Shown: in pieces, positions 1-42,092 of the stretch | Position numbering within the stretch: the stretch's first letter is position 1 | Layout of the letters: each line of letters opens with the position of its first letter | Program-made: the position numbers and the translations under genes | Origin: Sphingorhabdus sp. | GTDB lineage: Bacteria; Pseudomonadota; Alphaproteobacteria; Sphingomonadales; Sphingomonadaceae | DNA: 42,092 nt | Direction: 5' to 3' | Assembly: GCF_023910635.1 (NCBI RefSeq) | Contig: NZ_JAAVVZ010000022.1 | Location: 1-42,092 of the forward strand | The notes under the pieces: model-generated | What the model saw: only the letters and a program-made list of their open reading frames with translations | What the model was told of the DNA's origin: nothing | Database searches by the model: none

Positions 1-455
1 ACGCTGACGACGTTGGAGCCGTCTTCGACGACGACGGAGGGGCCGTCATTGCCGGCTTCTTCGTGCGGTTCAGGGGCGCTTTCGCCTGCGTCAACGTGGA
101 ACTGTAACGCGAAGTCTACGGCTGGGTCCACAAAGGCGGTGATCGCGGAATAAGGGATGAACAGATGCGACGGGATCTGGCTGAACGACAGGCCAACTTC
201 GAAATGCTCTGCCTCCACCTTAAGGTCCCAATATTTGTGCTGGAGCACAATGGTCATCTCGTCAGGGAAGCGTTCATGCAGATGTTGCGGAATGGAAACG
301 CCAGGGGCTTGAGTCTTGAAAGTAATGTAGAAATGATGATCGCCCGGTAGGCCATCGCGCGCGACATTGCCGAGCACACGGCCCACCACCGCGCGCAATG
401 CCTCTTGCACAACGTCATCATAAGGAATCAGGCTATCAACATGCTCTTCGGTCAT
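1..455 (-). CDS. sspB: SspB-type ClpXP adaptor (3' end outside window)
   Basis: SspB tethers ssrA-tagged proteins to the ClpXP protease in the cytoplasm. Translated from the ATG at 455, the protein begins MTEEHVDSLIPYDDVVQEAL and contains GDHHFYITFKT, HERFPDEMTIVLQHKYWDLK and FEVGLSFSQIPSHLFIPY, the conserved body of the alphaproteobacterial DUF1321/SspB family. An acidic linker (residues about 125-148) follows. The last visible residues, SNVVSV, look like the start of the C-terminal ClpX-binding tail, which lies beyond the window edge. The gene is divergent from hisB across a 93-bp gap. The stop codon is not seen. Family assignment is strong. Confidence 0.9.
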   Translation of the reverse strand, partial: MTEEHVDSLIPYDDVVQEALRAVVGRVLGNVARDGLPGDHHFYITFKTQAPGVSIPQHLHERFPDEMTIVLQHKYWDLKVEAEHFEVGLSFSQIPSHLFIPYSAITAFVDPAVDFALQFHVDAGESAPEPHEEAGNDGPSVVVEDGSNVVS

Positions 456-513
456 AGCTTCTAGGTGGACCGACGGGAGCCCGAAATCAAGACGCTTATT
501 GCCGCAAGCCAAC

Positions 514-541
514 TTGCCAAATGCGCTAGTGCGGCTATATC
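514..541 (+). promoter_or_regulatory. Candidate hisB promoter
   Basis: A -35-like TTGCCA (514-519) and a -10-like TATATC (536-541) are 16 bp apart. Transcription would start about 7 bp after the -10 box, at or next to the hisB ATG at 549, so the mRNA would be leaderless or nearly so. This fits the lack of a clear Shine-Dalgarno sequence before hisB. Pattern-based call only. Confidence 0.4.
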
Positions 542-548
542 GGCGGCC

Positions 549-1136
549 ATGCGTACAGGCTCTATCAGTCGAAAGACGAATGAAACGTCCATTGATGTTG
601 AGGTTAACCTTGACGGCAGTGGTGTGTATGAAGTGTCAACGGGCATTGGCTTTCTCGACCATATGCTGGAGCAATTGTCCCGCCATTCGTTGATCGATTT
701 GAAGGTGAAGGCGATAGGCGACCTGCATATCGACCAGCATCATACCACCGAAGACACTGGCATCGCCATTGGCGAGGCTGTGTTGCAGGCATTAAGCGAT
801 AAGCGCGGTATTACCCGTTACGGCACAGCCTATGCGCCGATGGACGAAACCTTGACGCGTTGTGCGCTCGACATTTCGGGGCGGCCTTATTTTGTCTGGA
901 AAGTATCGCTTGGCATGCCGCGGCTTGGCGAATGGGATACCGAGCTGATCGAACATTGGTTCCATAGCTTCGCGACCAGCGCGGGCATCACGTTGCATGT
1001 CGAAAATCTATATGGTTCGAACAACCACCATATTGTGGAAAGCTGTTATAAGGCTTTGGCCCGCGCCTTGCGCCAAGCGGTTGAGATCGACCCGCGCAAG
1101 GCGGATGCGATTCCGTCGACTAAGGGGACGTTGTGA
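549..1136 (+). CDS. hisB: Imidazoleglycerol-phosphate dehydratase
   Basis: HisB dehydrates imidazole-glycerol phosphate to imidazole-acetol phosphate, the sixth step of histidine synthesis. The 195-aa product has the usual length of a monofunctional HisB, and no phosphatase domain is fused. The two metal-binding motifs are intact: [16 protein letters not shown] and [17 protein letters not shown]. The frame is open upstream to 465, but the homologous protein starts at the ATG at 549 ([17 protein letters not shown]); the upstream 28 codons resemble nothing in the family. It is first in the hisB-hisH-hisA-hisF set and divergent from sspB. No good ribosome binding site is visible, see the promoter entry. 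Confidence 0.95.
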
Positions 1137-1140
1137 ATCT

Positions 1141-1283
1141 CCCCTCCCGCAGGCGGGAGGGGTCGGGGGTGGGCCTGTGACGGTTAGGTTGCAAGCTCGC
1201 CTATGGCTCGCCACACCCAGCGCGGCCTTTGGGACTGTCCGGGGGACAGTCCTGCTGCGCTCCCCTCCCGCCTGCGGGAGGGG
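1141..1283. repeat. Pair of GC-rich palindromes in the hisB-hisH gap
   Basis: Two near-identical perfect palindromes, 1141-1162 and 1262-1283, each have 10-bp arms (CCCCTCCCGC / GCGGGAGGGG) around a 2-bp centre (AG in one, CT in the other). They bracket about 100 bp with no gene. A third copy lies at 9620-9641. The rightmost arm ends 3 bp before the hisH GTG and contains its GGAGG. This resembles REP-type elements frequent in sphingomonad genomes (family knowledge, not searched). Confidence 0.85.
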
Positions 1284-1286
1284 AAT

Positions 1287-1898
1287 GTGAACCTTGCTCT
1301 CATTGATTATGGCGCGGGGAACCTGCATTCGGTGCATAATGCGTTGAAGGCGGCGGGCGCGACCGATATTCGCGTGACCGCTGATCCCGCTATCGTTGCC
1401 AAGGCCGACCGTATCGTTCTGCCCGGCGTAGGTGCCTTTGCGCATTGTATAGACGCTTTGTCTGCCATTGAAGGCATGACCGCCGCGATGGAACAGCGCG
1501 TTCGGGTCGAAGCGACACCGTTTCTGGGCATTTGCGTGGGGATGCAGTTGCTCGCCGACGAAGGCGTTGAGCATGGAAGCACAAGCGGGCTGGGTTGGAT
1601 CGGCGGCACTGTGCGCGCGATTGCGCCCGCGCCGGATCTGAAAATCCCGCATATGGGTTGGAATGATGTGGTGCCGCGGGACGGCGCGCCGTTGATAGAG
1701 CGCGGCGAAGCTTATTTCCTTCATGGCTATCACTTTGATGCAGCGGACGCCGCCGATGTGCTGGCTACGACGGACCATGGCGGCACCCTCGTCGCTGCTG
1801 TGGGCCGTGACAACATAATGGGTGTGCAATTTCATCCGGAAAAAAGCCAGGCCTATGGCATCAATTTTCTGAAACATTTTCTGGAATGGATGCCGTGA
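1287..1898 (+). CDS. hisH: Imidazole glycerol phosphate synthase, glutaminase subunit
   Basis: HisH releases ammonia from glutamine and channels it to HisF to form imidazole-glycerol phosphate and AICAR. The 203-aa class-I glutamine amidotransferase shows the catalytic cysteine in FLGICVGMQLL and the His-Glu pair in GVQFHPEKS. The start is the GTG at 1287 (V-NLALIDYGAGN), which matches the family N-terminus. Reading from the earlier ATG at 1203 would add 28 residues encoded by the palindromic repeat. The Shine-Dalgarno GGAGG at 1277-1281 lies inside the repeat arm, 5 nt before the start, so folding of that arm could affect translation. Confidence 0.95.
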   Translation: MNLALIDYGAGNLHSVHNALKAAGATDIRVTADPAIVAKADRIVLPGVGAFAHCIDALSAIEGMTAAMEQRVRVEATPFLGICVGMQLLADEGVEHGSTSGLGWIGGTVRAIAPAPDLKIPHMGWNDVVPRDGAPLIERGEAYFLHGYHFDAADAADVLATTDHGGTLVAAVGRDNIMGVQFHPEKSQAYGINFLKHFLEWMP

Positions 1899-1915
1899 CC
1901 AAAACGCACAAACAT

Positions 1916-1980
1916 CTTCCTGCCTTTGTGCCTTTGTGCGAACCAAATTTATCACGCAAAGACGCAAAGACACAAAGAAG
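1916..1980. repeat. CTTTGTG/CACAAAG imperfect inverted repeat in the hisH-hisA gap
   Basis: The left arm (about 1916-1940) contains CTTTGTGCCTTTGTGCG. The right arm (about 1954-1980) contains CGCAAAGACGCAAAGACAC. Each arm has an internal 9-bp periodicity, and the arms are roughly reverse complements with shifted register around an A/T-rich centre. It fills most of the gap between hisH and hisA and is unrelated in sequence to the repeats in the neighbouring gaps. Confidence 0.65.
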
Positions 1981-1992
1981 AAAGTATTTTTC

Positions 1993-2721
1993 ATGATTGT
2001 CTTCCCTGCGATTGACCTGAAGGGTGGCGAGGTTGTGCGCTTGGCCGAGGGCGATATGAACCGCGCGACCGTCTATGCCGATGATCCGGCGGCGCAAGCG
2101 ATGCTGTTTGCCGAACAAGGCGCGCAATTTCTCCATGTCGTCGATCTCGACGGGGCATTTGCCGGGCGGCCTGAAAATGCCGAAGCGGTGGAGGGGATTA
2201 TCGAAAATTTCCCCGGCTATATCCAATTGGGCGGCGGCATTCGCAATCCGCAGACGGTTGAACGCTGGTTCGACATGGGCGTCGCGCGGCTGGTGATTGG
2301 TACGGCTGCGCTAAAAGACCCGGCATTTGTGAAGGACATGGCGCGCGAATTTGCGGACGGTATTGTTGTCGCAGTCGACGCGCGCGACGGGTTTGTCGCG
2401 ACTGAGGGCTGGGCCGAGACATCCGACATGCCCGTCATCGACCTGGCCCGCCGCTTCGAAGACGCGGGCGTGGCGTCGATCCTGTTCACGGATGTTGGCC
2501 GCGACGGGATGCTAACCGGTTGTAATATTGACGCGACGGTTGATTTGGCGCGGCGGGTAAACATTCCGGTGATCGCCAGCGGCGGGGTGAAGGGCATTGA
2601 TGACATTCACATGCTGTCGCTGCATGCGAAGGACGGCATTGAAGGCGTGATTACGGGCCGTGCGATTTATGACGGGCGGCTGGATCTGGCGACGGCGATT
2701 AAGGTGGCGGAGCGCGCGTGA
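1993..2721 (+). CDS. hisA: ProFAR isomerase
   Basis: HisA converts ProFAR to PRFAR, the fourth step of histidine synthesis, on a (beta/alpha)8 barrel. The 242-aa protein starts MIVFPAIDLKGGEVVRLAEG, with the first catalytic Asp in PAIDLKGG and the second in VVAVDARDG. The phosphate-binding loops LGGGIRN, FTDVGRDGM and ASGGV are present. The reading frame extends back to 1936, but those codons are the upstream repeat (lysine/arginine-rich and unlike the family), so the ATG at 1993 is chosen. It lies between hisH and hisF. Confidence 0.95.
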   Translation: MIVFPAIDLKGGEVVRLAEGDMNRATVYADDPAAQAMLFAEQGAQFLHVVDLDGAFAGRPENAEAVEGIIENFPGYIQLGGGIRNPQTVERWFDMGVARLVIGTAALKDPAFVKDMAREFADGIVVAVDARDGFVATEGWAETSDMPVIDLARRFEDAGVASILFTDVGRDGMLTGCNIDATVDLARRVNIPVIASGGVKGIDDIHMLSLHAKDGIEGVITGRAIYDGRLDLATAIKVAERA

Positions 2722-2740
2722 ACTGCCAATCACATAACAC

Positions 2741-2875
2741 CGTAACCCTGAACAGCGGCCGCTTGCGGTCGCGTTGGTCGAAGGGTGTGTTAAATGCTGA
2801 CGCATCAACGATGGGCGCCCTTCGACTTTCATCAGCGCTGATCGCGCTGATGGCTCAGGGCTGCGGTAAGTTTTC
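2741..2875. repeat. Palindromic repeat with hairpins nested in its arms, hisA-hisF gap
   Basis: The 237-bp gap has no gene. Its left arm reads CCCTGAAC, then a GC-rich inverted patch (GCGGCCGCTTGCGG), then GGTCGAAGGGTG. The right arm reads GCGCCCTTCGAC, then a small hairpin (CATCAGCGCTGATCGCGCTGATG region), then GCTCAGGG. The outer parts are reverse complements of the frequent CTGAGC...TCGAAGGG type. A copy of the same family lies at 8560-8655. The rest of the gap (2876-2958) shows only the hisF ribosome binding site. Confidence 0.7.
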
Positions 2876-2958
2876 AATGGTGACATGCCAATGACCGCCC
2901 CCCTCAACCCCGACGCTGCGCGTCGCGGTCCCCCTGCCCGTAACGGGGAGGAATTGTT

Positions 2959-3717
2959 ATGACCGTCCGCGTCCGCGTTATCCCCTGTCTCGACGTTTCC
3001 AATGGCCGGGTGGTCAAGGGTGTGAACTTTGTCGACCTGCGCGACGCCGGTGATCCGGTAGAACAAGCACAGGCCTATGATGCGGCGGGTGCGGACGAAC
3101 TTTGCTTCTTGGATATCGGCGCAAGCCATGAGGGGCGCGGGACGATCATTGATGTGGTCCGGCGCACCGCTGAAGTATGTTTCATGCCGCTAACCGTCGG
3201 CGGCGGCGTGCGCAGTGCCAAGGATGCACGGGCATTGTTGCTGGCGGGTGCAGACAAGGTCGCGGTGAACAGCGCAGCCGTAGCGCGGCCAGAGGTCGTG
3301 GCCGACATCGCCGCACGTTTCGGCAGCCAGTGCGTTGTGGCATCGGTGGATGCGCGGCGGACGGGCAGCGGATGGGAAATCTTTACTTATGGTGGCCGCA
3401 ATCCAACCGGCATTGACGCCCTCGAACATGCCGTCAGGCTCGCCGACCTTGGCGCAGGCGAATTGCTGGTGACGAGCATGGACCGCGACGGCACGCGCGA
3501 TGGCTACGACCTCGCACTCACCCGCGCAATCGCCGATGCGGTGAACATCCCCGTGGTGGCCAGCGGCGGTGTTGGCAATCTCGACCATCTGGTCGCTGGC
3601 GTGCGCGAAGGCCATGCAAGCGCGGTTCTGGCGGCATCAATATTCCATTTCGGCCAATATAGCATTGCCGATGCGCATGCGGCGTTGAGAGCGGCGGGGT
3701 TGCCGGCGCGCGCCTGA
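2959..3717 (+). CDS. hisF: Imidazole glycerol phosphate synthase, cyclase subunit
   Basis: HisF joins PRFAR with ammonia from HisH to yield imidazole-glycerol phosphate and AICAR. The 252-aa barrel starts [20 protein letters not shown] after the initiating residues (catalytic Asp in PCLD) and has the second catalytic Asp in VASVDARR, plus the loops [14 protein letters not shown] and ASGGVG. A clear GGGGAGGAA lies 6 nt before the ATG. It is the last his gene of this cluster: hisE and hisI, often next in alphaproteobacteria, are absent, and groESL follows instead. Confidence 0.95.
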
Positions 3718-3749
3718 CCTGCGACGCAAAAAATTCGCTCCCCGAGTCC

Positions 3750-3777
3750 TTGACCTGTCACAAAAACACCCTATCTG
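3750..3777 (+). promoter_or_regulatory. Candidate groESL promoter
   Basis: TTGACC (3750-3755, within CTTGACC) is followed after 16 bp by TATCTG (3772-3777). The predicted transcription start falls at the left edge of the CIRCE element, the usual arrangement for HrcA-controlled groE operons. The CTTGAC...CTATCT pattern also resembles heat-shock-sigma promoters of alphaproteobacterial groE genes, so dual use is possible. Confidence 0.6.
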
Positions 3778-3784
3778 GGCTCCG

Positions 3785-3811
3785 TTAGCACTCGTCCTGT
3801 ATGAGTGCTAA
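3785..3811. promoter_or_regulatory. CIRCE operator (HrcA binding site)
   Basis: TTAGCACTC (3785-3793), nine bases, then GAGTGCTAA (3803-3811) is an exact match to the CIRCE consensus. HrcA bound here represses groESL until heat or unfolded protein titrates the chaperonin. The site lies 72 bp before the groES ATG, at the predicted transcription start. Confidence 0.97.
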
Positions 3812-3883
3812 TGTACATTCATTGCCGTCCTCTGCTTCATGCAGGCGTGGCGGGATGGCGAAACAAAAAAAGGATAGTTCAAC

Positions 3884-4171
3884 ATGGCATTTCGTCCATT
3901 GCATGACCGCGTTCTCGTCCGTCGGGTCGAGGCCGAAGCAAAAACCGCTGGCGGGATCATCATCCCTGATACAGCTCAGGAAAAGCCACAAGAAGGCGAA
4001 GTCGTCTCCGTGGGTTCGGGTACACGCGCCGATGACGGCACCGTAACGGCGCTCGACGTGAAGGCGGGCGACAAAATCCTGTTCGGCAAATGGTCGGGCA
4101 CCGAAGTCAAGATCGACGGTGAAGACCTGTTGATCATGAAGGAATCGGACATATTGGGAATCGTTTCTTAA
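3884..4171 (+). CDS. groES: Co-chaperonin GroES
   Basis: GroES is the heptameric lid of the GroEL folding chamber. The 95-aa product has the family length and begins [20 protein letters not shown], with the mobile-loop stretch [20 protein letters not shown] and the C-terminal motif [18 protein letters not shown] lies about 10 nt upstream of the start. It is under CIRCE control and separated from groEL by 170 bp holding a hairpin repeat array. Confidence 0.97.
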
Positions 4172-4222
4172 ACAACTGACATGCTTCCCGGCGCAGGCCG
4201 GGATCCATTGTAAACGTTCGAA

Positions 4223-5997
<1,775 letters not shown>

Positions 5998-6027
5998 TCG
6001 TCCAACGCTTTGTAATGCACACAAAAC

Positions 6028-6060
6028 GGGCCGGAGGGGAAACCTTCCGGCCCTTTTTTT
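6028..6060. terminator. groESL terminator, probably bidirectional
   Basis: GGGCCGGAGGGG-AAA-CCTTCCGGCCC forms a strong stem with one mismatch, followed by seven T on the + strand. On the - strand the same stem is followed by GTTTTG. The T run overlaps the stop codon of the convergent carotenoid oxygenase gene, so one hairpin may end both transcripts. Confidence 0.9.
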
Positions 6061-7495
6061 ATGCCGCAACCCAATTGCCGTGAAAGCCGGGCGGGATGCG
6101 GTGCGGGATGTGGATGATGGCTTGAGGAGCGGCTTCGAAATTGGCTGCGTTCAGGATCACCAGATCGGTCGTCTGCGCCGCAATGTTCACAACATAGCCC
6201 ATCAGCCAACCATCATCCTCCGCCTTCGCCTCTTGTTTTGGCACGAAAACAAACTCGCCGGGGATATGGCCCGAACCGAAATCATGGACTTTGCGAACGC
6301 CAGCCTCAAGGTCATGCTTGTACAGCTTTGACTGGTTCGGCGAGGCCCCGTCAAAGCCATCGGGCAGCGACATCGTATAGGCAAACCGATACGGCTTACC
6401 GATGCGTGCCTCATTGGGGCGTGGAAATTCTTGGGAATCTGGGTCAATTACCATGCGCTTGGTGCTGCGTGCGGCTGGATCTATCGTCCAGCGTTCAAAC
6501 GGGACGCGCGCTGAATCCGGGCCGATTTTGCTTTCGGCAAACATCGTATCATGCGCGCAGACATCCATGATGACTGTGCCATCTTCGGCCTCAAAAGCGT
6601 TGCAGGGGTGGAACACATAACATGGCGCGACGTCGCACCAGATGACATCGTCGCTGCTGCCCTCCTTTGGAAGCAGACCGATGCGCGCCTTGTGCGCGGG
6701 GTTCCATGCATAAGGGAAAGGATGGCCTGCGAGCAATGTCTTCATCGAAAAGGTCACGGGTAAATCGAGGATGATCACATAGTTTTTGGTGATCATACAA
6801 TCGTGGATCGACGGGCCATCTTGTACGCGGATTGGTTCCTCGCGGCGGACCTTGCCTTTGGCATCGACGACTACATGCCAGATCGTGTCGGCGATATCGC
6901 CCTTATAGGTAATCGCATGCATTTCACCGCTGTCATGGTCGAGATGCGGATGTGCAGAGAAAGCGTTTTTGAGCGTCCCGCCAAAAGGATCAAAGGCGAT
7001 GGTTTCAAGTTCCTCGTTAATCCGCACAGGATAGCTACCTGCCTCGACAATCGCCCATGTCTCACCAGCATGGCCCAGGACATTGGTGTTGACCGTATCA
7101 AACGCGCCGTTGCGTGGCCCCGGCGCATCGGGAAGGCCGAGCGCCTTAGTGACTTTGCGGCTCTTGATCCAACGGTTGCGGTACCATAACGCTTTGCCGT
7201 CATGCAGCCGCACGCCATGCACCATGCCGTCGCCGGTGAACCAGTGATAGGCGGCGGGATTTTCGGGAGCCGCCGGATTGGGGCCGATGCGAATATAGCG
7301 ACCGTCCAGTTCGCTCGGGATGCTGCCGGTTACTTTCAAACTATCGAGCGTCAGTTCCGCATCCATTGGCGCATGAATACCCGTTAGATAGGGATTGGGT
7401 TTATCCGCTTTCATCCGGTCGCGATTAAAATCGGCAATCTTGGTCACACCTTTGCTCACCACGCCGCGGATCAATGTTTCGACTGCACTTGCCAT
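6059..7495 (-). CDS. Carotenoid oxygenase family protein (lignostilbene dioxygenase-like)
   Basis: Enzymes of this family use a four-His iron(II) centre on a seven-bladed propeller to split a C=C bond in carotenoids, apocarotenoids or lignin-derived stilbenes. The 478-aa product has the family motifs SELDGRYIRIGPNP, YHWFTGDGMVHGV and the candidate iron ligands H182 (SAHPHLD), H231 (SIHDCMIT), H296 (FHPCNAF) and H472 (GFHGNW). No signal peptide is seen. The substrate cannot be read from the sequence; in sphingomonads both lignostilbene and apocarotenoid cleavage occur. A TetR regulator is divergently encoded 50 bp away. Confidence 0.9.
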   Translation of the reverse strand: MASAVETLIRGVVSKGVTKIADFNRDRMKADKPNPYLTGIHAPMDAELTLDSLKVTGSIPSELDGRYIRIGPNPAAPENPAAYHWFTGDGMVHGVRLHDGKALWYRNRWIKSRKVTKALGLPDAPGPRNGAFDTVNTNVLGHAGETWAIVEAGSYPVRINEELETIAFDPFGGTLKNAFSAHPHLDHDSGEMHAITYKGDIADTIWHVVVDAKGKVRREEPIRVQDGPSIHDCMITKNYVIILDLPVTFSMKTLLAGHPFPYAWNPAHKARIGLLPKEGSSDDVIWCDVAPCYVFHPCNAFEAEDGTVIMDVCAHDTMFAESKIGPDSARVPFERWTIDPAARSTKRMVIDPDSQEFPRPNEARIGKPYRFAYTMSLPDGFDGASPNQSKLYKHDLEAGVRKVHDFGSGHIPGEFVFVPKQEAKAEDDGWLMGYVVNIAAQTTDLVILNAANFEAAPQAIIHIPHRIPPGFHGNWVAA

Positions 7496-7510
7496 ATCAA
7501 CATCCTTTGC

Positions 7511-7574
7511 TTGAACTTCGACTCATTAAAGTTTACGGTGATAACATGATGATCAAAGGTAACGGTGTCAACAT
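7511..7574 (+). promoter_or_regulatory. Candidate TetR promoter and direct-repeat operator
   Basis: TTGAAC (7511-7516) and TACGGT (7534-7539) are 17 bp apart and would start transcription at about the ATG at 7546. ACGGTGATAACAT (7535-7547) recurs as ACGGTGTCAACAT (7562-7574), 11 of 13 identical, 27 bp apart. The repeats overlap the promoter and the first codons and could bind the regulator. Suggestive only. Confidence 0.35.
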
Positions 7575-8148
7575 AGAATCTGAACCGCGACGCTATCATC
7601 ATGGCGACCTTCGCTCAGCCCTTGTCGCGGCTGGATTGGAGCTGCTTGCGAGCCGGGCTGCCGATGAAATGTCGTTGCGCGAAGTGGCGCGGGCGGTGGG
7701 GGTTAGCGCGACGGCCGTCTATCGCCATTTTCCCGACAAACAGGCGTTGTTGTTCGAGTTGTGCGAACACGGCGCGCAGCAACTGTGCGAAAGTCAGCGC
7801 ATTGCAATGGCTGGCAAGACGCCAAAAACTGCATTAGAGGCATCGGGCCGCGCCTATATCTTATTCGCATTGGCCAATCCCGGATTATACCGGTTGATGA
7901 TGGCAACCAAACCGTCGATTAAATATATTGATGCCCATGACAGCGCAATGGACAATGCCATGCAATTGCTCAAAGATTGCGTTGCAAATGTGTTGCCGAC
8001 CAACGCCACTGCCATGGAGCACGAAGTCGCGGCGCTGCATGCGTGGTCGTTGGTCCATGGTATTTCGATGTTAATGCTGGACGAATTGGTTGCACCGGAC
8101 GGCAAAGTCATTGATGCACTACTGGAGATACCGCTTAATTTTGTTTAG
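7546..8148 (+). CDS. TetR/AcrR family transcriptional regulator
   Basis: The 200-aa protein has the TetR helix-turn-helix near the N-terminus: YHHGDLRSALVAAGLELLAS, then MSLREVARAVGVSATAVYRH and FPDKQALLFELCEHG. The C-terminal ligand domain (from about residue 90) has the YILFALANPGLYRLM stretch of the TetR_C_13-like group. The frame is open to 7474, which overlaps the divergent gene; the ATG at 7546 (or 7549) is preferred because homology begins soon after. Its position suggests that it represses the carotenoid oxygenase gene and itself (inference). Its 3' end overlaps the convergent SnoaL-like gene by 4 bp. Confidence 0.88.
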   Translation: MMIKGNGVNIESEPRRYHHGDLRSALVAAGLELLASRAADEMSLREVARAVGVSATAVYRHFPDKQALLFELCEHGAQQLCESQRIAMAGKTPKTALEASGRAYILFALANPGLYRLMMATKPSIKYIDAHDSAMDNAMQLLKDCVANVLPTNATAMEHEVAALHAWSLVHGISMLMLDELVAPDGKVIDALLEIPLNFV

Positions 8149-8537
8149 CCCGACATCTGCTGCAACATTTCGCCCATTTTCTGGTGCAGCATGTTCATGC
8201 CCTTTAACGGGCGCACCATCACCTTGAAATGGGTGATCAGGCCGTCATTATCGCAGGTGATCATATCAATGCCGTTGATAGCAACGCCGTCGATGACGGT
8301 TTGAAATTCGAGGATTGCGCTGTTCTCCCGGTGCCATTCGCCGACATATTTGAATTCCGCATTGCCCAATGTATGCCCCGCCGCTGCCAGATATTTGGCG
8401 GTGATCGCCTTGCCCAGTTGGGGCGTGTGGACGACGGGGCTTTCGAAGACACAGTCGTCGTGCAGGATCGCGGCGATGGCATCTACATCGCGCGACAAGG
8501 CGACCGTGTGCCAGATTTCGGCGGGGTTATGTGGCAT
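8145..8537 (-). CDS. SnoaL-like / NTF2-fold protein
   Basis: A 130-aa single-domain protein with the NTF2-like pattern: an N-terminal helix region HNPAEIWHTVALSRDVDAIA, then DDCVFESPVV, then strands with FKYVGEWHRENSAILEFQTV and GIDMITCDNDGLITHFKVMV. Members include small polyketide cyclases, ketosteroid isomerases and many proteins of unknown role. Nothing here fixes a substrate. It lies upstream of the 2-hydroxyacid dehydrogenase's 3' end, with a repeat between them. Confidence 0.75.
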   Translation of the reverse strand: MPHNPAEIWHTVALSRDVDAIAAILHDDCVFESPVVHTPQLGKAITAKYLAAAGHTLGNAEFKYVGEWHRENSAILEFQTVIDGVAINGIDMITCDNDGLITHFKVMVRPLKGMNMLHQKMGEMLQQMSG

Positions 8538-8559
8538 TAACTGTTTCTCTCATACCGTA

Positions 8560-8655
8560 GTGCTGAGCCTGTCGAAACGCGCCTGTCGGGGGTAGCGCTA
8601 CAACCGACAAGCGCCCTTCGACGGACGCAGCCGCATTGCGACTGCTGCTCAGGGC
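8560..8655. repeat. Palindromic repeat, CTGAGCCTGTCGAA...CCCTTCGAC...GCTCAGGG family
   Basis: The left part reads GTGCTGAGCCTGTCGAAACGC, the right part GCGCCCTTCGAC then GCTCAGGG. As in the 2741-2875 copy, an extra short hairpin-like segment (GGACGCAGCCGCATTGCGACTGCT region) is set inside one arm. It fills the 129-bp gap between two leftward genes. No gene is seen in it. Confidence 0.7.
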
Positions 8656-8666
8656 TCCGGTTGTTA

Positions 8667-9611
8667 TCAATAACCAAGGTCGAGGTCCACCATGGGCTCA
8701 AGCGCTTCGCCCTTGCGATAGCGTTCGAGGTTTTCGAAGAAGCGCGTGGCCGAGCGGACAAACATCTTGTCCTGCGCGCGGCCGGACAAATGCATGGTGA
8801 CATGGGCGTTATCAAGCGTCCACAATATATGGTCGGTGGGTAAAGGCTCCGGCGTGGTGACGTCCAGAAACGCGTTGGCGATGTGCTTGGCTTGCAATGC
8901 GGTGACCAGCGCGTCCTGATCGACAACCGACCCGCGCGCGATGTTGATTAACGTTGCGCTGGGTTTCATGGCGGTAAGCTCATCTGCGCCAATCATATTG
9001 TCTGTTTCCGGCGTTGCGGGAACGGCGAGGATCACCCAGTCAAAATCGCCCAACTGCGCCCGCCATTGGTCGGGCGTCAGCATATTTGGCCCCGGCGAGC
9101 GGCGAACGACAGTCACATCAACGCCAAAGGGTTTGAGGCGTTCTTCGATCAGCTTGCCAATCGCGCCATAGCCCAGCAGCAATGCCTTTGACCCGAACAG
9201 TTCGACCTTTCCTGGCGAATCCTGCAACCATTCACGTCGTTCCTGCGCGCGCACGACTTCGCGATAGTTTTTGGCGACGGTCAGCATGCCCATTACCACA
9301 TATTCGGCGATGGTAACCGCGTTGATGCCCGCGCCGTTCGTCACAACGCACCCTTGCGCCTTCAATTGCGCCAGCGGCATGCCGTCGACGCCGGCATAGA
9401 TGCTGTTGAGCCATTTCATGTGGGTCGCGGCACCGATGACTGTCGCCATGTCGCCCTTGTCATACATATCAAACCAGCCAATCTCCGCCTGCGGCGCAAG
9501 CGCAAGCGCCTCATCCTTGGACATGAAGAAATGCGGATCAATCCAGTCGGGCAAACGCGGTTCAATCAACGGACGCACAAGGCCCGACATTACGAGTTTC
9601 GTTTTGGTCAT
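8667..9611 (-). CDS. D-2-hydroxyacid dehydrogenase, NAD(P)-dependent
   Basis: The 314-aa protein has the family architecture: an N-terminal substrate lobe with NGAGINAVTIAEYVVMGML, the Rossmann loop LLGYGAIGKLIEERLKPFGV (GxGxxG) and the catalytic regions LINIARGSVVDQDALVTAL (Arg), DVTTPEPLPTDHILW (Glu) and HVTMHLSGRAQD (His). It would reduce a 2-keto acid or oxidise a D-2-hydroxy acid in the cytoplasm; glyoxylate, hydroxypyruvate and others are possible. Its Shine-Dalgarno GGGAGGGG comes from the palindrome at 9620-9641. It lies 42 bp downstream of cysS and may be co-transcribed with it. Confidence 0.9.
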   Translation of the reverse strand: MTKTKLVMSGLVRPLIEPRLPDWIDPHFFMSKDEALALAPQAEIGWFDMYDKGDMATVIGAATHMKWLNSIYAGVDGMPLAQLKAQGCVVTNGAGINAVTIAEYVVMGMLTVAKNYREVVRAQERREWLQDSPGKVELFGSKALLLGYGAIGKLIEERLKPFGVDVTVVRRSPGPNMLTPDQWRAQLGDFDWVILAVPATPETDNMIGADELTAMKPSATLINIARGSVVDQDALVTALQAKHIANAFLDVTTPEPLPTDHILWTLDNAHVTMHLSGRAQDKMFVRSATRFFENLERYRKGEALEPMVDLDLGY

Positions 9612-9619
9612 GTACTTCT

Positions 9620-9641
9620 CCCCTCCCGCAGGCGGGAGGGG
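9620..9641. repeat. Third copy of the CCCCTCCCGC palindrome
   Basis: CCCCTCCCGC-AG-GCGGGAGGGG is identical to the copy at 1141-1162. It lies 8 bp upstream of the dehydrogenase ATG (leftward) and 12 bp after the cysS stop. The purine arm provides GGAGG about 10 nt before that start codon. Confidence 0.85.
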
Positions 9642-9653
9642 AATGATGGAGGG

Positions 9654-11234
9654 TTAAACATCCAATTTCCAATCCCAGCCCAGCGGGTCGCCGTCCATGA
9701 CCTCGACGCCCTTGGCGATCAGGTCATCGCGGATGGTGTCGGACTTGGCGAAGTCTTTTGCCGCGCGGGCTTCTGTGCGGGCGGCGAGGGCGGTTTCGAT
9801 TTCGGCTTCGGTGATGATGGCGGCCTTGGGGCGGATGCGGAGGTCCTGGCGGGTGAGGGGCAATAGGTTGAGGCCGAGGGCGGCATCCATCTCTGCAATG
9901 GCTGCAAGCTGTTGTGCGACATCGACCTTTTTAAGGCCGACGATGTTTTCCAACGCGGTGATAGCGATGGCGGTGTTGAGGTCGTCCGCTATTGCCGCCG
10001 CAAAGTCTTTCAGCGTAGCCGCTATGGGAGAAGAAAGGTCACCTCGCACCCCCGCAACGTCACCTCGCACCCCCGCAACGTCACCTCGCACCTCCGCAAC
10101 GTCACCCTGAACTTGTTTCAGGGTCCATTTATCAGCCTCAACCATCGGTTCGTTGGGCACGATGGATGCTGAAACAAGTTCAGCATGACGGGTTTGGGTA
10201 TCAGCATGACGGGTCTTGAGAGCGCTGACCCCCATCACCATCCGCTTCAACCTAACAAACGCCGCCTGCAACCCCTCCCAGCTAAACTCCAGCTCGCTCC
10301 TATAATGCGCTTGCAAGCACATCAGGCGGTAGGCGAGGGGGTGGAAGCCTTTGTCGAACAGCAACTGCAGGCGCAGGAATTCGCCGGACGATTTGCTCAT
10401 CTTGCCGCTACGCTCGATCAGGAAATTATTGTGCATCCAAATGCGCGCGCCGCTGTCGGCGCAGCCCTCATGCGCTTGATTTTGCGCGATTTCATTGGGG
10501 TGGTGGATTTCGCGATGGTCAATGCCGCCGGTGTGGATGTCGAACGGCATGCCAAGCAGTGCCTTTGACATGACCGAGCATTCCAGATGCCATCCCGGCG
10601 CGCCTTTGCCCCATGGGCTATCCCACTCCATCTGCCGTGTTTCGCCCACTGGCGTCTTACGCCAAATGGCAAAGTCGGCGGCGTTGCGTTTGCCATCGAC
10701 TTCTTCGATCCGCGCTTCGCCATCTTCGGTGACGGCGCGGGCCAGGCGGCCATATTCTGGAACGGTCGAAACATCGAAATACAGGCCGCTGTCGAGTATA
10801 TAGCAATGCTTGTCGGATATGCTTTTGCCCCATTCAATCATTGCGTCGATATATTCGGTCGCTTTGGGGTGCGCGGGCTTGCGTATGTTCAGCCGTTCCA
10901 GATCGGCCTCAAAATCCGCTTGGTAAAAGGCCGCGATATCCCATGCGGACTTGCCTTGTGCTGCCGCCGCTTTCTCCATCTTGTCATCGCCCGCGTCGGC
11001 GTCGCTGGTCAGATGGCCAACATCGGTGATGTTGATGACATGGGTGAGCTTGTAGCCCTTGTAAGAGAGCACGCGACCCAACGTGTCTGCAAAGACATAA
11101 GCGCGCATATTGCCGATATGCTGGTAATTATACACCGTCGGCCCGCAGCTATACACCCGCGCTTCGCCGTCGTGAACGGGGGTGAAGGTTTCCAGTTGCC
11201 GGGTCAGGCTGTTGAAGAGGCGCAATTCTGTCAT
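9654..11234 (-). CDS. cysS: Cysteinyl-tRNA synthetase with a repeat-derived insertion
   Basis: CysRS charges tRNA-Cys. The 526-aa product has the class-I signatures HIGN (39-42) and KMSKS (278-282) and candidate zinc ligands C30, C219 and the GGIDHREIHHPNE segment. The usual family length is about 460 residues. The surplus is a block at residues about 340-400, encoded by a palindromic element and 21-bp tandem repeats, between RLKRMVMGVSAL and SPIAATLKDFAAAIADDLN. That is the linker before the helical tRNA-stem domain, a tolerant site. The frame stays open across it, so the enzyme is probably functional. CysRS is normally essential. Confidence 0.95.
   Translation of the reverse strand: MTELRLFNSLTRQLETFTPVHDGEARVYSCGPTVYNYQHIGNMRAYVFADTLGRVLSYKGYKLTHVINITDVGHLTSDADAGDDKMEKAAAAQGKSAWDIAAFYQADFEADLERLNIRKPAHPKATEYIDAMIEWGKSISDKHCYILDSGLYFDVSTVPEYGRLARAVTEDGEARIEEVDGKRNAADFAIWRKTPVGETRQMEWDSPWGKGAPGWHLECSVMSKALLGMPFDIHTGGIDHREIHHPNEIAQNQAHEGCADSGARIWMHNNFLIERSGKMSKSSGEFLRLQLLFDKGFHPLAYRLMCLQAHYRSELEFSWEGLQAAFVRLKRMVMGVSALKTRHADTQTRHAELVSASIVPNEPMVEADKWTLKQVQGDVAEVRGDVAGVRGDVAGVRGDLSSPIAATLKDFAAAIADDLNTAIAITALENIVGLKKVDVAQQLAAIAEMDAALGLNLLPLTRQDLRIRPKAAIITEAEIETALAARTEARAAKDFAKSDTIRDDLIAKGVEVMDGDPLGWDWKLDV
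10038..10214. repeat. In-frame palindromic element and 21-bp tandem repeats inside cysS
   Basis: Three tandem 21-bp units (10038-10058, 10059-10079, 10080-10100; GTCACCTCGCACCCCCGCAAC and one variant) encode a repeated VRGDVAG heptapeptide. Next, 10101-10190 is a 90-bp imperfect palindrome with GTCACCCTGAACTTGTTTCA on the left and TGAAACAAGTTCAGCATGAC on the right, encoding RHAELVSAS and WTLKQVQGD. CAGCATGACGGGT then recurs at 10181 and 10202, again 21 bp apart. A second copy of the palindrome is intergenic at 11283-11394. Confidence 0.9.
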
Positions 11235-11282
11235 GCGCTGGCGATGGTGGAAACTACCATCAAGGTCAAGTCACCTCCAACT

Positions 11283-11394
11283 GTCACCCTGAACTTGTTT
11301 GTGCTCTGCACGCCTGCGGCTCCAGGGTCCATTTTGCTTCTCTGCCCCTTGGTTTGCGGGGCTGAATGGATGCTGAAACAAGTTCAGCATGACG
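11283..11394. repeat. Intergenic copy of the palindromic element found in cysS
   Basis: It begins GTCACCCTGAACTTGTTT and ends GGATGCTGAAACAAGTTCAG followed by CATGACG, as in cysS. The left arm is interrupted by a roughly 21-bp insert (GTGCTCTGCACGCCTGCGGC) before the shared CCAGGGTCCATTT, so the copy is 112 bp rather than 90 bp. It occupies most of the cysS-nitroreductase gap. A T run follows on the + strand, but no + gene reads into it. Confidence 0.85.
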
Positions 11395-11400
11395 TTTTTT

Positions 11401-12072
11401 TTAAAAGCCTTCCCATTTAATGGCCGCATCAATCTCCACGCGTGGCACCGTGAAGTTATTCACGGCGGCGTCTGTATCGCGATAACCAATTGCCATGCCG
11501 CAGAAGAAGATATGTTCATCATCAATGTTCAGCAGTTCGCGCATCGTCGTGCCGTACATCGCCCAGATTTCCTGCGCGCAACTGTCGAGGCCCTCTTCGC
11601 GCAGCAACAGCATCACGGTTTGCAGCCACATGCCCATGTCCGACCATTGCGGCGGGCCCATATATTTGGCTGTGTAGGTGAACAATTGCACCGGCGCGCC
11701 AAAGCTGTCCCAGTTTTTCATCATCTGCGCAACGCGGCCAGCGCCGTCTTCGCGGGCAAGGCCAAGCGCGTCGAACATCGCCTTGCCCACGCCGCGGCGC
11801 TGGTCTTCGTAGCGGCCTTCAAGGCCCTTGGGGTAGATGTCATATTCATGGCCATCACCCATCGGCGCAGTGGCGGCCTTTGCCTTGATCTTTGCCGTGA
11901 GGTCAGCCAGCGGCGCGCCTGTGAGGATGACGGCATTCCAAGGCTGCGTATTGCCGCCGGAGGGCGAACGCTGCGCCTTGGCAAGCACGCGTTGAAGTGT
12001 CGTCTGATCGACAGGCTTATCCAGAAATTGCCGGACAGAGCGCCGTGAGGCGACGGCTTCGGTTACGTTCAT
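11401..12072 (-). CDS. Nitroreductase family FMN oxidoreductase
   Basis: The 223-aa protein has the FMN-binding features of the family: ASRRSVRQFLDKPVD near the N-terminus, AQRSPSGGNTQPW at about residues 33-45, and the C-terminal FFCGMAIGYRD. Such dimeric flavoproteins reduce nitro-compounds, quinones or enones using NAD(P)H. The substrate is unknown. It is transcribed leftward, 64 bp downstream of cobT's end, and could be co-transcribed with that operon. No start other than the ATG at 12072 is needed to match the family. Confidence 0.88.
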   Translation of the reverse strand: MNVTEAVASRRSVRQFLDKPVDQTTLQRVLAKAQRSPSGGNTQPWNAVILTGAPLADLTAKIKAKAATAPMGDGHEYDIYPKGLEGRYEDQRRGVGKAMFDALGLAREDGAGRVAQMMKNWDSFGAPVQLFTYTAKYMGPPQWSDMGMWLQTVMLLLREEGLDSCAQEIWAMYGTTMRELLNIDDEHIFFCGMAIGYRDTDAAVNNFTVPRVEIDAAIKWEGF

Positions 12073-12136
12073 CTATATGTCCCCACAGGTTTAATCGTTT
12101 GATTAAATCATATAATGCGGCGTGCGAAAGGCAAGC

Positions 12137-13951
12137 TTATTCCTCGTCAAACAACCCAGCCAGTTGTTCAATCATCGTCCCGCCCAATTGCTCGACATCC
12201 ATGATCGTCACCGCGCGTTTATAGTAACGCGTTACGTCATGGCCGATGCCGATGGCGACCAGTTGCACGGGGCTGCGCGTTTCGATCATTTCGATGACCT
12301 TGCGCAAATGCTGTTCAAGATAGCCGCCATGATTGACCGACAAGGTGCTGTCGTCCACGGGCGCGCCATCGGAAATCACCATCAATATGCGGCGGTCTTC
12401 GGCGCGGGCGATCAGGCGGTTGTGCGCCCAGAGCAAAGCCTCTCCGTCGATATTTTCTTTCAACAGCCCTTCGCGCATCATCAGGCCCAGATTGCGCTTG
12501 GCATGCCGCCATGGCTCGTCGGCTTTTTTGTAGATGATATGGCGCAGGTCGTTGAGGCGGCCGGGCATGGGTTGGCGTCCGGCGGCCAGCCAATCCTCGC
12601 GCGCTTGCCCGCCCTTCCACGCCCGGGTGGTGAAGCCCAATATTTCGGTTTTGACGCCGCAGCGTTCCAAGGTGCGCGCCAATATGTCGGCGCTGATCGC
12701 GGCGATGCTGATGGGCCGTCCGCGCATCGAGCCGCTATTGTCTATGAGCAACGTCACCACAGTATCGCGGAAATCGGCCTCGCGTTCGATTTTGTAGGAC
12801 AAAGAGCTTCCCGGTGAGACAATCACGCGGGCAAGTCGTGCGGCGTCGAGCATGCCTTCTTCTTGGTCGAAATCCCAACTGCGGTTTTGTTGCGCCATCA
12901 GGCGGCGTTGCAGGCGGTTGGCGAGTTTTGTCACCACCGATTGCAGGTTCGACAATTGTTGGTCGAGATACGCGCGCAGCCGGTTCAGCTCTTCTTCGTC
13001 GGCAAGTTCGGTCGCGGTGATAGTTTCGTCAAATTTGGTCGACCAGATTTTATAATCGCTTTGCGGCAAATGGTCCCAATTGCGGCGCTGCGGCGTGACA
13101 GGTTGCATCCCGTCATCGCCCATTTCGCCGTCGGCGCCGTCCTGATCATCCATGTCTTCGCCGTCATAATCGGCCTCAGTCTCTTCGCCTTCGCCTTGCT
13201 GCGGCTCGGCGCGGGCTTCGGCTTGGCCAGCTTCGCCTTCGCCGTCATCTTCGCTGTCGCCGTCTTGGTCTTGCGCATCCTCTGCATCATCGCCGCCTTC
13301 GTCGGCATCGGACGGATCGACATCCCCTTCGGTAAGTTTCAGATGCTCCAACATGGATTGAGTCAGCGCGGCAAAGGCGTTTTGATCATCCAGCGCAAGC
13401 GCCAGCGCATCAAGGTCACTACCGGCATTTTCCTCAATCCAACCGCGCAGCATATCAACGCCAGCGGCGGCACCGGCTGGCACAGGCGCGCCGGTCAGCC
13501 GTTCGCGCACGATCAGGGATAAGGCCGTGGAAATGGGCACTTCGTCAGGGGCTTGTGCGCGGGCAATCGGGTCGGTGCGCATTTTCAGTTCAAGCGCATG
13601 GCCAAGGTTTGCGGCAATTCCCGCCATATTGCGCGAACCCAGCGCCTCAACCCGCGCATTTTCCACCGCGTCAAAGGCTGCACCCGCAATGACTTCGGAT
13701 GGGCGCAATGCGGCGTGGCGGGCGGGGTTATGATGCTTCAACCTCAACGCAAAGCTGTCGGCAAAGCCACGCGCCTCGGCGACTTGATCGGGCGGAAGCA
13801 GGCGGCCCGGCATAGGTACCTTGAAATTCTTGCCCGCCTGGCTTGGCGCATCGGCGGTGAAGGCCAATTCTACCTCCGGCTCATGCGCGAGCGCACGGGC
13901 GGTGCCGGTCAGCACTTGCTTAAATTGTTCCAGAGGGGTGTCGTTGGACAT
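12137..13951 (-). CDS. cobT: CobT-like VWA protein (cobaltochelatase subunit CobT family)
   Basis: CobT works with the AAA+ protein CobS and the large subunit CobN to insert cobalt in aerobic cobalamin synthesis. The 604-aa product has the CobT N-terminal domain, a very acidic low-complexity region (residues about 215-275, mostly D, E, G) and a C-terminal von Willebrand A domain with the MIDAS signature [11 protein letters not shown] and ISDGAP. Its ATG overlaps the stop of the upstream lipoprotein gene (TAATG). No CobN or other cobalamin gene is in the window, so a chelatase role is not shown; a CobS-CobT remodelling role without CobN is an alternative. Confidence 0.9.
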
Positions 13952-15147
13952 TAATCAGGCAATCTCTTGCACATCGCGGCAATGTCTTCCTTCGTCGGCT
14001 TTTCCGGAGCGCGCAGGGTGAAGACATGTGCATCCTTGGTCGCCACGCGGTCCTGTGTGGTGCGTGCGCCGTTCACAACGGCGGCAAAATCCTTGCATAC
14101 GGCAAAGCTGCGCAAATAGTCGCTATGGCCCACTCTATCGCCGGACACGTCGCTAGTATCGATAATTGTGAAGCCGGTTTTGGCAGGTTCGGTCTGATAT
14201 TTTGACTTGGTCGCAAAGCAGCGTTGCGGCAGACCCTTTGCCTTTAGTTCCTGCGCCTCAAAGGGGTTGAAGCAAAATGGCGAGCCTAAGCGCGGATAGC
14301 CATGCACCGCGCGCGATAAGGCCAGCGCGCGGTCGCTGAGCGATGCATAGACCGTCACGCGCCGGTCATTGTTGACACGCCGCGCGGCTAGGACTTCTTC
14401 AGCGATGTCGCGTTCAAAATCTTCACGATCCACATCAGGTGATGCCAATATGATATTGGAAATATTGCTGGAATCGGCGTTGGTCGATGTGCGGTCAACA
14501 TATTCAACCGCCGGAATTACAAGCCGCGCGCCAAGCGAATGGGACACGACGACGATCTCCTTGACCCACTCCGTCCGCGCCAATTTGGTCAGGAAATTGC
14601 GGAAATTGCGCTCGTCCCAATACATGTTGGTTTCATCAACGGCGTAGCTCAGCAAATTGCCTTGTGAGGGCCAGCTATAATGAATGATTGGCCCATCAAA
14701 ATTGCTCATCGCGCCAATTTGCACCGCGTCGCGCGCCGTAGTTGCCAGTGTTTCGCGATAGCCATGCACATATAGCAGCACACGGCCCTTGCGCAGGTTC
14801 GCCGCATCGCGCAGGCCATCCCACCATGCATCCTCCGGTTGGAATGCAAGTGGCACAACCACTTGCGCATCGCCCTTCGCAGGCTTTATCTTTTGCGGTG
14901 GCGCAAAGCGGGCATAGCGCACGCGATCGGCCCTGTGATTGGTCAGGGCGATAGTATCGCCGCGGCAGTCGGGCAGGCGGCTCGTAACAATGAAATGGTC
15001 TTTTCCGGCTATCGCGGCGCTGTCATTCTGCGTTGGATTGCAACGCGGATTTTCCACCAGCGTGCTGTGCGGCACATCGCCATATGCGACGGCCACGGTG
15101 CAACCAGACAGGAGCATTGGCAAAAGCAGGAAAGCGAGCTTACGCAT
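13951..15147 (-). CDS. Lipoprotein alpha/beta hydrolase (DUF900-like)
   Basis: The 398-aa protein starts [16 protein letters not shown], a lipoprotein signal with lipobox LLSGC, so the mature chain is probably anchored facing the periplasm. The hydrolase domain shows [13 protein letters not shown] (oxyanion strand), the nucleophile elbow [10 protein letters not shown] (GxSxG-like, Ser) and [13 protein letters not shown], typical of DUF900 esterases. The catalytic His is probably in the VGHSDYLRS segment. The frame extends to 15177, but the ATG at 15147 starts the signal peptide and overlaps the upstream peroxiredoxin stop (TAATG). Substrate unknown. Confidence 0.8.
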
Positions 15148-15683
15148 TACTTGCGCTTGGCGTTCGCCGCGTGCCATGCCTTTACCGCGTTCAGCGCGCC
15201 GGAAACATGGCCCTTCACGCCAAGCTGCGAATAGGCAAACAACACCTTGCCATCAGGCGCGATGACATAGGTCGTGCGGTTGGTACCTCCCATCATGGGC
15301 AGGCTGACGTCGTAATTTTTGATCATGGGCTTGGTCGCGATACCGACCATGAATTTGTTGCGGCAGGCTTCAACCGAAAAGCGCTTTAGCGTCTCCAGAT
15401 TATCGGCCGACATGCCAACAATCGACGCGCCATAAGCGGCAAAGTCATCGGCAGCTTCGGAAAATTCATGCGCCTCAACGGTGCAGCCTGACGTGAACGC
15501 TTTGGGATAAAAATACAGCACCACTGGCCCGTTTTTCAAAGCCTTGTTCAGGTTGAAGCTATCGGCCTTGCCGGCCAGCACGGCTTGCGTCGTGAAATCG
15601 GTTGCGCGTGTCCCGGGTTTCAACGCGCCAAATGCCGGTGATGCCGACAGCATGAGCGCGAGAGCCAGTGCGAAGCGTTTCAT
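15147..15683 (-). CDS. Exported peroxiredoxin (PrxQ/BCP-like)
   Basis: A 178-aa thioredoxin-fold peroxidase. It starts MKRFALALALMLSASPAFGA, a Sec signal peptide, so it acts in the periplasm. The peroxidatic cysteine is in FYPKAFTSGCTVEAHEF, and a second cysteine (VEACRNKF) may be the resolving one. The conserved DNLETLKRFSVE and YVIAPDGKVLFAY segments follow. An AAGGAA lies 7 nt before the ATG at 15683, favouring it over the ATG at 15698. It is placed between cobS (39 bp upstream) and the lipoprotein hydrolase (stop/start overlap), so it belongs to the same transcript. Confidence 0.87.
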   Translation of the reverse strand: MKRFALALALMLSASPAFGALKPGTRATDFTTQAVLAGKADSFNLNKALKNGPVVLYFYPKAFTSGCTVEAHEFSEAADDFAAYGASIVGMSADNLETLKRFSVEACRNKFMVGIATKPMIKNYDVSLPMMGGTNRTTYVIAPDGKVLFAYSQLGVKGHVSGALNAVKAWHAANAKRK

Positions 15684-15722
15684 AATGCGTTCCTTCAACT
15701 GAGGCGGCGAAATAGCCGGTAG

Positions 15723-16718
15723 TTACTTCGTTTTGCCAACGACGCTTTCTGGCAGATCTTGGCCAAAAACGCGCTGATAATATTCGGCGACCAAGGCGCG
15801 TTCCGCGTCATCGCATTTGTTGAGGAATGACAGGCGGAAGGCAAAGCCGACATTTTTGAAAATCGCGGTGTTCTGCGCCCAGGTGATGACCGTACGCGGG
15901 CTCATAACCGTCGAGATATCGCCGTTGATGAAACCTTGGCGGGTCATTTCGGCAACCTTTACCATATTGGCGACAGTAGCAGCGTCAGTGCCCGAGGCCT
16001 TTGCCAAAACGATTTCGCCTTCAACCTGCGCAGGCAGATAGTTCAGGCCAACGACAATGTTCCAGCGGTCCATCTGGCCCTGGTTGATCGCTTGCGTGCC
16101 ATGATACAGGCCGCTGGTATCGCCAAGCCCTACGGTGTTGGCGGTGGCAAATAGGCGGAAATAGGGGTTGGGGCGAATGACGCGGTTTTGGTCGAGCAGG
16201 GTCAGCTTACCTTCGGTTTCCAACACGCGCTGGATCACGAACATCACGTCAGGGCGGCCAGCATCATATTCGTCGAACACCAATGCCGTCGGCGTCTGCA
16301 ACGCCCAAGGTAACAGGCCTTCGCGGAACTCGGTCACTTGCTGCCCGTCACGCAAAACAATGGCGTCACGGCCGATCAGGTCGATACGGCTGATATGCGC
16401 GTCCAAGTTGATGCGGATGCATGGCCATTTCAGACGCGCCGCAACTTGTTCAATATGCGTGGATTTACCCGTGCCGTGATAGCCTTGCACCATCACGCGG
16501 CGGTTATAGGCAAAGCCAGCAAGGATCGCGAGGGTGGTGTCGGGGTCAAAGACATAGCTGTCGTCGGTGTCAGGCACACGTTCGTCGGCAATGGAAAAAG
16601 CGGGGCATTCCATATCCACATCAATGCCGAACAATGCGCGCACGCTGACCATTTTGTCAGGGGCGGCGAGGATGGTCGCGTCGCGGCTGTCGGGTTGGAT
16701 ATTTGGGATGTCAGTCAT
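15723..16718 (-). CDS. cobS: CobS-like AAA+ ATPase (cobaltochelatase subunit CobS family)
   Basis: CobS is the AAA+ motor that with CobT drives CobN in cobalt insertion. The 331-aa product has the Walker A loop [20 protein letters not shown], Walker [12 protein letters not shown] and the sensor region [18 protein letters not shown]. The N-terminal segment with [20 protein letters not shown] is typical of CobS. The ATG at 16718 ([13 protein letters not shown]) is chosen; the frame runs to 16772 but would overlap the J-domain gene. It follows that gene by 10 bp. Confidence 0.93.
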
Positions 16719-16728
16719 GTTATTCTCG

Positions 16729-17325
16729 TCAAATGAAAGCGGGCGAAGATTTAAGGTGCGTATAGGCAGCAATCACGTCTTGCAAAGCCTTTTCATAGGA
16801 GCGGTTGCCGCCATTTTTGTCCGGATGATAGGCGCGCACCTTCGCCGAATAGGCGCTGCGTAAGGCGCGGCGATCGGCATCCTCGCCAAGCCCTAGCGTC
16901 CGCAACGCTTTGCGGTCCTCCAGCGACAGAAAATGGCCATCGGCACGCTCTTTGGGTAGGCGCGACCGGAACCGGGTGGAGATAGCATCCAGCGGGTCCT
17001 TAAAGTCCGCCCATTTCGGCGGCGAATCGACATTGCCATTGGCGCGAAAGGCGCGGGTTTCACTTGGCCAGAATTGCACCGGGCTTTGCGCCATGGAAAT
17101 TTCGTCGGCGCTCATGCCCGCAAACCAATTATAGCCCGCGTTAAACTGCCGCACATGGTCAAGGCAGAGATATTGATAGTCGCCGGGGCCGTTGGCCGAC
17201 GCGGCCTGTCCTTTCGGATCAGGCGCGCGAAATTCCCCCGCTTCGCGGCAGCGGGGATAGGCGCATGGCCGCCCGCCCCCTCGAATGCGGCCGTGAAATC
17301 GGTCAGTGGAACGGTCGGAGGCCAT
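16729..17325 (-). CDS. J-domain (DnaJ-like) protein
   Basis: A 198-aa protein with a C-terminal J domain at residues about 140-195: [20 protein letters not shown] then [20 protein letters not shown], including the HPD tripeptide that activates Hsp70. The N-terminal part ([17 protein letters not shown] ... [20 protein letters not shown]) has Cys and His residues and the CLDHVRxFNxxYN motif seen in alphaproteobacterial J proteins next to cobS. The ATG at 17325 is preceded by AAGGAAAA. It is first in the cobS-cobT operon and divergent from bolA. It may recruit DnaK to the CobS-CobT machine (inference). Confidence 0.9.
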
Positions 17326-17368
17326 GATTTTCCTTGGCGAAAAACCTGCCATATGGGAAGAGCAGGCT

Positions 17369-17647
17369 ATGAAAAAAGGTCCTGCACAAGTTGAAATGGA
17401 AATGCTGCTTGAAACAGCATTCGCGCCAACCCGCCTTGCCGTCATCAACGACAGCGCCAAGCATCACGGCCATAGCGGCGATGACGGGTCCGGCGAATCC
17501 CACTTCACCATCGAAATTGAGAGCGCAGCCTTTACCGGCGTTGCCCGCCTGATGCGACAGCGCATGGTGAACAAGGCGCTGGGCGATATTCCCGGAATGC
17601 GCGTCCATGCGCTGGCCATCAAGGCTAGTGCACCCGACGAGATTTAG
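17369..17647 (+). CDS. bolA: BolA family protein
   Basis: BolA proteins bind monothiol glutaredoxins around a [2Fe-2S] cluster and take part in iron-sulfur handling and stress responses. The 92-aa product has the family signature LETAFAPTRLAVINDSAKHH, GESHFTIEIESAAFTGVARL and the MRVHALAIKASAP end. The ATG at 17369, preceded by GGAAGAG, gives the normal length; the frame is open to 17306 but that overlaps the divergent J-domain gene. The 43-bp gap between the two starts must hold both promoters. Confidence 0.93.
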   Translation: MKKGPAQVEMEMLLETAFAPTRLAVINDSAKHHGHSGDDGSGESHFTIEIESAAFTGVARLMRQRMVNKALGDIPGMRVHALAIKASAPDEI

Positions 17648-17692
17648 CTATTCTAAGACACCAGAAAATCGGCCCATAAAGGAGATGAATAT

Positions 17693-18211
17693 ATGCATAA
17701 ATTGACACAAGCTGTTCTTTTGGTTGCTTTATGTGCTTCCCCTGCTTTTGCCGCCGATTCAGACACGAACCGACCCAAGGTGTACACAGACATCGTCGCG
17801 TGTCGCGCCTTGGCCGACGCCGCCGTGCGTCTTGCATGCTTCGATACCGCAACCAAAGCATTGGAAGATGCCACCGACAACCGCCAGATTGTCATGCTGG
17901 ACCAAAATGACGTGCGCAAAACTAAAAAGTCTTTGTTCGGTTTTTCCTTACCGAAAATTCCGTTTTTTGGTGAAAGCGACGCAGAGCAGGAAGCAGAATT
18001 CAAACAAGTCGAAGGCGATCTGACGGGCGTGAAGTCCATAGGAGCCGGTAAATACCAATTCACCGTCAAGGATGCAGGGGTGTGGCAGACGACGGAGGCG
18101 ACACCCTTGCTTTTGCGAGATGGCAAAGCGTTCACCATCAAACGCGGCTCGCTTGGCAGCTTCATGCTGGTGATGAACGGCCGGGGCATCCGTGTGAAAC
18201 GGGTCAGCTAA
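17693..18211 (+). CDS. Small exported protein of unknown function
   Basis: A 172-aa protein with a clear signal peptide (MHKLTQAVLLVALCASPAFA) and a strong AAGGAGAT ribosome binding site. After the signal, VACRALADAAVRLACFDTAT matches the Cys-(x)n-RLACxD pattern found in many uncharacterised proteobacterial periplasmic proteins. The middle (about 80-105) is rich in Lys, Phe and acidic residues. The C-terminal half, from GVKSIGAGKYQFTVKDAGVW to GRGIRVKRV, looks like a beta-rich domain. No enzyme motif is seen. It lies between bolA and a hydrolase gene 18 bp downstream, with which it may be co-transcribed. Confidence 0.75.
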   Translation: MHKLTQAVLLVALCASPAFAADSDTNRPKVYTDIVACRALADAAVRLACFDTATKALEDATDNRQIVMLDQNDVRKTKKSLFGFSLPKIPFFGESDAEQEAEFKQVEGDLTGVKSIGAGKYQFTVKDAGVWQTTEATPLLLRDGKAFTIKRGSLGSFMLVMNGRGIRVKRVS

Positions 18212-18229
18212 ACCAGAGGGCCAAATGAC

Positions 18230-19144
18230 ATGATCGAACTTTCCCCGCACCGCCTGTCGCTGTCGACGGGAATCGACATGGACGCGTTTACGGCTGGTGA
18301 TCCCAAGAATCCGGCGATTATTTTCCTACACGGCTTTCCCGAATCGCACCGCACATGGCGGCACCAGATCGCGCATTTCGCCGACCGTTTTTACTGCATC
18401 GCGCCCGATCAGCGCGGCTATCGCGGGACGTCAAAGCCGCAGGAGGTGGACGCGTATACGGCGGACAAGCTGACTGCCGATATCTTTGCGCTAGCCGATG
18501 CCTTGCATGTGCAGGAATTCATCATCGCTGGCCATGATTGGGGAGGGGCGATTGCGTGGAGCGTTGCGTTGAACGGGCAAGCCAGCGCGCTCAATCCCGC
18601 TTGGGCGGGGCGTGTGCCGCGCGCGATTATCGCCAATGCGCCGCATCCCTATATTTTCCAGAATTTGTTGATTACCGACATGAACCAGCGCGAGTCGAGC
18701 CAATATATTCGCGCCTTTCGTGATCCGGCGAACGACGCGTTGGTGCAGGAACAGGGGCTGACCGGACTATTGTTGAAGACGATCAAATGGGACAAGCCAA
18801 ATGCGATGGAGCCCGAGGAGCGTGCCGCATTATTGGCCGATTGGGCAGACCGTGACGCCTGTTTCGGAATGCTCAACTGGTATCGCGCGTCTGCGCTATA
18901 TGTGCCTGCGATGGACGAGGATGCCGAAATCCCGGCCTTTGCCGCGGGTGCATTTCCGCCGCTGATGATTCCGACATTGATTGTATGGGCGATGGATGAC
19001 CTGGCTTTGCCGCCGAGCAACATTGATGGCATACAAGAGCTTGTGCCCGACGTAACGATCGTGCCCGTCGAAAATTGCGGACATTTCGTGATTTGGGAAC
19101 GACCCGATTCCGTGAACGCGGCGATGGACGCATTTTTGGCCTAA
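18230..19144 (+). CDS. Alpha/beta hydrolase, epoxide hydrolase-like
   Basis: The 304-aa protein has the core motifs of the epoxide hydrolase/haloalkane dehalogenase group: FLHGFPESHRTW (oxyanion HGxP), the nucleophile elbow IIAGHDWGGAIAW (Asp nucleophile), the acid in VWAMDDLALPP and the His in VENCGHFVIWERP. An Asp rather than Ser nucleophile points to epoxide or haloalkane chemistry rather than esterase activity; which one is not decided by the sequence. It has no signal peptide. It is convergent with the DUF2332 gene, overlapping by 4 bp. Confidence 0.87.
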   Translation: MIELSPHRLSLSTGIDMDAFTAGDPKNPAIIFLHGFPESHRTWRHQIAHFADRFYCIAPDQRGYRGTSKPQEVDAYTADKLTADIFALADALHVQEFIIAGHDWGGAIAWSVALNGQASALNPAWAGRVPRAIIANAPHPYIFQNLLITDMNQRESSQYIRAFRDPANDALVQEQGLTGLLLKTIKWDKPNAMEPEERAALLADWADRDACFGMLNWYRASALYVPAMDEDAEIPAFAAGAFPPLMIPTLIVWAMDDLALPPSNIDGIQELVPDVTIVPVENCGHFVIWERPDSVNAAMDAFLA

Positions 19145-20229
19145 TCGCCGCGCCAGTCTATCCACGCACCATGGGCATGCGCTTCGGCCAGCAAATGCCA
19201 TTCGTCGGGGCCAGGCCAATATTTGACCGATAGCTCATGCTTGAAAGTCTCGCGATTGGTTTCCAGCATGACCCAAGCGAGCGGTCGTTCGGGCGTTGCT
19301 TTTTGTCCAGCGGCTTCAATGGCTGCGCGGATTTTCTGGCGCCGGTCCTCGGGGATATATTGCCACACAATCGAATGGTTGAATATGCGGACGACATAAG
19401 GGTCTTGTGGAGCAGATAGGCGCTCCAACACCCAGTCGAGCGCATCGGCCTTTACAACATTGGGTGGTTGCACGGCGGCAAGAGCAATCGCGGCGTCCAT
19501 GCGTGCCAGCCGATCCAGATTTTCAGGCCAGACATAGCTTTTTACGCGCAATGCGGATGCGGGGTCGGATAAATCAATGGGGGCCTGATCACAGCCATGA
19601 ATGTGGGTGATCGTTACCAGCGAATCAGGCGGCGGCGGGCCATGCCAATCGGGCCTAATACGCATCGGAGAATTTTCTGGCCCCACGCTGACGCCGCCTA
19701 AGTCATAATGATAACGGTCCATCATGCTATTGATGCCCGCGCTCGCGCCCAGTTCATTCAGTTCAAATTGCGAACCGATTTTGGGCGAAAGCCACAGCAA
19801 AGCGGCCATGAAGTTGGCGGAACGCCCGGCTTCGTTGGTTTGGGGCGGACCATCCAGCCATGGCAATAATCGCGCACCATGGTCATGCGTAATTGCGGCG
19901 ATGATGGCGTCGACTTCGGCCTGATCCGTCACTTCGCCGCGATAAATTGGCCCCAAGCGATCATCTGCGCCCGTCAGGTGCAGATGGTGAAGCCCGCCCG
20001 CGAGCCGCAATGGCAGGGCATCCTCCAATGGCAGCCCCGGCCAGTTGGCAATGCGCCGTCCGATCATATTTTCGCCTTGCATGAGCGCAAGCTGCGCCTC
20101 GACGATCCGCGCTGTCACGGGCGCGTCGTTGCGGCGGCAATGTTCGGCCTGAATCATTATGCCCTCTGCCACATGCGCATCATCCATCACGCCGCGTCCA
20201 AAATCATCCGATGCTATATTTTCTGCCAT
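19141..20229 (-). CDS. DUF2332 family protein
   Basis: A 362-aa cytoplasmic protein matching the DUF2332 pattern: AGGLHHLHLTGAD, SANFMAALLWLSPKIGSQFE, LNELGASAGINSMMDRYHYD, and VRIFNHSIVWQYIPEDRR. Members are thought to have a methyltransferase-like fold, and LNELGASAG could be the cofactor loop, but no activity is established. The reading frame continues to 20664, antisense to hisG, so the ATG at 20229 (MAENIASDDFGRG) is chosen, with AAGGG just upstream. It is divergent from hisG across 39 bp. Confidence 0.83.
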   Translation of the reverse strand: MAENIASDDFGRGVMDDAHVAEGIMIQAEHCRRNDAPVTARIVEAQLALMQGENMIGRRIANWPGLPLEDALPLRLAGGLHHLHLTGADDRLGPIYRGEVTDQAEVDAIIAAITHDHGARLLPWLDGPPQTNEAGRSANFMAALLWLSPKIGSQFELNELGASAGINSMMDRYHYDLGGVSVGPENSPMRIRPDWHGPPPPDSLVTITHIHGCDQAPIDLSDPASALRVKSYVWPENLDRLARMDAAIALAAVQPPNVVKADALDWVLERLSAPQDPYVVRIFNHSIVWQYIPEDRRQKIRAAIEAAGQKATPERPLAWVMLETNRETFKHELSVKYWPGPDEWHLLAEAHAHGAWIDWRGD

Positions 20230-20268
20230 ATTGCCCTTTCTGCCCGCGACCCGTAAAGCGCGGTCATT

Positions 20269-20925
20269 GTGACTGAACCAATCATCTTTGCAATCCCCAA
20301 GGGACGGATTCTCGACGAGGCTTTGCCGTTGATGCAAGCGGCGGGTATAGAGCCTGAAGCGGCGTTTTTCGACGACGCCAGCCGCGCGCTTTTGTTCGCG
20401 ACCAACGATCCGGCGATCAGCATCATTCGCGTCCGCGCGTTCGATGTGGCGACCTTTGTTGCCCATGGGGCGGCGCAGATTGGCATTGTTGGTTCGGACG
20501 TTATCGATGAATTTGATTATTCGGAACTCTATGCGCCCGTGGACTTGGGCATAGGCCGTTGCCGCATATCGGTGGCGATGCCGCAGGGCATCCCCGACGA
20601 TGTCAATGGCGGGCATATCCGCGTGGCCACCAAATATCCCGGCACGACCAGCCGTTATTATCACGCGCGCGGTATTCAGGCCGAATGCGTGAAGTTGAAT
20701 GGCGCGATGGAACTTGCGCCTTTGCTTGGGCTTTCGGGGCGGATTGTGGATCTAGTGTCGTCGGGCAAAACGCTCGCCGAAAATGGCCTCGTCGAAACGG
20801 CGGTCATTTCCCAAGTGTCGGCGCGGCTGATTGTCAACCGCGCTGCGTACAAGATGATGAGCGGGACTATTCCGGCTATGGTGCAACGTTTCAGAGAATT
20901 GACGGGCGCCCGTGCAGCGGCTTGA
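20269..20925 (+). CDS. hisG: ATP phosphoribosyltransferase, short form
   Basis: HisG joins ATP and PRPP, the committed step of histidine synthesis. The 218-aa product is the short type, which lacks the C-terminal histidine-binding domain and needs the HisRS-like partner HisZ for activity and feedback. Visible motifs are [47 protein letters not shown] and [16 protein letters not shown]. It starts with GTG. It overlaps hisD by 14 bp. No HisZ gene is present in the window. Confidence 0.95.
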
Positions 20926-22201
20926 TTCCTCCGAGTTTGGTTTTGCGGATGCATTTGACGCGTTGGTAAATGGCCGGCGTGAGGCGGACGCCGATGTGTC
21001 GAGCGCCGTGGCGCAAACGATTCGAGATGTGCGCGCACTTGGCGATGTGACGCTGGCTGAAATGACGCAACGCTTTGACGGTTTCGACCTGAACGAAGCA
21101 GGGTGGCAGATTGACGCGGCGCAGTGCAAAGCGGCCTATGACGCGCTCGCGCCTGATCTGCGCGACGCGCTGACGCTGGCGGCGAAGCGGATTGAGGCCT
21201 ATCACAAGGCGCAACTGCCAGAAAACCGCGATTATCGTGACAGTGACAATGTGCGGCTTGGCGCGCGCTGGTCGGCGGTTGATGCGGCGGGGGTCTATGT
21301 CCCCGGTGGCCGTGCGGCCTACCCATCATCGGTGTTGATGAACGCGATTCCCGCGAAGGTGGCTGGGGTGGAACGCATCGTGATGGTCACGCCAACGCCG
21401 GGCGGTGCAACCAACCAGACCGTCATGGCCGCCGCTTATGTGGCTGGTGTGGACGAAATCTGGCGCGTCGGTGGCGCGCAGGCGATTGCGGCTTTGGCTT
21501 ATGGAACCGCGCACATTCGGGCCGTAGATGTCATCACTGGCCCCGGCAATGCATGGGTGGCCGAGGCTAAACGGCAGCTTTATGGTGTGGTTGGCATCGA
21601 CATGGTGGCTGGACCGTCGGAAATCGTCGTGGTGGCTGATGCCCAAAATGACCCCGAATGGATTGCGGCGGACCTGTTAAGTCAGGCCGAACATGACCCG
21701 ACGAGCCAGTCGATATTGTTCACGGACAATGCCGAATTTGCGGACCAAGTATCAGCCACAGTTGACGCGCAAATTGCGACGCTGTCCACGGGCGCGGTTG
21801 CGCGGGCCAGTTGGACGGACTTTGGCGCGATTATCGTGGTCGCTGATCTGGAAGGCGCAATGCCTTTGGTCAACCGGTTGGCGGCGGAGCATTTGGAGCT
21901 GGCGGTCGATGATGACCGCGCCGAACGGCTGTTTGACCTTGTTCGCCACGCAGGGTCGGTATTTTTGGGCCGTATGACGCCCGAGGCGATTGGCGATTAT
22001 GTCGCCGGACCAAATCATGTATTGCCCACCGGACGGCGCGCGCGCTTTGCGTCTGGCCTGTCGGTGCTCGATTTCATGAAGCGGACCAGCTTCATTGCGC
22101 TTGATCAACAGGCTATCAATAATATTGGTCCGGCGGCAGCAACGCTTGCCGATGCCGAAGGTTTACCCGCCCATGCGGCGAGTGTCAGGAAAAGATTATG
22201 A
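20912..22201 (+). CDS. hisD: Histidinol dehydrogenase
   Basis: HisD oxidises histidinol to histidine in two NAD+-dependent steps with a zinc ion. The 429-aa protein shows [55 protein letters not shown], the zinc/catalytic segment LLSQAEHDP, the catalytic pair in AEHLEL and [17 protein letters not shown]. It begins with a GTG inside hisG and ends in an ATGA overlap with nusB, so hisG-hisD-nusB are translationally linked. These his genes are 17 kb from hisBHAF. Confidence 0.96.
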
Positions 22202-22662
22202 GTGCCCATAACGCCAGTGCCAAATCCAAATCCCGTTCGGCGGCGCGGCTTGCGTCGGTGCAGGCGTTATATCAAATGGATATGGAAGATATCGGCATCG
22301 CCCGCTTGCTGAATGAATTTCATTCGCACCGGCTGGGTCAGGAAATCGAAGACGCGCAATATGCCGATGCCGACCCCGATTTCTTCGATGATGTTGTCTC
22401 GGGCGTTGATGCGCGGCGCGCAGAAATCGACGAACGTGTCGATGGCAAGCTTGGTGAGAAATGGAAGATGGACCGTCTGGACAAGACGATGCTCCAGATA
22501 TTACGTTGCGGCACCTATGAATTGATCGCCCGGCCAGATGTGCCCACCGCGACGGTCATCGACGAATATCTCGACGTCGCCCATGCGTTTTTTGACAAGA
22601 AGGACGCGAAGTTCGTCAATGGCTTGTTGGACGCCGTTGCAAAGGACGTACGCGCCCGCTGA
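22198..22662 (+). CDS. nusB: Transcription antitermination factor NusB
   Basis: NusB with NusE (S10) binds boxA RNA and keeps RNA polymerase processive over rRNA operons. The 154-aa product has SAARLASVQALYQMDMEDIG at the N-terminus, MDRLDKTMLQILRCGTYEL in the middle and ATVIDEYLDVAHAFFDKKDA then KFVNGLLDAVAKDVR at the end, all typical. Its ATG overlaps the hisD stop (ATGA). The nusB-thiL pair that follows is common in proteobacteria. Confidence 0.95.
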   Translation: MSAHNASAKSKSRSAARLASVQALYQMDMEDIGIARLLNEFHSHRLGQEIEDAQYADADPDFFDDVVSGVDARRAEIDERVDGKLGEKWKMDRLDKTMLQILRCGTYELIARPDVPTATVIDEYLDVAHAFFDKKDAKFVNGLLDAVAKDVRAR

Positions 22663-22718
22663 ACGGCGCTGTCCTGAATATGGTTCTGCATGTCCTCGCA
22701 ATGCGGTAACGTTTCCCC

Positions 22719-23633
22719 ATGACCACCGAATCCAGCTTCATCAATCTCTTGCGTGGTTTTGCCACTGACCCTGCGGCGCGTGGGTTAATGGATGACGTTG
22801 CGGTGATCGACATCGGCGATGCGGCGTTGATTATCACGCATGACATGATGGCAGAGAGCTTGCATTTCCGGTCAAACGCCAATCCAGCCGACGTCGCGTG
22901 GAAATTATTGTCATCGAACCTGTCTGATTTGGCCGCAAAGGGCGCAGCGCCCGTTGGTGTCCTGCTTGGCTTCATGCTGGGTGACGATGCATGGGACAGG
23001 GCATTTGCCGCTGGGTTGGAAAAGGCGCTGGCGCATTACAACGTCGTTTTGCTTGGCGGAGATACCGTTGCCAATCGCGGCGACAAACGGGCGCTTGGGC
23101 TGACCGCTTTGGGCAGGGCAACCCATCGCCCCGTGCCATCGCGATCCGGCGCGCAAATTGGTGACATAGTATATGTGACGGGGACGCTCGGCGATGCCTT
23201 GGCTGGATTTGAACTCATTGACGCTGGTTTTGATGAGGTTGGGCCGCTGGCCGATGCGTTTAACCGGCCAGTCGCGCGGGTGGCCGACGGCCAAAAGCTT
23301 GCGCCGATTGTCACCGCGATGATGGATGTGTCGGATGGTTTGCTGCTCGATGCCGAACGATTGGCGACTGCCAGCCAGATTGGCTTAGAAATCGACCTTG
23401 CGTGCGTGCCCTTGTCGCCGCTCTATATCAGCTATCGCAGCGACAGCCTTGAAAGCCGGATGCAGGCGGCAAGCTGGGGCGATGATTATCAATTGCTGTT
23501 TACCGCGCGACCAGAACTGCCGCTGCCCGTGCAGGCAACCCCCATTGGCTGTGTATTATCCGGCGGCGGTCTCACCTTAAAAGACGGCGCGACTCCGGTA
23601 AAATTGCCGCCGATGCTCGGTTATCAACATTAA
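22719..23633 (+). CDS. thiL: Thiamine-monophosphate kinase
   Basis: ThiL phosphorylates thiamine monophosphate to the coenzyme thiamine pyrophosphate. The 304-aa product has the N-terminal metal/phosphate segments DDVAVIDIGDAALIITHDMM and SSNLSDLAAKGAAPVGVLLG, the LLGGDTVAN loop and the C-terminal MMDVSDGLLLDAERLA and SWGDDYQLLFTA motifs. It is separated from nusB by 56 bp. Its presumed terminator at 23909-23928 is displaced from the stop codon by an inserted MITE. Confidence 0.95.
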   Translation: MTTESSFINLLRGFATDPAARGLMDDVAVIDIGDAALIITHDMMAESLHFRSNANPADVAWKLLSSNLSDLAAKGAAPVGVLLGFMLGDDAWDRAFAAGLEKALAHYNVVLLGGDTVANRGDKRALGLTALGRATHRPVPSRSGAQIGDIVYVTGTLGDALAGFELIDAGFDEVGPLADAFNRPVARVADGQKLAPIVTAMMDVSDGLLLDAERLATASQIGLEIDLACVPLSPLYISYRSDSLESRMQAASWGDDYQLLFTARPELPLPVQATPIGCVLSGGGLTLKDGATPVKLPPMLGYQH

Positions 23634-23638
23634 TAAGC

Positions 23639-23905
23639 TAGGGTCAGGACCACTTAAATCCACCTTCGCGGTTTGAGACCATACTGTTCAGTGCAAGGCG
23701 GCAAGCGCAGGGCTTAGTGGTTCTAAGTCCAAGCTTGCCAACGCGGCAATGGACAGTATGGGTCAAATCCGAAGGACGCCAAAATGGCTTTGATCTCGAA
23801 ACAAAATGCCCTTGCAGGCAGAATAACTGCCTGCGGCGGCCATTTTCCTTCGATATCTTTGCCATTTTGACGCCGCGAAGGTGGATTTAAGTGGTCCTGA
23901 CCCTA
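23639..23905. mobile_element. Foldback MITE with 33-bp perfect terminal inverted repeats
   Basis: The two ends are exact reverse complements over 33 bp (23639-23671 and 23873-23905), reading TAGGGTCAGGACCACTTAAA inwards. The outermost TA on each side could be a duplicated TA target, as made by IS630/Tc1-type transposases (inference). The interior folds into two long imperfect hairpins: about 23670-23770 with apex CTTAG-TGGTT-CTAAG, and about 23775-23874 with apex GCAGGCAG-AATAA-CTGCCTGC. Single-stranded it would form a cloverleaf. No transposase or credible gene is inside. It lies between the thiL stop codon and a terminator hairpin. Confidence 0.88.
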
Positions 23906-23908
23906 AAC

Positions 23909-23928
23909 CGGCCCACAAGGCCGTTTTT
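23909..23928 (+). terminator. Probable thiL terminator
   Basis: CGGCC-CACAA-GGCCG followed by TTTTT. It would end the hisG-hisD-nusB-thiL transcript and now lies about 275 bp from the thiL stop because of the inserted element. The following stretch to 24037 contains no gene; only the AAAGGA ribosome binding site of hppA is recognised. Confidence 0.75.
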
Positions 23929-24037
23929 ATGGGTTGCGTCATACTGCAAAGCCACCCTATACCGCAGCCGCTTGTGTGCCTTTTCGGGTACACTAAGGGA
24001 GAGTTTCTAACAAAGAAAAACGGGGAAAGGACAGCTT

Positions 24038-26164
24038 ATGTCTTTGTCAATTATGGCTATATTGTGCGGGCTTGTTGCCGTGCTCTATGGAATTATAACA
24101 AGCCGCTCGGTGCTTGCTGCATCGGCCGGTACGCCGCGGATGCAAGAAATCGCAGCCGCTATTCAGGAAGGCGCCGGCGCCTATCTGGCACGCCAATATC
24201 GTACTATTGCAATTGTTGGCTTCATCGTTGCGGTTCTGGTCGGTGTTTTCCTCGGGCCGTTGTCTGCGGTCGGCTTCGTCCTTGGCGCGGTGTTGTCTGG
24301 CGCGACAGGCTTTATCGGGATGAACATCTCGGTTCGCGCCAACGTCCGTACGGCGCAGGCCGCTAGCGAGAGCCTTCAAAAAGGCCTGACAATGGCGTTC
24401 AATGCCGGTGCGATCACGGGTATGCTCGTGGCTGGCCTTGCATTACTCGCGATTGCCGGTTTCTTTTATTACCTCACCGAAGTCGCAATGAACCTTCCGA
24501 ACAGCCGCCCCGTTATCGACGGTTTGCTGGCGTTGGCGTTCGGCGCATCGCTGATTTCGATCTTCGCGCGTCTGGGCGGCGGTATCTTTACCAAGGCTGC
24601 GGATGTCGGCGCTGACCTCGTCGGTAAGGTCGAAGCAAATATTCCTGAGGATGACCCCCGCAACCCTGCGACGATTGCCGATAATGTCGGCGATAACGTT
24701 GGCGATTGCGCCGGTATGGCGGCCGACTTGTTCGAAACCTATGTTGTGACCATTGGAGCAACGATGGTTTTGCTTGCCTTGTTGATGCCAGCTGCGATGC
24801 CAGCGGCCGAACTGTTGAACCTGATGTCGTTGCCATTGGTTGTTGGCGGTATCTGCATTCTGACGTCGATTTTGGGTACCTTTTTCGTCCGTTTGGGCGG
24901 CGGTACCAACATCATGGGTGCGATGTATAAGGGCTTTCTGGTCACCGCAGTCACTTCGATTCCGGCGATTGGGTATGTCACATACCAGACGCTCGGCGGC
25001 GATATGAATGCCGTAGTGACCTATAGCACCGGCGGTTTCACGGGTTGGACATTATTCTATTCGATGATGGTTGGCTTGGCCGTCACCGGGCTTCTGGTCT
25101 GGATCACCGAATATTACACCAGCACCAACTACCGCCCGGTCCGTTCGATTGCCAAGGCATCGGAAACCGGTCATGGCACCAACGTCATTCAGGGCCTGGC
25201 GATCAGCCTTGAATCCACAGCACTGCCAACTTTGGTTATCTGTGTTGGTATCATTGTCTCGTTCCAGTTGGCGGGCATTATCGGTATTGCGTTCGCTGCA
25301 ACCTCGATGCTGGCTTTGGCCGGTATGGTTGTCGCGCTCGACGCTTATGGGCCGGTCACCGACAACGCAGGCGGTATCGCTGAAATGTCTGAAATGGACA
25401 AATCGGTTCGTGAAAAGACCGACGCGCTCGACGCTGTGGGTAACACCACCAAGGCCGTGACCAAGGGCTATGCCATCGGTTCAGCGGCTCTGGCGGCGCT
25501 CGTTTTGTTTGGTGCTTATACCGCTGACTTGGCGTTCTACTCCGAGAAACTCGGCCTTGCTGAAGGCGGCGTCGATTTCACGCTCATGAACCCCTATGTC
25601 ATCGTCGGTCTGCTGCTGGGTGCATTGTTGCCATATCTCTTCGGAGCAATGGGTATGACCGCAGTCGGCAAGGCAGCCGGTGAAGTCGTGAAGGACGTTC
25701 GCGACCAGTTTGCGAACAATCCCGGTATCATGGATGGCAGCTCGAAGCCCGATTATGCCCGCACCGTTGATCTGGTGACCAAGGCGGCGATCCGCGAAAT
25801 GATCGTTCCTTCGTTGTTGCCGGTACTGGCACCAATCGTCGTGTATTTCGTGATCAGCTGGGTTGCAGGTCCCGCACAGGGCTTTGCCGCTCTCGGCGCA
25901 CTTCTGTTGGGTGTGATTGTCGGCGGTCTGTTCGTTGCTATCTCGATGACTTCGGGCGGCGGCGCATGGGACAATGCCAAGAAATATATCGAAGATGGCC
26001 ACCATGGCGGTAAAGGTTCGGAGGCCCATAAGGCAGCCGTAACCGGCGACACTGTGGGTGATCCCTATAAGGACACCGCTGGCCCAGCCGTAAACCCAAT
26101 GATCAAGATCACGAACATCGTGGCCTTGCTGTTGTTGGCGGCATTGGCGCATGGCGGCATGTAA
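24038..26164 (+). CDS. hppA: K+-independent membrane proton-pumping pyrophosphatase
   Basis: This integral membrane enzyme couples hydrolysis of cytoplasmic pyrophosphate to proton export. The 708-aa product is almost entirely hydrophobic helices, with the catalytic loop [15 protein letters not shown], the [20 protein letters not shown] acidic loop, [20 protein letters not shown] and [19 protein letters not shown] near the C-terminus. The diagnostic site reads [10 protein letters not shown]: Lys at 472 and Thr at 475 mark the K+-independent class, where K+-dependent enzymes have Ala in the Lys position. AAAGGA precedes the ATG. It is a single-gene unit with its own terminator. Confidence 0.97.
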
Positions 26165-26190
26165 CGCCTAAAGAAAATTAAGCTTTAAGG

Positions 26191-26222
26191 CCCCGCCGGA
26201 AGCAATTCCGGCGGGGTTTTTT
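26191..26222 (+). terminator. hppA terminator
   Basis: CCCCGCCGGAA-GCAA-TTCCGGCGGGG is a perfect 11-bp stem with a 4-nt loop followed by six T, 26 bp after the hppA stop. The stem would also lie 3' of the convergent TBDR gene, whose stop is at 26241. Confidence 0.95.
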
Positions 26223-26240
26223 ATGCGCTCATCCGATTGT

Positions 26241-28934
26241 TCAGAACCGCTTTCTAAAGCTCAATTCAAATACCCGACCGCGCGGGTCGATATAGCCCGG
26301 CTGATAGCCCAAAGGCACGTTTCCATTCTGGTCGCGGACATCGACAATATCGTTCAAGATATTCTCGACCCGGAATGAGATGCGGCTACCTTTCAACAAA
26401 GGCACGGCTTTTATAACGCCCGCTTGCTGGTCCAAATTGACGAACAGAAATGCATTGATTGCGGCACTGTCGCTAAACCGCAGGTCGTTGCTGCCGGGAA
26501 GGCCCGAGCCGTCGGCGGTGGTTCCGCTCTTATACGTCCCTTGCAGCCGGAAACCAAAGCCCTTGTGGAACAGGCCACCTGAAAGCTCGACCTCATGCCG
26601 CGATGCGCCGCCATTGCTGCTTGTCGCTGAACCGTTGAGCAAATCGAGCACAGGCACGCCGGGACGGATGAGGATTTCGTCTTCTATCCGGTAGCTGTGG
26701 TATAAAGCGATGTTCCAGCGGCTGGGCTGGCCGCCGCCGGGTGCGCCAAAACGGCCACCGCCACCAAAGCCGCGACCGCCGCCGCCGCCTGCCGCCCGAG
26801 GCGCACCGGGAGCGCCTGTCGCAGGAGTAGGGGCGCTTCCTGCTGGCCCGCGTGCGGGTGCCTGCGCGCCAATATTGCCCGATAGGTTAAAGCCCCAGCG
26901 GATCCGCTGTGACGTTTCACGGTCGAAATTCACCGGGCGTCGGTCGATGCTGACTAAGCGGCCATCGACATCACGCACGACGCGGCTGGCAAAGGCGGCT
27001 TCAATCTCTGGCGTGAGCAATGGGAATGCGGCCGTGGTATTGCGGCTGTTGTTTTTGAAATAGCTGAACTGAAGCGCGAAATCCTTGATGAAATCTGGAT
27101 TCCAATTCGCGTTCAATATGACATCGCGGCGCTTTTCGCCGATCAGGGCAGCGTTGCCGCCGGTAATGATGTTGATGAACAGGCTTTCGCCGCGCGTAAA
27201 GTCATAGGTCGCAACATTGGGCGTGACCAAAGTCGGGTTGCCCAATTGGCCAATGCCCGGTGCGTTTTCGTCGCCTGTGATCGATGCCTGAAAGGTCAGG
27301 TTGCGCGCAGGGGCCCAGCGCAGGCCAGCGCCATATTCCAATAGCTTTCCGAAATCGGACAGGTCGTTATAGCCGATATTGCCATTGACTGACCATGCGC
27401 CAATCGCGGAGCCAATGCCGAAATCGCCGCTCGTCAGGGGCAATTCCGCATTGACCGAATGGTTCATGATGTTCCGGCGCAAGGAGGTGTCGGTCGTGAC
27501 GCCCGAACGCCATGTTTCACTGTCCAGCATTTGCCGGCTAAGGCCCGACGCGAACGTCATTTGCACATCGCCCGTGGGTAATTTGAGCACCGTTCCAGCA
27601 AGGGTGCTGCGCACGTCCATATTCTGGTTCAGGCTGCTGGCAAGATCAGGGGCGAGAAACAACAAATTCGCACCAAAATCGGCTGCAAAAGGGTTCGTCG
27701 TTCCAGCCAAAATACCAGCGCGTAAGCCAGAAAAGTCTGCGTTGCGCGTCGTACGTGTGTCATTTGCCGTGCGTGCATAATTGCCCGTTACTGTCCACCG
27801 CCATCCGCCCAGCGCGTGGTTGAACGTGCTACCAGTCTGGAACACATGCGTTTCGCTTTCCCGTTCAAGCGGGCGTGGGGTGTCGAAATAGCGGTTGAGC
27901 GTCACGTCTTGCCCGAATGGTGAAAACGGGCTGCTGCCGGGCAGGGTGAAGCTTGTTCCGGCCAAACCCAGCAAAGATTCGCTGCCTGTCAGCGCGTAAT
28001 TGGCGTTCAGCGACAATATTGTTTGCGGACCAAGCGATCGGCTCCACGTGCCGTTTACCTCAAGCCGTTCGGTGCGGGGCAGCAATGTCCTTAGTTCGCC
28101 GATATCCCCGTCATTCAGGCGATTTGCCGTGCTGGCAAATTGCGCCAAACTCGGGTTGGATATGCCCAAGGGCACAGCAGCCCGCGTTACATTGCTTCCG
28201 GCAAGCGCGCTTAACGCGGGCGAAATCGCCCCATTGAGGCCCAGGCCGTTGATATTGCCGCCGCGCGCCAATAGCGAACCGCCCGAAGAAATCAGGTCGC
28301 GTTCGGACTCGGTCAGCGCAGTGGACCGTTCAAGCTCGATATCCAAATTAAACCGCGTGTTTTTACCAATGCGGGTCAGCGTCGTTTCAAATTCATTGCG
28401 CGCAAAGCCGCCATCCTGCGGCTGGGCATGTTCAAATTCCGTGGCGAAGGAGGCAAAATTGTCCTTCAAGATGAAATTGATCACCCGTTGGTCTGGACGG
28501 AAACCATATTTTAGCGCGACTTCTTCTGGGAAAATCTGAACCTGACGAATGGCTTCTGGCGGTAAATCTCGAAGTTCACGGAAACCCGATACGCGCTGGC
28601 CATTCAGCAATATGATCGGCATGCCACCCCCGCGTCCACGCCCCGAATTCGCTTGCGGTGCGACCGCCGCGACAAGGTCTGTCAGCGATGATGCGCCCAA
28701 AGACGCAATGTCAGCCTCGTTCAACTCCTCAACGGGCGGGACATCAGTGTCCACAGACCCCTTAATACGTTCAGCCGTCACGACGATTTCGCCCGAAGGC
28801 GCGTCTTCGACGGCTTTTTCGATGTCGTCATTGGCAATGACAACGGTGCTGCCCGTGTTCTGGACATCATCCATGGCCATTGCGGGAACAGAGGCCGTTA
28901 CCAGCAAAATTGCGCTCAAACCTGTTGTTTTCAT
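26241..28934 (-). CDS. TonB-dependent receptor with Gly/Arg-rich insertion
   Basis: An 897-aa outer-membrane receptor. The signal peptide MKTTGLSAILLVTASVPAMA supports the ATG at 28934, though an in-frame ATG at 28958 is possible. Next come a plug with a TonB-box-like EIVVTAERI, LTDLVAAVAPQANSGRGRGG, and IILLNGQRVSGFRELRDLPP. The barrel ends GYIDPRGRVFELSFRKRF. A low-complexity loop at residues about 745-795 is made of Pro/Ala then Gly/Arg/Phe (ATGAPGAPRAAGGGGGRGFG), unusual in this superfamily. No carbohydrate or siderophore specificity can be read. It stands alone between two oppositely directed genes. Confidence 0.85.
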   Translation of the reverse strand: MKTTGLSAILLVTASVPAMAMDDVQNTGSTVVIANDDIEKAVEDAPSGEIVVTAERIKGSVDTDVPPVEELNEADIASLGASSLTDLVAAVAPQANSGRGRGGGMPIILLNGQRVSGFRELRDLPPEAIRQVQIFPEEVALKYGFRPDQRVINFILKDNFASFATEFEHAQPQDGGFARNEFETTLTRIGKNTRFNLDIELERSTALTESERDLISSGGSLLARGGNINGLGLNGAISPALSALAGSNVTRAAVPLGISNPSLAQFASTANRLNDGDIGELRTLLPRTERLEVNGTWSRSLGPQTILSLNANYALTGSESLLGLAGTSFTLPGSSPFSPFGQDVTLNRYFDTPRPLERESETHVFQTGSTFNHALGGWRWTVTGNYARTANDTRTTRNADFSGLRAGILAGTTNPFAADFGANLLFLAPDLASSLNQNMDVRSTLAGTVLKLPTGDVQMTFASGLSRQMLDSETWRSGVTTDTSLRRNIMNHSVNAELPLTSGDFGIGSAIGAWSVNGNIGYNDLSDFGKLLEYGAGLRWAPARNLTFQASITGDENAPGIGQLGNPTLVTPNVATYDFTRGESLFINIITGGNAALIGEKRRDVILNANWNPDFIKDFALQFSYFKNNSRNTTAAFPLLTPEIEAAFASRVVRDVDGRLVSIDRRPVNFDRETSQRIRWGFNLSGNIGAQAPARGPAGSAPTPATGAPGAPRAAGGGGGRGFGGGGRFGAPGGGQPSRWNIALYHSYRIEDEILIRPGVPVLDLLNGSATSSNGGASRHEVELSGGLFHKGFGFRLQGTYKSGTTADGSGLPGSNDLRFSDSAAINAFLFVNLDQQAGVIKAVPLLKGSRISFRVENILNDIVDVRDQNGNVPLGYQPGYIDPRGRVFELSFRKRF

Positions 28935-29113
28935 GGGGAGAAACTCAATGTATATCATCGTTACGTTCGGGCTATAACGTATTGCGCAGAACATGAACGT
29001 AAAGTTTATGATATTTTGTCGCAATAAAGCGATTACACTGTAGCGCTTCCCTTTTTCGAACATTAGGTTTACAGGCGCAGCAACGTTGAATTTTTGAAGA
29101 TTTAAGGGGCCGA

Positions 29114-29332
29114 ATGGCAAAAGAAGAATTACTCGAAATGCGTGGGACGGTCCGTGAATTGCTGCCCAATGCTATGTTCCGTGTCGAGCTCGAAAACGGC
29201 CATGAAGTTTTGGGCCATACCGCCGGAAAGATGCGCAAGAACCGTATCCGCGTTCTCGTGGGTGACGAAGTGCTGTGCGAACTGACCCCTTATGATCTGA
29301 CCAAAGGCCGGATCACGTACCGCTTTAAATAA
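29114..29332 (+). CDS. infA: Translation initiation factor IF-1
   Basis: IF-1 binds the A site of the 30S subunit during initiation. The 72-aa OB-fold protein reads [20 protein letters not shown], then [20 protein letters not shown] and [13 protein letters not shown], and ends [12 protein letters not shown]: family sequence and length throughout. AAGGGG lies just upstream of the ATG. It leads the infA-maf-RNase E/G-yacG group, a conserved order in alphaproteobacteria. The 179-bp gap before it is shared with the divergent TBDR promoter; no certain promoter hexamers are seen. Confidence 0.97.
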
Positions 29333-29344
29333 GGGCGGCAGACC

Positions 29345-29926
29345 TTGGGTCTGAACCCTATACTCATATTGGCTTCATCAAGCCCACGCCGACGTGACCT
29401 TCTCGCGCGGTTGGGCGTTGTGCCTGCGCGTATCGCCGCACCGGACATTGATGAGACACCCCGTAAGGGGGAGGTTCCGCGTGTCTATGCGCTGCGCATG
29501 GCCGAGGAGAAGGCGGTTGCCGTTCAACGTGACGCTGACGAAATTGTGGTGGCAGGCGACACCACGGTCGCCGTTGGCCGCAGGATATTGCCGCAAGCTG
29601 CCGATGCCGACATGCAACGCGGGTTCCTGAACCTGCTCAGCGGTCGCCGCCATCATGTCCTTAGTGCCGTTGCGGTGATTGACGGAAATGGCCGGATGCG
29701 CAGCCGCATTAGCGACAGCATCGTGCGCTTCAAACGTTTGTCAGCAGACGAAATCGAAAGCTATATCCAGAGCGGCGAAGGGCTAGGGAAGGCCGGCGGC
29801 TATGCCATTCAGGGCAGGGCAGAGGCGTTGATCGACTGGATGGCGGGCAGCCATTCTGGCGTGATTGGTTTACCTTTATATGAAACACGCACGCTGTTGC
29901 GTGCATCGGGTTATCCGCTTGACTGA
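29345..29926 (+). CDS. maf: Maf family nucleoside triphosphate pyrophosphatase
   Basis: Maf proteins hydrolyse (modified) nucleoside triphosphates to monophosphates and limit their incorporation into nucleic acid. The 193-aa product has the N-terminal signature LILASSSPRRRDLLARLGV, APDIDETPRKGE, IVVAGDTTVAVG and the C-terminal KAGGYAIQGRAEALIDWMAG. The start appears to be the TTG at 29345, with AAGGGCGG upstream and 12 bp after the infA stop. No ATG fits the conserved N-terminus. It overlaps the RNase E/G gene by 8 bp. Confidence 0.93.
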   Translation: MGLNPILILASSSPRRRDLLARLGVVPARIAAPDIDETPRKGEVPRVYALRMAEEKAVAVQRDADEIVVAGDTTVAVGRRILPQAADADMQRGFLNLLSGRRHHVLSAVAVIDGNGRMRSRISDSIVRFKRLSADEIESYIQSGEGLGKAGGYAIQGRAEALIDWMAGSHSGVIGLPLYETRTLLRASGYPLD

Positions 29927-30911
29927 CATATGGCGCGATGATGCGCCGGGCGAGCGCCGTGCGGCGGTTGTCGAAAACGGAAACATCGTTGAAATTCATA
30001 TCCAGCGGGATGCTTTATGGGCCTTGGGCGAATGTGGCGCTGGCCGCATTGACCGCAAAACGCCGTCGGGCGCGTATGTCGTTGCCGACGATGGCAGTGA
30101 ACTTTTGCTGCGCAGCAAAACCAAAGAGCCGGACGGCGCGCGCGTACCGTTTGCCGTTACGCGCGAAGCCATATCCGAGCCGGGCCGTATCAAGCCGCCA
30201 GAGATACTATTGCGGGATAGCGCGCATGATCAACCCCTGACTGGCAAGGATGCCCTGTGGGACGCGCGTTTGGCGTCTCTTGGTCAATCTGCCATCAACG
30301 CGTCAATCGCCGAGGGCTTTGACGTCGCCATCGCTGGCCAATCACATGTCGGCGATGTTACCATAAGCTTTCAACGCACGAAAGCTGGGCTGGTGTTCGA
30401 CATTGATGGTGTCGGTGATGCGCTCGCTATCAATATGGTCGCCGCGACCGAAATTGCGCGTCTGCTGCGCCTTTACCAAGTCGGCGCGATGGTCATGATC
30501 GATTTTGTGTCGATGGAGTCCAAGGCACAGCGCACGCAAATTGCCGAAGCCTTTGATGCCGCATCCTTAGCAGACGCCCGTCCGTTTGAGCGCACCGCCA
30601 TCAATGGCTATGGCATGATGCAGGTCGTGCGTGCACGGCCAAGGCCGTCTGTGCTCGATCATCTGTTCGGCACGCGCATCGCGGCATTATCAGACGAGAC
30701 ACAGGCCTATTGGTTGTTGCGCGCGGTGGCGCAGTCATCAGGTTTCGGCGCACGCACCGTGACGACACGGCCGGAGGTTGCGACATTGCTGCAGTCCGAA
30801 CGATGGGCGACATGGCGCGCGGCGGCTGTCCGTCTTGCGGGCGCGGATATGGTCGTGGTTGCAGATGAAAAGGCCACAGGCTATGGCCATGTCCATGTCG
30901 CACAAAGCTAA
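29919..30911 (+). CDS. rng: Short RNase E/G family ribonuclease
   Basis: A 330-aa protein related to the catalytic core of RNase E/G, which cleaves single-stranded mRNA and rRNA precursors. Recognisable parts are VENGNIVEIHIQRD (N-terminal sheet), GLVFDIDGVGDALAINMVAA and TEIARLLRLYQVGAMVMIDF, where the two catalytic aspartates would be FDIDG and MIDF. The C-terminal GYGMMQVVRARPRPSVLDHL also matches. It is much shorter than E. coli RNase G (489 aa); the S1 domain is reduced and the CPxCxGxG zinc link is not found. Start is taken as the TTG at 29919 within the end of maf; the upstream ATG at 29865 would overlap maf further. Confidence 0.82.
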   Translation: MTDIWRDDAPGERRAAVVENGNIVEIHIQRDALWALGECGAGRIDRKTPSGAYVVADDGSELLLRSKTKEPDGARVPFAVTREAISEPGRIKPPEILLRDSAHDQPLTGKDALWDARLASLGQSAINASIAEGFDVAIAGQSHVGDVTISFQRTKAGLVFDIDGVGDALAINMVAATEIARLLRLYQVGAMVMIDFVSMESKAQRTQIAEAFDAASLADARPFERTAINGYGMMQVVRARPRPSVLDHLFGTRIAALSDETQAYWLLRAVAQSSGFGARTVTTRPEVATLLQSERWATWRAAAVRLAGADMVVVADEKATGYGHVHVAQS

Positions 30912-31074
30912 TCAATGCCCATTATGCGGAAAGCCGGTAGTGGCGGAATCCAAGCCTTTTTGCAGTCAGGGATGCAAGGATCGTGACCTGCTGAAATGGC
31001 TGGACGAAGGCTATCGTGTGCCGGGGCCGCTGGCCGATTATGAAGATAGCATCGGTTCCGACGGCGGCGACTGA
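30895..31074 (+). CDS. yacG: DNA gyrase inhibitor/zinc protein YacG
   Basis: YacG is a small zinc-binding protein reported to inhibit gyrase. The 59-aa product has four cysteines in CPLCGKPV and FCSQGCKDRDLLKWL, then the typical EGYRVPGPLADYED end. In-frame ATGs at 30883, 30889 and 30895 all lie inside the RNase gene; the last gives the family-like start MSHKANQCPLCGKP. The genes overlap by 17 bp, so they are coupled. The pairing of yacG with an RNase E/G gene is widespread in alphaproteobacteria. Confidence 0.93.
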   Translation: MSHKANQCPLCGKPVVAESKPFCSQGCKDRDLLKWLDEGYRVPGPLADYEDSIGSDGGD

Positions 31075-31082
31075 TTTTGCGC

Positions 31083-31112
31083 TTGCCAAGAGGCGCATCG
31101 CCTCTCTATAGG
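31083..31112 (+). promoter_or_regulatory. Candidate tRNA-Phe promoter
   Basis: TTGCCA (31083-31088) and TATAGG (31107-31112) are 18 bp apart, ending 29 bp before the tRNA. The spacer itself holds the inverted repeat GAGGCG-CAT-CGCCTC. The predicted start leaves a roughly 22-nt leader, normal for a tRNA gene. Confidence 0.5.
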
Positions 31113-31141
31113 CTGCGCTCCCACGCGGTTTTCACCGCGTA

Positions 31142-31216
31142 GCCCGAGTAGCTCAGGGGTAGAGCAGCGGATTGAAAATCCGCGTGTCGGTGGTTCAAAT
31201 CCGCCCTCGGGCACCA
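31142..31216 (+). tRNA. tRNA-Phe (GAA)
   Basis: A complete cloverleaf: acceptor GCCCGAG/CTCGGGC, D arm GCTC..GAGC, anticodon stem GCGGA/TCCGC around TTGAAAA (anticodon GAA), and T arm with GGTTCAAATCC. The discriminator A and the CCA end are encoded in the DNA. Confidence 0.97.
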
Positions 31217-31309
31217 TTTTTCCGGTGTTAAAGATGTTAGCAACAGAAGACCAAGCGTCGCTTGGTATGCCGCTATGCGTAGGCGTATGCTGCGCCATGT
31301 TCTCGCAAT

Positions 31310-31343
31310 AAAAAAAGCCGGAGCAGCGATGGCTGCCCCGGCT
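31310..31343 (-). terminator. Terminator of the leftward TBDR gene
   Basis: Read on the - strand, AGCCGGGGCAGCC-ATC-GCTGCTCCGGCT forms a near-perfect stem followed by seven T. It lies 27 bp downstream of the stop codon at 31370. The 90 bp between it and the tRNA show nothing recognisable. Confidence 0.9.
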
Positions 31344-31369
31344 TCTTTTGCCCTGAAGAATTCAGGATA

Positions 31370-33976
31370 TTAGAACTTGTACTTCACCGATGCACCATAA
31401 GTGCGCGGTGTGTTTGGATAGCCCGAAATCGAACCTTCTTGCACAACACTTGGGAAGATGACGGAGAGATATTTCGCATCCGTCAAGTTACGGCCCCAAA
31501 GCGAGAATTGCAGACCGCTGTCTAAACGCAGCGTTACCGCTGCACTGAGGTCATTTACTTCACGCTTATATTGACGCCAAGCTGGGTTTTCGTTGATTAC
31601 GACCTTTGATTCATTGTGATAATCGGCGTTCAGGATCAAGGTAGTCCCTTCGTTCAGTTCCGCCGTGTAGGTTGCACCCAATGTTGTCGACAATTTTGGA
31701 ATTCCAGCCACTGATTGGCCACTGACGTCACCAAATTGTGATCCGACATAGCTGTCATATTTGGAGTCGAGATATACGAAGGCCGCACGCAATTGCAATG
31801 CATCGGTCGGGTTGACACTGCTGTCAAATTCGATCCCCTTCACCGACTGCTTACCGGCGTTGGACAAAACAAAGCCCGTGCCAATGAAGCTGTTGCCTTG
31901 GAAATTTTTGATCGATTGATCAAAAATGGTCAGGTTGAATGCAACGCGGTCCCACTTCGCTTTCAAACCAAGCTCCATAACCGTGGCCTCTTCAGGAAGC
32001 GCATAACGCGTTCCGCTGGTGAGGTTGGCTGTGGCAAGGCCAGCTGTCCGGATTTTTGATGCGGGTGTGGTCGTGCTCTGGCCGGGCGTTGCAGCAACAA
32101 AATCTGCCGCGAATGGACGGGAATCGATCGACATGTTCCACGACGTTGCCTTAAACCCTGTGCCATAGCTGGCATAGAGGTTGATATTGTCGGTCGCTTC
32201 CCATGCCACACGTGCCGAATAGGTCAGCTTACCATCTCTCGTACGGCCATCTTCAACCGCATTCGGGATGTTCAGGAATGGCGGCAAGAATTGCAACGCT
32301 TGAAGATTAAGGGCCGGGTTACAAGTGCCGGAACGTGACGGATTTGCGGTCGTAGCAGCCGGTGCATTTGTAGCTATTCGACAAGCATTCACTCTTGGAA
32401 ATAAAGCGGCGGAGAGCGCAGTGCCTCCGGCAGGTACAAATCCTGCCGGAAGCGCTGCAGGCAATGCAGCTCCTAAAGCATTAGCAACAGGTATCAAATC
32501 AATCGCGGAGAAGACGTCCGTAACCCGAATGTCGCTCGCAAGGATATCCTTCTTGTCCTTGGTATAGTTGAAGCCGCCCGTCAGAACGAGACCATCGGTA
32601 AGTTCTAAATCGGCCGTTCCAAAGACGGAGTAGGCTTTGTTCTTGTAGTCCCAATCTTCAAAACGACCTTGTCCTTGGCCACCAAATGGAGCTGCGGACG
32701 CAGGTACACCGGCTAATGCACGAATGGTTGGTTCAAGACCTACATAACTGCCGCCAGTAAGGGCATTAGCGTAATTCCGGAAATCCTTACCAAGAGTCAA
32801 TGCCTCCTTTTTATTGATGCTTTCATCAAAATAATAACCGCCAAGCAAGAAGTTGAATGGGCCATCAAAATCCGAAGCCAAACGCAATTCCTGCGTTTTC
32901 GTGCTGATATCCACATCGCCACGGTTCTGGCCGATCAAATCTGCACTGGTAAAATCGCTGTCGGCGTTCGTTTTGGCGCGTGATTTACGATATGCGGTGA
33001 TTGAGGTGAGGCTCAACGAACCCATTTCATAATCCGCTTGCATCGAAACACCACCATTGGTGATTTTGTTTTCCGATGCGAAATTCTGATATTCGCTGTA
33101 GCTGAAGATTCCGCCTGAGTTCACCTTGCCACCGATGGCACGAATGGCGGCACCGGTCGGACCGTCGAAGATATTGCCGACGAAGCAGCAATTTTCGTCA
33201 ATCTTGTCATAGTCACCGATGATACGAAGCTTGAAGCTCTCGGAAGGCTCGATCAACAACTGCGCGCGGCCATACCAGCGGTTACGCTCGCTTGTTTTCG
33301 ACCCATCGGTCAGGTTGGTGCCGTAACCGTCAGCCTTGTTGATGCCGCCAGCAAGGCTGAAAGCGATATTGTCAGAGATCGGGCCAGTCACGTCGGCCTT
33401 GGCCACGATTGCGTTGCGATTGCCATAGCTGATTTCAGCAGAACCGCCGAATTCATAGCTTGGTGCAGCGGTAACAATCGAGATAACGCCCGCCGATGCG
33501 TTTTTGCCGAACAGGGTCGATTGCGGGCCGCGCAACACTTCGACGCGTTGCAGGTTGGGAAGATCGCTGATGGCTGAAGCCGAACGCGAACGGTAAACAC
33601 CGTCGATGAACACGCCGACCGATCCTTCGATGCCCGGGTTGTTAGCGCCGTTACCGAAGCCGCGAATGATGAAGTTGGTGTTGGCCGAGCTTTGCAGCTG
33701 GCTGACACGAAGTGTTGGAACCAACGTCTGCAAATCTTTAAGATCGCGAACCTGCGCCCGTTCAATGGCAGCGGCCGATGTTACCGAAACGGCGACCGGT
33801 ACTTCTTGAAGTGTTTGTTCGCGCTTTGTCGCGGTGACGATGATGACATCTTCATCAACTTCGTCGCTGGCTTGTGGTGCATTATCCTGTGCAAAGGCGG
33901 CTGAACCCACGCTCAGCGAAGCGATGCTGATTGTCGACAACATGGCCGCCTTCAGCAGATGATTTCCCAATTTCAT
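31370..33976 (-). CDS. TonB-dependent receptor
   Basis: An 868-aa outer-membrane active transporter. The start at 33976 has an AGGAGAG ribosome binding site and begins MKLGNHLLKAAMLSTISIAS, a signal peptide cleaved near AFA-QDN. A TonB-box-like DVIIVTATKREQ follows, then the plug with DLQTLVPTLRVSQLQ, GVFIDGVYRSRSAS and RVEVLRGPQSTLFGKNASAG. The 22-strand barrel ends TPRTYGASVKYKF. It belongs to the large sphingomonad receptor group with RGPQxTLFGKN; ligand unknown. An extracellular-loop region near residue 270 has adjacent cysteines (ENCCF). The 224 bp upstream of the start hold no other gene before 34201. Confidence 0.93.
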   Translation of the reverse strand: MKLGNHLLKAAMLSTISIASLSVGSAAFAQDNAPQASDEVDEDVIIVTATKREQTLQEVPVAVSVTSAAAIERAQVRDLKDLQTLVPTLRVSQLQSSANTNFIIRGFGNGANNPGIEGSVGVFIDGVYRSRSASAISDLPNLQRVEVLRGPQSTLFGKNASAGVISIVTAAPSYEFGGSAEISYGNRNAIVAKADVTGPISDNIAFSLAGGINKADGYGTNLTDGSKTSERNRWYGRAQLLIEPSESFKLRIIGDYDKIDENCCFVGNIFDGPTGAAIRAIGGKVNSGGIFSYSEYQNFASENKITNGGVSMQADYEMGSLSLTSITAYRKSRAKTNADSDFTSADLIGQNRGDVDISTKTQELRLASDFDGPFNFLLGGYYFDESINKKEALTLGKDFRNYANALTGGSYVGLEPTIRALAGVPASAAPFGGQGQGRFEDWDYKNKAYSVFGTADLELTDGLVLTGGFNYTKDKKDILASDIRVTDVFSAIDLIPVANALGAALPAALPAGFVPAGGTALSAALFPRVNACRIATNAPAATTANPSRSGTCNPALNLQALQFLPPFLNIPNAVEDGRTRDGKLTYSARVAWEATDNINLYASYGTGFKATSWNMSIDSRPFAADFVAATPGQSTTTPASKIRTAGLATANLTSGTRYALPEEATVMELGLKAKWDRVAFNLTIFDQSIKNFQGNSFIGTGFVLSNAGKQSVKGIEFDSSVNPTDALQLRAAFVYLDSKYDSYVGSQFGDVSGQSVAGIPKLSTTLGATYTAELNEGTTLILNADYHNESKVVINENPAWRQYKREVNDLSAAVTLRLDSGLQFSLWGRNLTDAKYLSVIFPSVVQEGSISGYPNTPRTYGASVKYKF

Positions 33977-34200
33977 ATTCACTCTCCTGTTGTTCATTCC
34001 ATCCCGGTTCATCCGGGTTTTTATTGGGGATGAGATTTAAAATTGCCCCCAGCACCCCCTGAGCCGCCGTTAGGCTTATGTCGGTATTAACCAGAAAATG
34101 CTGCGCAGCAATTGCTTAGTGTCATTTGCAAAAAAATAGTCACATGTGCGATAAAAATGTAACGGACCCTTTCACGGCACCACAGCGATCTGGATAGCAA

Positions 34201-34341
34201 ATGCCCAAAATGGTCAAAAAATCCGACCTTCCATCGAAAATATGCGCGGCATGCGCCAAGCCATTCGCTTGGCGCAAGAAATGGGCAAAGGATTGGGATA
34301 ATGTGCTATATTGTTCCGACCGCTGCCGCAGGGCGCGTTGA
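34201..34341 (+). CDS. DUF2256 small zinc-finger-like protein
   Basis: A 46-aa ORF reading [20 protein letters not shown], then [20 protein letters not shown] and RCRRAR, an end-to-end match to the DUF2256 pattern (LPxKxC..C.rpFxWRKKW...W..V.YCS.RCR). Its four cysteines, CxxC and CxxxC, probably bind zinc. The function of the family is unknown; it is often near cryptochrome/photolyase-type genes elsewhere, but none is seen here. It stands alone between the divergent TBDR and the convergent bufferin operon. Confidence 0.85.
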
Positions 34342-34407
34342 CTCTTTGATGAAAATGGACGGACGAAAAGGGTAGGCGAACATCGGCGCTGGCTTCGCGT
34401 GCCATGA

Positions 34408-35175
34408 TTAAGGCTGGCTGGGTAATGAAGTGGCTGCGATACTGACTGCCTCATCATCCGCCCAACGCGCCAGAAGCAGGCCGGCGCGTTCGAGAGCCGC
34501 TTGCTCACCAAGCTTTTGTTCAAGCTGCATGCAAATGTCCGTAAAGGCCAGCGGGTTAGTCATCTGGACGAAAAGCTCTGCTTCGTCGGGATCGAGCGTC
34601 CGAAAACACGGAACCCACGTGCTGCGCCAAACGAGGATGTCGATTGGAACTTGAAAAGTTTTCGCCACTGGCGGACTTTCTGCGCGCGACAGCGCTGACC
34701 AAATTTCCGCAGCATTACTGAAGTGTCGTAGGATCTGGCCCCCTGATGCATGTGTCAGCGCAACATGCTCCCAGTCGAGATCGACGAACATCGCGCGTGT
34801 TAACGGCAATCGGTCTGCCGCAGTTTGGGCATTACCAAGCGCCAGCTCCAGTCGAACCATGTCGTGCGTTGCAACATCACCCGGAAACAATGTGCCAACT
34901 TCAGCGGCAAAGGATGCCGGATAGGCGTCCAGCGTCCAAGCGGTTGGCGGCTGCGCCATGATATGGCAACGCGCCGCTGTGTGAAATTGGTCCCTGCCTA
35001 GCAACGCGAGCGTGCGCGGGAAAGCATGCTCCAAGCAAGTCAGTAACTGCGTCCGGTAATTGTTGAGATAGACGTCGAGCCCTGGCCGCACGGAATCACC
35101 AAGGCGGTTGGTGATATCCGGATCTCCGGTTTCAAGCCATTCTCTCATGGCCTGCTGAAGATCGGCTAGTTTCAA
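34408..35175 (-). CDS. bufC: DUF2063 family protein, bufferin-type partner (BufC/HvfC-like)
   Basis: DUF2063 proteins are partner subunits of DUF692 enzymes that modify cysteine-rich peptides, thought to help bind the precursor. The 255-aa product has the typical N-terminus LADLQQAMREWLETGDPD and the VYLNNYRTQLLTCLEHAFPR, TLALLGRDQFHTAARCHI, YPASFAAEVGTLFPG and DMVRLELALGNAQ segments. It starts with TTG, inside the stop of bufB (TTGA overlap), so the two are translationally coupled. It is the last gene of the leftward operon. No DoxX-type membrane gene, found in some bufferin operons, follows. Confidence 0.85.
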   Translation of the reverse strand: MKLADLQQAMREWLETGDPDITNRLGDSVRPGLDVYLNNYRTQLLTCLEHAFPRTLALLGRDQFHTAARCHIMAQPPTAWTLDAYPASFAAEVGTLFPGDVATHDMVRLELALGNAQTAADRLPLTRAMFVDLDWEHVALTHASGGQILRHFSNAAEIWSALSRAESPPVAKTFQVPIDILVWRSTWVPCFRTLDPDEAELFVQMTNPLAFTDICMQLEQKLGEQAALERAGLLLARWADDEAVSIAATSLPSQP

Positions 35176-35996
35176 GACTGTGATCTACGCTTGGTCGCGG
35201 CCTCAGCGCGCGCACGCGCCGTTGCAAGCTCGTCGAGCAAGTCGCCGATCGGAGGGATATTGTCGTCGCGTTCGATCATAACCGCGACAGGCCCGGCGCG
35301 GGTCATCGCAGTTTCAAAAAGGTCCCAGACTTCATCGCACACCGTTTGATCGTGCGTGTCGATCAGCAGGTCCTCACCCTGACTATGACCGGCGATATGG
35401 ATTTGGCGAACATGGTCCAAAGGGAAGCGGGCGATGTACGTCGCTGGATCAAAGCCCAAATTACGGGCGCTGACATAGACGTTGTTGACGTCAAGCAACA
35501 GACCACAGCCAGTTTGCTCGCACAGTACGGAGAGGAATTCCCATTCGGGCATTTCTGATTGGGAAAAGCTCAGATAGGCCGACGGATTTTCAAGCAGTAT
35601 CTGTCGTCCAACTATTTCCTGCGCCGCGTGCACATGGTTAGCAACAATATCCAGCACCTCCTGCGTATATGGCAGCGGGAGAAGGTCGTGCGAACTGAAT
35701 CCGGGGACCCGGGTCCAGCAGAGATGGTCTGAAACGAACAAAGGATCGACGACGTCAACCAGAGCCCGAAGCCGGTGCACATAGTCGTGGTCGAGCCCCG
35801 ATGCAGAGCCTATCGACATAGAAACACCGTGCAGGGCAACCGGGCATTTTGCCCGGACGGCCAACAGGTCCGCAAGCGGACGACCGCCGGGAAACATGAA
35901 ATTTTCCGAGATTACCTCGACAAAATCGAGTTTCATATTGCCCGACAGGACGTCTTCATAATGCGGCTTGCGCAGCCCTAGCCCGAACAGCGTCAT
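35172..35996 (-). CDS. bufB: DUF692/MNIO oxidase, bufferin maturation (BufB/HvfB-like)
   Basis: MNIO enzymes carry a multinuclear iron centre on a TIM barrel and oxidise cysteines of a precursor peptide, to thiooxazoles in the bufferins. The 274-aa product shows the family motifs FGLGLRKPHYEDVL, VALHGVSMSIGS (H56), FVSDHLCWTR (D90, H91), HDLLPLPYT, LLENPSAYLSF (E136), GLLLDVNNVYVSARNLGFDP (D169, N171), IHIAGHSQ (H200, H204) and DTHDQ (H215, D216), a full set of likely metal ligands. It follows the precursor gene by 33 bp and overlaps bufC. Product chemistry is inferred from the family. Confidence 0.92.
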   Translation of the reverse strand: MTLFGLGLRKPHYEDVLSGNMKLDFVEVISENFMFPGGRPLADLLAVRAKCPVALHGVSMSIGSASGLDHDYVHRLRALVDVVDPLFVSDHLCWTRVPGFSSHDLLPLPYTQEVLDIVANHVHAAQEIVGRQILLENPSAYLSFSQSEMPEWEFLSVLCEQTGCGLLLDVNNVYVSARNLGFDPATYIARFPLDHVRQIHIAGHSQGEDLLIDTHDQTVCDEVWDLFETAMTRAGPVAVMIERDDNIPPIGDLLDELATARARAEAATKRRSQS

Positions 35997-36029
35997 TGGC
36001 TGTTGCTCACGACCGGTTCGGCAAGATGA

Positions 36030-36299
36030 TTACTTTTTGGCAGGAGGAGTGGTTTTACCGCCTTCTTTGCTTACGCATGTGCCCTTTGCGACGTATTTCC
36101 ATTCGCTAGGAGCATTATCTGATTTTGCCTGCCCTGCACAGCTATGAACGCCGTTAGAGTCTGCACAATCATTCTTGCCAGCCTTGGCGATACCATAGCA
36201 TTTTTCTTTGTCCCCGGCGGCCAAAGCGGGTGCAGTGCTGAGGGCAATCGATACGGCGATTGCGGCAAGAGCGAATTTACGTTCCGAATTTCCGGTCAT
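36030..36299 (-). CDS. bufA: Bufferin-type precursor peptide (DUF2282)
   Basis: An 89-aa precursor. Residues 1-28 form a signal peptide ([18 protein letters not shown]), so the product is exported. The core [19 protein letters not shown] ... HSCAGQ ... YVAKGTC has four cysteines (C34, C45, C54, C75) in the arrangement of DUF2282 bufferins, where the central ones are oxidised by the MNIO enzyme to copper-binding heterocycles. A Lys/Pro-rich tail ends the chain. By family knowledge it would sequester copper in the periplasm. A palindrome lies 56 bp upstream. Confidence 0.88.
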
Positions 36300-36354
36300 T
36301 TTCTTCTTACCTTATTAGATTAATGGACGACATGCTGCCAGCTAGTCCAAATTA

Positions 36355-36374
36355 TTTTACAAGTATATGTAAAA
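36355..36374. promoter_or_regulatory. Perfect palindrome upstream of the bufferin operon
   Basis: TTTTACA-AGTATA-TGTAAAA has 7-bp perfect arms and a 6-bp centre, 56-75 bp upstream of the precursor ATG. Its size and position suit an operator for a dimeric regulator. The cognate regulator is not in the window. It could instead serve the divergent TBDR gene, but that start is 358 bp away. Confidence 0.5.
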
Positions 36375-36731
36375 ACGGCGGGGCAGCTCTCAAGCGCGCG
36401 CCGTATGGATGTCAGTACATAAATGCTCACTGCCATGCGTCCGCCATTGGCTGTCTGATTTCTGGAAAAGAGGTCCGGATACAAATCAGATCGGTCAAGG
36501 TCGCTAACTGATTGAACACTTCCTGACCCGATCTCGGCTCATGTCGTCCAAATGTCTTTTTTTTTGATGTGTAGAACGGCGCGCAGATGATCTCGGATCA
36601 TTTGCGGTACGCACAGCTTTGCATTTCTATGACGATCGAATGACAAGGGATGGAAAAATAGTAATATTTTCATCATATTGGAGTCTTCCCCGCAAATTAG
36701 GCGAGCGCTTAGTTTCTTTGGGGAATCAAAA
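36375..36731. other. Intergenic stretch before the third TBDR gene
   Basis: No gene, repeat or terminator is recognised. The T9 run at about 36556-36564 has no good hairpin before it. The part nearest the TBDR start is A/T-rich (AATAGTAATATTTTCATCAT, about 36655-36675) and may hold its promoter, but no convincing -35/-10 pair is visible. Confidence 0.4.
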
Positions 36732-39176
36732 ATGATCAGTATTTCAAAAGCTGCGCATCGCAGCATCAACAAGTTCACCACAGCTTCGGTCGCAGCGATT
36801 TTGGCGGCGTGTTTAACTAACCCGGCAATAGCAGAAGAAGCTGTTGATGAAGATAATGCTGGCTTGTCCGAAATTGTCGTGACCGCCCAAAAACGAACTG
36901 AAAATCTACAGGATGTGCCGATCTCTATCTCGGTTCTGGGTAGTGAGGGTATTGAAAATCGCCACATACAATCGCTGCTTGATCTGGGCGATGGCGCCAT
37001 TCCTTCGCTGCGAGTCGCCCCGTTCTTTTCGCGTCCGGCCGCGCTTATCATTAACGTACGCGGCGTGGGTGTTTTGTCGGACAGCAACCAGCCAGCGCGC
37101 GATCAAGGCGTCGGCGTTTATGTGGACGGTGTGTATATGGGGCGCGCCCAAGGTTTGGGAACAGCGCTCTATGATGTTGAGAACATCGAAGTGCTTAAAG
37201 GACCGCAAGGCACTCTTTTTGGGCGCAATACCGAAGGTGGCGCGGTAAACATTGTCACCAAAAGACCGAGCGGTGAATTTGGACTGGATGCCACTTTGGG
37301 ATTTGGCAATTACGGAAGCTATAAAGCCGAAGCCCATCTCGACTTGCCCGAGACAAATAACATCAGTCTGAAATTTGATGGGATTTTGACAAAGCGTGAT
37401 GGTTTCGTGAAGAACCCGTTTCCAGGCGCGTTGGATTATGCCAGCTTTGTCAAACGCGGTTTCCGTGCCGAAGTGCAGTGGAAGCCATCCGCTAATTTTA
37501 CAGCCAATTACGCCTTCGATGTCGCGCGTGACGCCACAAGTACAAATTATCTGCAATTGGTAGCGGCCCCCGTAGGTGCTCCAGCGACCACTACCTCAGC
37601 GGTGATTTTACCCAACCGTCTTTCTGCCTTGCCAATCGTGCAGCCACGGCGGGCTTCGAGCACACCTGTCGGTATGCCGCAAGATGCAAGTGTCGGTAAC
37701 ACAAAGGGCATCCGTCTGGGTTTGAACTGGGATGCGACCGAAAACCTGACCTTGAAGTCCATCTCGTCTTATCGTGATATGACGCAGACCCAGTATGATA
37801 ACGCCATCAATATCCCTTCGCTCCAGCAACCACGGACGTCCGCAAACCCGACGGCCAGTTTCGTCGGCTTTCAATTCGGCCGTTACAGTCTGGCACCATT
37901 TGCCCAAGATCAAATCAGCCAAGAATTTCAAGTCATTGGGGATTTCGAACGTTTGAAATTTGCGACTGGCGCGCTTTATTATCGGGAGAATGCCGAAGAT
38001 AGCGCAAAAGCGTTCAACACTTTGCAATTCACCGACGCAGCAGGAACGGCCATCGTGGTCCGTTCAATTGATTATGCGGCTCAAGTTGTTCAGCGCGCCA
38101 GCCGCGTTGAAACGACAAGCATGGGTGTTTATGGGCAAGCGACCTACACACCACCGGTTGCCAACGATGCTTTCCACCTTACCCTTGGGGGGCGCTGGAC
38201 ACGCGACAAAAAGGTGGGCGAGCTTTTCACGATTAATGGCACGACCCCGACCATCCCTGTAAATGGTGTCAATGTTACAAGGCCTGTGCCCTTGAACGCG
38301 GCTTGGTCTCGGTTTGATCCATTGGTTAACCTGTCTATTGATGCGTCTGAAGACGTCATGATTTACGGTAAATGGAGCACGGGCTACAAATCTGGCGGTG
38401 CCAACTCTCGTTCGTTAAATTACGCGCCATTTGGACCTGAGACCGTTTCGATGTTTGAAATTGGTGCCAAGGCGGAATTTCTGGATGGGCGTGCGCGGCT
38501 TAATGTCGCTGCCTATCAAGGCGACTATAAATCCATCCAGCTCGACTTTTTCGGCCTGTATGAAGATATCGTCAACGGCGTCCGCGTTGCCACAACACGC
38601 ACTACCTCAGACACCGTTAACGCCCCGGGCACAGGTAAATTGAAAGGCTTTGAAGCGGAATTTAATCTGGCCCCGGTTACTGGATTAACGCTCTCGGCCA
38701 GCTATGCTTATAACAGCGTCAAAATTCCCGCGACGCTTAATCCATTCCCACAACCCGGTAACGTCTTTATCACGGTACCGATCCCCATTTATCAGGTTTA
38801 TACGCCTGAAAACACTGCAAGCGCTTCGATCGATTATGAACTGCCGTTAAAAGATTTCACTATCCGTGCGCATCTTGACGGTAACTTCAATGATGGCTTT
38901 TACGGCAACTATAGTGACCCCGAATTTGACCCGGTCACCCGCGCCGTTCGCTATGTGCAGCTAAAGGGTGAAAAGGCGCTTATCTTTAACGGCCGCATTG
39001 CTTTTGCCGACATCGATATAGGCGCGTCAGATGCAAAGCTCACCATCGCGGTCTGGGCGCGGAACCTGTTCAACCAAGAGCATCTGTTCTACAAAGCCGG
39101 GGCGCCGCGGACTGGCATACAGGGTTTCTTTAACGAACCAAGAACCTTCGGCATGGAAGCCAAGATCAAAATATAA
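36732..39176 (+). CDS. TonB-dependent receptor
   Basis: An 814-aa outer-membrane receptor. The ATG at 36732 (after GGGGAA) begins MISISKAAHRSINKFTTASV and leads to a signal peptide ending NPAIA-EEA. The TonB-box-like LSEIVVTAQKRTENLQDVPI is followed by plug motifs LLDLGDGAIPSLRVAPFFSR, GVYVDGVYMGRAQGLG and VEVLKGPQGTLFGRNTEGGA. The barrel ends NEPRTFGMEAKIKI. The frame is open to 36678 with no start of similar quality. Ligand unknown; the exported SurE-like gene 58 bp downstream may share its transcript and its substrate pathway (inference). Confidence 0.92.
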   Translation: MISISKAAHRSINKFTTASVAAILAACLTNPAIAEEAVDEDNAGLSEIVVTAQKRTENLQDVPISISVLGSEGIENRHIQSLLDLGDGAIPSLRVAPFFSRPAALIINVRGVGVLSDSNQPARDQGVGVYVDGVYMGRAQGLGTALYDVENIEVLKGPQGTLFGRNTEGGAVNIVTKRPSGEFGLDATLGFGNYGSYKAEAHLDLPETNNISLKFDGILTKRDGFVKNPFPGALDYASFVKRGFRAEVQWKPSANFTANYAFDVARDATSTNYLQLVAAPVGAPATTTSAVILPNRLSALPIVQPRRASSTPVGMPQDASVGNTKGIRLGLNWDATENLTLKSISSYRDMTQTQYDNAINIPSLQQPRTSANPTASFVGFQFGRYSLAPFAQDQISQEFQVIGDFERLKFATGALYYRENAEDSAKAFNTLQFTDAAGTAIVVRSIDYAAQVVQRASRVETTSMGVYGQATYTPPVANDAFHLTLGGRWTRDKKVGELFTINGTTPTIPVNGVNVTRPVPLNAAWSRFDPLVNLSIDASEDVMIYGKWSTGYKSGGANSRSLNYAPFGPETVSMFEIGAKAEFLDGRARLNVAAYQGDYKSIQLDFFGLYEDIVNGVRVATTRTTSDTVNAPGTGKLKGFEAEFNLAPVTGLTLSASYAYNSVKIPATLNPFPQPGNVFITVPIPIYQVYTPENTASASIDYELPLKDFTIRAHLDGNFNDGFYGNYSDPEFDPVTRAVRYVQLKGEKALIFNGRIAFADIDIGASDAKLTIAVWARNLFNQEHLFYKAGAPRTGIQGFFNEPRTFGMEAKIKI

Positions 39177-39234
39177 GATGAAGCGCCATGCCGTTCGCTC
39201 TGCGCTTTAATTATTGAACCATAAGGGACCCGAT

Positions 39235-40215
39235 ATGCGTTACTTATTTGCCACCGCAGTATTTTTGGCTTTCACCGCCCCAGTTGCGGCTGAAGCGCGC
39301 AATATTGTCATCACCAATGATGACGGTCTGACCAGCAATGTGGTCGCGCTGTATAAAGCGTTGAAAGCCGATGGCCATGATGTGATTGTATCGGTTCCCT
39401 GTCAGAACCAAAGCGGGATGGGCGCAGCTTTAGGGTTGCGCCCGCTCACCCCTTTGGAGTCGGCTTGCCGCAACAATGCCGCCGATATAGGCGCATCCGC
39501 CGCTGGCCCGATGACCCGTGAAGGTTTGGGGAGTGATTTTTATTATGTGAATTCCACGCCAGTGATGGCGGTGTTATACGGGTTGGATATCGTCGCGATG
39601 AAACGTTGGGGCAAGGCACCCGACCTCGTACTGTCCGGCCCCAATGAAGGGCAAAATGTCGGCGCGATTGCCATCAGCAGCGGTACAATCAGCGCAGCGC
39701 AATTTGCAACGTTGCGCGGTGTTCCGGCAATTGCCTTAAGTGCGGGACAGAATAGCGCTGGCCCCGATTTGGAGAATGCGCAGTCTCCCATCATCGCCGA
39801 AAAAAGTGCGGAGATGGTGCGCGCTTTGGATGTCGCATCAAAGGGCGGGCGGATGGTTCCGGCCGGATTGGCGCTTAACATCAATTTTCCCAATGAGGCA
39901 AAGGGAGCAAAATTCTGCGTCTCAAAAGTCGGCACCTATAATGCCTATACCCTCAAATTTGCCGAAAATATGGCGGCAAGCGCATCGCCCGAAATGAAGG
40001 AAATGGCGCGGACGTATAAGATGGATATCCCGGCGCTGCCTGGCTTGTTACTCGGTCAAAATCCGATCAAACCTTCCGCTGATCAATTGCAAGATGAATC
40101 CTTCCTCCACCTTAGCTGCATTGCCGTATCGCCGATGCAAGCAGGTTATGCCGGTGATGACCAGAATATCAACTGGGTTAGCGGCGTTTTGAAAGGCTCG
40201 GCGCTAGCTAAATAA
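39235..40215 (+). CDS. Exported SurE-like 5'/3'-nucleotidase/acid phosphatase
   Basis: SurE enzymes dephosphorylate nucleotides and other phosphomonoesters with a divalent metal. The 326-aa product carries a signal peptide (MRYLFATAVFLAFTAPVAA) that cytoplasmic SurE lacks, so it is probably periplasmic. The metal/active-site motifs are kept: RNIVITNDDGLTSN (D29, D30), CQNQSGMG (S60) and LVLSGPNEGQNVGAIAISSG. The C-terminal part is longer than in E. coli SurE (about 253 aa). Start at 39235 has AAGGGA upstream; the frame extends to 39214 without a better start. It is 58 bp behind a TBDR gene. Confidence 0.87.
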   Translation: MRYLFATAVFLAFTAPVAAEARNIVITNDDGLTSNVVALYKALKADGHDVIVSVPCQNQSGMGAALGLRPLTPLESACRNNAADIGASAAGPMTREGLGSDFYYVNSTPVMAVLYGLDIVAMKRWGKAPDLVLSGPNEGQNVGAIAISSGTISAAQFATLRGVPAIALSAGQNSAGPDLENAQSPIIAEKSAEMVRALDVASKGGRMVPAGLALNINFPNEAKGAKFCVSKVGTYNAYTLKFAENMAASASPEMKEMARTYKMDIPALPGLLLGQNPIKPSADQLQDESFLHLSCIAVSPMQAGYAGDDQNINWVSGVLKGSALAK

Positions 40216-40351
40216 GGGTGAGGGTGCGGAGCAATGGTGCACCCACTGCCGCCAGCGTGCCGCGATGTGCCGCTTTGTTCCGTTTTCATCTTCGAACGAA
40301 AAAGCAGCCGCACGAAAATACATCGCTCCTATCGGGTTTTGAGGGGAAAAA

Positions 40352-40427
<76 letters not shown>

Positions 40428-40447
40428 ACTCGGCGCGTCCCATAGCG

Positions 40448-41296
40448 TCAAATGACTCCAAAGGTCCAGCCCTCAGTTGCAGCAATTTCAATATTTAGTG
40501 CATTGGGTGCCCAAAGGTGCGGATTTTCGGCAACATTGCGGAGCCAAGCGGCAGTTATCAGGGCGTCGGTCGCATGGTCTGTATAGTGGTTTAAGGGTAA
40601 ATGGGGTTTCGATCCAAGCGCTTGCAACGCCAAATCGAGTCCGGTGGCATCGCGCACCTTGCTGCGGCCCTTGGCAACGCCAGCAGCGCGGGCGGCGATG
40701 GTGGTGTAAATCTCTAATGCCACTTTGCCGCGCGCCGGAAGCGGATCGAAGGGCCAAATCGCCACAGCATCGCGCAGTTGGTGCAGAAGCCGCATACCCG
40801 CAAAACTCGCCTTGGCGACTTGCGACGCGCCAATGGCGTCATAAACGGTTGAAGCCTTGCCGCTGCTGCTTTTGTTCTGCAACTCGCATTGCCGCCAAAA
40901 CAGATAGTCCGATTTTGTACCATCTGCCGCGCCGAAATAGAAATGGCTGCGGTGGAGGGTTTCGAGGAAGGATGCCGCGCCCAGATCCGGGTCGTTGCAG
41001 ACATGGTCGACATACGCCCAGAATGCCTTGGCGGACGCGGGCACATCATCGCCCGGCAAATAACTGCCGCGTTCGACAAAAGGCGGGGCGAAGCTGAAGT
41101 CGAAACCGATAAGCAAATCATCATCTTGCGCCAAAAGCCAGTCGGCGACGCCTTGGCGCGACCAGGCCTTGTCAGGCGGCGTTATGAGGCGCGGGGCTTC
41201 ATCGCCTGCGTCACAGACCGCGAGCGCGATGCCGGGGTGTCGGCTACCTTTTGCGCCGGACCAGTCGGCGCACGCGAAACGGGTGAAGAGGCGCAT
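40448..41296 (-). CDS. Conserved hypothetical protein, possibly RNase H-like fold
   Basis: I do not recognise this 282-aa protein with certainty. The N-terminus (MRLFTRFACADWSGAKGSRH, then GIALAVCD) looks like the first strand and Asp of an RNase H-like or DUF429-type fold. Acidic residues recur in DDDLLIGFDFSFAPPFVERG and near the end in YTDHATDALITAAWLRN, matching the D...D...D layout of such folds. It starts at the ATG at 41296, overlapping the rarA stop (TAATG), so it is translated in tandem with a replication/recombination ATPase. A nuclease role is only a guess. Confidence 0.6.
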   Translation of the reverse strand: MRLFTRFACADWSGAKGSRHPGIALAVCDAGDEAPRLITPPDKAWSRQGVADWLLAQDDDLLIGFDFSFAPPFVERGSYLPGDDVPASAKAFWAYVDHVCNDPDLGAASFLETLHRSHFYFGAADGTKSDYLFWRQCELQNKSSSGKASTVYDAIGASQVAKASFAGMRLLHQLRDAVAIWPFDPLPARGKVALEIYTTIAARAAGVAKGRSKVRDATGLDLALQALGSKPHLPLNHYTDHATDALITAAWLRNVAENPHLWAPNALNIEIAATEGWTFGVI

Positions 41297-42092
41297 TATT
41301 GGCTGTCGGGTTCGCCATTGCGCGCGCGCAGCCGGTCCCAATATTGCAGCCGCTCGATTATCTTGCGTTCAAAGCCGCGTTCGACGGGTTGGTATAAAGC
41401 GGTAGGTGTCACCGCATCCGGCCAATAATTCGCGCCCGAAAACCCGTCTGCGCTGTCATGATCATAGGCATAGCCTGCGCCATAGCCGATGTCCTTCATC
41501 AGCTTCGTCGGTGCATTCAGGATATGCGCTGGCGGCATCAGTGAGCCGGTATCCCGCGCCATTTTCCATGCGGATTTCTGCGCCTTATACGCGGCATTCG
41601 ATTTAGGCGCGGTGGCGAGATAGAGGCATGCTTGCACAATGGCGACTTCGCCCTCCGGACTGCCCAAAAATTCATAAGCCTGCTTGGCGGCCAGGCATTG
41701 GACCAAAGCCTGCGGGTCCGCGAGCCCGATATCCTCACTGGCGAAACGGACCAAGCGGCGCAGCACATATAACGGCTCTTCGCCTGCCACCAACATACGC
41801 GCCATCCAGTATAAAGCCGCCTGCGGATCGGACCCGCGCAAGCTTTTATGCAGCGCGGATATGAGGTTATAATGTCCCTCCCGATCCTTGTCATAAACAG
41901 GCATCCGCCGCTGCAACAAGGCCGCCATGGCTTGTGGGTCGAGCGGGTTCTCAATGTGAATGGCAAACAGAGTTTCGGCCTGATTGAGCAAAAAGCGGCC
42001 ATCACCGTCGGCGCTGGAGATCAACGCCGACCGCGCATCGTCGGTGACGGGCAGGGGGCGTTCCAATATGGCTTCTGCACGGGTCAGCAGCG
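41296..42092 (-). CDS. rarA: Replication-associated recombination protein RarA/MgsA (C-terminal part)
   Basis: RarA is a clamp-loader-like AAA+ ATPase acting at stalled replication forks. Only the C-terminal 264 residues are in the window; the Walker motifs lie beyond the right edge. The visible part has RFLLNQAETLFAI, DREGHYNLISALHKSLRGSD, PQAALYWMARMLVAGEEPLY and VLRRLVRFASEDIGLADPQA, then YLATAPKSNAAYKAQKSAW, the helical and tetramerisation domains of the family. The first in-window residues are LLTRAEAILERPLP. It is coupled to the downstream unknown gene. Confidence 0.93.
   Translation of the reverse strand, partial: LLTRAEAILERPLPVTDDARSALISSADGDGRFLLNQAETLFAIHIENPLDPQAMAALLQRRMPVYDKDREGHYNLISALHKSLRGSDPQAALYWMARMLVAGEEPLYVLRRLVRFASEDIGLADPQALVQCLAAKQAYEFLGSPEGEVAIVQACLYLATAPKSNAAYKAQKSAWKMARDTGSLMPPAHILNAPTKLMKDIGYGAGYAYDHDSADGFSGANYWPDAVTPTALYQPVERGFERKIIERLQYWDRLRARNGEPDSQ

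Follow-up and report, generated by a model that had tools for sequence, protein, structure and literature searches.

What is the 267-bp folded sequence that lies between thiL and hppA in this Sphingorhabdus DNA (the window, meaning the whole stretch of 42,092 nucleotides that was analysed), and is it a mobile element that happens to have landed there or a structure maintained for the transcripts of its neighbours? The features on which the question turns are as follows.

22719..23633, + strand: gene on the upstream side, related to AIR synthase (PF00586/PF02769) and named thiL in the preliminary description
23639..23905, + strand: whole element, 267 bp with both TA copies, hairpin 1 coming first in this orientation
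23639..23671, + strand: left terminal inverted repeat, its outer part TAGGGTCAGGACC being an IS5-type (ISKpn12-like) end
23671..23767, + strand: hairpin 1 (the part modelled in covariance model R1), with tip TAGTGGTTCTA at 23715-23725
23768..23776, + strand: possible mini-hairpin TCCGAAGGA at the junction of hairpins 1 and 2
23777..23872, + strand: hairpin 2
23873..23905, - strand: right terminal inverted repeat, a perfect complement of the left repeat
23909..23923, + strand: terminator-like stem-loop followed by a T run, directly 3' of the element
24038..26164, + strand: downstream gene hppA, an inorganic H+ pyrophosphatase (PF03030), membrane pyrophosphatase

Overall, we consider it likely that this sequence is a non-autonomous transposable element with IS5-type ends, built around an independent hairpin core whose arms retain their complementarity at the level of DNA, and probably neutral at its position behind thiL. 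The preliminary description, made from the letters of the window, had pointed to perfect 33-bp inverted repeats bounded by TA, and on recheck the two arms (23639-23671 and 23873-23905, 33 nt each) are 100% complementary, the element both starting and finishing with TA. Its proposed extent of 267 bp also stands, but the terminal TA pair is better taken as a duplicated target, so that this length counts both TA copies. The cloverleaf with two hairpins that it had drawn agrees with the predicted fold, a closing stem bearing two long hairpins, for which the 267-nt strand gives -166.5 kcal/mol where shuffled sequences average -82.0 (sd 5.4; z -15.7), and a fold as good was reached in 0 of 200 shuffles. 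The longest open stretch inside the element is 82 codons and, as had been stated, no transposase gene lies within it; with a length under 500 bp and 33-bp terminal inverted repeats, it has the attributes of a MITE. The 23-base start of the end has only two matches in the window at up to three mismatches, where the chance expectation is 0.00. A known Rfam RNA was rejected as an identity, since no family exceeded its gathering score in a search of the element, and the elements of four relatives gave only matches far below gathering scores. Elsewhere in the window, two tRNA genes, at 31142-31213 (+) and 40355-40427 (-), are the only Rfam matches at gathering scores.

Mobility was assessed from the number and placement of copies. 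Searching the genome and its relatives with the end, as had been proposed, returned many copies in the host and in congeners. The host genome (3.05 Mb in 89 contigs) contains 126 partial or full matches to the element; 40 scored places match over at least 227 bp, the thiL copy included, and the others show 88-98% identity. Ends at up to three mismatches occur 84 times forward and 83 times in reverse, 167 in total, against 0 for a reversed-pattern control. With these copies in the host, and with the element dispersed in 25 of 61 relatives' genomes (host included, all in the genus Sphingorhabdus), the earlier view of a multicopy MITE is borne out, and the contrary picture of a structure found once, at this locus, falls away. 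Perfect 33-bp ends are present in 16 of the 31 host full-length copies examined. Host, related and plasmid loci together provide 117 distinct elements, 97 of them 266-271 bp long; the shorter ones measure 84, 143, 159, 163, 175, 180, 181, 186, 200, 207 and 224 bp, one is of 352 bp, and a 328-bp entry is a script artefact that pairs locus L009 with a neighbouring end. The 186-bp form (L062:2355-2540) has the same ends with a partly different interior, and lies 0.8 kb from a 181-bp copy.

Beyond the host, the distribution narrows or widens with the stringency of the search. Named records carrying the exact 20-base end (41 stretches) are assigned to Sphingorhabdus, Sphingomonadaceae or Sphingomonadales. 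An even sample of the order Sphingomonadales yields element matches in 36 of 396 genomes, which represent 10 of 84 genera, the full-length copies outside the genus being about 264-269 bp long and only 66-74% identical. Full-length copies are also found on plasmids of Sphingopyxis, Sphingobium and Novosphingobium. Carriage by phages was considered and rejected, there being no element match among the 50,697 records of a phage collection, though a full-length copy lies on an IMG/VR viral contig (L242:8315-8584).

The element inserts at Y-TA-R with duplication of the TA. Among 73 distinct copies the base at -1 is T or C in 70 and the base at +1 is A or G in 71, and the comparison of occupied with empty alleles (35 raw pairings) disclosed clean empty alleles with a single TA at eight sites (L006, L013, L018, L033, L055, L057, L062 and L137, the last two being sites of shortened copies). 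The TA target claimed for the element is thereby supported, and empty sites, whose absence had been named as a point against mobility, are present in relatives. The thiL site itself conforms to expectation only in part: the element is indeed missing from six alignable relatives, but their empty site is CA rather than TA, so TA duplication is not demonstrated at thiL; seven further relatives' loci have no element in the stretch compared, and are too diverged for alignment. Other empty sites that are not TA comprise AA at one site shared by L110 and L117 and TT-like sequences at L023 and L071, and a CA empty allele is seen for L018 against L117. At four sites roughly 15-40 bp of one end persist in the empty allele, pointing to palindrome deletion and not to precise excision. 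Remnants such as TAGGGTCAGGACC-TA stand opposite a full or longer element in the pairs L024/L302, L007/L309, L019/L303 and L107/L328.

Which enzyme might act on these ends? The preliminary description had inferred an IS630/Tc1-type transposase working in trans. Duplication of a TA target is typical of the IS630/Tc1 family, and two IS630 types are in fact present in the host genome; we nevertheless find this partner scarcely credible and rejected it, as the match is to IS5-family ends and IS630 types are rare in the genus. Of 45 genomes of the genus, 5 (host included) gave a match to transposases of this type (PF13358) and the other 40 gave none, the element-rich genomes G003, G007, G020 and G034 being among the latter. 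Nor do the element ends coincide with the boundaries of either host IS630 type at the 7 of 13 loci examined, where an IS630-type element with the same ends, as the earlier reading anticipated, was looked for; at one locus (L178) the sequence GGGTCAGGACC occurs about 100 bp outside the IS630 copy.

Querying plasmids with the end consensus brought up ISKpn12 on p3521, which is annotated as IS5-like and whose ends TAGGGTCAGGACCCATTGA and TAGGGTCAGGACTCATTGC lie in a C-TA...TA-G site. Matching ends bound an 838-bp IS on Novosphingobium pP6W1, for which no gene is annotated, and an 842-bp IS in the congener G064, where overlapping frames correspond to DUF4096 (IS4/5 family) and DDE_Tnp_1. Complete IS5-family elements (ISKpn12-like) therefore share terminal sequence with the element, whose termini do match a transposase family, contrary to the other outcome that had been held to count against mobility. 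ISKpn12 itself would fall in the IS427 group, judging from its two-frame layout and from TA duplication as in ISPsp10, an IS427-group IS5 element reported to have duplicated TA next to a TAA (PMC4133298). IS5-type transposases related to these are present in 15 of the 45 Sphingorhabdus genomes. Among the host IS5 copies fetched, no complete IS has exactly the ends of the element, an absence that is uncertain in an assembly of 89 contigs; the IS5 that comes nearest lies at a contig edge and shows a single end, TAGGCTCAGGATG. Identity of the ends thus argues for movement in trans, in which an IS5-family transposase (ISKpn12-like, IS427-type) would recognise the outer 15-20 bp and insert the element into Y-TA-R, with the TA duplicated as seen at targets and empty sites.

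The likeness to these IS is limited to the ends. BLAST of the 838-bp IS against the element aligned the ends only, plus one 13-bp and one 10-bp match, and hence gave no indication that the interior was derived from the IS by deletion. It is rather an independent core, composed of hairpin 1, the mini-hairpin and hairpin 2, and the properties of this core bear on the principal alternative, that the fold is maintained in the transcript, where it would serve upstream genes as a 3' UTR or a regulatory RNA, with mobility a secondary matter.

The setting at thiL, together with the great stability of the fold, lends this alternative some substance. The stop codon TAA of thiL occupies 23631-23633, five bases separate it from the element, and the terminator-like stem follows at 23909-23923, so that the insertion indeed lies between stop codon and terminator, as had been described, and the element could possibly be part of the thiL 3' UTR. 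MITEs have been reported to alter mRNA stability (PMC10969869, PMC2229807). Furthermore, the stop codon of a predicted ORF (at least 120 codons) is the insertion site for 13 of 39 host-genome entries, locus L009 being entered twice. Among the non-coding sites 13 of 30 are of this kind, compared with 28 of 174 Y-TA-R positions taken as controls from those loci (Fisher p 0.002), a proportion that remains elevated with ORF cut-offs of 70 codons (13 of 26 against 37 of 147 controls; p 0.017) and 180 codons (8 of 30 against 21 of 222; p 0.012), this enrichment being a post hoc observation based on predicted, unverified ORFs. Because the element begins with TAG, insertions of this kind restore a stop; loci L002, L005, L009, L010, L016 and L025 hold examples of stop-restoring copies. 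Orientation, on the other hand, speaks against a role in upstream transcripts: 18 of 38 host copies sit between co-directional genes, and 10 of these are oriented with the genes and 8 against them.

More telling is the manner in which the arms have diverged. From the 97 full-length copies, less near-identical ones, we prepared an alignment (A1) of 52 diverse rows, in which double changes are seen at 75 of 93 predicted pairs. Structure predictions from a single strand are lopsided toward the wobble of that strand; in the 84 pairs that are predicted whichever strand is used, pairing holds in 96.6% of cells, and 68 of the 84, amounting to 728 cells, have changed on both sides. A one-base slide of the alignment arms lowers pairing to 43-45%, and 0 of 500 shuffles reach any of the covariation measures; these shuffles ignore relatedness, so that more weight attaches to the slides and to double changes seen in genera that are unrelated. 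Covariation in the two hairpins, which had been put forward as a check, is accordingly strong. If selection acted on a transcribed RNA, G-U should be favoured on the strand of that RNA. In the 84 strand-symmetric pairs, G-U (57) and A-C (61) are equally rare among 4364 cells, and the arm pairing therefore seems to be maintained at the DNA level rather than as RNA, though the pairs shared by the larger 97-row set show a mild G-U excess (68 against 47), a bias that is slight at most. Two hairpins, hairpin 1 in L116 and hairpin 2 in L202, moreover appear inverted in place when the alignment is judged by eye, which also weighs against a strand-specific RNA, and the loop of the mini-hairpin, scored by a simple pattern, reads GAA in 50 copies and TTC in 12. 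Overall, we regard maintenance of the element through its transcript as unlikely.

We favour instead a mobile DNA element whose arms stay complementary, most simply, by template-switch correction and palindrome inversion. Template switching at palindromes would jointly explain the paired changes, the missing wobble intermediates and the inversions; selection for a folded-DNA binding site may or may not add to the maintenance of the arms. At thiL the element would then probably be neutral cargo, carried between a stop codon and its terminator.

The core extends well beyond elements with these particular ends. Covariance model R1, trained on hairpin 1 from 29 of the 52 A1 rows plus L285 and L286, recovered the held-out loci L288, L245, L284 and L283 with E values between 7e-18 and 3e-10, and L248 with 7e-7, the held-out relatives found including Shewanella and Alteromonas plasmids. 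It matches 24 of 385 genomes (23 of 277 genera) in Alphaproteobacteria and, in Pseudomonadota as a whole, 84 of 398 (53 of 212 genera, host included), of which 65 lie outside Alphaproteobacteria; 68 of the 84 are at E of 1e-6 or below, and the weaker ones may be due to chance, the calibration being short. Terminal inverted repeats bounded by TA, of many kinds, surround 31 of the 52 R1 loci that were scanned and 0 of 96 control positions chosen within those loci, although two of these 31 are host-genome copies and 6 fall below 21 of 24 bases; around the other 21 the script detected none.

Several of these alternative ends can be related to transposons. A second type (type B), TAGGCCGTGAACTCATAA, is found on the same core in G016, G022 and G031, with a perfect inverted repeat in L051, and resembles the IS5-type IS of G064 (L278, TAGGCCGTGTACTCAT and TAGGCCGTGGACTCAT). 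Roseobacter plasmids carry the core with TAGGCTCTGGACCC ends. The end of L345, TAGGAGCCTGTCTGAGTAATGG, has 20 of 22 bases in common with the ends of plasmid-borne 1.47-kb elements from Methylobacterium and Xanthobacter, which are annotated with an IS1182-family and an IS4-family transposase, respectively; as a search result this IS1182-type match is weak (E 9), and it rests on its place at both IS ends, the sequence recurring inverted at both ends of each 1.47-kb IS with 2-3 mismatches. The ends of L343 and L335 had no informative match in plasmids. Finally, two 267-bp cloverleafs in genomes outside Alphaproteobacteria (L381:1362-1628 and L387:1469-1735) have ERIC-like ends, and in both of them the two hairpins match R1 in opposite orientation.

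We take these sequence comparisons to mean that a hairpin core, itself conserved, is carried between transposon ends that can be exchanged. The element is MITE-like, and its novelty lies in a structured core conserved across Pseudomonadota and joined to ends that seem to belong to two transposase families or more. A bolder proposition, which we offer tentatively and would not yet favour, is that an ancient selfish core, distributed across Pseudomonadota, swaps its ends (IS5-type, IS1182-type and others) and is read as folded DNA by some enzyme. If this were true, many bacterial MITEs that look unrelated, perhaps ERIC-like ones too, would constitute one superfamily. MITEs are usually classed genome by genome, according to their ends; in the present case the ends vary and the core persists across bacterial classes, so that a classification by core brings out a family which one by ends conceals. 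The matches between ends also name candidate transposase partners. Whether structure is conserved at the DNA or the RNA level is usually left open where stable folds are assumed to act as RNA, and the equal rarity of G-U and A-C could serve as a simple discriminator between the two in other repeats.

In the open-licence literature searched (MITE, IS5, ISKpn12, hairpin, ERIC and REP) we recognised no paper describing this element family, and the tip and end sequences searched as text gave nothing relevant. Comparison with described systems is nevertheless instructive. REPs are palindromes of 20-40 bp, of which the CGTC class, with a CGTC tag, an 8-9 bp stem starting in AT and a loop of 4-5 bases, is the commonest in Alphaproteobacteria (PMC3733652). 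Like the element, CGTC and GTAG REPs and REPINs are DNA hairpins, often in inverted pairs; they differ from it (PMC3733652) in size, in architecture and in having no IS-type ends. The inner hairpins could be conceived as REP- or REPIN-like units moved single-stranded by a tyrosine (RAYT-type) transposase, the IS ends being a mere scaffold. This was first suspected from the palindromic GGTCAGGACC in the ends, and the imperfect hairpins with conserved internal loops, as well as the opposed R1 matches in L381 and L387, recall inverted REP pairs; yet 0 of 23 genus genomes searched has a Y1 transposase (PF01797), in contrast to REPIN/RAYT systems, and the clean empty sites signify insertion of the whole element at TA, so that we set this origin aside as very improbable.

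CIR, of Caulobacter and Brucella, likewise an alphaproteobacterial repeat, is built of two hairpin arms plus a linker; it is described as about 110 bp long (PMC2229807), with no terminal repeats listed and GANTC at a loop, a sequence absent from the thiL-site copy of the element. ERIC (IRU) of enterobacteria is, like the element, a short, TA-bounded MITE, and the ends of L381 and L387 (267 bp) resemble ERIC ends (TATACCC..ACTTCAAG.TGCA). However, ERIC is about 127 bp long (PMC2229807), and membership of the element in ERIC was rejected, R1 being negative on two ERIC copies (best 6.4 bits, filters off) and BLAST between the two yielding only short matches in the ends, the longest of 12/13 and 12/14 bases. 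MITEPye1 of Paracoccus yeei, compared by its description (PMC11578231), has IS1182-type ends and is comparable as a small alphaproteobacterial hairpin element with IS ends, the relative at L345 likewise being IS1182-type. With IS5-family MITEs (ISKpn12/IS427 group) the element has in common its outer ends, the Y-TA-R target, the TA duplication and the lack of a transposase gene; it differs from them in a core that shares only the ends with the IS tested, a structured module that is borne on other ends as well.
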